A stretch of 51,774 nt of DNA from contig JAGLCY010000066.1 of the NCBI GenBank assembly GCA_023270185.1, positions 1-51,774 of the forward strand, given 5' to 3'. Positions 1 to 51,774 of this stretch are shown here, one piece after another (position 1 is the first letter of the stretch; the number at the start of each line of letters is the position of its first letter). This DNA comes from Candidatus Krumholzibacteriia bacterium (GTDB taxonomy: Bacteria > Krumholzibacteriota > Krumholzibacteriia > LZORAL124-64-63). The translations under genes and the position numbers were made by a program. The notes under the pieces are model-generated. The model was given only the letters and a program-made list of their open reading frames with translations. It was not told the DNA's origin and did not search any database.

Positions 1-70
1 CCCGACTCAGATTCAGGGCTTCTCGCGGACCAGAGGCGGTCAACTTAATCAGTAAGAACGGGGAGGGGCG

Positions 71-559
71 ATGGACCTGGCAGCTGCTAAAGAAAAACTT
101 CAGATTGCTGAGGTGGTCCTGGATGTGCGGCCCCTGGCTTTTTTTGCGGAGTTCGATACGCCGTACGGAGAGCTGAAGGTTACTGTTACTGAGAGGCTGC
201 GCCGCAAGTGTCGAAAGGGGAGGGTATGGAAATCGGTGGCGATGCTGACGGCACTGAAAAATGCGGTTTACGGGTTTGATGCCAAAGCTCCCAGAAGCCG
301 CGGGGGAGCTGACGGAATCTTTCGTGTAGACCGCAATCATCGGCCTGCCAATTCGATGATGAAAAAACTCTTCGACAAGTTCCTCGAAAAGTCCGACCCC
401 CTCGTCCCACTTCTCGCCAACGAGTTGGGATCCCCACCGGAAAACTGGATCCCGGTTCGCCTGGTTTCCCACCACATGAGACTTCTGGGTGTACTCTCGA
501 TTTCGAAGAGCACTGCCCATTTGGCCTTGATCGACTACGACAATGAAAAGTCCGACTAA
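71..559 (+). CDS. Uncharacterised 162-aa protein
   Basis: I do not recognise this protein. The ATG follows a strong GGGGAGGGG ribosome binding site, and the frame ends just before a perfect palindrome, so it looks like a genuine gene. It has no signal peptide or membrane segment. The N-terminal half is basic (an RLRRKCRKGR stretch near residues 42-51) and the C-terminal half is amphipathic. It could be a nucleic-acid-associated or cytosolic accessory protein, but nothing in it allows a function to be named. Its upstream neighbour lies outside the window, so operon membership is unknown. It converges with trxB. Confidence 0.7.
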   Translation: MDLAAAKEKLQIAEVVLDVRPLAFFAEFDTPYGELKVTVTERLRRKCRKGRVWKSVAMLTALKNAVYGFDAKAPRSRGGADGIFRVDRNHRPANSMMKKLFDKFLEKSDPLVPLLANELGSPPENWIPVRLVSHHMRLLGVLSISKSTAHLALIDYDNEKSD

Positions 560-617
560 ATACCCACCCCTGCTCCGCAGAGATTCTACGCTTGCTCTTG
601 GCAAGCCGTAGCTCCAC

Positions 618-651
618 CACGCAGGAAGGGCCGGCCGGCCCTTCCTGTGTG
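618..651. terminator. Bidirectional palindromic terminator between convergent genes
   Basis: A 34-nt inverted repeat whose inner 24 nt (623-646, AGGAAGGGCCGG and its mirror) are perfectly self-complementary. The outer arms pair with one G-T wobble. It lies in the 98-nt gap between two convergent genes, as expected for a shared terminator. It lacks a long U-run on either side, so efficiency is uncertain. Confidence 0.6.
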
Positions 652-657
652 ATGGAC

Positions 658-1599
658 CTACAACCCTTTCTCAGCCAACCACCGCTCGGCCTCGATAGCG
701 GCCATGCAGCCCGTTCCCGCCGAGGTAATGGCTTGACGATAGTAGTGGTCCTGCACGTCACCGCTGGCGAACACGCCATCCACGTTGGTGGCGGTCCGGT
801 TCGGCCGGGTGATCAGGTAGCCGTTCTCGTCCATGTCCAGCTGGCCGTTCAGGAAGGCCGTGTTGGGGGTGTGGCCGATGGCGATGAAGCAACCGGTCAC
901 CGGCAGATCGCGCAACGAGCCGTCCTGGGTGTCTTTCAGTTTGAGTCCGACGAGATTGCCGTCATCATCGGGAATGTAGCTGTCGATGGTGCTGTTCCAG
1001 GCGATCTCGATCTTGGGGTGGTTGATCGCGCGCTCCTGCATGATCTTTGATCCCCGCAATTCGTCCCGCCGATGGATCAGGGTCACCTTGCTGGCAAAGT
1101 TGGTCAGGAAGATCGCCTCTTCCAGGGCGGTGTCGCCGCCGCCGACCACGGCGATTTCCTGGCCATTGAAGAAAAATCCGTCACAGGTGGCGCAGGCGCT
1201 CAGACCCTTGCCGAAGAAATCTTCCTCGCCGGGTATGCCGAGCCAGCGGGCGCTGCTGCCGGAGGCGATGACCACGGCGGGCACCGTGTATTCTCCAGCG
1301 TTGGTCGTCACCTTGAAGGGGTGCGAACCCATGTCGATGGCGGTCACTGTCTCGCTTTTGATCACCGTTCCGAACTTTTCGGCCTGGGCCTTGAATTTCT
1401 CCATCAGTTCCGGGCCCTGAATACCCTCGGGGAAGGCGGGATAGTTTTCGACTTCGGTGGTGATGGTCAATTGTCCGCCGGGCTGCTGGCCCTCGAACAA
1501 CATATTGGGGATGTTGGCGCGGCTGAGATAAAGTCCGGTCGTGTAGCCGGCGGGGCCGGAACCCACGATGATGACCTTGAATTGCTTGTTATCGCTCAT
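658..1599 (-). CDS. trxB: Thioredoxin reductase (NADPH)
   Basis: Flavoprotein that uses NADPH to reduce thioredoxin in the cytoplasm. At 313 residues it has the normal length for the bacterial low-molecular-weight family. The FAD-binding GSGPAG motif is at residues 13-18, the redox pair CATC at 136-139, the NADPH-binding GGGDTA at 153-158, and the C-terminal FAD motif reads ASGDVQD. The ATG at 1599 has an AGGAG box about 12 nt upstream. It is monocistronic and divergent from rplU. The reductant it supplies could feed the DsbD/TlpA pair encoded near 45-47 kb, but that link is inference. Confidence 0.96.
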   Translation of the reverse strand: MSDNKQFKVIIVGSGPAGYTTGLYLSRANIPNMLFEGQQPGGQLTITTEVENYPAFPEGIQGPELMEKFKAQAEKFGTVIKSETVTAIDMGSHPFKVTTNAGEYTVPAVVIASGSSARWLGIPGEEDFFGKGLSACATCDGFFFNGQEIAVVGGGDTALEEAIFLTNFASKVTLIHRRDELRGSKIMQERAINHPKIEIAWNSTIDSYIPDDDGNLVGLKLKDTQDGSLRDLPVTGCFIAIGHTPNTAFLNGQLDMDENGYLITRPNRTATNVDGVFASGDVQDHYYRQAITSAGTGCMAAIEAERWLAEKGL

Positions 1600-1663
1600 T
1601 TTGAGGGAAATCTCCTGTTTTTAGGTAAAAAAGAACCATTGAAGGTTTTGAATGTGTCCGCAT

Positions 1664-1691
1664 ACTTTACGAAGTTCTTGCCGGATGTCAA
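1664..1691 (-). promoter_or_regulatory. Sigma-70 promoter for trxB
   Basis: On the minus strand TTGACA (1691-1686) and TAAAGT (1669-1664) are separated by 16 nt, about 65 nt upstream of the trxB start. The -35 is perfect and the -10 matches 4 of 6. Confidence 0.55.
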
Positions 1692-1746
1692 CCTGGGACC
1701 CGATTGGATGGTTCGGGGCCTAATTTGGGAAAAATCACCCGGTTCC

Positions 1747-1776
1747 TTGACGAATCCGGGTATGGACGCTTATTAT
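1747..1776 (+). promoter_or_regulatory. Sigma-70 promoter for rplU-rpmA
   Basis: TTGACG (1747-1752), 18 nt, then TATTAT (1771-1776). Transcription would begin near 1784, giving an rplU leader of about 100 nt. That leader contains a CCCCG-GATT-CGGGG hairpin (1842-1855) just before the ribosome binding site, a possible autoregulatory structure. Confidence 0.6.
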
Positions 1777-1882
1777 ATGCGCTTGCAGTTACCCACAGGG
1801 AGGCAGGAAAATTGTCACCCTGACGGGCATTTTTGTGTGAACCCCGGATTCGGGGCATGTCAGCCAGCGGAGAAATAACGCG

Positions 1883-2194
1883 ATGTACGCCGTAGTCAAG
1901 ATCAAGAACCAGCAATATCGGGTGCAGCCGGACCTCACGGTTCAGGTGCCCCTGTTGGATAACGAGGTGGGCGACAGCGTGACCTTTGACGAGGTTCTGA
2001 TGTTCGCCGATGGTGATGATGTCAAGGTCGGCACTCCGAACGTGGAGGGCGCGTCTGTAGCCGCCGAAATCATCGGACATGGCCGCAGCCGCAAGATTGT
2101 GGTCTTCAAGAAGAAGCGTCGGAAGAATTACCGTCGCAAGAACGGCCATCGCCAGGCCTTCACCGAGATCAAGATCACCGGGATCAACGGTTAA
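1883..2194 (+). CDS. rplU: 50S ribosomal protein L21
   Basis: Large-subunit ribosomal protein that binds 23S rRNA. It is 103 residues, the standard size, starting MYAVVKIKNQQYRV and ending with the conserved KKKRRKNYRRKNGHRQ basic region and the TEIKITGI tail. It starts 8 nt after a GGAGA box. rpmA follows after 12 nt, the usual bacterial pairing. The obg GTPase gene that often follows rpmA is absent here; kdsB follows instead. Confidence 0.97.
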   Translation: MYAVVKIKNQQYRVQPDLTVQVPLLDNEVGDSVTFDEVLMFADGDDVKVGTPNVEGASVAAEIIGHGRSRKIVVFKKKRRKNYRRKNGHRQAFTEIKITGING

Positions 2195-2206
2195 AGGAGC
2201 ACGACC

Positions 2207-2461
2207 ATGGCTCATAAAAAAGCAGGCGGATCAACCAGGAACGGGCGGGACAGTAATGCCCAGCATCTTGGCGTGAAGCGGTTCGGCGGAGAGGCCGTGC
2301 GCGCGGGCACGATAATCGTGCGGCAGCGCGGCACGCGGATCCATCCGGGCAAATACGTCGGCAAGGGCGGGGACGACACCCTGTTTGCCCTGATCGACGG
2401 TACGGTTCAGTTCGAAGATTTCCGAGGGTCCAAGAAGCGGGTCAACATCCAGCCATTCTAA
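2207..2461 (+). CDS. rpmA: 50S ribosomal protein L27
   Basis: Ribosomal protein near the peptidyl-transferase centre. It is 84 residues with the typical [16 protein letters not shown] start, so no N-terminal prepeptide of the Firmicutes kind is present. The RVNIQPF end is slightly diverged. An AAGGAG box lies 7 nt before the ATG. It is co-transcribed with rplU and followed by a terminator hairpin. Confidence 0.97.
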
Positions 2462-2482
2462 AAATGGTTGACCGGTGAGATC

Positions 2483-2513
2483 AAGCCCGCCCCTCCGGGG
2501 GTGGGCTTCTCTT
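2483..2513 (+). terminator. Rho-independent-like terminator after rpmA
   Basis: AAGCCCGCCCC (2483-2493) pairs with GGGGTGGGCTT (2498-2508), one G-T wobble, followed by a pyrimidine/T-rich stretch. It separates the ribosomal operon from kdsB, and readthrough could still feed kdsB. Confidence 0.7.
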
Positions 2514-2532
2514 GTTTCAGGGAGGAACGGCC

Positions 2533-3303
2533 GTGGTCTCAGAATCGCAAACCGAAGCGCAGGGAGTGTTGGTGGTCATTCCGGCCCGCTTTGGCTCCAC
2601 CCGGTTTCCCGGCAAGGCTCTGGCGGATCTCGAGGGTCGTCCGCTCATCGTGCGGGTGGCCGAGAACGCGGCGTCCATCGTTCGCGCGGACAAGGTCATC
2701 GTCGCCACCGACGACGCCCGGATTCGGGATGCCGTTCTGGACGCCGGTTACACGTGCGAGATGACCGGTGATCATTCCACGGGCACTGACCGGATCGGAG
2801 AGGTGGCCTCCCGGCACGAGGCCGACATCATTCTCAATCTTCAGGGCGACGAACCCCTTCTCGACAATCGCGACGTTGACCGGCTCATCTCCACCATGCA
2901 GGATGACCCCGCGCTGGACATGGCGACCTGCGCCCATCCCTTTGCCGATGCTGCCTCGTGGCGGGATCCCAACAACGTGAAGGTGATCCTGGATGGGCAG
3001 GGACAGGCTTTGTACTTCTCTCGGGCGCCGATTCCCGGTATTTTCCCGGGGGCGGAGATCCAGGCCCATCGGGCGGCCATGAAGCACGTGGGCATCTATG
3101 CTTTTCGCCGGACGGCTTTGCTGCGGTTCCTGGCTCTGGACCGTACGCCTCTTGAGAGAGCCGAAGGGCTGGAACAGCTGCGGGCCCTTGAAAACGGGAT
3201 GCGCATCAAGGTGCTGGAAATCGCCAACGCCCCCGTGGGAGTGGATACGCCGGCGGATCTGGATATTGTCCGCGGGATGTGGCGTCAACAAACAGGGTCG
3301 TGA
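2533..3303 (+). CDS. kdsB: 3-deoxy-manno-octulosonate cytidylyltransferase (CMP-Kdo synthetase)
   Basis: Activates Kdo with CTP to give CMP-Kdo, the donor for the LPS inner core. About 256 residues, the family norm. The nucleotide-binding motif PARFGSTRFPGK sits near residues 16-27, followed by the conserved NLQGDEPLL block and the C-terminal GVDTPADLD motif. The GTG at 2533 is chosen because GGAGGA ends 6 nt upstream; a longer in-frame start at 2512 (TTG) would lie inside that ribosome binding site and the terminator tail. pyrG begins 17 nt after the stop, pointing to co-transcription with the enzyme that makes its CTP substrate. Confidence 0.95.
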   Translation: MVSESQTEAQGVLVVIPARFGSTRFPGKALADLEGRPLIVRVAENAASIVRADKVIVATDDARIRDAVLDAGYTCEMTGDHSTGTDRIGEVASRHEADIILNLQGDEPLLDNRDVDRLISTMQDDPALDMATCAHPFADAASWRDPNNVKVILDGQGQALYFSRAPIPGIFPGAEIQAHRAAMKHVGIYAFRRTALLRFLALDRTPLERAEGLEQLRALENGMRIKVLEIANAPVGVDTPADLDIVRGMWRQQTGS

Positions 3304-3320
3304 ACCCGGGAGAAACTGGA

Positions 3321-4976
3321 ATGGCCAAGTTCATATTCGTGACCGGCGGTGTGGTTTCGGCCCTGGGCAAGGGGATCTCCTGCGCTTCCATGGGCAATCT
3401 TCTCAAGGCGCGCGGGCTGAACGTCATCCTGCAGAAGTTCGATCCCTACCTGAACGTGGACCCGGGCACCATGAGCCCTTTCCAGCACGGCGAGGTTTTT
3501 GTTCTCGACGATGGGGCGGAGTGCGACCTCGATCTCGGTCATTACGAACGGTTCACCGATGTGAACCTGTCACAGATCAACAACCTGACCAGTGGCCGTG
3601 TGTACGAGACGATCCTGACCAAGGAAAGGAAAGGGGAATATCTCGGTCGTACGGTCCAGGTCATTCCGCATGTGACCGACGAGATCAAGCGGCGAATCAT
3701 GCTGCCGGCGCTGGAAAATCCCCAAGTCGATGTTGTCATAACGGAAATTGGCGGGACCGTTGGTGATATCGAGAGCCTTCCCTTTCTGGAAGCCATCCGG
3801 CAGTTCCGTCTGGAACAGCCGCGCGAAGACACTGTTTCGGTGCACCTGACCCTGGTTCCCTACATCGCCGCCGCCGGTGAGATCAAGACCAAGCCCACCC
3901 AGCATTCGGTTCGCGAATTGCGCAGCATCGGCATCCAGCCTGATTTTCTCATGTGCCGGTCCGAGCGCCCGATCGGGGGTGACGCCCGGCGAAAGATAGG
4001 GCTGTTCTGCAATCTGGATGTGGACCACGTTTTCGAGGCCCGCGACGTGGAGAGCGTCTACCAGATACCCCTGAATCTGCACGAACAGAATTTCGACGTA
4101 TTGCTTTGCGATCGTCTGGGTTTGGAGACCGAATTGCCTGACCTGGCCGAATGGGAAAAGATTGTGCACGCGATTCTCAATCCGACCGGGACGGTTCGGA
4201 TCGCCATCGTCGGCAAGTACACAGAGTTGAAGGATGCCTACAAGAGCATCATCGAGTCCTTCATCCACGCGGGCATTCCCCACCACGTGAAAGTGGAACA
4301 GGTGTGGATAGATTCGGAAAGCCTCGAGGGGGACGATGTGGGGGATCGTCGTCTGGCGGAAATTTTCAGCGACATCCACGGTATCCTCATTCCCGGCGGT
4401 TTTGGTGACCGGGGTATTCCGGGCAAGGTCAACGCCATCCGGTTCGCCAGGGAGAACAAGGTGCCTTTCCTCGGTATCTGTTTGGGGCTGCAATGCGCCA
4501 TGATCGAGATCGGGCGCGACGTTGTCGGTCTGGAAATGGCGGGATCCGCGGAGTTCACACCGGAAACGCCTCATCCGGTGATTCATCTCATGGAGGAACA
4601 GCGGGGCATCGCCAATATGGGTGGAACCATGAGGCTGGGCGCCTATCCCTGCCACATCGTACCCGACAGCCGGGCTTTCTCGTGTTACGGTGATCTGGAG
4701 ATCAGCGAACGGCACCGTCACCGCTACGAAGTGAACAACAAGTACCTGGGGCAATTCGAAAAGGCCGGCGTCCTGTTTTCCGGAATGTCTCCCGACGGCC
4801 AGCTGGTGGAGATCATGGAGTTGCCCGAGCATCCGTTTTTCATCGCTGTCCAGTTCCATCCGGAGCTGAAATCCCGGCCCGGTCGTCCCCACCCGCTGTT
4901 CCGCGAATTCGTTGGTTCGGCGGTTTCGCATTTCAGTTCGTCACAGGAAAAGTCCGTGGACCGGGCCGCCAACTGA
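3321..4976 (+). CDS. pyrG: CTP synthase
   Basis: Converts UTP to CTP using ATP and glutamine. 551 residues, close to the usual 535-550. The N-terminal synthetase domain starts KFIFVTGGVVSALGKG. The C-terminal class I glutaminase domain has the nucleophile Cys near residue 386 in GICLGLQ and the His-Glu pair in FHPELKS. The ATG at 3321 matches the family start; an in-frame upstream start at 3279 lies within kdsB and is less likely. Placement between kdsB and kdsA suggests that CTP production is tied to CMP-Kdo demand; pyrG-kdsA adjacency is also known in Proteobacteria. Confidence 0.97.
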   Translation: MAKFIFVTGGVVSALGKGISCASMGNLLKARGLNVILQKFDPYLNVDPGTMSPFQHGEVFVLDDGAECDLDLGHYERFTDVNLSQINNLTSGRVYETILTKERKGEYLGRTVQVIPHVTDEIKRRIMLPALENPQVDVVITEIGGTVGDIESLPFLEAIRQFRLEQPREDTVSVHLTLVPYIAAAGEIKTKPTQHSVRELRSIGIQPDFLMCRSERPIGGDARRKIGLFCNLDVDHVFEARDVESVYQIPLNLHEQNFDVLLCDRLGLETELPDLAEWEKIVHAILNPTGTVRIAIVGKYTELKDAYKSIIESFIHAGIPHHVKVEQVWIDSESLEGDDVGDRRLAEIFSDIHGILIPGGFGDRGIPGKVNAIRFARENKVPFLGICLGLQCAMIEIGRDVVGLEMAGSAEFTPETPHPVIHLMEEQRGIANMGGTMRLGAYPCHIVPDSRAFSCYGDLEISERHRHRYEVNNKYLGQFEKAGVLFSGMSPDGQLVEIMELPEHPFFIAVQFHPELKSRPGRPHPLFREFVGSAVSHFSSSQEKSVDRAAN

Positions 4977-5007
4977 TCAAGGCGCCACCTTCGGGAAGGA
5001 TGATTTG

Positions 5008-5844
5008 ATGGCTGTTGCAACTCCCTTTGTTCTGGGCGGACACCTGGTTGGTCTGGGACAGCCGCTGTATGTGATAGCCGGCCCCTGCGTTCTCGAGGAT
5101 CCGGACGAGATGCTTCAGACCGCCGAAACCCTGGCCACAATCTGCGAACGTCTGGGGGTGGGTTTCTGTTTCAAGTCCAGTTACAGGAAAGACAATCGCA
5201 CCAGCGCTGATTCCTATCGCGGGCCGGGCATCGATGACGGTCTGCGTCTTCTGGATCGAATCCGGGAGGCCGTGGGGGTGCCTGTGCTTACGGATATTCA
5301 TCATCCCGAGGAAGCCGACGCTGTGGCTCAGGTGGCCGAAGTCATTCAGATCCCCGCGTTCCTCTGCCGGCAGACATCCCTGCTGGAGGCCGCCGGGCGC
5401 ACAGGCAGCGTGATCAACGTCAAGAAGGGACAGTTCCTGGCCGCGGCCGACATGGCCCATGCCGCGGGCAAGCTCCGTCATGTGGGATGCGAGAGAATCC
5501 TGTTCACGGAACGGGGTTCTTTTTTCGGGTACCGTGATCTGACCGTCGACTTTCGCTCCATCAGTATCATGCGCGAATTGGGATATCCGGTGGTCTTCGA
5601 CGCCACGCACTCGGTCCAGTCGCCCGGCAGCACAGGGACCACCACCGGCGGCAAACCGGAACTCATTCCCCTGCTGGCCCGTTGCGGAATGGCCGCCGGC
5701 AGTGACCTTGTATTTGTCGAGGCTCATCCCGAACCGGCTCGCGCAAAAAGTGATGCCGGCAGCCAACTGCCCCTGGACGCTTTCGAGCCCCTGGTGGCGG
5801 AGCTGGTCAAATTCCGGAACCTGTTCCTGGAGGCCAACACGTGA
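5008..5844 (+). CDS. kdsA: 3-deoxy-8-phosphooctulonate synthase (Kdo-8-P synthase)
   Basis: Condenses phosphoenolpyruvate with arabinose 5-phosphate to Kdo 8-phosphate in the cytoplasm. About 278 residues, normal size. Diagnostic segments are IAGPCVLE, the FKSSYRKDNRTS block, PVLTDIHHPEEA, VKKGQFLAA and FDATHSVQSPG. A Cys in the IAGPCVLE block suggests the metal-dependent class, although assigning the class properly needs an alignment. The ATG at 5008 follows GGAAGGA and gives the expected N-terminus. Its stop overlaps the start of kdsC (GTGA), consistent with translational coupling. Confidence 0.96.
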   Translation: MAVATPFVLGGHLVGLGQPLYVIAGPCVLEDPDEMLQTAETLATICERLGVGFCFKSSYRKDNRTSADSYRGPGIDDGLRLLDRIREAVGVPVLTDIHHPEEADAVAQVAEVIQIPAFLCRQTSLLEAAGRTGSVINVKKGQFLAAADMAHAAGKLRHVGCERILFTERGSFFGYRDLTVDFRSISIMRELGYPVVFDATHSVQSPGSTGTTTGGKPELIPLLARCGMAAGSDLVFVEAHPEPARAKSDAGSQLPLDAFEPLVAELVKFRNLFLEANT

Positions 5845-6494
5845 ACGATTCGCGACCATGGCCGCCCCGCACCGATGACGACTACCGGCAGGAGGCGGTC
5901 ATCCTGGTGGGGGATAAACTGGCGGACCGCCTGGCGAAGGTGCGGTTGACGGTGTTCGATGCCGATGGCGTGCTGACTCCCGGCAACCTTATCTACGGTG
6001 CCGATGGGGAAGCGCTCAAGGAGTTCCACAGCCATGACGGACTCGGTCTGGTGATGGGACGTCTGGTGGGAATCAAGCGGGCCGTGTTGACCGGCCGCAA
6101 CAGCAGGATCGTCGATCGCCGCTGCCGGGAGTTGCGTTTCGACTCCATCAAGCTGGGTCGTTTCGACAAGGTGGAGGCCCTGAAGGAAATCCTGGCCGAG
6201 ACGGGATGCAAACCCGCGGAAACCCTCTATATGGGAGACGATCTGATCGATCTGCCCGCCATGTACGAGGTGGGGTGCGCTGTGGCGGTGCCCTCCGCCC
6301 CGAACGAGATCAGGCAATACTGCAGTTACGTGACAAAAAGCGAAGGTGGGCAGGGGGCGGTCCGGGAAGTGATGGACCTCGTTCTCAAGAGCGCCGGGTT
6401 GTACGGCAAGGCCCTGGATCTGCTGATGCGAAAGGAAGTCCAGCCCACCCGCGCGGAATTGTCGTCAGACGTGGAAGAGGAGACCTGGCAATGA
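5841..6494 (+). CDS. kdsC: 3-deoxy-manno-octulosonate-8-phosphatase
   Basis: HAD-superfamily phosphatase that turns Kdo 8-phosphate into Kdo. 217 residues, slightly longer than the usual 170-190 because of a short N-terminal extension and a C-terminal tail. The catalytic DADGVLTPG loop is near residues 40-48, LTGRNS gives motif II and MGDDLIDLPA gives motif IV. The GTG start overlaps the kdsA stop and its own stop overlaps the kdsD start, so three Kdo genes are coupled. Confidence 0.95.
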   Translation: MNDSRPWPPRTDDDYRQEAVILVGDKLADRLAKVRLTVFDADGVLTPGNLIYGADGEALKEFHSHDGLGLVMGRLVGIKRAVLTGRNSRIVDRRCRELRFDSIKLGRFDKVEALKEILAETGCKPAETLYMGDDLIDLPAMYEVGCAVAVPSAPNEIRQYCSYVTKSEGGQGAVREVMDLVLKSAGLYGKALDLLMRKEVQPTRAELSSDVEEETWQ

Positions 6495-7510
6495 TGGAAA
6501 CGCCCCGTCGGAATCCGGACCCTGAAGAACTCCGGGACGATGCTCTGATCTCTCTCGGTCGCGAGGCTTTCATCCAGGAGGCGGGAGCCATCGAAGCGGT
6601 CGGCCTCGGGCTGGACTCGGATTTCGCCCGGGCCGTCCGTCGCCTTTTTACCTGCACCGGACGTGTTCTTGTGACAGGGTTGGGAAAATCCGGGTTCGTG
6701 GCCCGGAAGTTGGCGGCCAGCCTGACCAGTACCGGGACGCCCAGCCATTTCATTCATCCGGTCGAAGCCACCCACGGGGATCTTGGCATCGTGCGGGGCT
6801 CCGATATCCTTATCGCCATTTCCCGCAGCGGCAGCAACACCGAAGTGGTGACCTTGCTGGCCCGGTGCGAGCAGTTCGGGATGACCACCATCGCCATCAC
6901 GGGCAGTCGGGATTCGGAGGTCGCGTCGGTCAGCGACATCGTGCTGCACACACCCATTGAACGGGAAGCCTGTCCCTTGAATCTCACTCCGACCACGAGC
7001 GCGGTGGCCGCCATGGCCATGGGGGACGCCCTGGTCGTGGCCCTCATCAAGCTGCGGGGTTTCAGGGCGGAAGACTTCGCCATGTTCCATCCCAGCGGGG
7101 TTCTGGGCCGCAGTCTGCTGATGAAGGTTTCCGAGCTGATGCACACAGGCGATGAACTGCCTGTTGTCTCACACCGCCTGACCCTCAGGGAATCGCTGCC
7201 CGAAATCGTGGGCAAACGCCTGGGTGGTACGTGTGTGGTTGATGACGATGGCGAACTGATGGGACTGTGCGTGGACGGGGATGTCAAACGGGTGCTGCTG
7301 GAACGGGAAGATGCCCTGGATCAGCCCATCACCCACGCCATGAATGATCGTCCATCGACCATCAGTCCCGATATGTTGGCAATCAGTGCCCTGCGCATGA
7401 TGGAGGAGCGAAAAAGGGGACCGGTGACTTTGCTTCTGGCCACGGATGAAAAAAACAGGCCCGTGGGGCTTCTGCACATCCATGACGTTCTGAGAGCAGG
7501 GCTGCTTTAA
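6491..7510 (+). CDS. kdsD: Arabinose-5-phosphate isomerase (SIS plus CBS domains)
   Basis: Isomerises ribulose 5-phosphate to arabinose 5-phosphate, the first step to Kdo. About 339 residues: an N-terminal SIS domain (TGLGKSGFVARKLAAS and ISRSGSNTEV motifs, with the SIS-family FHPSGVLGR segment) and a C-terminal pair of CBS domains (KVSELMHTGDELP and later DQPITHAMNDRP). Two ATGs stand in tandem at 6491 and 6494 and overlap the kdsC stop. With kdsA, kdsC and kdsB it completes the route from ribulose 5-phosphate to CMP-Kdo. The 116-nt gap after it carries a sigma-54-like promoter for the next operon. Confidence 0.95.
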   Translation: MMETPRRNPDPEELRDDALISLGREAFIQEAGAIEAVGLGLDSDFARAVRRLFTCTGRVLVTGLGKSGFVARKLAASLTSTGTPSHFIHPVEATHGDLGIVRGSDILIAISRSGSNTEVVTLLARCEQFGMTTIAITGSRDSEVASVSDIVLHTPIEREACPLNLTPTTSAVAAMAMGDALVVALIKLRGFRAEDFAMFHPSGVLGRSLLMKVSELMHTGDELPVVSHRLTLRESLPEIVGKRLGGTCVVDDDGELMGLCVDGDVKRVLLEREDALDQPITHAMNDRPSTISPDMLAISALRMMEERKRGPVTLLLATDEKNRPVGLLHIHDVLRAGLL

Positions 7511-7581
7511 CCCGGATCATTCATCAATTTTCCTCCTTTTGAAAATCATTCAATTCGCTGTCGTGAAACTAGTTGTGAAGG

Positions 7582-7597
7582 TGGCACAACCTGTGCT
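7582..7597 (+). promoter_or_regulatory. Sigma-54 (-24/-12) promoter upstream of lpxL-like/lpt/rpoN operon
   Basis: TGGCACAACCTGTGCT: a perfect TGGCAC -24 element with GG (7583-7584) and GC (7595-7596) separated by exactly 10 nt. The -12 element reads GTGCT against consensus TTGCW. It lies in the intergenic gap 30 nt before the start codon at 7627, so transcription would begin about 20 nt before that gene. The downstream operon encodes sigma-54 itself. Confidence 0.6.
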
Positions 7598-7626
7598 TAA
7601 CTGATGCTGCGCCTTAGGGTGAAAGT

Positions 7627-8619
7627 ATGGACGGGCGGGGCTGTGATCCCCGTGGAAACCATCCGGGAAGGCTGAACCTGTTGGCCGAGGGTGACATTGC
7701 TCTGTGGAGAAGAGTCCGGCGGCGGTTTTACTGGCTGCTTACGGTAATGATGCTTCAATTGGCGGACCTTGTCCCTATTGCTTTTGGCCGACGGTTGTGT
7801 GTCGGGATGGCCCGCTTGGCGGTGAGGGCGAGGCCGAAGGACCTGCATATGGCCGAGGGCAACCTGGCCCGCGCGTTTCCTGAACTTGACGGCCGTGGAC
7901 GACGGCGTCTCCTGGAGGAGTCGGCCGACGCCCTGGGGCTCAATCTGTTTGACACTTTGGCCGCGGGTCGTCTTCTGGGAAATGGTCATTCCGTGGTCGA
8001 GGAGCCCGGACCTGTGGCCGGGATGCCTCAAGTGGGGGACGTGTTGGCAGACCTGGCAGCCTCGGGACGGGGTGTGTTCATCCTGACCGGCCATTTAGGT
8101 TGCTGGGAACTGCTCGGGGGCTGGTTGGCCAGGGAACTCCGGGCGCGCGGCCTGGGCGGTCTTGGGGTCGTCACCGGCACGGTGCGTAATCCACCTGTCG
8201 ACAGGCTCCTGCAGGGCCGCCGGCGTCGTTTGGGCATGACAGTCCTGCCTCGGGAAGCCGGTGCCGGGCCTCTGATCCGCTATCTCAGGTCCGGAGGAAT
8301 CGTGGCCGTGCTGCAGGATCAGAATACCCGGGTCCAAAACCTGGACATCCCGTTTTTCGGGGAACCCGCACCCACGCCCGCCGGCCTGGCCCGCCTGGCT
8401 GTGCGTTACCGGATTCCCGTGTTGCCGGTGGCCATCGCCCGGGACGGTCAAAACAATCGCCACCGGGTCATTCACCTGCCACCCTTGGTGTTCAAGGAAG
8501 TGGGGCCGATGGACGAAGATGTAGAGAGCTTCCTGACTCTTTGCAATGTTCAGTTGGAACATTTCATTCGGCGGAACCCAACCGAATGGGTGTGGTTCCA
8601 TAAACGTTGGAAATCATGA
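7627..8619 (+). CDS. LpxL/HtrB-family lysophospholipid (late lipid A) acyltransferase
   Basis: Predicted inner-membrane acyltransferase that adds a secondary acyl chain to Kdo-lipid IVA or a related lipid A precursor. 330 residues. One N-terminal hydrophobic segment (around residues 35-55) anchors it. The catalytic H-x4-E motif is in GHLGCWE, and the family blocks QDQNTRVQN..PFFG and the final NPTEWVWFHKRWK are present. Which acyl chain it uses cannot be read from sequence. Immediate context (Kdo synthesis upstream, LptC/LptB downstream) supports a lipid A role. It is the first gene after the sigma-54-like promoter. Confidence 0.88.
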   Translation: MDGRGCDPRGNHPGRLNLLAEGDIALWRRVRRRFYWLLTVMMLQLADLVPIAFGRRLCVGMARLAVRARPKDLHMAEGNLARAFPELDGRGRRRLLEESADALGLNLFDTLAAGRLLGNGHSVVEEPGPVAGMPQVGDVLADLAASGRGVFILTGHLGCWELLGGWLARELRARGLGGLGVVTGTVRNPPVDRLLQGRRRRLGMTVLPREAGAGPLIRYLRSGGIVAVLQDQNTRVQNLDIPFFGEPAPTPAGLARLAVRYRIPVLPVAIARDGQNNRHRVIHLPPLVFKEVGPMDEDVESFLTLCNVQLEHFIRRNPTEWVWFHKRWKS

Positions 8620-8687
8620 TGGATAAACATCCCCAAGGCTGAAGGCGGCCTCAAGGGATCAACGGTGGTGGAGAGCGGCTGAAAATC

Positions 8688-9296
8688 ATGAAGAATCCCA
8701 TGAATCTCACAGTACTTGAATCCCTGTTGACCTGGCGCGTCGTCCTGGTGTTTGTTTTCAGCGCTGTCCTGGCGGTGGTCTCCGGTTGCGGGGATTCCGG
8801 GGAGCCCTCACAGGCTGCCGCTCCCGGCGCCAGGACGGGACGAGTCCCGGAACGGCAGTTCTTCGACTACCGGCTGATCGAGTCCGAGGCGGGAATCCGG
8901 CAATGGGCCCTTCAAAGTGAAAAGATGCTGAAGTTTTCCGGGGAGAAGGATGTCCATCTGGTCACGCTCCACATGGATTTTTTCAAGGAAGGCGGTCATT
9001 TTTCGGTTTTAACCGCCGACAGCGGTCGGGCCAATCTCACCACCAAGGACATCCATACCTGGGGAAACGTCATCGTCGTGACGGACGATGGGCGTCGCCT
9101 GGAATGCGAAGAACTCTTCTTCAACAACGAGACCGAGCTGATCCACAATGATGTTTTCAACCGTTTCACCCGGGACGGTGACGTCCTGACTGGAATGGGA
9201 CTGGAGGCCACGCCGGATCTGGAGTACATTGAGATTAAGCAGAAAGTGGAGGCTGAAGTTGAAGATGAAGCAAACGCCGAAAGCGGGTCCCGGTGA
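8688..9296 (+). CDS. lptC: LPS export system protein LptC, predicted lipoprotein form
   Basis: Bridges the LptB2FG transporter to the periplasmic Lpt bridge during LPS export. 202 residues. The N-terminal hydrophobic segment ends in a lipobox (VSGC near residue 33), so it is probably lipid-anchored rather than a plain bitopic protein as in Escherichia coli. The body has the beta-jellyroll pattern of the family (FFKEGGHFSVLTADSGRA, ITTKDI-like and VVTDDGRRLECEELFF segments). The last 20 residues are Glu/Ala-rich. It overlaps lptB by 4 nt (GTGA). No LptA gene lies between lptC and lptB, the usual place for it. Confidence 0.85.
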   Translation: MKNPMNLTVLESLLTWRVVLVFVFSAVLAVVSGCGDSGEPSQAAAPGARTGRVPERQFFDYRLIESEAGIRQWALQSEKMLKFSGEKDVHLVTLHMDFFKEGGHFSVLTADSGRANLTTKDIHTWGNVIVVTDDGRRLECEELFFNNETELIHNDVFNRFTRDGDVLTGMGLEATPDLEYIEIKQKVEAEVEDEANAESGSR

Positions 9297-10033
9297 CCGC
9301 TAGTACAACCTCATCCGTTCTGAGAGCAACCGGGTTGCGCAAAGTCTATCGTGGCCGAACTGTTGTCGATGAAGTCGATCTCGAACTGGTCCAGGGAGAA
9401 ATCGTGGGCCTGCTCGGTCCCAACGGTGCCGGCAAGACCACATCGTTCTATATGATTGTTGGTTTCATCACTCCGGATGGCGGCAAGGTGCATATGGACA
9501 ACCGCGACCTTTCGCGTTTGCCCATGTACAAGCGAGCCCGCCTGGGCATCGGCTATCTTCCCCAGGAATCTTCGATATTCCGGCAGCTGACGGTCGAGGA
9601 CAATGTCATGGCCGTGTTGCAGAGCATAAAGATGAGTCGCAGCGATCGTTATCATCGCCGGGATGAACTCCTGGATATGTTGGGCGTCAGTCATATCCGC
9701 AAGAACAAGGGTTATGAACTGTCGGGTGGCGAACGGCGGCGGGTGGAGATCGCACGCGCGCTGGTGACCGAGCCCAAATTCATGCTCCTGGACGAGCCCT
9801 TCGCGGGTATCGATCCCATCGCCGTGGCGGATCTGCAGTCGGTGGTGAGCCAATTGCGGGAAGAGGGATTGGGTGTTCTCATCACGGACCACAATGTCCG
9901 TGAGACCCTACACATTACCGACCGGGCCTACATTCTGTTCGAAGGCAAGATAGAGTTGTCCGGCACATCGGAGGAGATCGTATCCTCCGAGAAGGCACGG
10001 AAAATTTACCTGGGTGAAAAATTCCGGATGTAA
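9293..10033 (+). CDS. lptB: LPS export ABC transporter ATP-binding protein LptB
   Basis: Cytoplasmic ATPase that powers extraction of LPS from the inner membrane together with LptF and LptG. 246 residues. Walker A GPNGAGKT is at 42-49, the signature reads LSGGERRRVEIARAL, Walker B is FMLLDEPFAGIDP, and the switch His lies in ITDHNVRETL. The GTG start overlaps the lptC stop. Its membrane partners are encoded at 21913-24401 on the opposite strand. It is followed after 64 nt by rpoN, an order well known from Proteobacteria. Confidence 0.97.
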   Translation: MTASTTSSVLRATGLRKVYRGRTVVDEVDLELVQGEIVGLLGPNGAGKTTSFYMIVGFITPDGGKVHMDNRDLSRLPMYKRARLGIGYLPQESSIFRQLTVEDNVMAVLQSIKMSRSDRYHRRDELLDMLGVSHIRKNKGYELSGGERRRVEIARALVTEPKFMLLDEPFAGIDPIAVADLQSVVSQLREEGLGVLITDHNVRETLHITDRAYILFEGKIELSGTSEEIVSSEKARKIYLGEKFRM

Positions 10034-10097
10034 CGGGTTTTCTGAGGTGGAGGAAGGATCCCCCGCCCTTGCAAGGTCAAAGGAAGGCATAAGAATA

Positions 10098-11525
10098 ATG
10101 GCTCCCAACATAGGTCTGCGTCAAACCATGCAGCTGCGTCAGCAGCTGGTAATGACCCAACGTCTCCAGCAGGCTCTGAAACTCCTGCAGGTTCCCACCC
10201 TGGAGCTTGAACAGATCCTTCGGCAGGAACTTCAGGGCAACCCCCTTCTTGAGGAGATCGAGCCTGAAGAGGAACTGGAAGAGGAGATCCTCCGCGAAAA
10301 TGAAATCGCCGCTGATGACGAGAAGGTCCGGGAAAAGGAACAGGACCCCCAGGACGAAGACCGCGATTGGGGTGACAGTTGGGACGAAGGTTTTCGGAGC
10401 CTCGCCACCGAGCGGGGTTACGACGAGGAAGACGAACTGGAGCGTCCCCAGAAATACGTCCCCTCGGGCCAGGAAGATCTCGGTGAACAGTTGCAATTGG
10501 CGGTTCCCGAGGGTATCGAGCGGATGATCGGCGAGTACATCATCGGTTGCCTGAACGAGGATGGGCTGCTGGATTGCCCCCTGTCTGAAATCGCTTCCTA
10601 TTACGAAGTCAGCCAAGAAGAAGTGGAGACGATTCTGAAGGTCGTCCAGGGTTTCGACCCTGCCGGTGTCGCGGCGCGCGACCTGCAGGAATGTCTCCTG
10701 CTTCAGTTGGCCGCGCGCGGGCAGGAGGATTCACACGAAGCCCACATCATCATCAACCATTTCGACTCTCTCAAGAACCGGAAGTTCAGCGACATCGCCC
10801 GGGAGATGAAGATTACCCCGAGGGAGGTCCAGGCGATCGCCCAGCGCATCGGGGAACTGGATCCCCGTCCCGGTCTGTCGGCCAACACCGAAGGCGCTCG
10901 GGCCATCGTTCCCGATCTGGAAGTGGTCAAGGTGGACGAGGGTGGAGATGAATACGCCGTCTATCTCAACGACTCGAACCTGCCCCGGCTGCGGGTCAGT
11001 AAAGCCTACGAGGATACGAGCAAAGGCAACGAAGACGCGGTGAAATTCATCGACGAGAAGAAGCGACATGCCGAATGGGTCATCAAAACCATCGAGCAAC
11101 GACGGCGGACCATGATCAGGGTCATGGAGGCCATCGTTGCAGAGCAGAAGGATTTCTTCGAGAAGGGAGCCATCGCTCTGCGACCCCTGACACTGCAACA
11201 GGTGGCCTCGACCATCGGCATGCACGAGTCGACAGTGTCCAGGGTCACGCGACAGAAGTATGTGCAGACTCCGCGCGGGGTTTTTTCCCTCAAATACTTT
11301 TTCAGTGCGGGACTCGATTCGAACGACGGGACCGAAGTGGCGGCCAAGGCGGTCAAGGTCATGATCCAGGAGATCATTGCCAACGAAAACACGTCCAGAC
11401 CGCTTTCGGACAAGAAAATTGTGGATATGTTGCATGAGAAGGGACTTAAGATCGCCCGGAGAACCGTGGCCAAATACAGGGAGCAGATGGGAATTCTCAG
11501 CGCCAGGATGCGTAAACAATTCTGA
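10098..11525 (+). CDS. rpoN: RNA polymerase sigma-54 factor
   Basis: Alternative sigma factor that recognises -24/-12 promoters and needs an AAA+ activator. About 475 residues. Region I is Gln/Leu-rich (LRQQLVMTQRLQQALKLLQ in the first 40 residues), then an acidic region II, the core-binding domain, the HTH near residues 370-395 (ASTIGMHESTVSRVTR) and the RpoN box ARRTVAKYRE near 453-462. The ATG at 10098 gives the canonical Region I start; in-frame upstream starts would overlap lptB. No enhancer-binding activator is encoded in this window. Three good sigma-54 promoter matches are present, one upstream of its own operon. Confidence 0.97.
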   Translation: MAPNIGLRQTMQLRQQLVMTQRLQQALKLLQVPTLELEQILRQELQGNPLLEEIEPEEELEEEILRENEIAADDEKVREKEQDPQDEDRDWGDSWDEGFRSLATERGYDEEDELERPQKYVPSGQEDLGEQLQLAVPEGIERMIGEYIIGCLNEDGLLDCPLSEIASYYEVSQEEVETILKVVQGFDPAGVAARDLQECLLLQLAARGQEDSHEAHIIINHFDSLKNRKFSDIAREMKITPREVQAIAQRIGELDPRPGLSANTEGARAIVPDLEVVKVDEGGDEYAVYLNDSNLPRLRVSKAYEDTSKGNEDAVKFIDEKKRHAEWVIKTIEQRRRTMIRVMEAIVAEQKDFFEKGAIALRPLTLQQVASTIGMHESTVSRVTRQKYVQTPRGVFSLKYFFSAGLDSNDGTEVAAKAVKVMIQEIIANENTSRPLSDKKIVDMLHEKGLKIARRTVAKYREQMGILSARMRKQF

Positions 11526-11570
11526 TCGGCCCTGTAGCCCACCCCCAGAAACGATTTGAAGGAGGACGCC

Positions 11571-12101
11571 ATGCAGTTGGAAATCAATGCCAGGCATTTC
11601 ACCATGGGAGACGACCAGAAGGAATTGATCGAAGCCGCCGTGGATAAACTGGTCAAGTTCAGCCCCCGGCCGGTTCAATCCATCAAGATGACCATCAACC
11701 ACGAAGCCGGACGTTTCTCGGCCGATTCCGTCCTGCACCTGAAAAGTACCGAATTCCGGGCCAAAGGCGAGGGCATGGAGCCCGAATACGCGGTCAATGA
11801 AATGATGGAAAATCTTCGCAAGCAACTGGCAAAATTCAAGGGTAAGATCAGCGGAAAGCAAAAGGGTGAAGGGGGGGGGCTCGGACGGGCCATGTTCGAT
11901 GGATCCACTCTTCCCGATTCCGAAGACCGCGCACCCGAGGGTTTTGTCCTGCTGGACATGGATCCTTCGAGCGCCCGGGAAAAATTCCAGGCCGGGGAAC
12001 TGCCGTTCCTGGTTTTCCGGAATGTGGACAATGACAAGTTGGGTGTGATCTACCGTCGGGACAACGGTGAACTGGGACACATGGAGTCCGAAAACCACTG
12101 A
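11571..12101 (+). CDS. hpf: Ribosome hibernation promoting factor, long form
   Basis: Binds the 30S decoding region and, in the long form, dimerises ribosomes into 100S particles during quiescence. About 176 residues: an N-terminal sigma-54-modulation/YfiA-like domain (1-100), a Gly/Lys linker, and a C-terminal dimerisation domain with AREKFQAGELPFLVFRN. The ATG at 11571 follows GGAGGA by 4 nt; an in-frame TTG at 11556 is less likely. The rpoN-hpf order is widely conserved. Confidence 0.93.
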   Translation: MQLEINARHFTMGDDQKELIEAAVDKLVKFSPRPVQSIKMTINHEAGRFSADSVLHLKSTEFRAKGEGMEPEYAVNEMMENLRKQLAKFKGKISGKQKGEGGGLGRAMFDGSTLPDSEDRAPEGFVLLDMDPSSAREKFQAGELPFLVFRNVDNDKLGVIYRRDNGELGHMESENH

Positions 12102-12133
12102 GCGGCCCGGTAGCTCGATATCAGGGGAATCAG

Positions 12134-13102
12134 ATGAACAGGGTCACGATCCAGGATCTCTACGAGCAACTCAAGGAACCGCTTCTGCTCGACGTGCTTT
12201 CAGACCTTCCGGACGAACCCATCCTGGTCCGCGCTCCCGATGTTCATCGTCCGGGCATGGCTCTAATGGGTTTCGCGGAAAATTTTCTGCCCCGCAGAAT
12301 CCAGGTTTTCGGTGAGTCGGAAACGGCGTTCCTGTCCACTCTGGGAGGGCAGGAACAGAGGGCTGCCGTGGAAAGGGTCCTGAACCTTGACCCCCCCGTG
12401 ATTTTCGTGGCCATGGACCAGGCGGTGCCGCGTCCCATCATGGATCTGATCCGGGAGCGTAAATTCCCCCTGATTCGTTCCGCCCTGACCGCGGTGGAAT
12501 TCATTTCAGAACTTTCCCACCATTTGGAAAAGGTATTCTCTCCGCGGACGGAGGTTCACGGCACTTTGGTGGATGTCTACGGTGTGGGTCTTCTGTTCAC
12601 CGGCCGCAGCGGAATCGGCAAGAGTGAATGTGCCCTGGATCTCATCGAGAGGGGGCACCGCCTGGTTGCCGACGACATCGTCGAGATCACCCGCACCCCC
12701 GAAGACGTTCTGATAGGCAGGTACCGGGAAGTCCTGCGGCACCACCTGGAAATCCGTGGTGTCGGCGTCATCGACGTGCAGTCCATCTTCGGTATCAGGG
12801 CCATTCGCATGCAGAAGCGCGTCGAGGTGGAGGTGCAGCTGCAGGAGTGGGATGATTCTGTCGATTACGAACGTATTGGCATGGAGAACCGCTTCACTGA
12901 AATTCTCGGCGTGAATATTCCGCAGGTGGCTGTTCCCTTGTATCCGGGCAAGAACATCACGGTGATCAGCGAGGTCATCGCCCTCAATTTCATGCTGAAG
13001 GTCTATGGTTACGATGCCGCTCAGGTTCTCAACGACCGCATTCTGGAAAATATGCGCTCGAACAAGCGGTTGCGCGATTACCTGGATCAGGATCGGGAAT
13101 GA
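12134..13102 (+). CDS. hprK: HPr kinase/phosphorylase
   Basis: Phosphorylates and dephosphorylates the regulatory serine of HPr. 322 residues. The N-terminal domain covers about 1-130. The catalytic P-loop GRSGIGKSE begins near residue 157 and is followed by the family-typical LIERGHRLVADD. The HPr-binding and signature region follows (EIRGVGVIDVQSIFG). It ends with the AQVLNDRILENMR helix. Its likely substrate, an HPr with Ser46, is encoded at 15626 in the same gene run. Confidence 0.96.
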   Translation: MNRVTIQDLYEQLKEPLLLDVLSDLPDEPILVRAPDVHRPGMALMGFAENFLPRRIQVFGESETAFLSTLGGQEQRAAVERVLNLDPPVIFVAMDQAVPRPIMDLIRERKFPLIRSALTAVEFISELSHHLEKVFSPRTEVHGTLVDVYGVGLLFTGRSGIGKSECALDLIERGHRLVADDIVEITRTPEDVLIGRYREVLRHHLEIRGVGVIDVQSIFGIRAIRMQKRVEVEVQLQEWDDSVDYERIGMENRFTEILGVNIPQVAVPLYPGKNITVISEVIALNFMLKVYGYDAAQVLNDRILENMRSNKRLRDYLDQDRE

Positions 13103-13123
13103 CAGGAAAGGGACGGTAGCCTG

Positions 13124-13537
13124 ATGATAAAGGCTCTGGTGATCACCCATGGGGGAATCGGCCAGGAACTCGTTCGGGTCACCGAAATGATCCTCGGACC
13201 TGTCCCGGGCTTGACCGCCATGTCCAACAGTGGCAAGTCGGCCATTGATATCACCGCGCGGATCAAGGAGTGGCAGGCCGAAATTCCGGATGACGGCGGT
13301 GACGATTTCTCCGCAAGTGACCGGAAACTTATCCTGCTTGACGACTACGGGGGCAGCTGCGCGACAAGCGCACAGTTGGCCTGTGGTCAGGATCCCGATA
13401 CCGCCATCATCAGCGGGGTCAATCTGGCGATGCTGTTGGGGTTCGTGACCTGGCGGGATTCCGGTGATTTCGAGGAACTGGTGGCCAAGGTGGTCCAAAA
13501 GGGTCGTGAAGCCATTCTCCTGGTTGGGGGACGTTGA
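13124..13537 (+). CDS. PTS mannose-family IIA component
   Basis: Accepts phosphate from HPr on His9 (VITHGGIG) and passes it to IIB. 137 residues, the size of a free-standing ManX-type IIA domain. The conserved DDYGGSCATSA segment and GVNLAMLL match the family. It follows hprK by 21 nt and its stop shares one base with the IIB start. Sugar specificity cannot be inferred. Confidence 0.9.
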   Translation: MIKALVITHGGIGQELVRVTEMILGPVPGLTAMSNSGKSAIDITARIKEWQAEIPDDGGDDFSASDRKLILLDDYGGSCATSAQLACGQDPDTAIISGVNLAMLLGFVTWRDSGDFEELVAKVVQKGREAILLVGGR

Positions 13538-14034
13538 TGCCGGTGATTCTGGCTCGCATCGATGACCGCCTCATCCATGGCCAGGTGACCGTCGGATGGA
13601 GTGAACGGTTGCGCCCCGACCGGATCCTGCTGGCCAACAACGCCATCGCGGCCGATCCCTGGCAGACGAGGGTCTATTCCAGCACAGTGCCTCCGGACAT
13701 CGATGTCTCCATTCTTCCGGTTTCCAAAGCCGCCGCTAGTCTAGGGGAGCCGGAACACCAGGATGAGCGGGTGCTGTTGTTGACGGGGTCCGCCGAGGAG
13801 ATGGCCGAATTGGTAAGGATCGGTGTTCCGATCACAGAGGTCAACGTGGGCGGGTTGCACTTCGGACCCGGTAAACGGGAAATGCTCCCTTTTGTCTACG
13901 TGGACCGTCAGGATCTGAAAGCTTTCACTCGCCTGCTTGAAATGGGCATGACTCTGTCGGCACAGCAGGTTCCCGGCGGCCGGGAGTATTTGCTTGACGA
14001 GGAACAAATCCGGGAGATGGGGGAGAAGTTCTGA
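13537..14034 (+). CDS. PTS mannose-family IIB component
   Basis: Phosphotransfer protein that carries phosphate from IIA to the incoming sugar. 165 residues. The active-site loop ARIDDRLIHGQV places the phosphorylated His at residue 14. The TGATG overlap with the IIA stop favours ATG 13537 over the adjacent in-frame TTG at 13534. All conserved residues around the His are intact, so it should be catalytically competent. Confidence 0.92.
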   Translation: MPVILARIDDRLIHGQVTVGWSERLRPDRILLANNAIAADPWQTRVYSSTVPPDIDVSILPVSKAAASLGEPEHQDERVLLLTGSAEEMAELVRIGVPITEVNVGGLHFGPGKREMLPFVYVDRQDLKAFTRLLEMGMTLSAQQVPGGREYLLDEEQIREMGEKF

Positions 14035-14786
14035 TGGCCCTTTGGGTACCGGTGGCCCTGGTGTCCGATCCCACCTTGTCTTCCCTGCTCGTCCTGGGGT
14101 TGCTGGCCGGGATACTGGCCCTCGACGATACCGCCCTGGCCCAGACCTGGTTCGGCCAACCTTTGCCCGCGGCGGTTCTGACGGGGTACTTATGCGGTGA
14201 TCCTTTGACGGGATTGGCCGTGGGGCTTCCCCTGCAACTCGTTCTGGCCGGCAATCTTCCCATAGGCCAGACGTTTACCGGCGATTCCACCAGCGCGACC
14301 ATCGCAGCCGTGGCGGGAGCGATCCTCGGCGGCAGGCATTTGCCGCCGGTGCTGGTCGGCAATTCGGAAGGAACCTGGCAACTGCTCGGTTGGGTCATCC
14401 TGGGGGCGGGCCTGCTGAGCCTGCTGGGTCATCTTCTTATCCAGGGTGAACGCCGGGCCAACGGTATCTGGATGCTGGAAGGACTTCGCAGCCTGCGCGA
14501 CGGCAGATTGGGAAGAATAGAGAGGCTGCATATTCGTTGTCTGCTGACCACATTTTTGCGTGGTTTCAGTTCCGGAATCCTTTTTATTCTTCTCATGATC
14601 AGGGTGTGGATGCCTCTTTTCCCCCATCTTCCCCCAACTCTTCAGACCGCGCTCGGGACGTTGCCGCTGCTGCTGCCCGGTCTTGGCGTCGGCACGATGA
14701 TCGAACGATACGGATTGAAATCCAGCTGGCCATGGGTGGCCGCGGGTATGATCTGTACTTTCCTGGTGGCTCATTATGTGGTCTGA
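14034..14786 (+). CDS. PTS mannose-family IIC membrane component
   Basis: Integral membrane subunit that forms the sugar channel together with IID. 250 residues with about seven hydrophobic segments (for example near 15-35, 60-80, 85-105, 115-137 and 180-200). The segment PLQLVLAGNLPIGQTF resembles the conserved IIC loop. It overlaps the IIB stop (TGATG). Sequence identity to characterised transporters looks modest, so a reduced or purely regulatory role cannot be excluded. Confidence 0.82.
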   Translation: MALWVPVALVSDPTLSSLLVLGLLAGILALDDTALAQTWFGQPLPAAVLTGYLCGDPLTGLAVGLPLQLVLAGNLPIGQTFTGDSTSATIAAVAGAILGGRHLPPVLVGNSEGTWQLLGWVILGAGLLSLLGHLLIQGERRANGIWMLEGLRSLRDGRLGRIERLHIRCLLTTFLRGFSSGILFILLMIRVWMPLFPHLPPTLQTALGTLPLLLPGLGVGTMIERYGLKSSWPWVAAGMICTFLVAHYVV

Positions 14787-14807
14787 TTTTTCACGTGAGG
14801 AGATGCC

Positions 14808-15563
14808 GTGAAAACAATGACCCGCGGGTTGCAGTGGTCCCTTTTCCTGCGCTCGCTGACCATGCAGGGGTCCTGGAATCATCAGCGGATGCAGAACCTG
14901 GGTCTTTTGTGGACTGTCCTTTCCTGGCTGCGTCGGACCCGGCGCGATGTGAACCGGGACCGGATTATCTGTCGGCGGTACTACGGCTTTTTCAACACCA
15001 ATCCCTATCTTGCCAATTTCCTCTTCGGTGGACTGATTCGGCTGGAAAACGACCAGGAGGCCGGGTTGGAGGTCCCGCCGGGAGTGATCGGCACCTTTCG
15101 GGATTCGGTGGGGAGGGCTCTGGCCTCACTGGGTGATCAGTTGTTCTGGCTTGGTTTGCGTCCGACCCTGATCATGGCAATCTGTCTTTTCGGACTAATG
15201 GGTCAAATCTTCACGGTGCTGGTGGTTATCGGCATCTTCACCGTGGGCCAACTTCTCCTGCGCTGGGTGGCCCTGCGCAAGGGGTACGACCTGGGGATGG
15301 ACATCGTCGACCTGCTGTTTGACCCGAGGTGGCACACGTGGATAGGCAGGATGAAGCGTGCCGGCATGGTTCTGACGGGAATGGTGGCTGGATTGTATCT
15401 CGCCCAGGTCGCGGAATTCGGGGTGACTTCGGATCGGAACCTGCTGTGGATCGGAACGGTATTGGGCATGGGCCTGCCCCTGATTCTGCGCAAGCGTCTG
15501 CCGGGGGAACTCCTGATCGTGGCGGCCCTTTTCCTGGCTCTGGTACTGACTTTTGCCATTTGA
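14808..15563 (+). CDS. PTS mannose-family IID membrane component
   Basis: Partner of IIC in the sugar permease. 251 residues. The N-terminal part shows the family hallmarks FLRSLTMQGSWNHQRMQNLG and RRYYGFFNTNPYLANF. C-terminal hydrophobic segments lie near 130-150 and 180-250. GTG at 14808 follows a GAGGAG box by 5 nt; ATG 14817 is an alternative. With IIA, IIB, IIC, HPr and EI it completes a full phosphotransfer chain in one run. Confidence 0.86.
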   Translation: MKTMTRGLQWSLFLRSLTMQGSWNHQRMQNLGLLWTVLSWLRRTRRDVNRDRIICRRYYGFFNTNPYLANFLFGGLIRLENDQEAGLEVPPGVIGTFRDSVGRALASLGDQLFWLGLRPTLIMAICLFGLMGQIFTVLVVIGIFTVGQLLLRWVALRKGYDLGMDIVDLLFDPRWHTWIGRMKRAGMVLTGMVAGLYLAQVAEFGVTSDRNLLWIGTVLGMGLPLILRKRLPGELLIVAALFLALVLTFAI

Positions 15564-15625
15564 CCGCTTGGGAGTTAAATTATGGTCCTGACAATCTTTT
15601 TCGATAATTCCAAGGGATTCCACCA

Positions 15626-15904
15626 TTGAAGACTGTGACCGCGACCGTATCCGATCCGGTAGGTTTCCATCTACGTGCCGCCGGTCGGATCGTCAAACTG
15701 ACCAAATGCTTCGAATCCGAAGTCACCATCCGGTACAACGGACGAGTCGCCAACGCCAAGAGTATCATGGGGTTGGCGAGTCTTGCCGCTGAATTCGGCA
15801 CCGACGTGCTCATCGAGGTCGAGGGTGTCGATGAAGAGGCGGCCATCAAGCAACTCGTGCAGTTGATCGAGATCGATCTGGCGATAGCCGAGGATCCCGT
15901 ATAG
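15626..15904 (+). CDS. ptsH: Phosphocarrier protein HPr
   Basis: Relays phosphate from enzyme I to IIA and is the regulatory target of HprK. 92 residues. His15 and Arg17 of the active site and Ser46 (AKSIMGL) fall exactly at canonical positions. The active-site motif reads GFHLRAA instead of the usual GLHARPA, so Ala16 and Pro18 are replaced. The start is a TTG at 15626 with an AAGGGA box; no ATG lies at a sensible distance. It is separated from ptsI by 3 nt. Confidence 0.93.
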   Translation: MKTVTATVSDPVGFHLRAAGRIVKLTKCFESEVTIRYNGRVANAKSIMGLASLAAEFGTDVLIEVEGVDEEAAIKQLVQLIEIDLAIAEDPV

Positions 15905-15907
15905 ATC

Positions 15908-17662
15908 ATGAATTCCTTCCCGGGCATCGCCGCTTCCCCAGGCTACGCCGCCGGTCCCGTGCATGCCATCCGGCAAAGGGCCATCGTGCCGGTACGCCGG
16001 TCTTTGGCTCCGGACGAAGTCCCCGCCGAGATCCAACGATTCGGTCAGGCGGTCGACAAGGCCCGGTCCGGATTGCAGGAACTGGTTGATCGCCTGTCCA
16101 GCGAGCTTGGACCGGAAGGCGGCGAGATCCTGGCCAGCCAACTGTTGATTCTGGAAGACGAGATGGTTTGGGACGCCACTCTGGCCGTCATTCGCGACGA
16201 GAAAGTCAATTCCGAAGCGGCTTTCTCCCGTTCCGTGGGTGACATCGCCGCCCGTTTCCTGGAAATCGAGGATGAGACTTTCCGGGAAAGGGTCAATGAC
16301 CTCAGGGATGTGGAACAGCGCGTTCTTCGGTGCTTCAACGACGCCGATCCCCAGCACCTGATTTTGCCCCTGGTTCCGTCCATCATTTCCGCCCGCAACC
16401 TGACTCCCAGCGATACGGCTGTCCTGGGACGCAACAACGTGCTGGGTTTCGCGATGGACGAGGGAGGGAACACCAGCCATGTGGCCATTCTCGCCAGGTC
16501 GATCGGGGTGCCCGCGGTGGTCGGGCTCAAGGGGCGTGCCGTGGCCCTGGAGCCGGGTCGGCAGGTGGCGGTCGATGGTACGGACGGCCTGTTGGTGACC
16601 GACCCGGACGAGGAGACCCTGGAAAAATTCCGGATGCTGACCTGTCAGCAGGTCGAGGTCAGCCGGAAACTGGAACATTTGAAGGATCTGGAAGCGGTCA
16701 CGCCCGATGGGCATCGTGTCCACATGATGGCCAACATCGAACTGCCGGTCGAAGTCGAAGAGGCCCTGGCCCGTGGCGCCGAGGGCATCGGGTTGCTGCG
16801 CACCGAGTACCTGTTCTTTCAGCATCGCACCATTCCCACCGAGGATGACCAGGTAAAAGTCTATTCGGAAATCGTGCGCCGCATGGATGGCCGGCCCGTG
16901 ATTTTTCGCACGCTGGACGTGGGTGGCGACAAGGTATCGGACTACCTGGGCGCAAAACGCGAGTACAATCCTTTCCTCGGCTGGCGCGGCATCAGGTTTT
17001 CCCTGGCGAACCGTCTGCTGTTCAAAACCCAGATCAAGGCCATTCATCGGGCTGCGATCTCGGGTCGGGTCAAGGTGATGTTTCCCATGATCACCGGAGT
17101 GTCGGAGCTGCGCGAGGCCCGCCAGGTAGTGGCCGAGGCGATCACCGAGTTGGTTGCCGAGGGCGTGGACCACGATCCGGATCTGCCGCTGGGCATCATG
17201 ATCGAAACTCCTTCCGCCGTCCTGGCTGCCGACACCCTGGCCGCCGAATGCGATTTCTTCAGCATCGGGACAAACGATCTCATTCAGTACACCCTGGCCA
17301 TGGACCGTGGGAACAGTCGGGTCAGCTATCTGTACCGGCCGCTCCATCCGGCTATCCTGCGCAGCATCCGCATGACTGTGGAAGCCGCACATCGGGCGGG
17401 AATCCCGGTGGGCCTCTGTGGCGAGATGGGTTCGGAAACCCGTCTGGCCGAGTTGCTGCTGGGACTCGGGCTCGACGAGATCAGCCTCCACGGAGCCACC
17501 CTGCCCAAAATCAAGCAGGTCATCAGGTGGACGTCATATGAGGAAGCCCGGCGGATGGCGGATCACCTGATGTCCCTGGCCACTCCCGATGAGGCGGACC
17601 GCTGGCTGGCGGAATACATCGCCGACCGGAAGCGGCAGAGGGAAAACGGAGGAAATCAGTGA
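15908..17662 (+). CDS. ptsI: PTS enzyme I (phosphoenolpyruvate-protein phosphotransferase)
   Basis: Transfers phosphate from phosphoenolpyruvate to HPr. 584 residues, close to the usual 570-575. The phosphorylated His is near residue 191 in [13 protein letters not shown]. The PEP-binding barrel contains [39 protein letters not shown] and the C-terminal active-site Cys in [10 protein letters not shown]. No GAF domain is fused, so it is a sugar-type EI rather than EI-Ntr. Its stop overlaps the next gene. Confidence 0.97.
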
Positions 17663-18747
17663 TGAACGACGGGCTTGACTCGGGAACACGGTTTATGTTC
17701 GGACTCGTGGGTGAACTGGGGGAACAGATTCGCAAAAGCGCCCACCTGGATGGATTGGCTGAAGTCGAACCTCCGGCCACGGGCTTCGGACGGATCATCC
17801 TGTGTGGGATGGGTGGGTCGGCCATCGCGGGCGACCTGATCCAACCGCTTCTGGCGGACGGCCGGATTCCTCTGACCGTTTGGCGTGATTACGGTCTTCC
17901 CCATTGGGCGGGCCCCGGCGACCTCGTTCTCTGCAGCAGTTATTCCGGGGATACCGAGGAAACCCTTTCGGGTGCCCATGAGGCCGGTTCGCGTGGTTGT
18001 GACCGGTTGGCAATCACTTCGGGGGGCAGCCTGGCTTCGTTGGCGTCCGCCGAGGGTTTTCCCGCGGTGATCCTGCCCGGTGGACTTCCACCACGCGCTT
18101 CCCTGGGCCTTGGTCTGGGGGCGTTGGCCCGCTGCCTGGGCCGACTGGGACTGGTGGCCGAAGTGGACACTTCCCTTGTCCAGGCAGCAGAGACCCTGGA
18201 CAGGTATCGCGATTCCAGATCTTTCCCGGTGGCGCCCGACGTCCGTGACACCGGATCCGTACCGGCAGATCCTGAAGGAAATCCCTCGGCAGCCGAACTG
18301 GCCGAAATCCTGGTGGGCAAGGTGCCGGTCATCTACACGGTCGGGGCCGAGGCGCACGCCGCAGGTCTGAGACTCAAAGCCCAGCTGAACGAGAACAGCA
18401 AGGCGCCGGCCTGTCTGGCGCAATTCCCGGAACTGAATCACAATGACCTGGTCGGATGGAGTCTGGACACTTCCGACAGGGGACGTTTCGTTCTTCTCAT
18501 AATGCGGGGCAGGAGTGACAATGATCGCATCAGGCGCCGGGTGGAATTGACCCGGCAGCTGTTGGCCGATGAGTTCCCTGAAATCCATGAAATCCAATCT
18601 TCCGCACCGGGGGTCCTGGACCGCATCCTGTCCCTTGTCCAGTACGGAGATTATCTGTCCTGTCATCTGGCCCGGTTGAAGAATGTCGATCCATTGCCGG
18701 TCGACCGCATCACCAGGCTAAAGGAATCCCTGGGGAAACCCGAGTAA
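17662..18747 (+). CDS. Bifunctional phosphoglucose/phosphomannose isomerase (SIS family)
   Basis: Interconverts fructose 6-phosphate with glucose 6-phosphate and probably mannose 6-phosphate. About 361 residues with two SIS domains. CGMGGSAIAGDL lies near residues 50-61 and CSSYSGDTEETLSG near 90-105. The C-terminal LNENSKAPA and FPELNHNDLVGW segments are typical of the archaeal/bacterial PGI/PMI family. Start ATG 17662 shares a base with the ptsI stop; GTG 17659 is equally placed for the GGAGG box. It may feed PTS-derived sugar phosphate into glycolysis or nucleotide-sugar synthesis. Confidence 0.88.
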   Translation: MNDGLDSGTRFMFGLVGELGEQIRKSAHLDGLAEVEPPATGFGRIILCGMGGSAIAGDLIQPLLADGRIPLTVWRDYGLPHWAGPGDLVLCSSYSGDTEETLSGAHEAGSRGCDRLAITSGGSLASLASAEGFPAVILPGGLPPRASLGLGLGALARCLGRLGLVAEVDTSLVQAAETLDRYRDSRSFPVAPDVRDTGSVPADPEGNPSAAELAEILVGKVPVIYTVGAEAHAAGLRLKAQLNENSKAPACLAQFPELNHNDLVGWSLDTSDRGRFVLLIMRGRSDNDRIRRRVELTRQLLADEFPEIHEIQSSAPGVLDRILSLVQYGDYLSCHLARLKNVDPLPVDRITRLKESLGKPE

Positions 18748-18784
18748 CCGGACCCGATCGAAAAGGCGGTCCACAGGAGACAGC

Positions 18785-19762
18785 ATGAAGGCGGTCATAC
18801 CAGCGGCCGGGGTCGGCACCCGGTTGCGTCCCCACACACTGAACAAGCCCAAAGCCCTGTTGCCGGTGGCCGGGAAACCCATCCTGGCCCATATCATGGA
18901 TGATCTTACCGAAGCGGGCATTGACGGATTTGTGCTGATCGTCGGTTACCACGGTGACGAGGTTCGCCAGTGGTTCACCCGCGAACGTCCGGACCTGGAC
19001 ATCACCTTCGTGGAACAGACCGAACGACTGGGTCTGGGCCACGCCATCTGGACGGCCCGCGAGGCCCTGGGGGACGAGGCCTTTTTCTGCATACTCGGCG
19101 ATACGATCCTGAAGGCGGATTATTCCTCCCTTCTGGCCTCGACCAACAGCATGATCGCCGTACGCGAAGTCGAAGATCCACGACGGTTCGGCGTGGTGGA
19201 GATGGACGGCGAAAGCGTTAAGCGATTTGTTGAAAAGCCCGACAATCCACCCAGTAATCTGGCGATCGTGGGGGCCTATCTGTTCCGGGACGGAGGTGCC
19301 CTGTGGCGCGCGCTGGACAGGATCGTCAACGAGGATATCCGTACCCGCGGCGAGTACCAGTTGACCGATGCCCTGCAGATGATGGTTGAAGAGGGCATCC
19401 CCTTCAACACCGTTGCGGTGACCGACTGGTATGATTGCGGCAAGAAGGAAACCTGGCTCCAGACCAACCGGATCCTTCTGGAGAGGAATGAAGAGCAGGA
19501 AGAAGGCGAAGGTTTCGTCAACCCCTGCAGCATTGCTCCGGACGCGATCATTACGGGGTCAACCATCGGTCCCAATGTTTCGGTCGGGGCGGGTGCAGTC
19601 ATCGAGAACTGCAAAATCAGTGACAGCGTTATCGGGTCGGGATGCCGTCTGATGCAATGTCGGCTTGACCAGAGCCTGGTTGGAAACGAGTGTTCGCTGA
19701 CCGGAGTCACTGGGGAAATAAACGTGGGGGACTTCACCGAAATCATAGGCGAGAAAAGCTGA
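18785..19762 (+). CDS. Sugar-1-phosphate nucleotidyltransferase with left-handed beta-helix tail
   Basis: Predicted to activate a sugar 1-phosphate (glucose 1-phosphate with UTP or dTTP is the commonest). 325 residues. The N-terminal Rossmann-like domain has AAGVGTRLRPHTLNKPKALLP (residues 7-27), the metal-binding GDTIL and the EKP motif. The C-terminal 80 residues show hexapeptide-like repeats (IAPDAIITGSTIGPNVSVGAGAVIENC). The exact base and sugar cannot be fixed from sequence. A GGAGA box precedes the ATG. It lies 37 nt after the isomerase gene, consistent with a nucleotide-sugar pathway for LPS or glycoprotein. Confidence 0.85.
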   Translation: MKAVIPAAGVGTRLRPHTLNKPKALLPVAGKPILAHIMDDLTEAGIDGFVLIVGYHGDEVRQWFTRERPDLDITFVEQTERLGLGHAIWTAREALGDEAFFCILGDTILKADYSSLLASTNSMIAVREVEDPRRFGVVEMDGESVKRFVEKPDNPPSNLAIVGAYLFRDGGALWRALDRIVNEDIRTRGEYQLTDALQMMVEEGIPFNTVAVTDWYDCGKKETWLQTNRILLERNEEQEEGEGFVNPCSIAPDAIITGSTIGPNVSVGAGAVIENCKISDSVIGSGCRLMQCRLDQSLVGNECSLTGVTGEINVGDFTEIIGEKS

Positions 19763-19822
19763 ACTCAAGTGTAATTCGACAGGCCGGGGAAAACGGGCCC
19801 CGCATAAAGGGAAGGAAACGAC

Positions 19823-20968
19823 ATGAGCGACAGGTTCCTGTTCACCAGCGAATCAGTGACAGAAGGACATCCCGACAAGGTGGCCGATCAAATTTCCGAC
19901 GCCGTGGTGGACGCCATCATGGCCAAGGACCCGGAAGGTCGGGTGGCCTGCGAGACCATGGTCACCACGGGCATGGCCTGCCTGGGTGGGGAAATCACCA
20001 CGAAGACTTATGTCGATATTCCCACGTTGGTGCGCAAGACCATCCGGGACATCGGTTATAATTCCGCGGATTACGGTTTCGATGCCGACACTTGCGCGGT
20101 TCTGACCGCCCTGGACGAACAGTCGCCCGACATCGCGATGGGTGTCAATCCGGGTGGTGCCGGCGATCAAGGTCTGATGTTCGGTTACGCCTGCAGGGAA
20201 ACCGATGTCCTGATGCCCCTGCCCTTGACCATGGCCCACAGGATGGCGCAGCAGCTTGCCAAGGTTCGCAAGGACGGCACCCTGCCCTGGGTGCGGCCTG
20301 ACGGCAAGACCCAGGTGACCTGCCTCTACGAGGACAACAAGCCCGTTGCCATTGACACCGTGGTTGTTTCCACACAGCACGACGAGGACATTTCCCTCGA
20401 GGATCTGCGGGCCGCCATCGACAAGCATGTTATCCGGCCCGTGCTTACAAGGTTCGATGTGGATTACGACGGTTACAAGACACACATCAACCCCACGGGA
20501 CGGTTCGTGGTGGGTGGTCCCCTCGGGGATTGTGGTCTGACAGGGCGCAAGATCATCGTCGATACCTACGGCGGCAGCGCCTGCCACGGCGGTGGCGCCT
20601 TCAGCGGCAAGGATTCCACCAAGGTGGATCGTTCCGGGGCCTACGCCACGCGGCATCTTGCCCGGAATATCGTTGCAGCCGGCCTCGCGGACCGTTGCCA
20701 GGTGCAGGTGGCCTACGCCATCGGTGTGGCGGAGCCGGTTTCGATCAATGTCGATTGTTACGGCACCGGCCAGGTGCCTGACGAGCAGATTACGGCGGCG
20801 GTTCGCAAGGTTGCGGACATGACTCCTCAGGGAATCATTTCCCGCCTCAAACTGCGTGAACCGGTTTTTCTGAAGACCGCGGCCTACGGGCATTTCGGCC
20901 GGGACGACGTCCAGTTCTCCTGGGAAAAGGAAGACCTGGTGGACGCCTTGAAGAATGCCGTCGGCTGA
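19823..20968 (+). CDS. metK: S-adenosylmethionine synthetase
   Basis: Makes S-adenosylmethionine from methionine and ATP. 381 residues, the standard size. Signature motifs [12 protein letters not shown] and [16 protein letters not shown] are both intact, as is the N-terminal [17 protein letters not shown] block. The ATG has an AAGGAA box. The 60-nt upstream gap holds only a short GC-rich hairpin (CGGGG/CCCCG), too little for a recognisable SAM riboswitch. It is the last gene of the long plus-strand run. Confidence 0.98.
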
Positions 20969-20984
20969 TCGTTTCGATTAATTT

Positions 20985-21022
20985 AAAAAAAAGGCGGGGC
21001 CTAGTAGGCTCCGCCTTTTTTA
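20985..21022. terminator. Strong bidirectional intrinsic terminator after metK
   Basis: An A8 run, AAGGCGGGGCC (20991-21001), loop TAGTA, GGCTCCGCCTT (21007-21017) and a T-run. One G-T wobble in the 11-bp stem. The A- and T-runs on both sides allow termination of metK and of the convergent lipoprotein gene. Confidence 0.88.
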
Positions 21023-21080
21023 ATTCCTTGATCAGACCGCGTCCCGGATTTGCGAATCCATCCTCCGGTGTCAATGCCTT

Positions 21081-21746
21081 TCAGGTACCGGGGGTGACGG
21101 TGAATTTCAAGGTCTGCTTTCTTAAAACCGCCCAGGCCGGATAGAAGACCGAAACATTGACTTCATAATCGCCAGGTATGTCGTACCGGAATTCCGGAGC
21201 CGTGAGTTTGAATTCCGAGGCGGCGTCATCGCCCATTTCCCATTTGAAAACCATTTTCACCGAATCACCGAGTACGGTCGGATAATCGATGTCGCAGGAA
21301 GATGCCATTATATTGAAATGAATGATGTCGTCGGTGGTGACGTTTCCATCAGGGAAGTCCGAGCCGGCCTCCACGACCAGGCTGTCGGGGAAAACGACCA
21401 CCGGAAAGGTGGCGGAGGCCGTTTGACCGTCGGGATCAGTTCCCTTGACAGTGACGGTGTATTCGCCTGGCGTGTGGTAGGTGTGGAAGTCGCGGGTGGT
21501 GGAACCAATGCCCCCGTCGCCGAAATTCCACAGGATTTCCAGGTTGTTGTTCGCCCCGAGGGGGTCGCCCGATTCATTGCCGCCGGACAGGACGGCATAA
21601 CCCTCCACGGCCATGGGCGCGACGCCGCAGGCAGGCGTCACCTGCAAGCGAGTGAAGGCGGGAACGGATTGATCGTCGTCTTTACAACCGGTGGCCACGA
21701 CCAAAATCAACAAGGCCGGCACCAGCAGCATACAGGCGCGTTTCAT
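21081..21746 (-). CDS. PKD-domain lipoprotein
   Basis: Exported lipoprotein of unknown role. 221 residues. The signal peptide ends in a lipobox (VATGC, Cys near residue 21) followed by KDDD; acidic residues after the Cys can influence sorting. Two immunoglobulin-like PKD modules follow. The first has WNFGDGG and HTYHTPGEYTVTVKGTDPDG (about residues 70-110). The second is more degenerate with FKWEMGDD and YDIPGDYEVNVSV (about 165-205). PKD folds usually mediate surface protein-protein or carbohydrate contacts. It stands alone between two terminators. Confidence 0.85.
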   Translation of the reverse strand: MKRACMLLVPALLILVVATGCKDDDQSVPAFTRLQVTPACGVAPMAVEGYAVLSGGNESGDPLGANNNLEILWNFGDGGIGSTTRDFHTYHTPGEYTVTVKGTDPDGQTASATFPVVVFPDSLVVEAGSDFPDGNVTTDDIIHFNIMASSCDIDYPTVLGDSVKMVFKWEMGDDAASEFKLTAPEFRYDIPGDYEVNVSVFYPAWAVLRKQTLKFTVTPGT

Positions 21747-21790
21747 GTGTGGATATTCTCCCCGTGGGGTGACTTAGGATCTAACTCGCA

Positions 21791-21815
21791 GAAAAACACC
21801 GGAACCCCGTTCCGG
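21791..21815 (-). terminator. Intrinsic terminator after lptG
   Basis: On the minus strand CCGGAAC-GGG-GTTCCGG (21815-21799) is a perfect 7-bp hairpin followed by TGTTTTTC. It ends the lptF-lptG message and separates it from the downstream lipoprotein gene. Confidence 0.72.
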
Positions 21816-21912
21816 GCTCTACCTGCCTGGTCGCATCAATTTATGAAGCTAGGACAGCCCAGGCAAGGAGTCCAGTAAAATCAGTTGTTCCCGGCATGAC
21901 CGAAAACAGGTG

Positions 21913-22986
21913 TCAGCGCCGGGCCCGCACGAACATAATGACGAAAATAAAGGCGTAAAGGACATTTCCGGCCCAGGCCGCGGGAATCGGGGGGAGTGTT
22001 CCGTTGTGACCCAGGGCTCTGCCGAAATTCATGAACAAATAGTAAACGAAGCTCACCAGCAGGGTATAACCGAAGCCCGAGGCGATGGTGGTTTTTCGCG
22101 GACCCGAAGCGAGGATAATTCCCATCAGCACCACGATCAGGTTGACCAGTGGGAAAGCGAAATTGAACTGGATATCAACCAGGCCGGTGGTTGGGTCGCC
22201 GCCGCTGTGCCGAATCAGCTGGACGTGGTCCCGAAGCTGCCGGATGTTCATGTCCTCCTGCCGGATACGTTCCCTGTAGAAGCTTTTGGGTGAGACCTCC
22301 AGGTCGCGAGCCGTGAGACGTTCAAAAACCACGGTCTTCTCATTGTCCCCATCGAAAATGCGTCGCGTGCCGTTGATCAGCGTCCAGTGGGCGCCGTCCC
22401 ATTCGGCGCGAGTCGCATCGATTCTTTCGGTGATGATGGCGCCTTCGTGACTGAGGATCCTGAGTCCGGTGAGGATACCGGTGTTGGGGTCGAATTTGTG
22501 GGCGTAGTAAAACCGTCCGTCGCTGGCGGTCAGGGCAATATGCTGGGTGGGACGGATCCGGTTGGGATTGCCGTGGATTTCCACTTCCCAAACCTGATTC
22601 CTTCTGACATTAGCTTCCGGCAGGACATATTCGCGCCAAGCCAGGGAGAACACGGTTACCAGAAGTGAAATGACGATCAGGGGGCGGGTAACCTTCATCA
22701 GCGACCAACCGGAGGCGAACAGGGCGGTCAGTTCGAGATATCTGGCCATGGTGCCTACCGTGAACAGGGTGGCCATCAGCATGGCGATGGGCAGCACCGT
22801 GTCGACGATCCAAACGGCCTTGAAGGAATAGTAGCGCAGGATCTGCCAGGCGTTGGCGTCGTTGTCCACGAAGCTTCCCATGTGGTCCAGCACGTCGATG
22901 AGCGTGAACAGGATCAGGGCCCCGACCATGGTGAAACTCAGGTTGCGGAAGAAGGTGGCCAGCAGATGACGGTGAATTATGGACAT
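21913..22986 (-). CDS. lptG: LPS export permease LptG-like (YjgP/YjgQ family)
   Basis: Inner-membrane half-transporter that pairs with LptF and LptB to extract LPS. About 357 residues, the usual size. Transmembrane segments lie near 15-35, 55-80 and 95-115 and again in the last 100 residues, around a periplasmic jellyroll domain. The LAT..F.VGTMARYLELTALFASGWSL segment corresponds to the conserved coupling region. The ATG at 22986 shares a base with the lptF stop; a TTG at 22989 is an alternative. F versus G is assigned by order and length only. Confidence 0.9.
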   Translation of the reverse strand: MSIIHRHLLATFFRNLSFTMVGALILFTLIDVLDHMGSFVDNDANAWQILRYYSFKAVWIVDTVLPIAMLMATLFTVGTMARYLELTALFASGWSLMKVTRPLIVISLLVTVFSLAWREYVLPEANVRRNQVWEVEIHGNPNRIRPTQHIALTASDGRFYYAHKFDPNTGILTGLRILSHEGAIITERIDATRAEWDGAHWTLINGTRRIFDGDNEKTVVFERLTARDLEVSPKSFYRERIRQEDMNIRQLRDHVQLIRHSGGDPTTGLVDIQFNFAFPLVNLIVVLMGIILASGPRKTTIASGFGYTLLVSFVYYLFMNFGRALGHNGTLPPIPAAWAGNVLYAFIFVIMFVRARR

Positions 22987-24401
22987 CAATCAGGTTCTCC
23001 ACCGACGGACACCGTCTTGTCGGCAACGCGGGGTTTCAGGGTGATGCTCAAAAGAGTGGATTCCCGAACGGCCTTGAAAAACAGGGGAATGCCCACCACC
23101 AGAAGGAAGATGTTCGCGCTCCACATGGCCAGAAACGGGTCCAGCCTGCCGCGGTCGGAAAACTTCTCGCCTCCCACCAGGAACAGGTAATACACCAGGT
23201 ACACGCCAAGGGCAAGGCTTACGCTGATGCCTTTGCCGCTTCTCGACGATGTCACGGCCATGGGTACGCCGATCAGGGCAAATACGATGCAGGCGAAGGG
23301 AATGGCGAATTTCTTGTGAAATTCCACCAGATACCGATTCTCCCTGGTCTGGTAGCTGTCCCTGATCTTTTCCTGGTACCGCGACTGTTCGACGACCCGG
23401 TCCACTTTCAACCTCGTGGCCCGAAATTTTCCTTCCAGGAAAGTTTTTCGTTCGGGATCCTCCGGTGGTGCCGGGTTGTTGCCTAGAATTTCAGTCCGAT
23501 GCTCCGGTTGGAGCAGCTTCCACTGCCACTTCAGCATGGTTTCGGCCAAACCGCCCACGTTGTCCAGGACCTTGTCCTGTCTCTCCTGTTCCTTACCCGC
23601 GGTGGTCCACAGGTCTTTCAGGTTCATCTCACGATCACCCCGGGTCTGCCGGTCCGAATCATGGAAATCACGTTCCACGTTTTCCACGTAGAGGTTGTGT
23701 TGGCCGAAACGTGTGACCTGGTATTTGTCCGGGGATTTCTTGTCGGGTCGTTCGTGGATTTCCCCGTCGTGCAATTCGATGAGCACCGAGTCGGTCTCAT
23801 GGTCAGGGGCAATGCGGCCCCAAGCAGCGATCGTAACCCGTGGAGAAAGGTCTCCGGGATTTTCCTTTTCGATAATGGTGACATCCTCGATCCGGCCCGT
23901 GACGTCATCCTTTTTGCTTACGTAGATGGTCGTCCGGTCGCTCATATCCGTGAATTGCTGGGCGCGGATCTCCAGCATGGGTTTCTTACGGTTGATGTCG
24001 TACAAGAGGTTGGCCAGCTTATGGTTGGACTCCGGAAAGACGAAATGGTTGTAGGCGGTCAGGCCGAGGGCGATGACACCGGCTCCGAACAGGAGGGGAC
24101 GAAGCACCGTCCACAGGCTGATGCCGCTGGCTTTCATCGCTGTAATTTCATGATCGGCAGCAAGTTGTCCGACGCTCATGAGGATGGCTATCAAGACCGC
24201 CATTGGTACGGATAATGCAAATGTGTGTCCGAGACTGAGAACCAGGACCTCGGTTGCCATGAGGAATGGAACACCTTTGCTGACAAACAGATCGACGTAC
24301 CTGAAGAGCACGTCTATCATCAGCAGAAAGGTGATGACGAACCAGCCGAAAAAGAAGGGACCGGCTGCTGTGGCCAGCAAGTGTTTGTATATCAGGTACA
24401 T
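22986..24401 (-). CDS. lptF: LPS export permease LptF-like with long periplasmic insertion
   Basis: Partner of LptG in the LPS exporter. 471 residues, about 100 more than Escherichia coli LptF. Three N-terminal membrane segments (about 13-35, 55-78, 100-118) are followed by a periplasmic domain, then three more starting at FAIPFACIVFALIGVPMAV (about 364-383). The coupling helix region is ADHEITAMKASGISLWTVLRP-like. The extra length is a charged, probably helical stretch between about residues 262 and 355. First gene of a two-gene operon divergent from sprA. Confidence 0.9.
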   Translation of the reverse strand: MYLIYKHLLATAAGPFFFGWFVITFLLMIDVLFRYVDLFVSKGVPFLMATEVLVLSLGHTFALSVPMAVLIAILMSVGQLAADHEITAMKASGISLWTVLRPLLFGAGVIALGLTAYNHFVFPESNHKLANLLYDINRKKPMLEIRAQQFTDMSDRTTIYVSKKDDVTGRIEDVTIIEKENPGDLSPRVTIAAWGRIAPDHETDSVLIELHDGEIHERPDKKSPDKYQVTRFGQHNLYVENVERDFHDSDRQTRGDREMNLKDLWTTAGKEQERQDKVLDNVGGLAETMLKWQWKLLQPEHRTEILGNNPAPPEDPERKTFLEGKFRATRLKVDRVVEQSRYQEKIRDSYQTRENRYLVEFHKKFAIPFACIVFALIGVPMAVTSSRSGKGISVSLALGVYLVYYLFLVGGEKFSDRGRLDPFLAMWSANIFLLVVGIPLFFKAVRESTLLSITLKPRVADKTVSVGGEPD

Positions 24402-24669
24402 AGAACCTTGTTGCCCCTGTCGGTTTCTCCTTCGAATCCCGGCTGAACCTCAGCAACGGAATATCCGGAGGCCTTGGCCGAAAGGATTGATTCCAGGGTT
24501 TCATCTCTGAACTTCGTCCAGAACGTTGATTTGCTGAGCTGAAACCGGCCATCATCGATGGTCGGTGTATGGCCAGTCCCGTGGTCAGCATGACCATTTT
24601 CGGGGACGATCGCCAAACGGGCCAGCATTAAATCAGGCATCCAACCTTTGGAGACAGGGATTGTCGCGA

Positions 24670-27600
24670 ATGAGTCTGGGGAACACCGGAAAGCCGGTCT
24701 TACGCTCTGCAAGGGGCGTTGACTTCGGCTGTTCTCGTGCTCACCCTCGCGACGGTTTGCCTTCCCTGTTCCGGTCATTCGTTTTCCTGTTCGCTCTGGC
24801 CGCTGGTCTGGCCATCCTTCCGGTGGGGATCGCCCAAGCTGATCCCAACTATGAGGGCACCATCCTTTACGGGCTGGATCCGGTGATCAGGACAACGGAA
24901 GATCCTCGCCTGTTGGGTGTCGACCGTTTGGTGTTGCTCCGCCGACTCGAAGGTCTGGGCATCGATCCGCTCAGGTATCCCGATCGGAAACCTGGCCTTG
25001 ATGCCATGTTCCGCCATCATTTCCACTCCCGGTCCAACGTCGATCTTGATCGCCGTGAACACCTTGTCGAGTACAACGGCAACCTGGGCCTGATGAGCGA
25101 GTTCCAATACCCCTCATTCTTCTTTCTGTTCCCGTCGGCTGAAACATTGCCGGGTGGGTTTGCTTATTACCCCCCCCGGCCCACGAGCGATCCTGTAGTC
25201 AGGCTTTTCGTGGACGACCTTAAATCCGGCGTCCGCCGCCGGCATGCGGTGGGACAGGTTTTCGTCAAGATCGAGGCCCTGGATGTTGCCGGTCATGGCC
25301 GTAGGACCGACCAGGATACCGGACTGATCAACCTTACCATCCCCATCAAACTTCCCCGCACTCTGGAGAAGATCATCGGTCGGGGAGAAAAAACAAAGAT
25401 CAAGATCACCGGGCGGGAGCGCATCGCCATCTCCGGGGAAAGCACGGTTGTCAATCCGTTCACTCCCAACGAAAGAGTGTCCAGCCAGTCCCTTTTTCCC
25501 TCCCTGGACATGGAACAGGAGCTACAGGTCAATCTGTCCGGAGTGATCGGCGAAAAAATCATCGTCGAGGTGGACCATAACAGCGCCCAGGTGGGTCCCG
25601 ACGCCACCAAAATCAAGTTGATGTATCAGGGCCTCGAGGATGAAATCATCAAGACCATCGAGACCGGTGACGTGGGCCTGACCCTGCCGGGCAGTCAGCT
25701 GCTCGGATACAGCTCCAACAAGTCCGGTCTGTTCGGTCTCAAGGTGACTGGTCAGGTGGGCCGGGCCGATTTCACCATGGTCGCTTCGAAACAGAAGGCT
25801 GAAACATCTTCCAAGACCTTCAACGCCGTCGGCGGTCAGATTTCCGACAACGTCATAAATTCCTCGGAGTACCTGAATCACCGTTTCTTCAAACTGGATC
25901 TTCCCCTGCAGGAAGTTCCCAACGGCCGGTTCCAGGGCGACCAGATCCTGTTGGAAACCATCAAGATCTTCAGGCTGATGCCCGGGCAACCCGTCGGTAG
26001 TGATATCACCAACGTGGCTGTCTACGTCGACTCTTTGGGTTTCCGAAACTGGGGGAACATCGATTTCAACAAACCCCACCTGTTCGGGCGCCGCTGGCGG
26101 GAAATAGAAAGTGGTTCCTGGGATCCCCTGCGTGACGCGGATGGTCATTTGATAGCAGTGGATCTTCGGTCCCAGATGTCGGATGAGGATGCTTTGGCGG
26201 TGATCTACGATATCAAGTTGGCCGACGGGAGTATCGTACAGGTGGGCGATGTCCCGGGGCAGGATGGTCAGACGCAGATCGTCGAGGGCGGTGACGGAAC
26301 ATATTACCGGATGAAGCTCCTGAAGGCTCCGGTGTCCGCCCAGGAAACCTGGTCTTTCCAGTATGTTCTGCGGAACATCTATTCCCTGGGTGGGGCGAAC
26401 ATCGACAATGCCACTTTCGATTTGCGGATCGAACGCAACGAGCCCGGCACCAACCAGCCCCAGCAGGACGAGAACGGCCTGGATTACATCCGCATTTTCG
26501 GACTGGACCGGGACGATCCCCAGCGCAACGGGTACCCCGACGGTCTGGTCGACAAGTGGGATCCCTTCATCATCGATCTGCAGAAGGGTTTGCTGAAATT
26601 CCCCCTGGATTTTCCGATGCCGTTCGCTCCCGGGGGAAGACCTTTTGGTCGTGAGGGTGAAGCGGACGCAATTGCCGACTCGGTCTTCTCAGCCTACGCC
26701 GACACTTCGGCCTTCGTGTGGGATCCTTCCTTCCTGAAGGACCACCAGACCTGGCAACTTTATCACCCGAGTATTTATCCCTCGGAATACAACCAGCACA
26801 CATCGTTCCGGATCATCGCCACCCACGCTTCGGCCTCGAGCAATTTCAACCTGGGGGCTTCCAACATCGAGGAGGGTTCCGAGACGGTCAATCTCGACGG
26901 GGCCACACTGACCAGGGGTGTGGATTATGAAATCGATTACACCTTCGGGGAGGTCAAGCTGATCGGTTCGGCGGCCGACAAGCTGACCCCAGACAGCAAG
27001 ATCGCGGTCAACTACCAGTTCGCGCCGTTTTTCGGTGGCGGCAACAAGAGCCTGATGGGCTTGAACATCGGTTACGATCTGGGTCAGAGCAGCAAGATGT
27101 CCACAACCTGGCTCTACGAGACCGAAAACATCGTCGGGGAAAAGGCCAAACTGGGTGAGGAACCGAGTAAGAACCTGGTCGGCAACCTGAACCTGCAACA
27201 TACTTTCCGTCCCTATTTCCTGACCCACGTGGCCAACTTCATCAGCCGCCGCAACACCGAACGTGAAAGCACGATCCAGTTCAACGGCGAAACGGCGGTC
27301 AGTCTGCCAAACTCCAATACGATGGGTAAGGTTTATCTCGAGGATTTCGAAGGGGTGGACGCTTCGGACACCATCACCCTGACCCGGATCGGCTGGTCCT
27401 GGGCGAGTGCCCCGTACCTGGGCTCCAGGTATCTTGCCGACAATCCGGACTCGCGGAGCTTTGACCCCGAGGATCGGGTCGGGACGGTTCGCTGGTTCCT
27501 GCCCAAGGAAAGGACCCTGCGAAGGTACCTGAATCCCGATTTGATCAACCAGGAGAGGGATGAAACCCAGCCGTCCATGGACATGTTCATCAGAGCCGAC

Positions 27601-30600
27601 GACGGGTCCTGGGACCCGGAGGATTGGGGCGGCATCATGCGGAGCATCAGTCGGACCGGCCTGGATCTGTCCAAGGCGCAGTTTGTCGAGATCTGGGTCA
27701 ACGACGGGGTGGCGGATCTCAACCAGCGGCGAGGCAAATTGCATATCGATTTCGGCTACATTGATGAGGATGGTTTCTGGCCGGTGGATGTCGATGGTAA
27801 TATCGAGACTGGAACCCGCCAATTGGAGGATGGAATCGTGGAAGGGAGTCCCCGCGATGATGTCTTTTACGCTCCTGATGAGGATATCGGACTTGACGGG
27901 AACGAATTCGGACCGCAGAAGTTCGACGCGAACTTCGAAATCAACGGGGACAGCCCGTACCCCGGCATCAATGGAACCGCGCGGAACTCACGGGAGGACG
28001 ACGAGGATCTCAACGGTGACGACCAACTGAACAGGGACAACGGTTTTTTCACCGCGACCATCGATTTGAAGGACACTAAACCCCTGGTGGACGTGGTGTA
28101 CGACTATGGCGACGTTCAGGATCTGGTGGCCCAGAACATTTCCTGGCGCAAATACCGCATTCCCCTGACTGCCGTGGATACCGTCAGCGTGGGAACTGCG
28201 GCCAACCTTCGCGCTGTAACCCACGCAAGAATCTGGTACGAAGACATCAATCCGGGTGGAAGGACAGCACTCACTCTTCAGATGTCGGAATTCAAATTCC
28301 TCGGCAGCCGGTGGGAACGTGAGGGAATCCGCCGTGTCGACGGGGAGAAGCTTCTCACCCGACCCGAACTCCTGCCGAACGAGGAGTTTTTCCTGGGGGA
28401 GGTGAACAACAAGGAAAATCCCGACTACCATCCGCCCTTCGCTGTCATCGAGAACAATAATATTCCCGAGAAGGAACAGTCCCTGGTCCTGAATTTCACG
28501 AACATCGAACAGGGTCATATGGTGCGCGCCAGCAAGCAGGTGTCCGCGCGGGGTGATGACTACACCCGTTACAGCGACCTGTCCTGGTACTGGTACAATC
28601 CCAGCCACGCGACGGCCGATCTGGATCTGTTCTTCCGGGTGGGCGCCGATACCCTGAACTACTACGAGGTGACCTACCGGTTCAGTGATTCACCCAGCAA
28701 GACCGGATGGCACAACATGAATATCAGCGTGGCGGAACTATCCAACGCGAAAAACGGGACCGTTGACGAGAACGGGCACATCCACTCGACAGTGGTGGAC
28801 AGGCGGAGCAGGGATGTCTACAGGGTCCGGGTGGTGGGAAGGCCCGATCTGCGCCTGGTGAAACGGTATTATTTCGGATTCATGAACAACAACCTGAGCC
28901 AGGAGGCGTCTGGTTACTTCTACCTGAACGATGTGCTCCTCGAGGGGGTCAAGAGGGACATGGGCATGGCCCAGCGGGCGGGCTTGCGTCTGAACATGGC
29001 GGACGTGATCAATGTGGATTTCGACTGGAAACACACGGATGATGAATTCCACGGGCTCAATACCAAGTCGGGCTCCGGCATTGATACCGAGGACTGGAAT
29101 GTCGCCGGGAACCTGGCTGTCGAGGATTTCATTCCCCTGTTGGGTTTCAGGCTGCCGGTGACGGGCAGCAGGCGCCAGATGATCAATCGCCCCAAGTACG
29201 AGACCCACAGCGACATTGAAATCCTCGACGAAGACGTCAGGAATTCCCTGTCGACGATCGATACGCAGGAGAGGTTCTCATCTCGATTGAGCCATTTGCC
29301 GTCCAAGTCCGCCCTTCTCCGATACATGGTTGATCCCTGGTCCCTGCAGATCGCCGGATCCCGTCGCAGAATGAACGGGCCCCTTGAACAACGCCGTGAC
29401 AAGAGCCTGCAGGGATCCTTGAATTTTGATCTGCGTATTCCCGGGGAGTACAATCTCGGAGCCTATCCGCTGGTTGGGGCCATTCCTATCGTGAAGGGCC
29501 TGTCCATCGTGCCCAAGAAAGTGGCGTTTGTAGCCAGTTTTTCAGCTACCCACAACCTCTCCGTCACCATCGACGACAACGGAGTGGTCACGCCCCGGCC
29601 GGTCAATCAGGCCCGACCCGCCAAACTCAACGGCAGCATCGATTACCAACCGTTGCGGATTTTGGACTTGAGCGTATCGGCCAATTCAGACAGGGATCTG
29701 TTGCGTGAATTGAAATGGCATGGTGTGAACATCGGCGAGGAGAACAAGCGAGCCTACGATCTACGCATGACGATCCTCGTACCCCAGGCCCGGGACCTGC
29801 CTTCGACAAAAATCCTGGCTCCGATCCGCACCCTGGCCCGGGGTGCTTCGAAATTGCGTCCCAGCATCCAGTTCAACGGAAGTTTTGCCGATGCCCACGA
29901 TCCCGGTCTGCGCCAGCCCGGGGACCCTGATGACATTCGAAGTGTCAGTAATGGGGGTCGTTGGGAATTCCGAATGGATGTGCCCCTGGGGGATGCCTTC
30001 GGGGCGGTGTTTCCGGAGAAGAAATATTCCCAGGCGGAACGGGACAAATTGATCGCTGAACAACGAAGTCGGGAACGGCAGAACCTCCGCGCGCCAGGAC
30101 ACCAGGGTGATCAACCGCGGCCCCCGGGATCCGGGGAGTCTCCGGATAACCCGGACCCACCGGGAAATCAGGATCCCCAGGGTCGTAGCACGTCCCAGGA
30201 TGATGATTTGGAGGGATTGACCCCCGAAGAGGTCCAGCGACGGGAACAGGAGCGTTTGCTGGAGGAAGCTGAAAGGCAAATGGAACAGGACAGGGAACAG
30301 GGGCTGGTTAAGGAAGAGGAGTCCGTTGCCGAGGGTGGTGGCGGGTTCAATCCCTTATCCATCTTAAATCCCATTCTCAACACACTCCGTAATTCAACGC
30401 CCGTGAAGGTCGTTTACACGGATCAGAATTCGAGCAGTTACTCTCGGCTTCTGGATACGGCACCCTTCTGGTACAAGACGGGCCTGGTCAACGAACTCGA
30501 TGTTGAGGATTCCCAATATTCGTCCTACGGTTCCGACAACAAGGTTAATCTGACCTTGTCCACCAATACCCGAATCACCAAAGACCTTGCACTCGATTTA

Positions 30601-31284
30601 AAATACGCCGAGGGTTCTACGCTGAGAGACCAGATCGGGTCGGTGACCAGGAGTGAAAAACGGGATTGGCCGGATGTTCAATTTTCTCTTTCCGGTATCG
30701 AAAAATGGAGGATTTTCGGCGGCAACAGCCAGGATGTGGATTCAGGCTGGTTCCGTTCCTCCAACTTCAACATCAGTTACAAGCAATCCAAGACGGTGAA
30801 CAATATTACCGACCGTTCCTACAACCCGAATACCACCCTGGCCATCACTCCGCGTTGGACGTTCAACTTCCACAGCGGAATGACCGCCACCGTCAATGCG
30901 AGCTTCAATAATTCCGAAGCGATCACCAACGGCGTTTCGACAATCAGCAACAAGATGCGCTTGGGTCTGCAGATGAGGCATTCCTTCAATGCCCAGACAT
31001 TCCTGGCCAAGCTGGGTCTTTACCAGCCGGGCAGCAGCCAGAGCGTGACCATGGATGTGGACCTATCATACCAGACGGACCGTAATGAACGAATCACCCC
31101 CGGCCTGGCGGCAGCCAAGCCGACCGGGACGAACAGGTACAGCATGGCGCCCAGGTTCAGTTACCAGATCACCAAAAACCTGAGTGGTGCGGTGCGATTC
31201 TCCTTCGGCCGGAGCGAGAACCTTGCTTCCGGGCAAACCACAACCTCCCTCGGGATGGGATTGGAGGCCACCTTTGTTTTCTAG
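24670..31284 (+). CDS. sprA: SprA-family outer-membrane translocon (type 9 secretion)
   Basis: Homologue of SprA/Sov, the giant beta-barrel that forms the type 9 secretion channel in Bacteroidota. About 2204 residues (characterised proteins are about 2400). The N-terminus has a hydrophobic signal segment (about 31-57), then the SprA N-terminal region with LSGVIGEKIIVEVDHNS, KIKLMYQGLEDEIIKTIE and LLGYSSNKSGLFGLKVTGQ. Near residue 890 it has the characteristic YLEDFEG...GWSWASAP block. Amphipathic strands continue to the end (GLEATFVF). A Pro/Glu/Gln-rich stretch of about 100 residues near 1790-1890 is unusual. The start is uncertain: ATG 24670 gives a long n-region, and in-frame TTG 24757 would give a more normal signal peptide. 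It is divergent from lptF and overlaps the next gene by 11 nt. Confidence 0.88.
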   Translation: MSLGNTGKPVLRSARGVDFGCSRAHPRDGLPSLFRSFVFLFALAAGLAILPVGIAQADPNYEGTILYGLDPVIRTTEDPRLLGVDRLVLLRRLEGLGIDPLRYPDRKPGLDAMFRHHFHSRSNVDLDRREHLVEYNGNLGLMSEFQYPSFFFLFPSAETLPGGFAYYPPRPTSDPVVRLFVDDLKSGVRRRHAVGQVFVKIEALDVAGHGRRTDQDTGLINLTIPIKLPRTLEKIIGRGEKTKIKITGRERIAISGESTVVNPFTPNERVSSQSLFPSLDMEQELQVNLSGVIGEKIIVEVDHNSAQVGPDATKIKLMYQGLEDEIIKTIETGDVGLTLPGSQLLGYSSNKSGLFGLKVTGQVGRADFTMVASKQKAETSSKTFNAVGGQISDNVINSSEYLNHRFFKLDLPLQEVPNGRFQGDQILLETIKIFRLMPGQPVGSDITNVAVYVDSLGFRNWGNIDFNKPHLFGRRWREIESGSWDPLRDADGHLIAVDLRSQMSDEDALAVIYDIKLADGSIVQVGDVPGQDGQTQIVEGGDGTYYRMKLLKAPVSAQETWSFQYVLRNIYSLGGANIDNATFDLRIERNEPGTNQPQQDENGLDYIRIFGLDRDDPQRNGYPDGLVDKWDPFIIDLQKGLLKFPLDFPMPFAPGGRPFGREGEADAIADSVFSAYADTSAFVWDPSFLKDHQTWQLYHPSIYPSEYNQHTSFRIIATHASASSNFNLGASNIEEGSETVNLDGATLTRGVDYEIDYTFGEVKLIGSAADKLTPDSKIAVNYQFAPFFGGGNKSLMGLNIGYDLGQSSKMSTTWLYETENIVGEKAKLGEEPSKNLVGNLNLQHTFRPYFLTHVANFISRRNTERESTIQFNGETAVSLPNSNTMGKVYLEDFEGVDASDTITLTRIGWSWASAPYLGSRYLADNPDSRSFDPEDRVGTVRWFLPKERTLRRYLNPDLINQERDETQPSMDMFIRADDGSWDPEDWGGIMRSISRTGLDLSKAQFVEIWVNDGVADLNQRRGKLHIDFGYIDEDGFWPVDVDGNIETGTRQLEDGIVEGSPRDDVFYAPDEDIGLDGNEFGPQKFDANFEINGDSPYPGINGTARNSREDDEDLNGDDQLNRDNGFFTATIDLKDTKPLVDVVYDYGDVQDLVAQNISWRKYRIPLTAVDTVSVGTAANLRAVTHARIWYEDINPGGRTALTLQMSEFKFLGSRWEREGIRRVDGEKLLTRPELLPNEEFFLGEVNNKENPDYHPPFAVIENNNIPEKEQSLVLNFTNIEQGHMVRASKQVSARGDDYTRYSDLSWYWYNPSHATADLDLFFRVGADTLNYYEVTYRFSDSPSKTGWHNMNISVAELSNAKNGTVDENGHIHSTVVDRRSRDVYRVRVVGRPDLRLVKRYYFGFMNNNLSQEASGYFYLNDVLLEGVKRDMGMAQRAGLRLNMADVINVDFDWKHTDDEFHGLNTKSGSGIDTEDWNVAGNLAVEDFIPLLGFRLPVTGSRRQMINRPKYETHSDIEILDEDVRNSLSTIDTQERFSSRLSHLPSKSALLRYMVDPWSLQIAGSRRRMNGPLEQRRDKSLQGSLNFDLRIPGEYNLGAYPLVGAIPIVKGLSIVPKKVAFVASFSATHNLSVTIDDNGVVTPRPVNQARPAKLNGSIDYQPLRILDLSVSANSDRDLLRELKWHGVNIGEENKRAYDLRMTILVPQARDLPSTKILAPIRTLARGASKLRPSIQFNGSFADAHDPGLRQPGDPDDIRSVSNGGRWEFRMDVPLGDAFGAVFPEKKYSQAERDKLIAEQRSRERQNLRAPGHQGDQPRPPGSGESPDNPDPPGNQDPQGRSTSQDDDLEGLTPEEVQRREQERLLEEAERQMEQDREQGLVKEEESVAEGGGGFNPLSILNPILNTLRNSTPVKVVYTDQNSSSYSRLLDTAPFWYKTGLVNELDVEDSQYSSYGSDNKVNLTLSTNTRITKDLALDLKYAEGSTLRDQIGSVTRSEKRDWPDVQFSLSGIEKWRIFGGNSQDVDSGWFRSSNFNISYKQSKTVNNITDRSYNPNTTLAITPRWTFNFHSGMTATVNASFNNSEAITNGVSTISNKMRLGLQMRHSFNAQTFLAKLGLYQPGSSQSVTMDVDLSYQTDRNERITPGLAAAKPTGTNRYSMAPRFSYQITKNLSGAVRFSFGRSENLASGQTTTSLGMGLEATFVF

Positions 31285-32254
31285 CAGGGTATTTCATGAA
31301 CGGATCCGGAAGGATTTTTTCCGGAGACTGTTTCCTGTTCTCTTCTCGGTAGTTCTGGGTGGTTTCCCGGCGTTTTTTGCCTCCGGTGGGGAGCCAGTGC
31401 CGCTGCCGGATTTTTCCGGTGTCCGGACCATGGAACTTCTCACGGCACAGTGTGATCTGGGAACGCGTATCCCTGGATCCGAGGGTAATCGCCAACTGAG
31501 GGAGATGATTCTTGATCTGGCCCGGAAACATGGATTCACGACCCAGGTCCTTTGCTTCGAAGCTACCGATCCGATGACCGACCAACCGGTCCAGGTTTGC
31601 AACATCATCGTTTCCTCTGGGCCGGAGGAAGGCCAGCGGCTTTGGCTGGGGGCGCATTACGACACGCGGCCGGTCTGTGATCGGGATCCTGACCCTGAGT
31701 TGCGGTCAACGCCCCTGACCGGCGCGAATGATGGAGCCAGCGGTGTGGCGGTTCTGCTCCATCTCATGGAAATTCTGGGTGCTAACCCGCCGCCGCAGGG
31801 GGTCGATTTCCTGTTCTTCGACGGGGAAGATTCTGGTCTGGCGGGGGATCCGAGCGGGTTCTGTCTGGGAAGTCGACAACTGGCCGCGACTTGCCGTGAT
31901 TTCGGGAATCCCTTGTCCCAGGGAACCCCACGCGGCCTCATCGTCCTGGACATGGTGGGCAAGAAGAACCTTCAAATCCCCATGGAAGCCTATTCGCTGG
32001 TGAATGCCCCGGAGTGGACCGAAACGGTTTTCGACCGGGCTGCGCAACTGGGATTGGCCGCCTTTGTTCCGCTGCAGGGGCCTGGCGTCTACGACGATCA
32101 CGTGCCTTTTCTGGAAATGGGGATCCCCGCGGTGGATTTGATCGATTTCGATTTCCCCCAGTGGCACACGACAGGCGACACACCGGAGATCTGTTCCGCC
32201 GTCAGCCTGGCCGAAGTCGGACGACTGATGCTGGACCTTATTTACAACCCCTGA
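31274..32254 (+). CDS. M28-family glutaminyl-peptide cyclotransferase-like protein
   Basis: Probable exported zinc enzyme that cyclises N-terminal Gln to pyroglutamate; an M28 aminopeptidase is the main alternative. About 326 residues. A TTG start at 31274 is chosen because a perfect GGAGG ends 6 nt before it, inside the end of sprA; it yields a basic n-region and hydrophobic core (about 15-38). Metal and active-site blocks are LGAHYDTRPV, GANDGASGVAVLLHLME, FFDGEDSG, LDMVGKK, YDDHVPFLEMG and FPQWHTTGDTPE. The DGEDSG and the WHTTGDTPE block resemble glutaminyl cyclases more than aminopeptidases. Overlap with sprA suggests translational coupling and a shared task. Confidence 0.8.
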   Translation: MFSSRVFHERIRKDFFRRLFPVLFSVVLGGFPAFFASGGEPVPLPDFSGVRTMELLTAQCDLGTRIPGSEGNRQLREMILDLARKHGFTTQVLCFEATDPMTDQPVQVCNIIVSSGPEEGQRLWLGAHYDTRPVCDRDPDPELRSTPLTGANDGASGVAVLLHLMEILGANPPPQGVDFLFFDGEDSGLAGDPSGFCLGSRQLAATCRDFGNPLSQGTPRGLIVLDMVGKKNLQIPMEAYSLVNAPEWTETVFDRAAQLGLAAFVPLQGPGVYDDHVPFLEMGIPAVDLIDFDFPQWHTTGDTPEICSAVSLAEVGRLMLDLIYNP

Positions 32255-32366
32255 CCGCGACGGTCATTGCGGGGATGCAATCGGAGCTAAATTGCCGCTC
32301 CGGGCGGCCGAAACAATAACCAGTTACGTTTTGTTTTTTTCCCGGAATTCTAGGAGGAGCGGGGTA

Positions 32367-32966
32367 ATGATCACCACCTGCACCGAATGCCAGGCGCGAT
32401 ATCAACTGGATGCTGAGAAAATCCCCCCTCGGGTGATCAAGGTCCGATGCCCCTCATGCGGGGGAGTATTCAGCCTTGATGGCAGCCTTGCCAAAAATCA
32501 GGCCCAGAAAGAGGAAACCCAGCCTCAGGTCAAACAGCCAGCGGTTCCCGAGCCGGCGGCAACGGTGCCTGCGACCCCCGAACCTGTCGCCACGGTTCCT
32601 GCGACCCCTGAGCCCGTAGCCACGGCCCCTGCGACCCCCGAGCCCGTAGCTACAGTGGATGCAGCCCCCAAAAAATCCTCAGCCAGCGTTGCCGTTATGG
32701 ATCGCCCGGCCCCGTCCAGTTCACGCCGGAGGCGCAGTAAAGAGGAAATGTTGGCGCGCGCTCTGGTTTCCGACATCATGGTCTACAATCAGGACCTCTA
32801 TGATCGGGCCAAGGCTGAGGGGAACCTTCTTGAGGCCCTGGGATCCGAAATCAAGAAGTCCTGGGAGCTTTACAAGGAAAAGGTGACACCGGAAGTTGCC
32901 AACAGCACCAATCACTTCCGGGATGCCCTGAATGAAATCCTGGCTGACGGAGATAAACTTTTCTGA
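32367..32966 (+). CDS. Zinc-ribbon (MJ0042-type) protein with proline-rich repeats
   Basis: Function unknown. 199 residues from ATG 32367, which follows an AGGAGGAGCGGGG ribosome binding site. Residues 5-31 form a CxxC...CxxC zinc ribbon of the MJ0042 type (CTECQARY..., VRCPSCGGVF). Residues 61-96 are an Ala/Pro/Thr/Glu-Val decapeptide repeat. Residues 120-199 are a basic then helical domain (SKEEMLARALVSDIMVYNQDLYD). In myxobacterial-type genomes similar zinc ribbons head regulatory or gliding-related proteins, but no partner is evident here. A strong terminator follows. Confidence 0.75.
   Translation: MITTCTECQARYQLDAEKIPPRVIKVRCPSCGGVFSLDGSLAKNQAQKEETQPQVKQPAVPEPAATVPATPEPVATVPATPEPVATAPATPEPVATVDAAPKKSSASVAVMDRPAPSSSRRRRSKEEMLARALVSDIMVYNQDLYDRAKAEGNLLEALGSEIKKSWELYKEKVTPEVANSTNHFRDALNEILADGDKLF
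32547..32654 (+). repeat. In-frame 30-bp tandem repeats
   Basis: Three near-identical 30-bp units plus a partial first copy encode the decapeptide VPATPEPVAT (third copy APATPEPVAT). They lie inside the zinc-ribbon gene and form its disordered linker. Such repeats can change copy number by slippage without breaking the frame. Confidence 0.85.
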
Positions 32967-32990
32967 TTCTCCGCTCCTTTTCGAAAAAGA

Positions 32991-33023
32991 AAGCGCGGCT
33001 CCGTTTCCAGCGGAGCCGCGCTT
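32991..33023. terminator. Bidirectional terminator, perfect 13-bp stem
   Basis: AAGCGCGGCTCCG (32991-33003), loop TTTCCAG, and the exact complement (33011-33023). It is preceded by GAAAAAGA on the plus strand, giving a T-rich tail on the minus strand. It lies between convergent genes. Confidence 0.88.
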
Positions 33024-33047
33024 CTGTTCCCGTTCTGATGCCTGTTT

Positions 33048-33488
33048 TTAACTCGCGCCCTTGTCGCGGCTGATCTCGGTCAGGATTTCGTCGATCTGCT
33101 GACGAATCCGGACATTGTGATCGGGTTCGAACAGCGCTTGTTTTACCCGTCCCTTGTCATCCTTTTTGACGTATCTGAGGGATTGCAGGTCCTCCATCGA
33201 CATTAGGATGTCCTTGCTCACTCTGACTTCGACCGCAAGGCCTTCCTGATTGGCGCCGGGGTTGTGATAGGGATGCATTCCGTTGCCCCAACCGTGGACC
33301 ACCATCGAACAGAGAAGAGCTCGAAAGGTGTTTTGTCCCTTGACGGTTTCAAGGTCGAAACTTCCACCCACCCGGTCGGTCACGCTGTCGATGACCGCTG
33401 AGAGCTTGTGGATGATATCTTCTTCGACTTCGATTTGTAGCAGGCGGCCGAACATTGTTGTCAGGATTTTGTCGGTATTGGTGGTCAT
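33048..33488 (-). CDS. Uncharacterised 146-aa protein
   Basis: I do not recognise a family. The protein is soluble, with no signal peptide. The N-terminal half is helical (ILTTMFGRLLQIEVEEDIIHKLSAVID). A central motif reads VVHGWGNGMHPYHNPGAN, rich in His and Gly and possibly metal- or ligand-binding. The C-terminal part is charged and helical (RIRQQIDEILTEISRDKG). It converges with the zinc-ribbon gene and is divergent from the MglA-like gene, so the 251-nt upstream gap is shared between two promoters. Confidence 0.7.
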   Translation of the reverse strand: MTTNTDKILTTMFGRLLQIEVEEDIIHKLSAVIDSVTDRVGGSFDLETVKGQNTFRALLCSMVVHGWGNGMHPYHNPGANQEGLAVEVRVSKDILMSMEDLQSLRYVKKDDKGRVKQALFEPDHNVRIRQQIDEILTEISRDKGAS

Positions 33489-33656
33489 CTGGCCACTTTC
33501 TGTTGCGAATCTTTCCTTTAAATGCCCGGAGGAAGCCTTAAATGGCCCACCGTGCGCTATTCAATCCCTTTGTTCGGTCGATCATTGCAAATTGCTTGCC
33601 TACTTTCGTTGGATCACCGATTCGGGGCCAAAATGGGGAGAAAGATGTTCAATCCA

Positions 33657-33673
33657 TGGCACAGGGATTGCAT
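33657..33673 (+). promoter_or_regulatory. Sigma-54 (-24/-12) promoter for the MglA-like gene
   Basis: TGGCACAGGGATTGCAT: a consensus TGGCAC -24 and TTGCA -12 with GG (33658-33659) and GC (33670-33671) exactly 10 nt apart. It is intergenic, and transcription would start near 33683, about 57 nt before the TTG start codon. Confidence 0.75.
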
Positions 33674-33739
33674 AAAATGGATTGAGGACTCTCTCCGCGA
33701 GTTCCGGAACCGTGGCCCATCCATGAAAAGGATGCCGAA

Positions 33740-34588
33740 TTGGCTGAGGAAATGATCACTTCGCAGAAGACTTGCCGTCTACTGTATTACGGACCCGCCG
33801 AGTCGGGTAAGCGGGCCAATCTGAGGCATATCCATCAGTCCATTCCCCCCGAGCACCTGTTGGCTCTGGCCAACGAGGATCCGGAGCGCCAGATCGCTTT
33901 CCGGGTCACTCATGGAAATGACGGGGACTGGCAGGTTCTTGTGCAAGCGGTGGATTCGGGCCAGGAACATTATCGGGCAGCGGCTACGCCCGAACGCGCT
34001 CCTTTCGACGGTATCGTGTTCGTGGTGGATTCCCGGCTGGAACAACTGGACCAGAGCCTGGCTGCCTTCGAGTCCCTGAAAACCTACCTTGATACATATG
34101 GCCTGGACCTGACCGAGGTTCCGGTCGTGATCCAGTACAACAACCGTGATAAATCCGATATCCTGCCTGTGGACAGGATGGAAAGTCTGCTCAATCCCTG
34201 GGGTCTTCTCTCTTTCCCCGCCAACGCGGTCAAGGGAGAGGGTGTCAGGGAGACACTGAAATCGGTGCTGGGTCTGACGGTCACCCATCTCAACGACAAG
34301 CCCGAGGACTCGACCCGTTCCACGGAGTTCGAAATCGCTGTTTCCCAGGACAACTCGGCCACGGCGACGGATATGGAAAGCGATAAAAGTGGGCTTGGCA
34401 TAGATTACGGTCCTCCCATCCCCGGGACGGAGATCCAGGATTCGACCAAAGCTCTCAGCGATGCCATCTTCGAGGAATTGCGACCGCCCGTGGTCATTCC
34501 CGTGAAGATTCCCAGGCGTCTGTTTTCGGGCGATGGGCCCATCAAAATCCTGTTGGAAATCGAAATCGACGACAGCTCGACCTTCTAA
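33740..34588 (+). CDS. MglA-like small GTPase-fold protein with degenerate P-loop
   Basis: Resembles the MglA/Ras-like bacterial GTPases that set cell polarity or motility. 282 residues, longer than MglA (about 195) because of a roughly 90-residue C-terminal extension ending in an acidic tail. The P-loop region reads YYGPAESGKRANLRHIH (residues 16-32), with Arg in place of the essential Ser/Thr after GK. A DSGQE segment near residues 75-79 could be switch II. QYNNRDKSD replaces the usual QYNKRDL specificity loop. Nucleotide binding may therefore be altered or lost. TTG 33740 has AAAGGA 7 nt upstream; ATG 33752 is an alternative. No MglB/roadblock partner is adjacent. Confidence 0.75.
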   Translation: MAEEMITSQKTCRLLYYGPAESGKRANLRHIHQSIPPEHLLALANEDPERQIAFRVTHGNDGDWQVLVQAVDSGQEHYRAAATPERAPFDGIVFVVDSRLEQLDQSLAAFESLKTYLDTYGLDLTEVPVVIQYNNRDKSDILPVDRMESLLNPWGLLSFPANAVKGEGVRETLKSVLGLTVTHLNDKPEDSTRSTEFEIAVSQDNSATATDMESDKSGLGIDYGPPIPGTEIQDSTKALSDAIFEELRPPVVIPVKIPRRLFSGDGPIKILLEIEIDDSSTF

Positions 34589-34613
34589 ACTGTCTCCCGC
34601 ACCTTTCCGGGCG

Positions 34614-34642
34614 TTGACCCCAGCCTTGTTCTGGGGTAGATT
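34614..34642 (+). promoter_or_regulatory. Sigma-70 promoter, apparently leaderless
   Basis: TTGACC (34614-34619), 17 nt, TAGATT (34637-34642). The ATG of the next gene is only 6 nt past the -10, so transcription should begin at or next to the start codon. Most of the spacer is an inverted repeat CCCCAG-CCTTGTT-CTGGGG (34618-34636), a possible operator or the terminator of the upstream gene. Confidence 0.6.
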
Positions 34643-34648
34643 GCCCGC

Positions 34649-35524
34649 ATGAATAAACCAGCTCCTGAATATCCATCACCAGACGAGGGTCCCCGGTCCA
34701 GCGCCGAACTGTTCCAGGCCGGACGCAAGGCCGAACAGGCGGGCGAGCTCGAAAAAGCCCGTCAGGCCTACGAGCTTGCCCTCGCATCCACTCCGGACCA
34801 GCACCCCTGGCACTACAGGCTGGGCTGTGTGTTCATGAAACTCGACCTTCCTGAGCGCGCTGAGCATTGTTTCCATCGGGCCAATGAATTGGAACCGGGG
34901 ACGCCTGCCTACCTTACCAACCTGGGTGTGTGCCTGGACCGTCAAGGTCGTCGGGACGAGGCCGTCCGGGCCTACAGGAAATCGACTCACCAGGGTGGCG
35001 CCAGCCCTGTGGCCTTTCACAACCTGGGGGCTATCTACGCGGAGGAGGGACGGACCGACGAAGCCATCAGGGCTTTCGAGTCCGCCCTCGCCCTTGAGCA
35101 GGACGCCGAGGGATACATGAATCTGGGCCTTGTCCACTATGCCCGGGAGGACTTCGCGCGGGCCCTGGACTGTTTCGAACGCAGTGTCGAATGCGATCCG
35201 GGGTTTGCCCGTGGTCATTATTACGCCGCCCTTTGCCTGATGAAGAGTGGGATATACGGGGACGCCTGCCTGCGCTTCGATCTGGCCTGGAAACTTGATC
35301 CCCGCCTGGCGCGCATTCCCTACTATAGGGGAACTTGTCTCCATAAGCTTGAACGATACGAAGAGGCTCGCACCAGCCTGGAGAGTGCCCTGGAGTTTTT
35401 TCCCGAAGACGGTCGCACTCACTACCAGATAGCGCTCACCTGTGATGCGCTGGGCATGCCCCAGGAGGCAAGGTTGCATTACAGCCAGGCCCGAGCAGGG
35501 CACAGTGCCGGTGGCCATTCCTGA
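34649..35524 (+). CDS. Tetratricopeptide repeat protein
   Basis: Scaffold of helical repeats for protein-protein contacts; partner unknown. 291 residues without signal peptide. About seven TPR units can be seen from residue 20 onward, for example ELEKARQAYELALASTPDQH, DEAVRAYRKSTHQGG, DEAIRAFESALALEQ, FARALDCFERSVECDPGFA and EEARTSLESALEFFP. The promoter position implies a leaderless message: no Shine-Dalgarno lies at a suitable distance. It follows the MglA-like gene by 60 nt and may act with it, but the separate promoter argues against strict co-expression. Confidence 0.85.
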   Translation: MNKPAPEYPSPDEGPRSSAELFQAGRKAEQAGELEKARQAYELALASTPDQHPWHYRLGCVFMKLDLPERAEHCFHRANELEPGTPAYLTNLGVCLDRQGRRDEAVRAYRKSTHQGGASPVAFHNLGAIYAEEGRTDEAIRAFESALALEQDAEGYMNLGLVHYAREDFARALDCFERSVECDPGFARGHYYAALCLMKSGIYGDACLRFDLAWKLDPRLARIPYYRGTCLHKLERYEEARTSLESALEFFPEDGRTHYQIALTCDALGMPQEARLHYSQARAGHSAGGHS

Positions 35525-35595
35525 TCCAACCCATTTAAAATGCGAGGTCACCGTGATGGGCCTGCACGGGTTTCTCAACAGCGAGGTAACCAACC

Positions 35596-36381
35596 GTGGT
35601 TGAAATCCTGAACATGCTTCTGTTGGCCGTGGTCCAGGGGCTGACTGAATTTTTGCCTGTCAGCAGTTCCGGTCATCTGGTCCTGTTTCAATATTTTCTG
35701 GGTGTCAGGGAGGGAGATGTCTTCTTCGACGTTCTCCTGCACGTCGGAACCCTGGGATCCATCCTGGTGGTCTACCGGCGTGAGATCCTGCGGCTGCTTA
35801 AGTTTGATCGGGCGGCCACGGGATACCTGGTAAGCCTGGCGGTGGGCACCTTGCCGGCGGTTGCCGTTGGTCTTCTGCTAAAGAGTCATATAGAAGAGCT
35901 CTACCATAGCCCTTTGGTTGCCGCCGGGGGGCTGGTGTTCACTGCTGCTGTTCTTTTCTCCACCCGTTTTTCCCGTTCCTCGCAGCCACTCGATGACCCA
36001 TGGGAGCCTCATCCTGTCGCCCTTGGGCGCGCGTTGTTGATAGGTATCGCGCAGGGTTTTGCCATCCTGCCGGGTATCAGCCGCTCCGGCTCAACCATTG
36101 CCGCCGCTCTGTGGGCTGGTTTGCCTCGTGCCGAAGCCGCCCGGTTCAGTTTTTTGCTGTCCATTCCCGCGGTTGGAGGGGCTCTTGTCCTGCAATTGAT
36201 GGACGGTCAGACTTCGAGCCCCGGTGAGACAGGGAGGCTGCTTCTGGCAGGTCTGGCCGCCTTCGCCGTGGGACTGTTGGCCATCAGGTGGACGGCGCTG
36301 GCCGTTGTTCAGGCCCATTTCTGGAAATTCAGCTTCTATTGTTTGTTTGTCGGTGTGGCGGTTCTGCTTGTTCTTGGCTGA
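35596..36381 (+). CDS. uppP: Undecaprenyl-diphosphatase
   Basis: Inner-membrane enzyme that recycles undecaprenyl diphosphate to the monophosphate carrier for peptidoglycan, O-antigen and other envelope polymers; loss or excess affects bacitracin tolerance. 261 residues, family size. The signature motifs GLTEFLPVSSSGHL (about 17-30) and PGISRSGSTIAAALWAG (about 158-174) are both intact. Multiple hydrophobic segments fit the BacA fold. Start GTG 35596 follows a GAGG box. It converges with the CheY-like gene. Confidence 0.95.
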   Translation: MVEILNMLLLAVVQGLTEFLPVSSSGHLVLFQYFLGVREGDVFFDVLLHVGTLGSILVVYRREILRLLKFDRAATGYLVSLAVGTLPAVAVGLLLKSHIEELYHSPLVAAGGLVFTAAVLFSTRFSRSSQPLDDPWEPHPVALGRALLIGIAQGFAILPGISRSGSTIAAALWAGLPRAEAARFSFLLSIPAVGGALVLQLMDGQTSSPGETGRLLLAGLAAFAVGLLAIRWTALAVVQAHFWKFSFYCLFVGVAVLLVLG

Positions 36382-36412
36382 TCGGGGGAGGCAGACGTGG
36401 GGTTTCGCCTGA

Positions 36413-36793
36413 TCAAACCACCGGGCTGGGTGAGAGAATCTCCGCCAGGGTAGTGGTTACGCGGTCGTGGTCGAAAGGTTTGATGATGAAGTCCCTGGCC
36501 CCGGCCTTGATGGCGTTCAGGACCTGGTCTTTCTGACCGAGGGCGGTGATCATGACAACCTGGGCCTGGGGATCTTCGGCCAGGATTGCCTTCAGGGCTT
36601 CAGTGCCGTCCAGGTTCGGCATGGTGATGTCGAGCAGCACCAGGTCGGGGCGGAGCTTCCGGTACTGGGCGATGGCTTCCTTGCCGTCACCGGCTTCACC
36701 GGCGACGGTCCACTCCATGTCCTCGATAATCTGGCAAAGGATGGCCCGCATGAATGCGGCGTCGTCCGCGATGAGGATGGTGTGGCCCAACAT
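36413..36793 (-). CDS. CheY-like single-domain response regulator
   Basis: Stand-alone receiver that would signal by phosphorylation-dependent binding to a partner. 126 residues with Asp10/Asp11, phospho-acceptor Asp55 (LVLLDITMPNLDG), Thr83 (ITALG) and Lys105 (IIKPF) all present. No output domain. ATG 36793 follows GGAGGT by 2 nt. No histidine kinase is encoded in the window. A chemotaxis or motility role would fit the MglA-like gene nearby, but this is inference. Confidence 0.93.
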   Translation of the reverse strand: MLGHTILIADDAAFMRAILCQIIEDMEWTVAGEAGDGKEAIAQYRKLRPDLVLLDITMPNLDGTEALKAILAEDPQAQVVMITALGQKDQVLNAIKAGARDFIIKPFDHDRVTTTLAEILSPSPVV

Positions 36794-36856
36794 GTACCTC
36801 CAACAGTAACAATCATCCTGGGATCCGGGACAAAAATGCCGGCACCCTTTGGAAAT

Positions 36857-36886
36857 TTTATTGTTTACCCTGAACCATCGTGTCAA
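36857..36886 (-). promoter_or_regulatory. Probable sigma-70 promoter for the CheY-like gene
   Basis: Minus-strand TTGACA (36886-36881), 18 nt, AATAAA (36862-36857, 4 of 6), about 64 nt upstream of the start codon. Confidence 0.45.
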
Positions 36887-37003
36887 CAAAATGATCGTCC
36901 GAACCGTCTATGACTTTAGATTGAATGGTATATGCTGAGTCCAGGCCAGACGGCCGCGGCCCGATGACCGGTTCTTTTCCGATTCCAAACGGAGGTTGTG
37001 AAC

Positions 37004-38422
37004 ATGAATGTCAATCCGATGAAAACGCAGGGAATCCTGCTGTTTGCAGGTATCCTGCTGTTGGTTGGTGCTCTCGCCGTTTCGGCGGCGGAAGACCAGT
37101 TCGTCGCCTCCGCAGAAGGCGATCGCGTGCAGACCGACGTGACGGTCTACAACCGTGATCTGGCTCTGGTCCGGGAAATCCGGAAAGTTACCCTGCCGGC
37201 CGGAGATTTTTCCTTTGAATTCCGTGATGTGCCTTCGCGCATCAATCCCGTGACCCTTCTGGTTTCGTCGTCCGGGGATTCGGAATTGGAATTGTACGAA
37301 CAGAACTATGAATTCGACCTGATGTCCCCGGATAAGATCCTGCAGAAATACGTCGGCCGCGAACTTGTCTGGATCCAGGAGGACGGAAGCCGCTTGAACG
37401 GTACCCTGCTGGGAATGAGCAACGGGCCTGTGTATCGGGTGAACGAGGAAATCGTCTTCGAGATGCCCGGTCGCTTGGCACTCCCGGAATTGCCGGACAA
37501 CCTGAGGGCTCGGCCCACCCTGGTATGGCTGGCACATACTTCCAGCGGTGGCTCAAGCGAGGTCGAGACTTCCTACCTGACCGGCGGTTTTTCCTGGCAT
37601 GCCGATTATGTCCTGCAACTTGACGAAGAAGGCGAGAAGGCCGGTTTGCAAGCCTGGGTCACCGTGGAAAACAGGACGGGAGCTTCCTACCGGGATGCGA
37701 ACCTGTTGCTGGTGGCCGGAGATCTCAACCAGGTCCGGCCCGCCATGGAGAAAAGGATGGTGATGGTCGCGGACATGGCCGGAGCAGCTCCTTCCTTCCA
37801 GGAAGAGACCCTTTACGATTATCATATGTACACCATGCAGCGTCCGACTGATCTGCTGGACAATCAGATCAAACAAATTTCCCTTTTCGACGCAACCGGT
37901 TTGAAAGTAACGAAACACTACAAGCTGCGGGCGCAGCCACACTTCTTCCGTGGTCATGGACGGTTGCTGGATAATTCCAAGGTCAGCGTCAGTTACAGTT
38001 TCGAAAACACAGAGGACAACAAACTGGGCATGGCACTTCCTGCAGGTGTGTTCCGTGTCTACGGGCGTTCCGCTTCGGGATCGAGACAATTGCTGGGAGA
38101 GGACCGGATCGACCACACCCCGAAAAAGGAAACGGTCGATCTGACGGTGGGAAAAGCCTTCGATATCGTGGCCGAAAGGGTCCGGACCAATAGTGAGAAA
38201 CTGGCGGACAATCTGCACCGCACCACCTTTGAGATAACTATCCGCAATCACCGCGAAAATGATGTCGTGGTTGAGGTTACAGAGCCAGTGGGCGGATACT
38301 GGGAAGTGATTGCCGAATCCCTGCCGCACCGGAAGGTGAGCGCCAACGAATTGGCTTTCGACGTGCCGGTGTCCGCTGACGGGGAAACAGTACTTACCTA
38401 CACTGTTCAGGTGAAGTACTAG
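37004..38422 (+). CDS. Exported DUF4139-like beta-rich protein
   Basis: Function unknown. About 472 residues. The signal peptide core (LLFAGILLLVGALAVSA) is followed by a probable signal peptidase I site before AEDQF. The mature protein is beta-rich, with the DUF4139-type block SYLTGGFSWHADYVLQL and VTVENRTGASYRDANLLLVAG near residues 185-245. Later parts contain a YSFENTEDNKLGMALPAGVFRVY segment. ATG 37004 is chosen because GGAGG ends 8 nt upstream; GTG 36998 would be too close. It converges with the membrane/TPR gene 24 nt downstream. Related proteins are found as periplasmic or surface proteins with no known biochemistry. Confidence 0.8.
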   Translation: MNVNPMKTQGILLFAGILLLVGALAVSAAEDQFVASAEGDRVQTDVTVYNRDLALVREIRKVTLPAGDFSFEFRDVPSRINPVTLLVSSSGDSELELYEQNYEFDLMSPDKILQKYVGRELVWIQEDGSRLNGTLLGMSNGPVYRVNEEIVFEMPGRLALPELPDNLRARPTLVWLAHTSSGGSSEVETSYLTGGFSWHADYVLQLDEEGEKAGLQAWVTVENRTGASYRDANLLLVAGDLNQVRPAMEKRMVMVADMAGAAPSFQEETLYDYHMYTMQRPTDLLDNQIKQISLFDATGLKVTKHYKLRAQPHFFRGHGRLLDNSKVSVSYSFENTEDNKLGMALPAGVFRVYGRSASGSRQLLGEDRIDHTPKKETVDLTVGKAFDIVAERVRTNSEKLADNLHRTTFEITIRNHRENDVVVEVTEPVGGYWEVIAESLPHRKVSANELAFDVPVSADGETVLTYTVQVKY

Positions 38423-38446
38423 CTGGGAGGGCCATGGGGATTCGGA

Positions 38447-40651
38447 TCAGTTCCGGGTCCCGCCCATCAATTCCCTCAACCGTTGTTGCAGACGGGAATC
38501 CCCGGGTCGCAGTTCCAGGGCCTTTTCCAGGGCCCTGACGGCGCCCGATCGGTCTCCCGAACCTTGAAGGGCCACAGAGAGATTGACCCAGGCTTCGAAC
38601 CTTTTGGGATCGATGTCGGCGGCTCTCCGAAAGAAACCCGCCGCCTTGTCAGGGTTGCCCAGACGCATTTGACAGACGCCCGCGTTGAGGGCCGATCCAG
38701 CCAGGCGGCCGTTCTTTTCCAGCGCGAGCTTGAAATGGAGGAGAGCCTCATGGAAATGCTGGCTGTCCAAGAGCAGATTACCCAGATTGTGATTCAGTGT
38801 CGGGTGATCAGGCCTGAAGGAGAGCCCTCTGCGGAACGCGATTTCCCGTTGTTCAGTATCCCCGGCGAACATATAGAGATGACCCGCGGCGAGGCAGATG
38901 TCCGCTTTCCTTGCCAGGGATCCGCGGTCGGCTTCGGCCTCGGTCCTCGCGGCTGCCCGTAAAAGGGTGCCATGGTCGTTTCTTTGGTCGTATCCATCGT
39001 TGTCGCCCTTGTCGGTAGGCTTGGTCGGCCGGAACAGGAGGCCGGCTCCTTCCGCGGTCCAAAGATCCCAACTGGAGGAGTTCAACAGCTGGATAGCCAA
39101 CTGATCAAAGGAGCCGCCACCGGTGGCCAGACAGACCGCGTCGACGCGATACTTGTCTGCCAGAAGTTTCAGGGCCTTTTCGTCACCGCGCTTGATGTCC
39201 AGGTACTTTGCCCAGAGGTCGGGTGAATAGGCCTCGGTCCGCCCATCGATGAAGATCTGTCCGCTGGTATTGGCCAGCAGGAAAGCCGCCGCATCGAGGT
39301 TGGCGAAATACGTCGGACTCTCACCGCTGGTCATGGCCTCTGCGGCCGCCAGGGGATAGCGCGCCGGATTCACCCCTGTTCCGAAGCGTCGTCCAATTCC
39401 CTCCCCGAGGTAGAAATCGTCATTGATGATATGTGGCCAAAACAGGCCCGCTGTGATCAGTGTCACGGTCAGGCCGAATATCGGGATCAGGGTCGCCGGG
39501 AGAGTGGGGAGCTTCCGGGGAAGGGAAAAGCGCCAGGGATTGCCGCCGGCACCTGTGTGGAGCAGCATGAACGCCACTCCGTAGATGCCGATGCTCCGCT
39601 GATTGGTCCAGGCTGCAAACGCGGCCAGGGCAAAAACCAGGATCCGCAGGAGGCTGACCCGGCCGAAAGTCGCGATGACCCACACAAGCCCCCACACCAG
39701 GCTGACGCGGAAGGCGGTGATGGTCAGGCACAGGGAATTGGGCGATTCCCGAAGGGGAACAAGCTCGGAAATGGTGGAGCGCAGGTCGACCTGGGATTGG
39801 GAAAACTGACCAAGGGCCCGGATAGGCATGAGAAGTCCGTTCCAGCCGTTGGGCGTCAGGATCAGGGCGATGAGGGCCAGGAAAACCAGGGCCGTCGCCC
39901 GCCCCATGCCGGGGCCCCGTTGGTCGGGATGGCGTTTGCCGGGAAATAGACGTGCCTGAATCGGCGCCATGGTCCCGCCCAGGAGCAGCACGAGGGGCGC
40001 CAGTGAAGCAAAGCCATGAAACTGTGCCCAGATCACCGTGAGAAGCAAAATGCGGCCGGCGGTCCGGGGAGGGGCAGAAGGGGCTGTCCGGAAAAATTCT
40101 TCGGTCCAACGGACCAGGAGCACAAAGAACAAGTAGGAGAACAATTCCGGACGAATTGTCAATCGGGGCCACAGAAGCAGTAAACCGGCCAGAATCGGCA
40201 CTCCCATCCATGCTGCGGCGGATGGGCCTTCCCGCCCGAGGAGGCGGGACACTCCTTTATCCCCTGCGAGAATCGTCAGTAAAAGGAGGAGGGTCAGGGC
40301 GGATCTCATCAGGTTCCAGCCAGTGACGTCGGGTGATTCAAGTCCATCCCCGGGTGGAAGAGTCCCCGGGCCGGTCAACGCGGTCAGAACCTGGAACATC
40401 CATTCGTGATTCACCCAGGGATGATCGGGTTCTGAAAAGGAGAATCGATTGGCGGAGATGACACCCTGTCCGTCCAGCAGATCGCGCCCCGCGCGCAGGT
40501 GAAACCAGATATCGAGATCGCCAAGGCTGTGCCAGGACAGAAGGAGGCCTGTCAAAACGGGGATCAGAAGGGATAGCAGTCCCCACCAGGCCAGGGACGG
40601 ACGTCTTTGGGGGCGAGTCGGAACATCCCGGGCGTCTGGTGGTTGCGGCAT
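38447..40651 (-). CDS. Large polytopic membrane protein with C-terminal TPR repeats
   Basis: About 734 residues. Residues 20-430 contain about ten hydrophobic segments. After the first there is a loop with HSLGDLDIWFHLRAGRDLLDG and VNHEWMFQVL, the kind of acidic periplasmic loop found in GT-C glycosyltransferases and their relatives, although no catalytic assignment is safe. A soluble region follows (about 450-560), then TPR-like repeats (HPTLNHNLGNLLLDSQHFHEALLHFKLAL; PDKAAGFFRRAADIDPKRFEAWVNLSVALQG) to the end. ATG 40651 follows GGGAGGG. It could glycosylate or handle lipid-linked sugars supplied by nearby nucleotide-sugar genes; this is inference. Confidence 0.75.
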   Translation of the reverse strand: MPQPPDARDVPTRPQRRPSLAWWGLLSLLIPVLTGLLLSWHSLGDLDIWFHLRAGRDLLDGQGVISANRFSFSEPDHPWVNHEWMFQVLTALTGPGTLPPGDGLESPDVTGWNLMRSALTLLLLLTILAGDKGVSRLLGREGPSAAAWMGVPILAGLLLLWPRLTIRPELFSYLFFVLLVRWTEEFFRTAPSAPPRTAGRILLLTVIWAQFHGFASLAPLVLLLGGTMAPIQARLFPGKRHPDQRGPGMGRATALVFLALIALILTPNGWNGLLMPIRALGQFSQSQVDLRSTISELVPLRESPNSLCLTITAFRVSLVWGLVWVIATFGRVSLLRILVFALAAFAAWTNQRSIGIYGVAFMLLHTGAGGNPWRFSLPRKLPTLPATLIPIFGLTVTLITAGLFWPHIINDDFYLGEGIGRRFGTGVNPARYPLAAAEAMTSGESPTYFANLDAAAFLLANTSGQIFIDGRTEAYSPDLWAKYLDIKRGDEKALKLLADKYRVDAVCLATGGGSFDQLAIQLLNSSSWDLWTAEGAGLLFRPTKPTDKGDNDGYDQRNDHGTLLRAAARTEAEADRGSLARKADICLAAGHLYMFAGDTEQREIAFRRGLSFRPDHPTLNHNLGNLLLDSQHFHEALLHFKLALEKNGRLAGSALNAGVCQMRLGNPDKAAGFFRRAADIDPKRFEAWVNLSVALQGSGDRSGAVRALEKALELRPGDSRLQQRLRELMGGTRN

Positions 40652-41058
40652 GAAACCCTCCCGGGGGTGATTACTAGAGGTGGAATGCAGACCTGATCGA
40701 ACATCATCATATCCGATGAATACGAATCTGCCCACCCGGCTCTGCAAGCTAACCAGGAGGGTGGTCTTTTCAAAAAAGAATTTGACAAAGTGGCGTGGTC
40801 AGCAGGAGAGGCCTTGACAAAATGTCATCAGATTGGCGAAAATGCGGAGCCGTTAGCGAAATAACAGAATGTAAATTCACGTAACCCTGGCAATAGCAAT
40901 AAATTAGAGGAAGTCAGTAAAGTTTAGATTTTTCGAACATATGGTACGGATATTGTTAATAGCTCGATACGAGTTTGCCCCCACCCTACACCGAAAGTCT
41001 GACTCGGGGGATGACTCGGCCGGAATAAATTGCAGGTTTTCCCGGAGAGGATGTTGAA
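40652..41058. other. 407-nt divergent intergenic region
   Basis: Lies between the divergent membrane/TPR gene and the sigma-factor gene and holds no credible ORF. It is AT-richer than its surroundings from about 40780 to 40970. It contains two TTGACA hexamers (40782 and 40814), the second with a usable -10 and an inverted repeat over the -35. It also contains a weak -24/-12-like string at 40942-40957 (TGGTACGGATATTGTT) with GT in place of the invariant GC. The long leader of the sigma-factor message may be regulatory. Confidence 0.5.
40814..40843 (+). promoter_or_regulatory. Candidate sigma-70 promoter for the sigma-factor gene, with operator-like palindrome
   Basis: TTGACA (40814-40819), 18 nt, GAAAAT (40838-40843, 4 of 6). 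The perfect inverted repeat TGACA-AAA-TGTCA (40815-40827) overlaps the -35 and could bind a repressor. The implied leader is about 210 nt. Confidence 0.45.
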
Positions 41059-42063
41059 ATGGCCAAGACGATTACAAGCAAGAAGACGACAGGCAAGAAG
41101 ACGACTAAAAAAACTCGGAAGAGCTCAGTCCCTACCAAGAGGTCCGCCAAGACCACTAAGCTCGCCAAAGGCGGATCCCGAGGTTCCGCCAAGGTCGCTT
41201 CTGATCAAATAGCGCCGGCAGCCCAGTTGATGAGCACCCTGGATCTCTATTTTCAGGAAGTGAAGGCCTACTCCCTGCTCACCAGGGCAGAGGAGTGCGA
41301 ACTGGCTCGTGGTATCCATTCGAATGACAGTGAAAGCCTGCACAAGCTGGTCAAGGCCAACCTGCGCTTCGTGGTTTCCATCGCCAAGGAATATGCCCAC
41401 TACGGAGTTCCTTTGGAAGACCTGATCAACGAGGGAAACCTCGGTCTGCTGAAGGCTGCCCAGAGATTTGACGAGACCCGCGGGTTCAAGTTCATTTCCT
41501 ATGCCGTTTGGTGGATCCGCCAGTCCATCCTGGCGGCTCTGGCCAATCACAGCAAGATCGTGCGCATGCCCCTGAACCGGGCCCGCGTGCTGAACCAGAT
41601 CAAGAAGGCCAGCGGCGAGCTGCAACAGAAGCTGCGTCGCAAGCCCGAGCCCGAGGAGATCGCCAAGGCGTTGGGCCTGTCCCTCGACGAAGTGAAGGCG
41701 ACCCTGCCCCTGATGCAGGACAACTTCTTCCTGGACGACTTCGTGGGTAATGACGAGGACAGCACCTACCTGGACTTCCTGGAGGATACGACCACCGTCG
41801 GTCCTGACAACAAGGTGCTGGACGATGATCTGAACTCGAGCATCGGACGCATGCTGGGTGACTTGAAGGAGCGCGAGGCCAAGGTCCTGAAGCTGTATTA
41901 CGGCTTGGGCAGTGACCAGGAAATGACTCTCGAGGAGATTGGCCGGATCATGGGTTTGACCCGCGAACGGATCCGCCAGATCAAGGAAGAAGCCTTCGAG
42001 AAGATTCGTTCGAGCAAGGCCTTCCGGTACATGCATGACTATTCCGAGGAAACTCAGGTCTAG
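41059..42063 (+). CDS. Sigma-70-family RNA polymerase sigma factor with lysine-rich N-terminal tail
   Basis: Primary-like (group 1 or 2) sigma factor. 334 residues. Residues 1-50 are a Lys/Thr/Ser/Ala tail resembling histone H1-like proteins. Then come region 1.2 (LDLYFQEVKAYSLLTRAEE), region 2 (NLRFVVSIAKEYAHYGVPLEDLINEGN... WWIRQSILAAL), region 3 (RKPEPEEIAKALGLS) and region 4 (LGLGSDQEMTLEEIGRIMGLTRERIRQIKEEA). Region 1.1 of RpoD is absent. It could be the housekeeping factor or an RpoS/SigB-like one; the short length favours a group 2 factor or a compact SigA. Confidence 0.92.
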   Translation: MAKTITSKKTTGKKTTKKTRKSSVPTKRSAKTTKLAKGGSRGSAKVASDQIAPAAQLMSTLDLYFQEVKAYSLLTRAEECELARGIHSNDSESLHKLVKANLRFVVSIAKEYAHYGVPLEDLINEGNLGLLKAAQRFDETRGFKFISYAVWWIRQSILAALANHSKIVRMPLNRARVLNQIKKASGELQQKLRRKPEPEEIAKALGLSLDEVKATLPLMQDNFFLDDFVGNDEDSTYLDFLEDTTTVGPDNKVLDDDLNSSIGRMLGDLKEREAKVLKLYYGLGSDQEMTLEEIGRIMGLTRERIRQIKEEAFEKIRSSKAFRYMHDYSEETQV

Positions 42064-42151
42064 CTTTTTGAGTCCGGAATTAGTCCGGAATGAGTCGCAA
42101 GTGACTGGTGGTTCATCACCGGTTGGAAAAATATCGAGACAGGCGAATGAG

Positions 42152-42184
42152 GAAGGGTTCCGGTGGCACCGGGACCCTTCTTTC
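42152..42184. terminator. Intrinsic terminator after the sigma-factor gene
   Basis: GAAGGGTTCCGG (42152-42163), loop TGGCA, CCGGGACCCTTC (42169-42180), one G-T wobble, followed by TTTC. It abuts the end of the convergent YigZ gene and probably serves both. Confidence 0.8.
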
Positions 42185-42836
42185 ATTGGTTTTCCGGTTC
42201 CTCAAGGTCAACGTTACCGGCAGTGAGTTCAGTCAGGGCTTCGGCAAACCCTCGCCATCCTGAGTGCGCGAGCCAGATGCGCCATGATACAGCTTCACCA
42301 TATTGCTGATCCACGAGTCGGCCGCCCCTTGTCTCCAAGAGACGGCGGATGGACTTTTCCTGGGAGTAGGGGAAACGGATCATGAATTCCCGGCCCAGTT
42401 GAACTTCCCTGATTGTTGCTTCGGCCAGGGCCATTGCTCCGGCCTGGCCATAGGCCCGGGCCAGTCCGCCGGTTCCCAGTTTGACGCCTCCGAAATACCG
42501 GACCACGACAAGCAGGACATCAGTCAGTTCGAGCTTGCCGATGGCCGCGAGAATGGGGTCGCCGGCCGTGCCCGAGGGTTCGCCGTCGTCACTCTTGCGG
42601 GTGATGGAAGCACTCCCTACACCCAGCTTGTAACCGTAGCAGACATGCCGCGAGTCGTGATATCGTCTGGCGGTCTCGCTCAGACAGACCCGGGCTTCCT
42701 GCTCCGTACGGACCGGAAAGGTCAGGGCCAGGAAACGGGATCGTTGCACTTTCAACTCGGATTCCGCCGAGCCCTCGATGGTGAGAAAACTGTCCGGGGG
42801 ATCGTTCCCGAATGGTGTGTTGGGGGATCTAATCAC
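42183..42836 (-). CDS. YigZ/IMPACT-family protein
   Basis: Conserved protein of poorly defined function; eukaryotic IMPACT relatives affect translational control. 217 residues. The N-terminal UPF0029-type domain has RFLALTFPV, HVCYGYKLG, SDDGEPSGTAGDPILAAI and VVVRYFGGVKLGTGGLARAYG, all strongly typical. A C-terminal DUF1949-like domain follows (IRFPYSQEKSIRRLLE). Start is GTG at 42836 with GGAAG upstream. A well-formed promoter lies about 95-120 nt upstream. Confidence 0.92.
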   Translation of the reverse strand: MIRSPNTPFGNDPPDSFLTIEGSAESELKVQRSRFLALTFPVRTEQEARVCLSETARRYHDSRHVCYGYKLGVGSASITRKSDDGEPSGTAGDPILAAIGKLELTDVLLVVVRYFGGVKLGTGGLARAYGQAGAMALAEATIREVQLGREFMIRFPYSQEKSIRRLLETRGGRLVDQQYGEAVSWRIWLAHSGWRGFAEALTELTAGNVDLEEPENQ

Positions 42837-42924
42837 GTTTCTTCCGCTTCATCGGCAGGTGTACGGTTTTTAGCCATGACGAGGTGTTGAAGGTGGGATT
42901 CCCCGACCTGGAGAACCAACTGTT

Positions 42925-42932
42925 GTTATAAT
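42925..42932 (+). promoter_or_regulatory. Extended -10 promoter (plus strand)
   Basis: TG-T-TATAAT ending at 42932 is a perfect extended -10. The -35 region is poor. It overlaps the minus-strand -10 of the YigZ promoter and would transcribe the beta-barrel gene, a second promoter beside the sigma-54-type one downstream. Confidence 0.5.
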
Positions 42933-42956
42933 ATATTCTATTTTGTTTATTTGCAA
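42928..42956 (-). promoter_or_regulatory. Sigma-70 promoter for the YigZ gene
   Basis: Minus-strand TTGCAA (42956-42951), 17 nt, TATTAT (42933-42928, 5 of 6), in the most AT-rich part of the gap. Confidence 0.65.
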
Positions 42957-42986
42957 GCATTTGCCAGGCCGGAATTGGAGTGCGGA

Positions 42987-43003
42987 TGGCACTGGCCTTG
43001 CAT
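42987..43003 (+). promoter_or_regulatory. Sigma-54 (-24/-12) promoter for the beta-barrel gene
   Basis: TGGCACTGGCCTTGCAT: TGGCAC and TTGCA with GG (42988-42989) and GC (43000-43001) exactly 10 nt apart; only position 7 departs from consensus. It overlaps the first possible start codons (GTG 42980, ATG 42986), so the true start must lie downstream if this promoter is used. Confidence 0.65.
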
Positions 43004-43063
43004 GGAGATTCAGAGCCGGAACACCGGTCTGATTCCAGATATCCGGAAAGCGGGAGTTTGAGT

Positions 43064-43726
43064 TTGCAGGAACAACCCATTCAGCAAAAGGGAAAGCCAG
43101 GGTTCAGCGACAGGTTCGTGTCTCTGGTGCTTCTGTCGTTCTTCACCCTTTCCTGCGGATTGCACAATCCCGCGGGGGCCCAGTTGACGGAGGGTAACTC
43201 CCGTTTGTCACTGCCTCAATCCCAATTGGGTCAGCCCTTCGAAAATCCCGTCTTCCTGACTGGGCATTGGGCCTTTGGCGGAGGCTTCCAGGATCAACAC
43301 GGGGACCAGGGATATGGGGGAGCACTGATTTTCCGGCCGGGGTCTCCGGTCAACATCTTCGACGGTTTCATGAACTGGAAAACCGGGATGGTCGTCCAGG
43401 TGGATTACCTGAAGATCCCGGACGGTGGTGACATCACTTCCGCCGACCTTATCCTGCGTCGGTATTTCAACAATCGGGGCGACCGTGAGGTGGAGGTCAA
43501 TATCTTTCTCGGCCTGGGTTCCGGGATCAGTGACATCGATCGGTCCGACCCGGATGATGTGGCGGCCGGGGAGCACTGGTCCATCCTTGCTGAAGCCGGT
43601 CAGGAATGGTTTTTCAAACCCACACACATGTTGTTCCTGAAGGCTCAGTACCGCTGGATGATCAACGCCGGTCGCACATGGCGGACCTGGTCGGTGATGG
43701 TGGGCGCGGGCATCGCCTGGCCATAA
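43064..43726 (+). CDS. Small exported beta-barrel-like protein
   Basis: Function unknown. About 220 residues from TTG 43064, chosen because a CGGGAG box lies 7 nt upstream and because a sigma-54-type promoter covers the earlier starts; GTG 42980 or ATG 42986 would add a 28-residue n-region. The hydrophobic signal core FVSLVLLSFFTLSCG is followed by NPAGA and then QLTEG, giving a mature N-terminal Gln. The mature part has alternating strands (WAFGGGFQD, GYGGALIFRPG, MVVQVDYLKI, VEVNIFLGLGSG, MLFLKAQYRWMI, WSVMVGAGIAW), suggesting an 8-stranded outer-membrane barrel. Confidence 0.68.
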   Translation: MQEQPIQQKGKPGFSDRFVSLVLLSFFTLSCGLHNPAGAQLTEGNSRLSLPQSQLGQPFENPVFLTGHWAFGGGFQDQHGDQGYGGALIFRPGSPVNIFDGFMNWKTGMVVQVDYLKIPDGGDITSADLILRRYFNNRGDREVEVNIFLGLGSGISDIDRSDPDDVAAGEHWSILAEAGQEWFFKPTHMLFLKAQYRWMINAGRTWRTWSVMVGAGIAWP

Positions 43727-43775
43727 CCCGGAAAATACTTGAATCTTCCGAGGGCCGAAGGTTGCATCGAAATGC

Positions 43776-43804
43776 ATGACCAGGTCATCCGTTTAAGTTA
43801 TACT
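43776..43804 (+). promoter_or_regulatory. Possible sigma-70 promoter for the FG-GAP gene
   Basis: ATGACC (43776-43781, 4 of 6), 17 nt, TATACT (43799-43804, 5 of 6), about 80 nt before the start codon. Confidence 0.4.
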
Positions 43805-43882
43805 GATCAAGTAACCCCCTGAATAACCCGCTGTGACCCAACGTCCAGTTGCCGGTCACGGCTTTCCGTATCGAGGTGTTTC

Positions 43883-44719
43883 ATGATGAATTCAAGAGCG
43901 TTGGTGGCCTTCCGGTTGGTCAGGTCCCGCCACGCCTTTCTGCTGATTGTTCTGGGTCTGGCGGTCATTCTGTTGTCCGGTTCCGGCCCGGCGCGGGCGC
44001 AGGGGGAATTGACGTATTCCCAATACCGCGACTTGTCATGGGCAGCCATCCGGATGGAACATGTGACGAAATTCGAGCCCATTCATGGGGAAGAGGGCAT
44101 GTTCTTCGCCATCGCCGATCGATACGGCACGGTCCAGGTTTCCAAGATGGACGCCAATGGTGTGCGATTGATCTGGAAAAGCATCCAACTGAGCGGCATT
44201 CCGGACGAGGTCATCACCGCTGACCTGGACGGTGATTCCCTCGATGACAGCATCCTGTGTCGGACCAGCAACGGTAAGGTTTATGTCTGGAGCATGGACG
44301 GGTACGACCTGCTGTGGGAATCCCTGCCCAGCGAATACCAGATGGTTTCCTGCTTCACCACCGCCAACATGGATGAGGACCAGGCCAACGAGATCGTCAT
44401 GATTGCCGACAACCGAATCGTCTATGTGGATGGCGGCACTTTTACCAAGAGCTTTACCAGCATTAATGAATATTCCGCAACCCAGATGCGGTGCGGTGAC
44501 GTGGACGGCGACAGACGGATTGAGATCGTCCTGAATACCGGTCAGGTGGTTGATTCCGTATCCGGGGATATCGAGTGGGAGGATGAAACTTTTTTCGGAA
44601 AGATCGAGCTGTTCGACATCAACGGGGACGGGATTCCCGAAATCCTGACCGAGAATCCCGGCAACGGTCCTCTCAAGGTATTCGACGCCGGCCACCGCTT
44701 CGAAGTACGTTTCCAGTAG
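43883..44719 (+). CDS. Exported FG-GAP/VCBS-like calcium-binding repeat protein
   Basis: Probable surface or periplasmic protein of unknown partner. 278 residues. The signal peptide (LIVLGLAVILLSGSGPARA) would be cut before QGELTYS, again exposing Gln. At least four Ca-binding-type repeats follow: TADLDGDSLDDSILC, ANMDEDQANEIVMI, GDVDGDRRIEIVL and FDINGDGIPEILTE. These fit an incomplete beta-propeller of the FG-GAP/VCBS kind. Two ATGs stand in tandem (43883, 43886) after a GAGGTG box. It converges with dsbD with only 6 nt between stops. Confidence 0.8.
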   Translation: MMNSRALVAFRLVRSRHAFLLIVLGLAVILLSGSGPARAQGELTYSQYRDLSWAAIRMEHVTKFEPIHGEEGMFFAIADRYGTVQVSKMDANGVRLIWKSIQLSGIPDEVITADLDGDSLDDSILCRTSNGKVYVWSMDGYDLLWESLPSEYQMVSCFTTANMDEDQANEIVMIADNRIVYVDGGTFTKSFTSINEYSATQMRCGDVDGDRRIEIVLNTGQVVDSVSGDIEWEDETFFGKIELFDINGDGIPEILTENPGNGPLKVFDAGHRFEVRFQ

Positions 44720-44725
44720 GGGCGG

Positions 44726-46573
44726 TCAGCGAATACTCTTCATGAGTTCGAGCATGTCGTCGGCGGTTTTCCATCCCGAGCTGCGCCCGTGGAGAACCTC
44801 GCCGCGGCTGTCGATGAAGATGATCCTGGGCAGCCCGGGAACCTTGAAATATTCCCTGATGGAGGTCATCTCCGCGTCGTCGGGTGCGGTTGCGTCGACC
44901 TTGATGGTTACAAACCGCTGGGCTTCCTCCGCGACCTCGGGAACGTTCCAAACGAGTTTGTCGAGCTTCTTGCAATAGACGCACCATTGGGCCCAGAAAT
45001 CGATCATCACAGGCCGGCCCGCGGCCTTGGCTTCCGCGCGCTTCCGGTCGAGAAAGGCCTGCACGTTTTCCCCGGTGTGGATCTTGGTCCACTGGACCTT
45101 CTCAGGCAGTGTGACGGCAATCGGCTCCCCTGTTGTGGCTGTTTCGACGGCGGATCCTATTCTCACGGGAGTCGGATGGGTTTCGGATCCCGGCCCGGAG
45201 GAGATCTCCGCCAACGGGGAAGGCATCATGAAACCGTGCTGAATGAAGGACCCGCCCAGGAAATACAGGCCCGCCACGAAAACCACCAGGCCCAGACCCT
45301 TGAGCGTACGGGGCCACCATCCGGCTTCCGGGGCCAGTGAATCAAAAGCTCCCATGAAAACCGCGGTCAGGATGGTGGCCACCCCGACCAGCGGATAGAA
45401 GATGTTCGCGGGCAGGACGCTGCCGGGGCGGACAAAATAGAAGGCCATGGCCACCAGCAACAGTCCCATACCCTTTTTGACAGTGTCCATCCAGCTTCCG
45501 CTCCGGGGCAGGGTGCCCACCAAGGCGGGGAAGGTCCCGATACCGATCAGCAACAGGCCCATGCCGATCCCGAAGGTGAACAGTGAAAAGAAACCCAGGA
45601 TCCAATCGCCCGTTGTGCCGACCCAGACCAGCAAGGCCATGAGAAAAGGTCCCACACAGGGCGAGGCAACCAGACCGGCAACGAGTCCCATCGCGAACAC
45701 GCCGATCAATCCGCCGCGGTTACCGGCGCCGGGTCCCTGCAGACGGTCACGCAGGAAAACCGGGGCTTCCAGCTCGAAGGCTCCGAACATGCTGAAGGAG
45801 AGGCCCAAAAGGAGGATGGCGATGGGCACCAGGACTACTGGACTCTGCATGAAAGCCGTGATACCGCTGAACACCGTGGCGCTCAAGGCGCCCATGATCG
45901 CATAGACCAGGGCCATGCCTATCACGTAGGTGATGGACATGATCAGGCCGCGAACGGGTCCCTTTTCCTGGCTCTGGGCGCCGATCACCACCAGGGTGAT
46001 TGGAATCATGGGATAGATGCAGGGGGAGAGGCTCATCAGGACGCCGAATCCGAAGACCAGGAGGAGGAAAAAGCCGATGCCTTTGCGTTCGATGAAATTG
46101 CTGATCTTGTCCGCGGACCATCCCTCTCCATAATCGACATTGATGGCGCCGGACCATTCAGCGGACTCGGTTGCTCCGGCGGTGGTCCTGGCAGTGACCT
46201 TGACGATCAGATTCGCCGCGAGGGGCTTCACGTCCAATCCCACGGGCGCGGCCCATTCGAACCTTGCGGCGCCTTCATAGGTGGCCGGGTCGGATCCGGC
46301 GGGGGAAAGAGGTTTGATCGGGTAGGGGTCTCCGAAAAATTCCTGATCATCGCTCGTTGTGACATCGATATCCAGGCCACTGACCACCACCGCTTCCCCG
46401 GGAGCGGGTGTGATCTCCACCTCGAGAACAAGATCCTTGCCGATTTCCGCGGTTTCACTCCGGGGGACGACTTTGATTTCGATGGATCCGGCCACCACTT
46501 CGGGCACCTGAGAGGTCATTGTCAAGAGAATGCCCAACACGAGGGCGACGGAGCTTCGGCGTACAAATTCCAT
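44726..46573 (-). CDS. dsbD: Thiol:disulfide interchange protein DsbD
   Basis: Carries electrons from cytoplasmic thioredoxin across the inner membrane to periplasmic substrates. 615 residues. A signal peptide is followed by a periplasmic N-terminal domain (about 30-155) that lacks an obvious Cys pair. Eight membrane helices contain the paired motifs SPCIYPMIPIT and ASPCVGPFLM. The C-terminal thioredoxin domain has WAQWCVYCKKLD near residue 530. The absence of cysteines in the N-terminal domain differs from Escherichia coli DsbD-alpha and resembles other variants. Divergent from the TlpA-like gene, a likely recipient. Confidence 0.93.
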   Translation of the reverse strand: MEFVRRSSVALVLGILLTMTSQVPEVVAGSIEIKVVPRSETAEIGKDLVLEVEITPAPGEAVVVSGLDIDVTTSDDQEFFGDPYPIKPLSPAGSDPATYEGAARFEWAAPVGLDVKPLAANLIVKVTARTTAGATESAEWSGAINVDYGEGWSADKISNFIERKGIGFFLLLVFGFGVLMSLSPCIYPMIPITLVVIGAQSQEKGPVRGLIMSITYVIGMALVYAIMGALSATVFSGITAFMQSPVVLVPIAILLLGLSFSMFGAFELEAPVFLRDRLQGPGAGNRGGLIGVFAMGLVAGLVASPCVGPFLMALLVWVGTTGDWILGFFSLFTFGIGMGLLLIGIGTFPALVGTLPRSGSWMDTVKKGMGLLLVAMAFYFVRPGSVLPANIFYPLVGVATILTAVFMGAFDSLAPEAGWWPRTLKGLGLVVFVAGLYFLGGSFIQHGFMMPSPLAEISSGPGSETHPTPVRIGSAVETATTGEPIAVTLPEKVQWTKIHTGENVQAFLDRKRAEAKAAGRPVMIDFWAQWCVYCKKLDKLVWNVPEVAEEAQRFVTIKVDATAPDDAEMTSIREYFKVPGLPRIIFIDSRGEVLHGRSSGWKTADDMLELMKSIR

Positions 46574-46645
46574 GTTCAGGGAGACCTCGCTAGGGGGTTA
46601 TCAACACAATCCCGCCTTGGGGCGGGAACGGGTTTCTGGAATGGT

Positions 46646-46673
46646 ACAATACGAAGATAAATGCTTTAGACAA
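46646..46673 (-). promoter_or_regulatory. Sigma-70 promoter for dsbD
   Basis: Minus-strand TTGTCT (46673-46668), 16 nt, TATTGT (46651-46646). The leader would contain a CCCGCC-TTGG-GGCGGG hairpin (46611-46626). Confidence 0.45.
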
Positions 46674-46838
46674 GACTTGGTTCCGCTTCAACGCGTCGAA
46701 AGTTGCATATCGGGGAAGTTTTTGCCAAGTTATTTGTGTCTGCATGAGCGGGGCTGCGTTTGCGGCCCCGCCCGCCGATGGAGCAGGACCGAATTCATGG
46801 ACTGGTTCCCGATTGAACTATTACCGGAAGGATCTGCA

Positions 46839-47414
46839 GTGAGCAGAACGACCATTCTTTTCGCATCAATGATGATTCTCGCCCTGGGGATGTTCGCCAT
46901 TTCCGGTTGCGGGGATAACTCCGATAACGACGAATCCGCCAGTGGCAACAGCGGCAGCGAGGCACAGGCCGCGGCTCCTGTCGCTGCCGGCAAGGGCAGC
47001 CCGGCCCCCGATTTCACTCTCAAGAAGGTCGGCGGCGGTGAGCTCCAGCTTTCCAGCCTGCGTGGCAAGGCCGTGATCGTTGATTTCTGGGACACCTGGT
47101 GCCCTCCCTGCCGCAAGGCCATGCCGCACCTGCAGGAACTGAGTGAAACCTACAGTGGCGACCTGGTTGTGGTGGGAGTGGCTTTGGGCCGTGAAGGCGA
47201 AGCCAAAGTCAAGGCCTTTGCCAAGGAGCGCGGGCTCACTTTTGACATGGTCCTTTTCAACAATGACCAGAAGCTCATCGCAGATTTCGGTGGGATCGAA
47301 AGCATTCCCACCACCTTTCTGATCGACGGTGACGGCATTATCAGGGAGACGTGGGTGGGAGCCTACGGGTTGGCTGAATACGAGAGGGCCGTCAAGGCTG
47401 TTCTCGGGTCCTGA
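46839..47414 (+). CDS. TlpA/ResA-like thioredoxin-fold lipoprotein
   Basis: Membrane-anchored periplasmic reductase, likely reduced by DsbD and acting on cytochrome c maturation or other disulfides. About 191 residues. The signal peptide ends in a lipobox (ISGC, Cys near residue 23) followed by a disordered acidic/Ala linker. The AhpC/TSA-like thioredoxin domain starts PDFTLKKVGGGELQLSSLRGK, with the active site WCPPCRK and the cis-Pro in STIPTTF-like IPTTFLID. GTG 46839 is chosen because GGAAGGA lies 6 nt upstream and it gives a compact lipoprotein signal; in-frame ATG 46797 is possible. Confidence 0.9.
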   Translation: MSRTTILFASMMILALGMFAISGCGDNSDNDESASGNSGSEAQAAAPVAAGKGSPAPDFTLKKVGGGELQLSSLRGKAVIVDFWDTWCPPCRKAMPHLQELSETYSGDLVVVGVALGREGEAKVKAFAKERGLTFDMVLFNNDQKLIADFGGIESIPTTFLIDGDGIIRETWVGAYGLAEYERAVKAVLGS

Positions 47415-47461
47415 CATTCGTTTTGTGCGACTTCAGTGGCTGAACGATGATTGAGGAAATG

Positions 47462-47500
47462 AAAAAACCCCTGGCTGTGGTATGAACCGTCAGCCAGGGG
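47462..47500 (-). terminator. Minus-strand intrinsic terminator
   Basis: On the minus strand CCCCTGGCTG (47500-47491), 13-nt loop, CAGCCAGGGG (47477-47468), then TTTTTTC. A perfect 10-bp stem with a U-run only in the minus direction, so it ends the transcript carrying the 22-codon ORF and probably the phosphatase gene. It may also limit the convergent lipoprotein message. Confidence 0.85.
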
Positions 47501-47514
47501 TCAGAACGCGTTGG

Positions 47515-47583
47515 TCATTTTCTCAACCACCAAAAGAGATCGATCAAGGACAGTCCAACCAGAAAATATGTTTCGGGCGTCAT
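47515..47583 (-). CDS. Putative 22-residue single-pass membrane peptide
   Basis: ATG at 47583 is preceded by a strong AAAGGGGGG Shine-Dalgarno about 7 nt away. The peptide MTPETYFLVGLSLIDLFWWLRK has a hydrophobic core flanked by Glu and by a basic Arg-Lys end, the shape of a small transmembrane protein such as KdpF or CydX. The stop codon is followed 15 nt later by an intrinsic terminator. It lies about 160 nt downstream of the PP2C-type phosphatase on the same strand. No homologue is known to me; the call rests on ribosome binding site, composition and position. Confidence 0.5.
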   Translation of the reverse strand: MTPETYFLVGLSLIDLFWWLRK

Positions 47584-47743
47584 GCCGGTCCCCCCTTTCC
47601 GGGCCTGGGGTGAAACGATGCGAACTCATTGGGCATCGACCGGAATCCCGGGGTACTTGAGGGAATATTCACGCCTTCGAAACCCCTGATCATCGGCCGG
47701 TTCCACCCTGGCTTGAGCAAGAAGGGGGCCGAAGGGGTCATTT

Positions 47744-50245
47744 TTATTTTAAGTTCTTTATTTCCAATATGATTGCGGTTTTATCGTCAGATTTCTCTTC
47801 ACCTCCAAATGCATTGACGGCGGAAAAAATCTTTTCAATCAGACGCAGTGGTGAAAATTCGATATTGGCAGCCACCAGATCCAGAAGCCGTCCCAAATCG
47901 AAAAAATCCCCCAGTGGGTTCTGCTCCTCGGTCAGGCCGTCGGTGAACAGGAGCAACCGGTCTCCCGGTTCCAGGGCCAAGGTGCCTTCCCTGTAAAGAC
48001 GTTCGGTTTCCACTCCCAGGACGGGTCCGCCTTTTTTAAGTCTTTGCCGAAAAAAGACACGGGGTCGGAACAGGACAGGCGGGTCCATGCCGGCGTTGCA
48101 GTAGTGGATGATTCCGGTGGCGGGGTTCCAGATTCCGAAAAACAGACAGATGAAATTACCGGTCGAAACCAGGGATGCCACGACGGGGTTGAGTCGGTCC
48201 ATGACGGCCCGGGGACCTGTTCCGATTTTTGCCTCCCTGCGAAAAGCCACCACCAGTGAGGTCATCATCAAGGCGGCGGGAATACCTTTGCCGGAAACGT
48301 CGGCAATGGCGAACCCCAGGGTTCCATCCTCGAACTGGAAATAGTCGAAATAATCGCCCCCCACCATGCGGCAGGGTTCGTTGCGGCCGCAGATGCTGAA
48401 CAGGTCCGTATCCAGGGGACCGGTTGGCAGCAGGCGAGCCTGGATATCCCGGGCAACCTCGAGTTCGGTTTCCATACGCTTCTGGCGCAGGCTCTCCAGG
48501 TAGAGTTGTCGGCTCTCGATGAGTGAGGCGGCCTGAACAGCAAGGCCCCGAAGGTTCGCGAGGTCCTCCTGGCTGTAGAGGGCACCGCTGCTCTTGGGAC
48601 CGAAGGTCAGAAACCCGAGCAGACGGTTACCGGCGATCATGGGAACCAGCAGGGCCGCATTTATGCGGGTCAGTACTTTGAGCGATTCGGCATCCGTGTC
48701 GCCGGCGAAGAGATGGTCCTCCAACTCTTCCGCGAACACCGGTCGGCGGATTCGATTCAGCAAAATGGCCAGCCCGCTCTCCTGGTCCAGAAGGAAGTCA
48801 TCGTGAACCGTACCGGCCATGCGCGGCCGGAAGGGACCATGTCCATCGGCAGTGGACAGGAAAAGGGTGATACCGTCCGGCCGAAACAGATCGTCGAGGC
48901 TGGCCACAAGCGTCCGGATGACTTCTTCGGGATCGATCAAGCCGGTCAATTGGTCCGCCAGACGGGTCATGGCGCGCCGGTTGGCGCGCCGGGCGGGATA
49001 GAAGGCGTCGTCGATCATGCCCTGGATCCAGCGCCGCAACGGCAGGATGGCCAGGCTGCTGCCGGCCATCACCACCAGGAGCACTCGGTAGGTTTCCACC
49101 TGGAAGACCTGAGCGAGGAATTCTCCCAGCCCCAGCACGATCACGAAGTAGATCAGCAGAACCAGAAGGGTGATCAGGCCGTAGATCAAGCTGGTGCGGA
49201 CGACAAAGGCCGTGTCCAGGGCTCCGTAACGCAGGATGGCGAGTCCGAAACTCACCGGAACCAGCAGGAGGGAAAAAGCAAGGAACTGAAAGTGTGGAAG
49301 TGATGATCCGGGCGACAGGTTTTTCAGGAGCAGGGCCGCGAAAAAGGGTGTCAACCCGCAGACGAGTCCCAGCAGGATGACCTTGAGCTTGGTCCGTTGG
49401 ATGGGACGATCACGACGCATGACCCGGCGGGCGAAGATGACCAGACCGGTCAGGAAAAAGCCCAGGAGATAGAGCAGGGATATGATCCCCAGGGCATATT
49501 CGGGAAAGCCACCAGGCGCGGGATTCAGGAAAAACAGCCAGACAAAAAGGCCGAAGAGCACCCAGCCCGGAACCAGCAACAGGCGGAGCTGCTTTTTTTC
49601 CCGGGCCAATTTGCTGCGTGGGCTGGGGAACTGAAGAAAGAACCGCAGGAAATACGCCGGCAGCAGAAGTTGGAAAAGGTAGCGGATCATCTCCTTGGCG
49701 GTCATGTAGGCCACGCTGGTGTGGTCCGGGATATCCAACAGGAAAAACGCGAAGATGAAACACAGGGAGAAAAAGTTTCGCGCCACGGGATCGCGTCGGC
49801 GCAAAAGGACCCAGAACCCGATCATCAGAAAAGCGAGGCCGGATACCCACACCCCGTAACTGCGGATCATTTCGGCCTGCCGCGGAGTCGTGGGGGTGAT
49901 GATCACCATGCGTTCGGCACGGCCGCGCATGATTTTGACGGGGAGTGGAGTCAAGTCATGGTGGCCGGCCAGGGCTGCATAGTATGTGGGCATGTTGATG
50001 GTTGCCCGTCCGTCCACCGTCAGGATCAGGTCGTCCTTGCGCAGTCCCGCCTGCTCGGCCGGTCCGGCGACAACGACTTCGGCGACTTCCATGCGCCGCA
50101 CTGAGAACCCGAAATCGGGTTTTTGGGCGATGTGCAAAGTGACCGGCAGGGTGAGGGTCATCAACAACGGGGCAAGAAGATACAGGCCCAGCAGGCGGGT
50201 TACCCGCTCGAAGGTCGTTTCGCGATATACGGCCAGGTACCGCAT
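47744..50245 (-). CDS. Membrane PDZ-GAF-PP2C (SpoIIE/RsbU-type) serine phosphatase
   Basis: Predicted Ser/Thr phosphatase that could act on an anti-anti-sigma factor or another phosphoprotein. About 833 residues. After one membrane helix (about 14-37) a PDZ domain follows (VAGPAEQAGLRKDDLILTVDG, about 45-120). About eight membrane helices run to residue 400, then a GAF domain (about 440-590) and a short coiled coil. The C-terminal PP2C domain has VGGDYFDYF, ADVSGKGIPAAL, FTDGLTEEQN and SDDKTAI; the metal-binding Asp residues are all present. ATG 50245 gives a sensible start; longer in-frame starts to 50347 lack a ribosome binding site. It diverges from valS. Confidence 0.88.
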   Translation of the reverse strand: MRYLAVYRETTFERVTRLLGLYLLAPLLMTLTLPVTLHIAQKPDFGFSVRRMEVAEVVVAGPAEQAGLRKDDLILTVDGRATINMPTYYAALAGHHDLTPLPVKIMRGRAERMVIITPTTPRQAEMIRSYGVWVSGLAFLMIGFWVLLRRRDPVARNFFSLCFIFAFFLLDIPDHTSVAYMTAKEMIRYLFQLLLPAYFLRFFLQFPSPRSKLAREKKQLRLLLVPGWVLFGLFVWLFFLNPAPGGFPEYALGIISLLYLLGFFLTGLVIFARRVMRRDRPIQRTKLKVILLGLVCGLTPFFAALLLKNLSPGSSLPHFQFLAFSLLLVPVSFGLAILRYGALDTAFVVRTSLIYGLITLLVLLIYFVIVLGLGEFLAQVFQVETYRVLLVVMAGSSLAILPLRRWIQGMIDDAFYPARRANRRAMTRLADQLTGLIDPEEVIRTLVASLDDLFRPDGITLFLSTADGHGPFRPRMAGTVHDDFLLDQESGLAILLNRIRRPVFAEELEDHLFAGDTDAESLKVLTRINAALLVPMIAGNRLLGFLTFGPKSSGALYSQEDLANLRGLAVQAASLIESRQLYLESLRQKRMETELEVARDIQARLLPTGPLDTDLFSICGRNEPCRMVGGDYFDYFQFEDGTLGFAIADVSGKGIPAALMMTSLVVAFRREAKIGTGPRAVMDRLNPVVASLVSTGNFICLFFGIWNPATGIIHYCNAGMDPPVLFRPRVFFRQRLKKGGPVLGVETERLYREGTLALEPGDRLLLFTDGLTEEQNPLGDFFDLGRLLDLVAANIEFSPLRLIEKIFSAVNAFGGEEKSDDKTAIILEIKNLK

Positions 50246-50297
50246 GAAAAGGCCACCAAGGTTGCAGGATCGGTTGTTGTGCAGGGATATTACCACA

Positions 50298-50326
50298 TTG
50301 CTCCCGCTCGGGACAGATGTTAGATT
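50298..50326 (+). promoter_or_regulatory. Possible sigma-70 promoter for valS
   Basis: TTGCTC (50298-50303), 17 nt, TAGATT (50321-50326). The -10 is the same hexamer as the leaderless TPR promoter at 34637. The leader would be about 48 nt, too short for a T-box. Confidence 0.4.
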
Positions 50327-50380
50327 CCGCATTCCTAGGAGTTTCAACGGATCGGTTCAAGGGCTTCGACAGGAGAGATC

Positions 50381-51774
50381 TTGACAGAAATCAGGAACAT
50401 GGCGCAATACACCCCCGACGGTATCGAACAGAAGTGGTATGCCGCCTGGGAAAAGGCCGGCCTTTTTGCTCCCGAAAGTTCAAACGGGAAGGATCCCTTC
50501 GTCATTACCCTGCCGCCCCCGAATGTGACGGGGATCCTGCATATGGGGCATTGCCTGGGCAATAGTATCCAGGACACCCTGATCAGATGGGCCAGGATGC
50601 ATGGCCGTCCCACGTTGTGGGTTCCCGGCACGGATCACGCCAGCATCGCCACCGAGCAGGTGGTCAGTCGTCAGATGGCCGCCGAAGGGATAGATAAACG
50701 TGAAGTCGGTCGCGACGTGTTTCTGGAACGGGCCTGGGCCTGGAAGGAACAAACCCACGGTCGGATCACTCAGCAGATCCGCCGCCTGGGTTGCTCTCTG
50801 GATTGGAGCCGCGAAGCCTTCACCATGGACGAGCAGCGCAACAAGGCGGTGACCGAGGCCTTTGTCCGGCTCAAGGAAAAAGGGCTGATTTATCGTGATG
50901 TCTATCTGGTCAACTGGTGTCCGCACGACCTGACCGCCATCAGTGACGACGAAGTCGAATACAAGGAGATCGAGGGTAGTCTCTGGCACCTTAAATATCC
51001 CCTGGCTGATGGCTCAGGTCACGTGACCGTGGCCACCACCCGGCCCGAAACCATGTTCGGCGATACCGCCGTGGCCGTCCATCCGAACGACCCTGACCGC
51101 AAGCATCTGATCGGAATGACCGTCAAGCTGCCCCTGACGGACCGGGAGATTCCCATCATCGGTGACCATCATGCCGATCCTGAAAAGGGCACGGGGTTCG
51201 TGAAGATCACACCGGCACACGACCCCAACGACTTCGAGGTGGGCCGCCGCCACGATCTGGAACAGGTCATCTGCATGACTCCGGCGGGGATCATGAACGA
51301 ACAGGCAGGGTCTTTCGAAGGCCTGGGTCGGCAGGAATGCCGTGAGGCCGTGGTCGAGGCCCTGGAGGCCGGCGGTCTGTTGGACAAGGTCGAGAAACAT
51401 GTGCACCAGGTCGGGCATCACGATCGGTGTGGTCACATCATCGAACCCTATCTGTCCCGACAGTGGTTCCTGAAGATGGACGAACTGGCCGCCCCCGCGG
51501 TTCGTGCCGTTGCCCAGGGGGATATCAAACTCTTTCCGGAACGCTGGGTGGGGGTGTACGACAACTGGATGAACAACATCCGGGACTGGTGCATCAGCCG
51601 GCAGCTCTGGTGGGGACACAGGATCCCGGTCTGGTATTGCGCGGATTGTGACGAGGAGATCGCCGCGCGTACGGAGCCGGACAAGTGCACTGCCTGTGGC
51701 GGGAGTCGGTTGGTCCAGGAGGAGGATGTGCTGGACACCTGGTTCAGCAGCTGGCTGTGGACCTTCTCGCCGCT
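50381..51774 (+). CDS. valS: Valyl-tRNA synthetase (5' part, cut by window end)
   Basis: Class I aminoacyl-tRNA synthetase that charges tRNA-Val. The first 464 residues are present and in frame to the edge. The HIGH-type motif is HMGH at residues 54-57 within PPPNVTGILHMGHCLGN. The editing domain contains TTRPETMFGDTAVAV and PAHDPNDFEVG, and RQLWWGHRIPVWYC plus the DVLDTWFSSWLW block lie near the end. The KMSKS loop is beyond the window. TTG 50381 follows AGGAG by 5 nt; in-frame ATG 50399 is the alternative. Confidence 0.96.
   Translation, partial: MTEIRNMAQYTPDGIEQKWYAAWEKAGLFAPESSNGKDPFVITLPPPNVTGILHMGHCLGNSIQDTLIRWARMHGRPTLWVPGTDHASIATEQVVSRQMAAEGIDKREVGRDVFLERAWAWKEQTHGRITQQIRRLGCSLDWSREAFTMDEQRNKAVTEAFVRLKEKGLIYRDVYLVNWCPHDLTAISDDEVEYKEIEGSLWHLKYPLADGSGHVTVATTRPETMFGDTAVAVHPNDPDRKHLIGMTVKLPLTDREIPIIGDHHADPEKGTGFVKITPAHDPNDFEVGRRHDLEQVICMTPAGIMNEQAGSFEGLGRQECREAVVEALEAGGLLDKVEKHVHQVGHHDRCGHIIEPYLSRQWFLKMDELAAPAVRAVAQGDIKLFPERWVGVYDNWMNNIRDWCISRQLWWGHRIPVWYCADCDEEIAARTEPDKCTACGGSRLVQEEDVLDTWFSSWLWTFSP

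Follow-up and report, generated by a model that had tools for sequence, protein, structure and literature searches.

The window, 51,774 nucleotides from Candidatus Krumholzibacteriia, contains a very long reading frame (Table 1) that most probably encodes the SprA/Sov translocon of a class-wide type 9-like secretion system, in which the Gld motor, the ring and the SprE/PorW bridge are absent or unrecognisable. Judged from the genes present, the system resembles the type 9 secretion system (T9SS) of Bacteroidota in its outer-membrane half and shows no recognisable motor, ring or bridge of a full T9SS. In the following paragraphs we discuss the gene, its relatives and the probable partners of its product.

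Table 1. The putative sprA gene of the window and its flanking genes
Feature	Coordinates	Strand	Basis and remarks
sprA/sov	24670..31284	+	Putative giant outer-membrane translocon of type 9-like system; TIGR04189, PF14349 and PDB SprA match
LptF-family LPS-export permease	22986..24401	-	PF03739 281 bits; TIGR04407 218 bits (cut-off 230); divergent from sprA
LptG-family LPS-export permease	21913..22989	-	PF03739 247 bits; TIGR04408 204 bits (cut-off 240)
M28-type glutaminyl cyclase (probable)	31184..32254	+	PF04389 98 bits; class profile vs PDB

The sprA frame is open throughout from its ATG (24670) to the stop (31284) and encodes 2204 amino acids; a GTG at 24565 is an alternative start that would give a product of 2239 residues. 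A signal peptide ending in LPVGIAQA|DPNYEG is predicted, and the C-terminal residue is Phe. The product scores 464.8 bits, in four stretches, against the surface_SprA profile TIGR04189 (curated cut-off 200) and 63.3 bits against PF14349 (cut-off 27), in agreement with the earlier note, which had called it a SprA homologue from the letters alone. The blocks on which that reading was based are found where it placed them: IIVEVDHNS at residue 297, LEDEIIKTIE at 322, YLEDFEG at 889 and GWSWASAP at 908. The sole phmmer match in the PDB is SprA of F. johnsoniae (6h3i, E 2.8e-32). A profile built from 15 members of the class aligns to the same structure with E 5.4e-136 over chain residues 169-1913 of 2403, which is nearly full-length and co-linear and so covers most of the protein, the point on which the earlier note had staked its reading; the profile also aligns to residues 73-1922 of Parabacteroides distasonis SprA. 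Because both family profiles exceed their cut-offs and the class profile aligns to the solved SprA in this manner, the frame is, at the level of sequence, a true SprA/Sov homologue with firm family membership, and the match reflects homology, not chance. The characterised SprA of Bacteroidota is a single 36-strand outer-membrane barrel with a lateral opening. AlphaFold models of residues 260-1440 and 1381-2239, made with three close sequences only, are too poor to use, with mean pLDDT values of 26.5 and 36.6, and eight long strands (pLDDT ~48-74) appear only in the last ~170 residues.

The source organism belongs, as the earlier note expected, to a phylum other than Bacteroidota. Its assembly comprises 402 contigs and is 90% complete, with an estimated contamination of 3.4%; it is a fragmented metagenome assembly of the kind into which a Bacteroidota contig might be misbinned. 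TIGR04189 nevertheless finds SprA in all 38 relatives from seven families of class Krumholzibacteriia (36 of them over the cut-off), single-contig genomes included, and the gene is intact in those families that were read on long contigs. Moreover, other Candidatus Krumholzibacteriia genomes carry a SprA 77-80% identical to this one, in the longer case with the same gene order, whereas identity to P. distasonis SprA is only ~23%. Since SprA is present across the class, contamination is refuted for practical purposes. Relatives that are up to 100% complete show the same pattern of T9SS genes as the genome of the window.

The flanks of sprA are as the earlier note described them, with LptF/LptG-family permeases on one side and a glutaminyl cyclase-like M28 protein on the other. 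In most of the class loci examined lptF adjoins sprA, and several families share the order divergent lptF/lptG, sprA, glutaminyl cyclase. The cyclase gene lies 3′ of sprA in most families examined and was not seen in one f2 locus; beyond the window's own family the next genes are rimP/nusA/infB-like, the names being read from N-terminal sequences. This placement of sprA next to lptFG and a glutaminyl cyclase is a difference from the Bacteroidota system. The absence of gliding genes from the flanks, which the earlier note considered distinctive, is less telling, because in the one Bacteroidota record read for comparison (P. distasonis) sprA lies between ruvA and a TonB-dependent receptor and is likewise not adjoined by gld genes. 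A possible link to gliding through an MglA-like GTPase encoded near sprA was rejected, since outside the window's own family this gene does not neighbour sprA.

Other components typical of the outer-membrane side of T9SS are encoded elsewhere in the genome. PorU scores 461.5 bits against NF033707 (cut-off 420); it is detected in 18 of 18 genomes, in 15 of them over the cut-off, and an alignment with P. distasonis PorU reveals that the catalytic His (GHG) and Cys (SC/TC) are kept. The next gene downstream of porU, in an arrangement shared with P. distasonis, is of the PorV/PorQ family, with 179.5 bits against NF033709 (cut-off 90) and 51 bits against PF19572 (cut-off 27); its 105 bits against the PorV equivalog NF033710 are below the required 250, and we refer to it as a PorV-family protein. 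The family is over its cut-off in all 18 genomes.

Type A sorting domains are also numerous in the genome, with 47 matches at E<=0.001 and 66 at 0.01. Every one of 18 relatives has between 18 and 141 matches, while none over the cut-off occurs in 14 control genomes. Thirty-five proteins with the domain were read from contigs of the window's own genome, picked for holding these matches: the domain is at the extreme C-terminus in 33, the last residue is Lys or Arg in 34, and most carry a signal peptide. Thus SprA, PorU, a PorV-family protein and sorting-domain proteins coexist in these genomes. The resemblance to Bacteroidota T9SS extends to SprA over most of its length, the PorU catalytic residues, the adjacency of porU and porV, and the type A C-terminal domains on Sec-exported proteins. 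These finds bear out the type 9-like route that the earlier note had suggested.

The porU-porV pair belongs to an operon unlike that in Bacteroidota. Its order is porU, porV, an M6-protease-like gene, two DUF5683-family paralogues (D336 and DUF5683; family assignment by hhalign at 99.5% probability), an NHL-repeat gene and a gene for an outer-membrane protein of ~1150 residues, and ligA lies nearby. The operon is conserved in several families of the class, some members being occasionally absent from the gene calls. The M6-protease-like protein is itself cargo and has a sorting domain. The ~1150-residue protein ends in Phe, and its match to TIGR04189 recurs in most genomes of the family. It was considered as a short SprA and rejected, since profile comparison finds only a ~68-residue motif (GSE.V.LDG..L.RG.DY.IDY) in common with SprA; profile searches reveal no relative in the PDB and no other recognised relative beyond that motif. 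Given the class-wide linkage to porU-porV, this protein, the NHL protein and the DUF5683 pair are the best new candidate partners.

The energy chain of Bacteroidota T9SS runs from GldLM through a hub to SprE (PMC8986121, PMC8754138, PMC10994853). The GldLM proton motor powers both secretion and gliding, and when it is deleted cargo is left stalled at the translocon (PMC8986121, PMC10994853). Using Bacteroidota-trained profiles, and with no positive-control genome, full-length GldM does not exceed 11.8 bits in any of 58 genomes, GldM domain 1 is over its cut-off in 0 of 18, GldL is likewise over in 0 of 18 (best score 17 bits), and GldN gives no match in 18. GldK is over its cut-off in 0 of 38 genomes, the matches being to generic FGE domains only, and is not found in the genome of the window; PorW/SprE yields only TPR-level matches below the cut-off, as it does in 12 of the 14 control genomes. 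The P. distasonis record, read end to end, has no annotated GldKLMN. The search of the genome for T9SS parts that the earlier note had proposed was therefore successful for PorU, the PorV family and cargo domains, and not for GldKLMN or for SprE/PorW over the cut-off, a combination consistent with its suggestion of different partners.

Having found SprA, PorU, PorV and cargo, and not GldKLMN or SprE/PorW, we consider that the class possesses, by sequence, the outer-membrane half of T9SS without a recognisable motor, ring or bridge. At this level the components that bind cargo, let it pass and process it are present, whereas GldL/M, GldK/N and SprE/PorW are absent or beyond recognition. We propose, therefore, a route of the T9SS type whose drive is either another one or a very diverged one. 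We infer that SprA, PorU, the PorV-family protein and the cargo act as a secretion system, as we infer everything that concerns its energy source. In the Bacteroidota model the sorting domain of the cargo is bound by loops of PorV at the lateral gap of SprA, an energy input pulls PorV and cargo off SprA, and PorU then processes the cargo (PMC10994853). By analogy, Sec would carry cargo with a C-terminal type A sorting domain across the inner membrane; the domain would be recognised by a shuttle of the PorV family that is docked at SprA; the cargo would pass through SprA; and PorU would process it at the surface. As GldL/M, GldK/N and SprE/PorW are absent or unrecognisable, energy and bridging would come from other proteins, and part of this function might fall to the class-conserved genes encoded with porU and porV.

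How such a system might be driven depends on how the failure to find the motor is read. SprA, PorU and PorV match their profiles at about 0.2-0.4 bits per position (473/2319, 461/1095 and 105/367, respectively), a rate at which GldL, GldN and GldM would score about 50-200 bits, much more than the 17 or fewer found. This supports the absence of GldL/M/N, provided that their divergence is comparable to that of SprA, PorU and PorV; since there was no positive-control genome, loss and extreme divergence look alike. Tentatively, then, we suggest that there is no GldLM proton motor and that SprA, PorV and PorU may be powered or bridged by a class-specific module, perhaps the DUF5683 pair, the NHL protein and the ~1150-residue protein, or else by an envelope motor of a general kind, for example TolQR/ExbBD. 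It is rather unlikely that this is instead a standard T9SS, unusual in its sequence distance alone, with GldKLMN and SprE/PorW too diverged for Bacteroidota profiles and a diverged GldLM motor supplying the energy. The lack of a positive control is in keeping with such hidden components, as are the generic TPR and FGE-domain proteins, which could include a distant SprE or GldK. Against them, SprA, PorU and PorV are strong where GldM does not exceed 12 bits in any of the 58 genomes, and for GldL, GldM and GldN all to go unseen while the outer-membrane parts were kept, the rates of the two groups would have to differ sharply.

The missing motor, together with the linkage of sprA to lptF/lptG across the class, would also suit a SprA that survives as a relic or now serves another purpose, for example lipid or single-substrate export, the sorting domains belonging to another pathway. 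We regard this as improbable: sprA is unbroken wherever long contigs of a family were read, PorU retains its catalytic residues with PorV adjacent, and every genome contains dozens of terminal type A domains. Under the secretion system that we favour, the class would have a channel, a sortase, a shuttle and dozens of cargo proteins with no visible motor, which would separate the T9SS core from its drive and make the powering of SprA transport testable by comparison.

T9SS was described as confined to Bacteroidetes by Abby et al. (PMC4793230). It has since been suggested for Chlorobiota, Ignavibacteriota, Rhodothermota, Gemmatimonadetes, Cloacimonadota and Fibrobacterota (PMC11285876), and sorting domains have been reported in Fibrobacter (PMC6851124). 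The bare occurrence of T9SS is for this reason less surprising than the earlier note assumed. The present system is like those of the other FCB phyla in placing T9SS-type proteins outside Bacteroidota proper, and differs in that Krumholzibacteriota is missing from the list in PMC11285876. In the portion of the text available, the Cloacimonadota paper cited for T9SS names the system in its reference list only, and we do not rely on it. Our search of the open-access literature found no paper joining type IX secretion with Krumholzibacteriota, though an earlier mention may exist elsewhere; within that literature, our findings extend T9SS to a phylum for which it was unmentioned and name conserved new candidate partners.

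The gene 3′ of sprA provides a further point of comparison with Bacteroidota. Its true start probably lies near 31270, so that the gene overlaps the 3′ end of sprA. A class profile of the M28 protein matches bacteroidal exopeptidase-fold structures and glutamine cyclotransferases of the Porphyromonas/Tannerella type with E values from 1e-75 to 1e-68, among them the Bacteroidota structure 3gux (7.6e-75) and the cyclotransferases 6qql, 7cje and 6qro (<= 1.4e-71); YwaD-type aminopeptidases match much more weakly (1e-18). The alignment shows conserved positions for Asp, Glu, Trp and His, and by these profile matches the protein is a glutaminyl cyclase of the bacteroidal type. In nearly all Bacteroidetes species Gln is the first residue in >48% of signal peptidase I substrates, the Q-rule (PMC5837995). 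Using a simple home-made signal peptide predictor, we found Gln after the predicted cleavage site in only 10 of 50 such substrates (20%) from the genome of the window. From the structure matches and this count we conclude that the genome of the window has the cyclase in common with Bacteroidota, and not the Q-rule. In the same 50 proteins, the 20% at the first position compares with 2-8% Gln at the positions that follow.

Across the class, the porU-porV operon ends with a predicted outer-membrane protein of about 1150 residues, orthologues of which are found at loci L056, L100, L103-L108, L110 and L111. A single short motif, DY.IDY, is common to this protein and SprA. Both members of the DUF5683 pair in the same operon carry an aromatic C-terminal residue.

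Partial SprA-profile matches beyond the main sprA gene, in frames of 350-430 aa, were identified in genomes G001 (contigs C150 and C211), G002 (C190), G022 (C55) and G035 (C1:1540369); these are possibly fragments or paralogues. The two further PorU-like genes of genome G029 are 7 kb apart, and one of them contains an in-frame TGA.

Features of the operon locus (L048, on contig C113 of the same genome as the window), the window and contig C867 of G029
Feature	Location	Strand	Remarks
Predicted outer-membrane protein, ~1150 residues	L048 2898-6386		no named family
Two adjoining DUF5683-family paralogues	L048 7420-9345		porU-porV operon
MJ0042-type zinc ribbon protein	window 32292-32966	+	proline-rich repeats
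Small protein	window 33048-33488	-	highly conserved, 91% identity in relatives
MglA-like small GTPase	window 33740-34588	+	PDB MglA matches, E 1e-21
Two further PorU-like genes	G029:C867:10527-12722 and 19833-22010	opposite orientation	274 and 290 bits

Searches of Pfam, NCBIfam and PDB with the small window protein returned no matches. The MglA-like GTPase possesses a C-terminal extension, and the conserved proximity of its gene to sprA is confined to the family from which the window comes. The GTPase gene is adjoined by that of the zinc ribbon protein, to which the N-terminus of GltJ is weakly similar.
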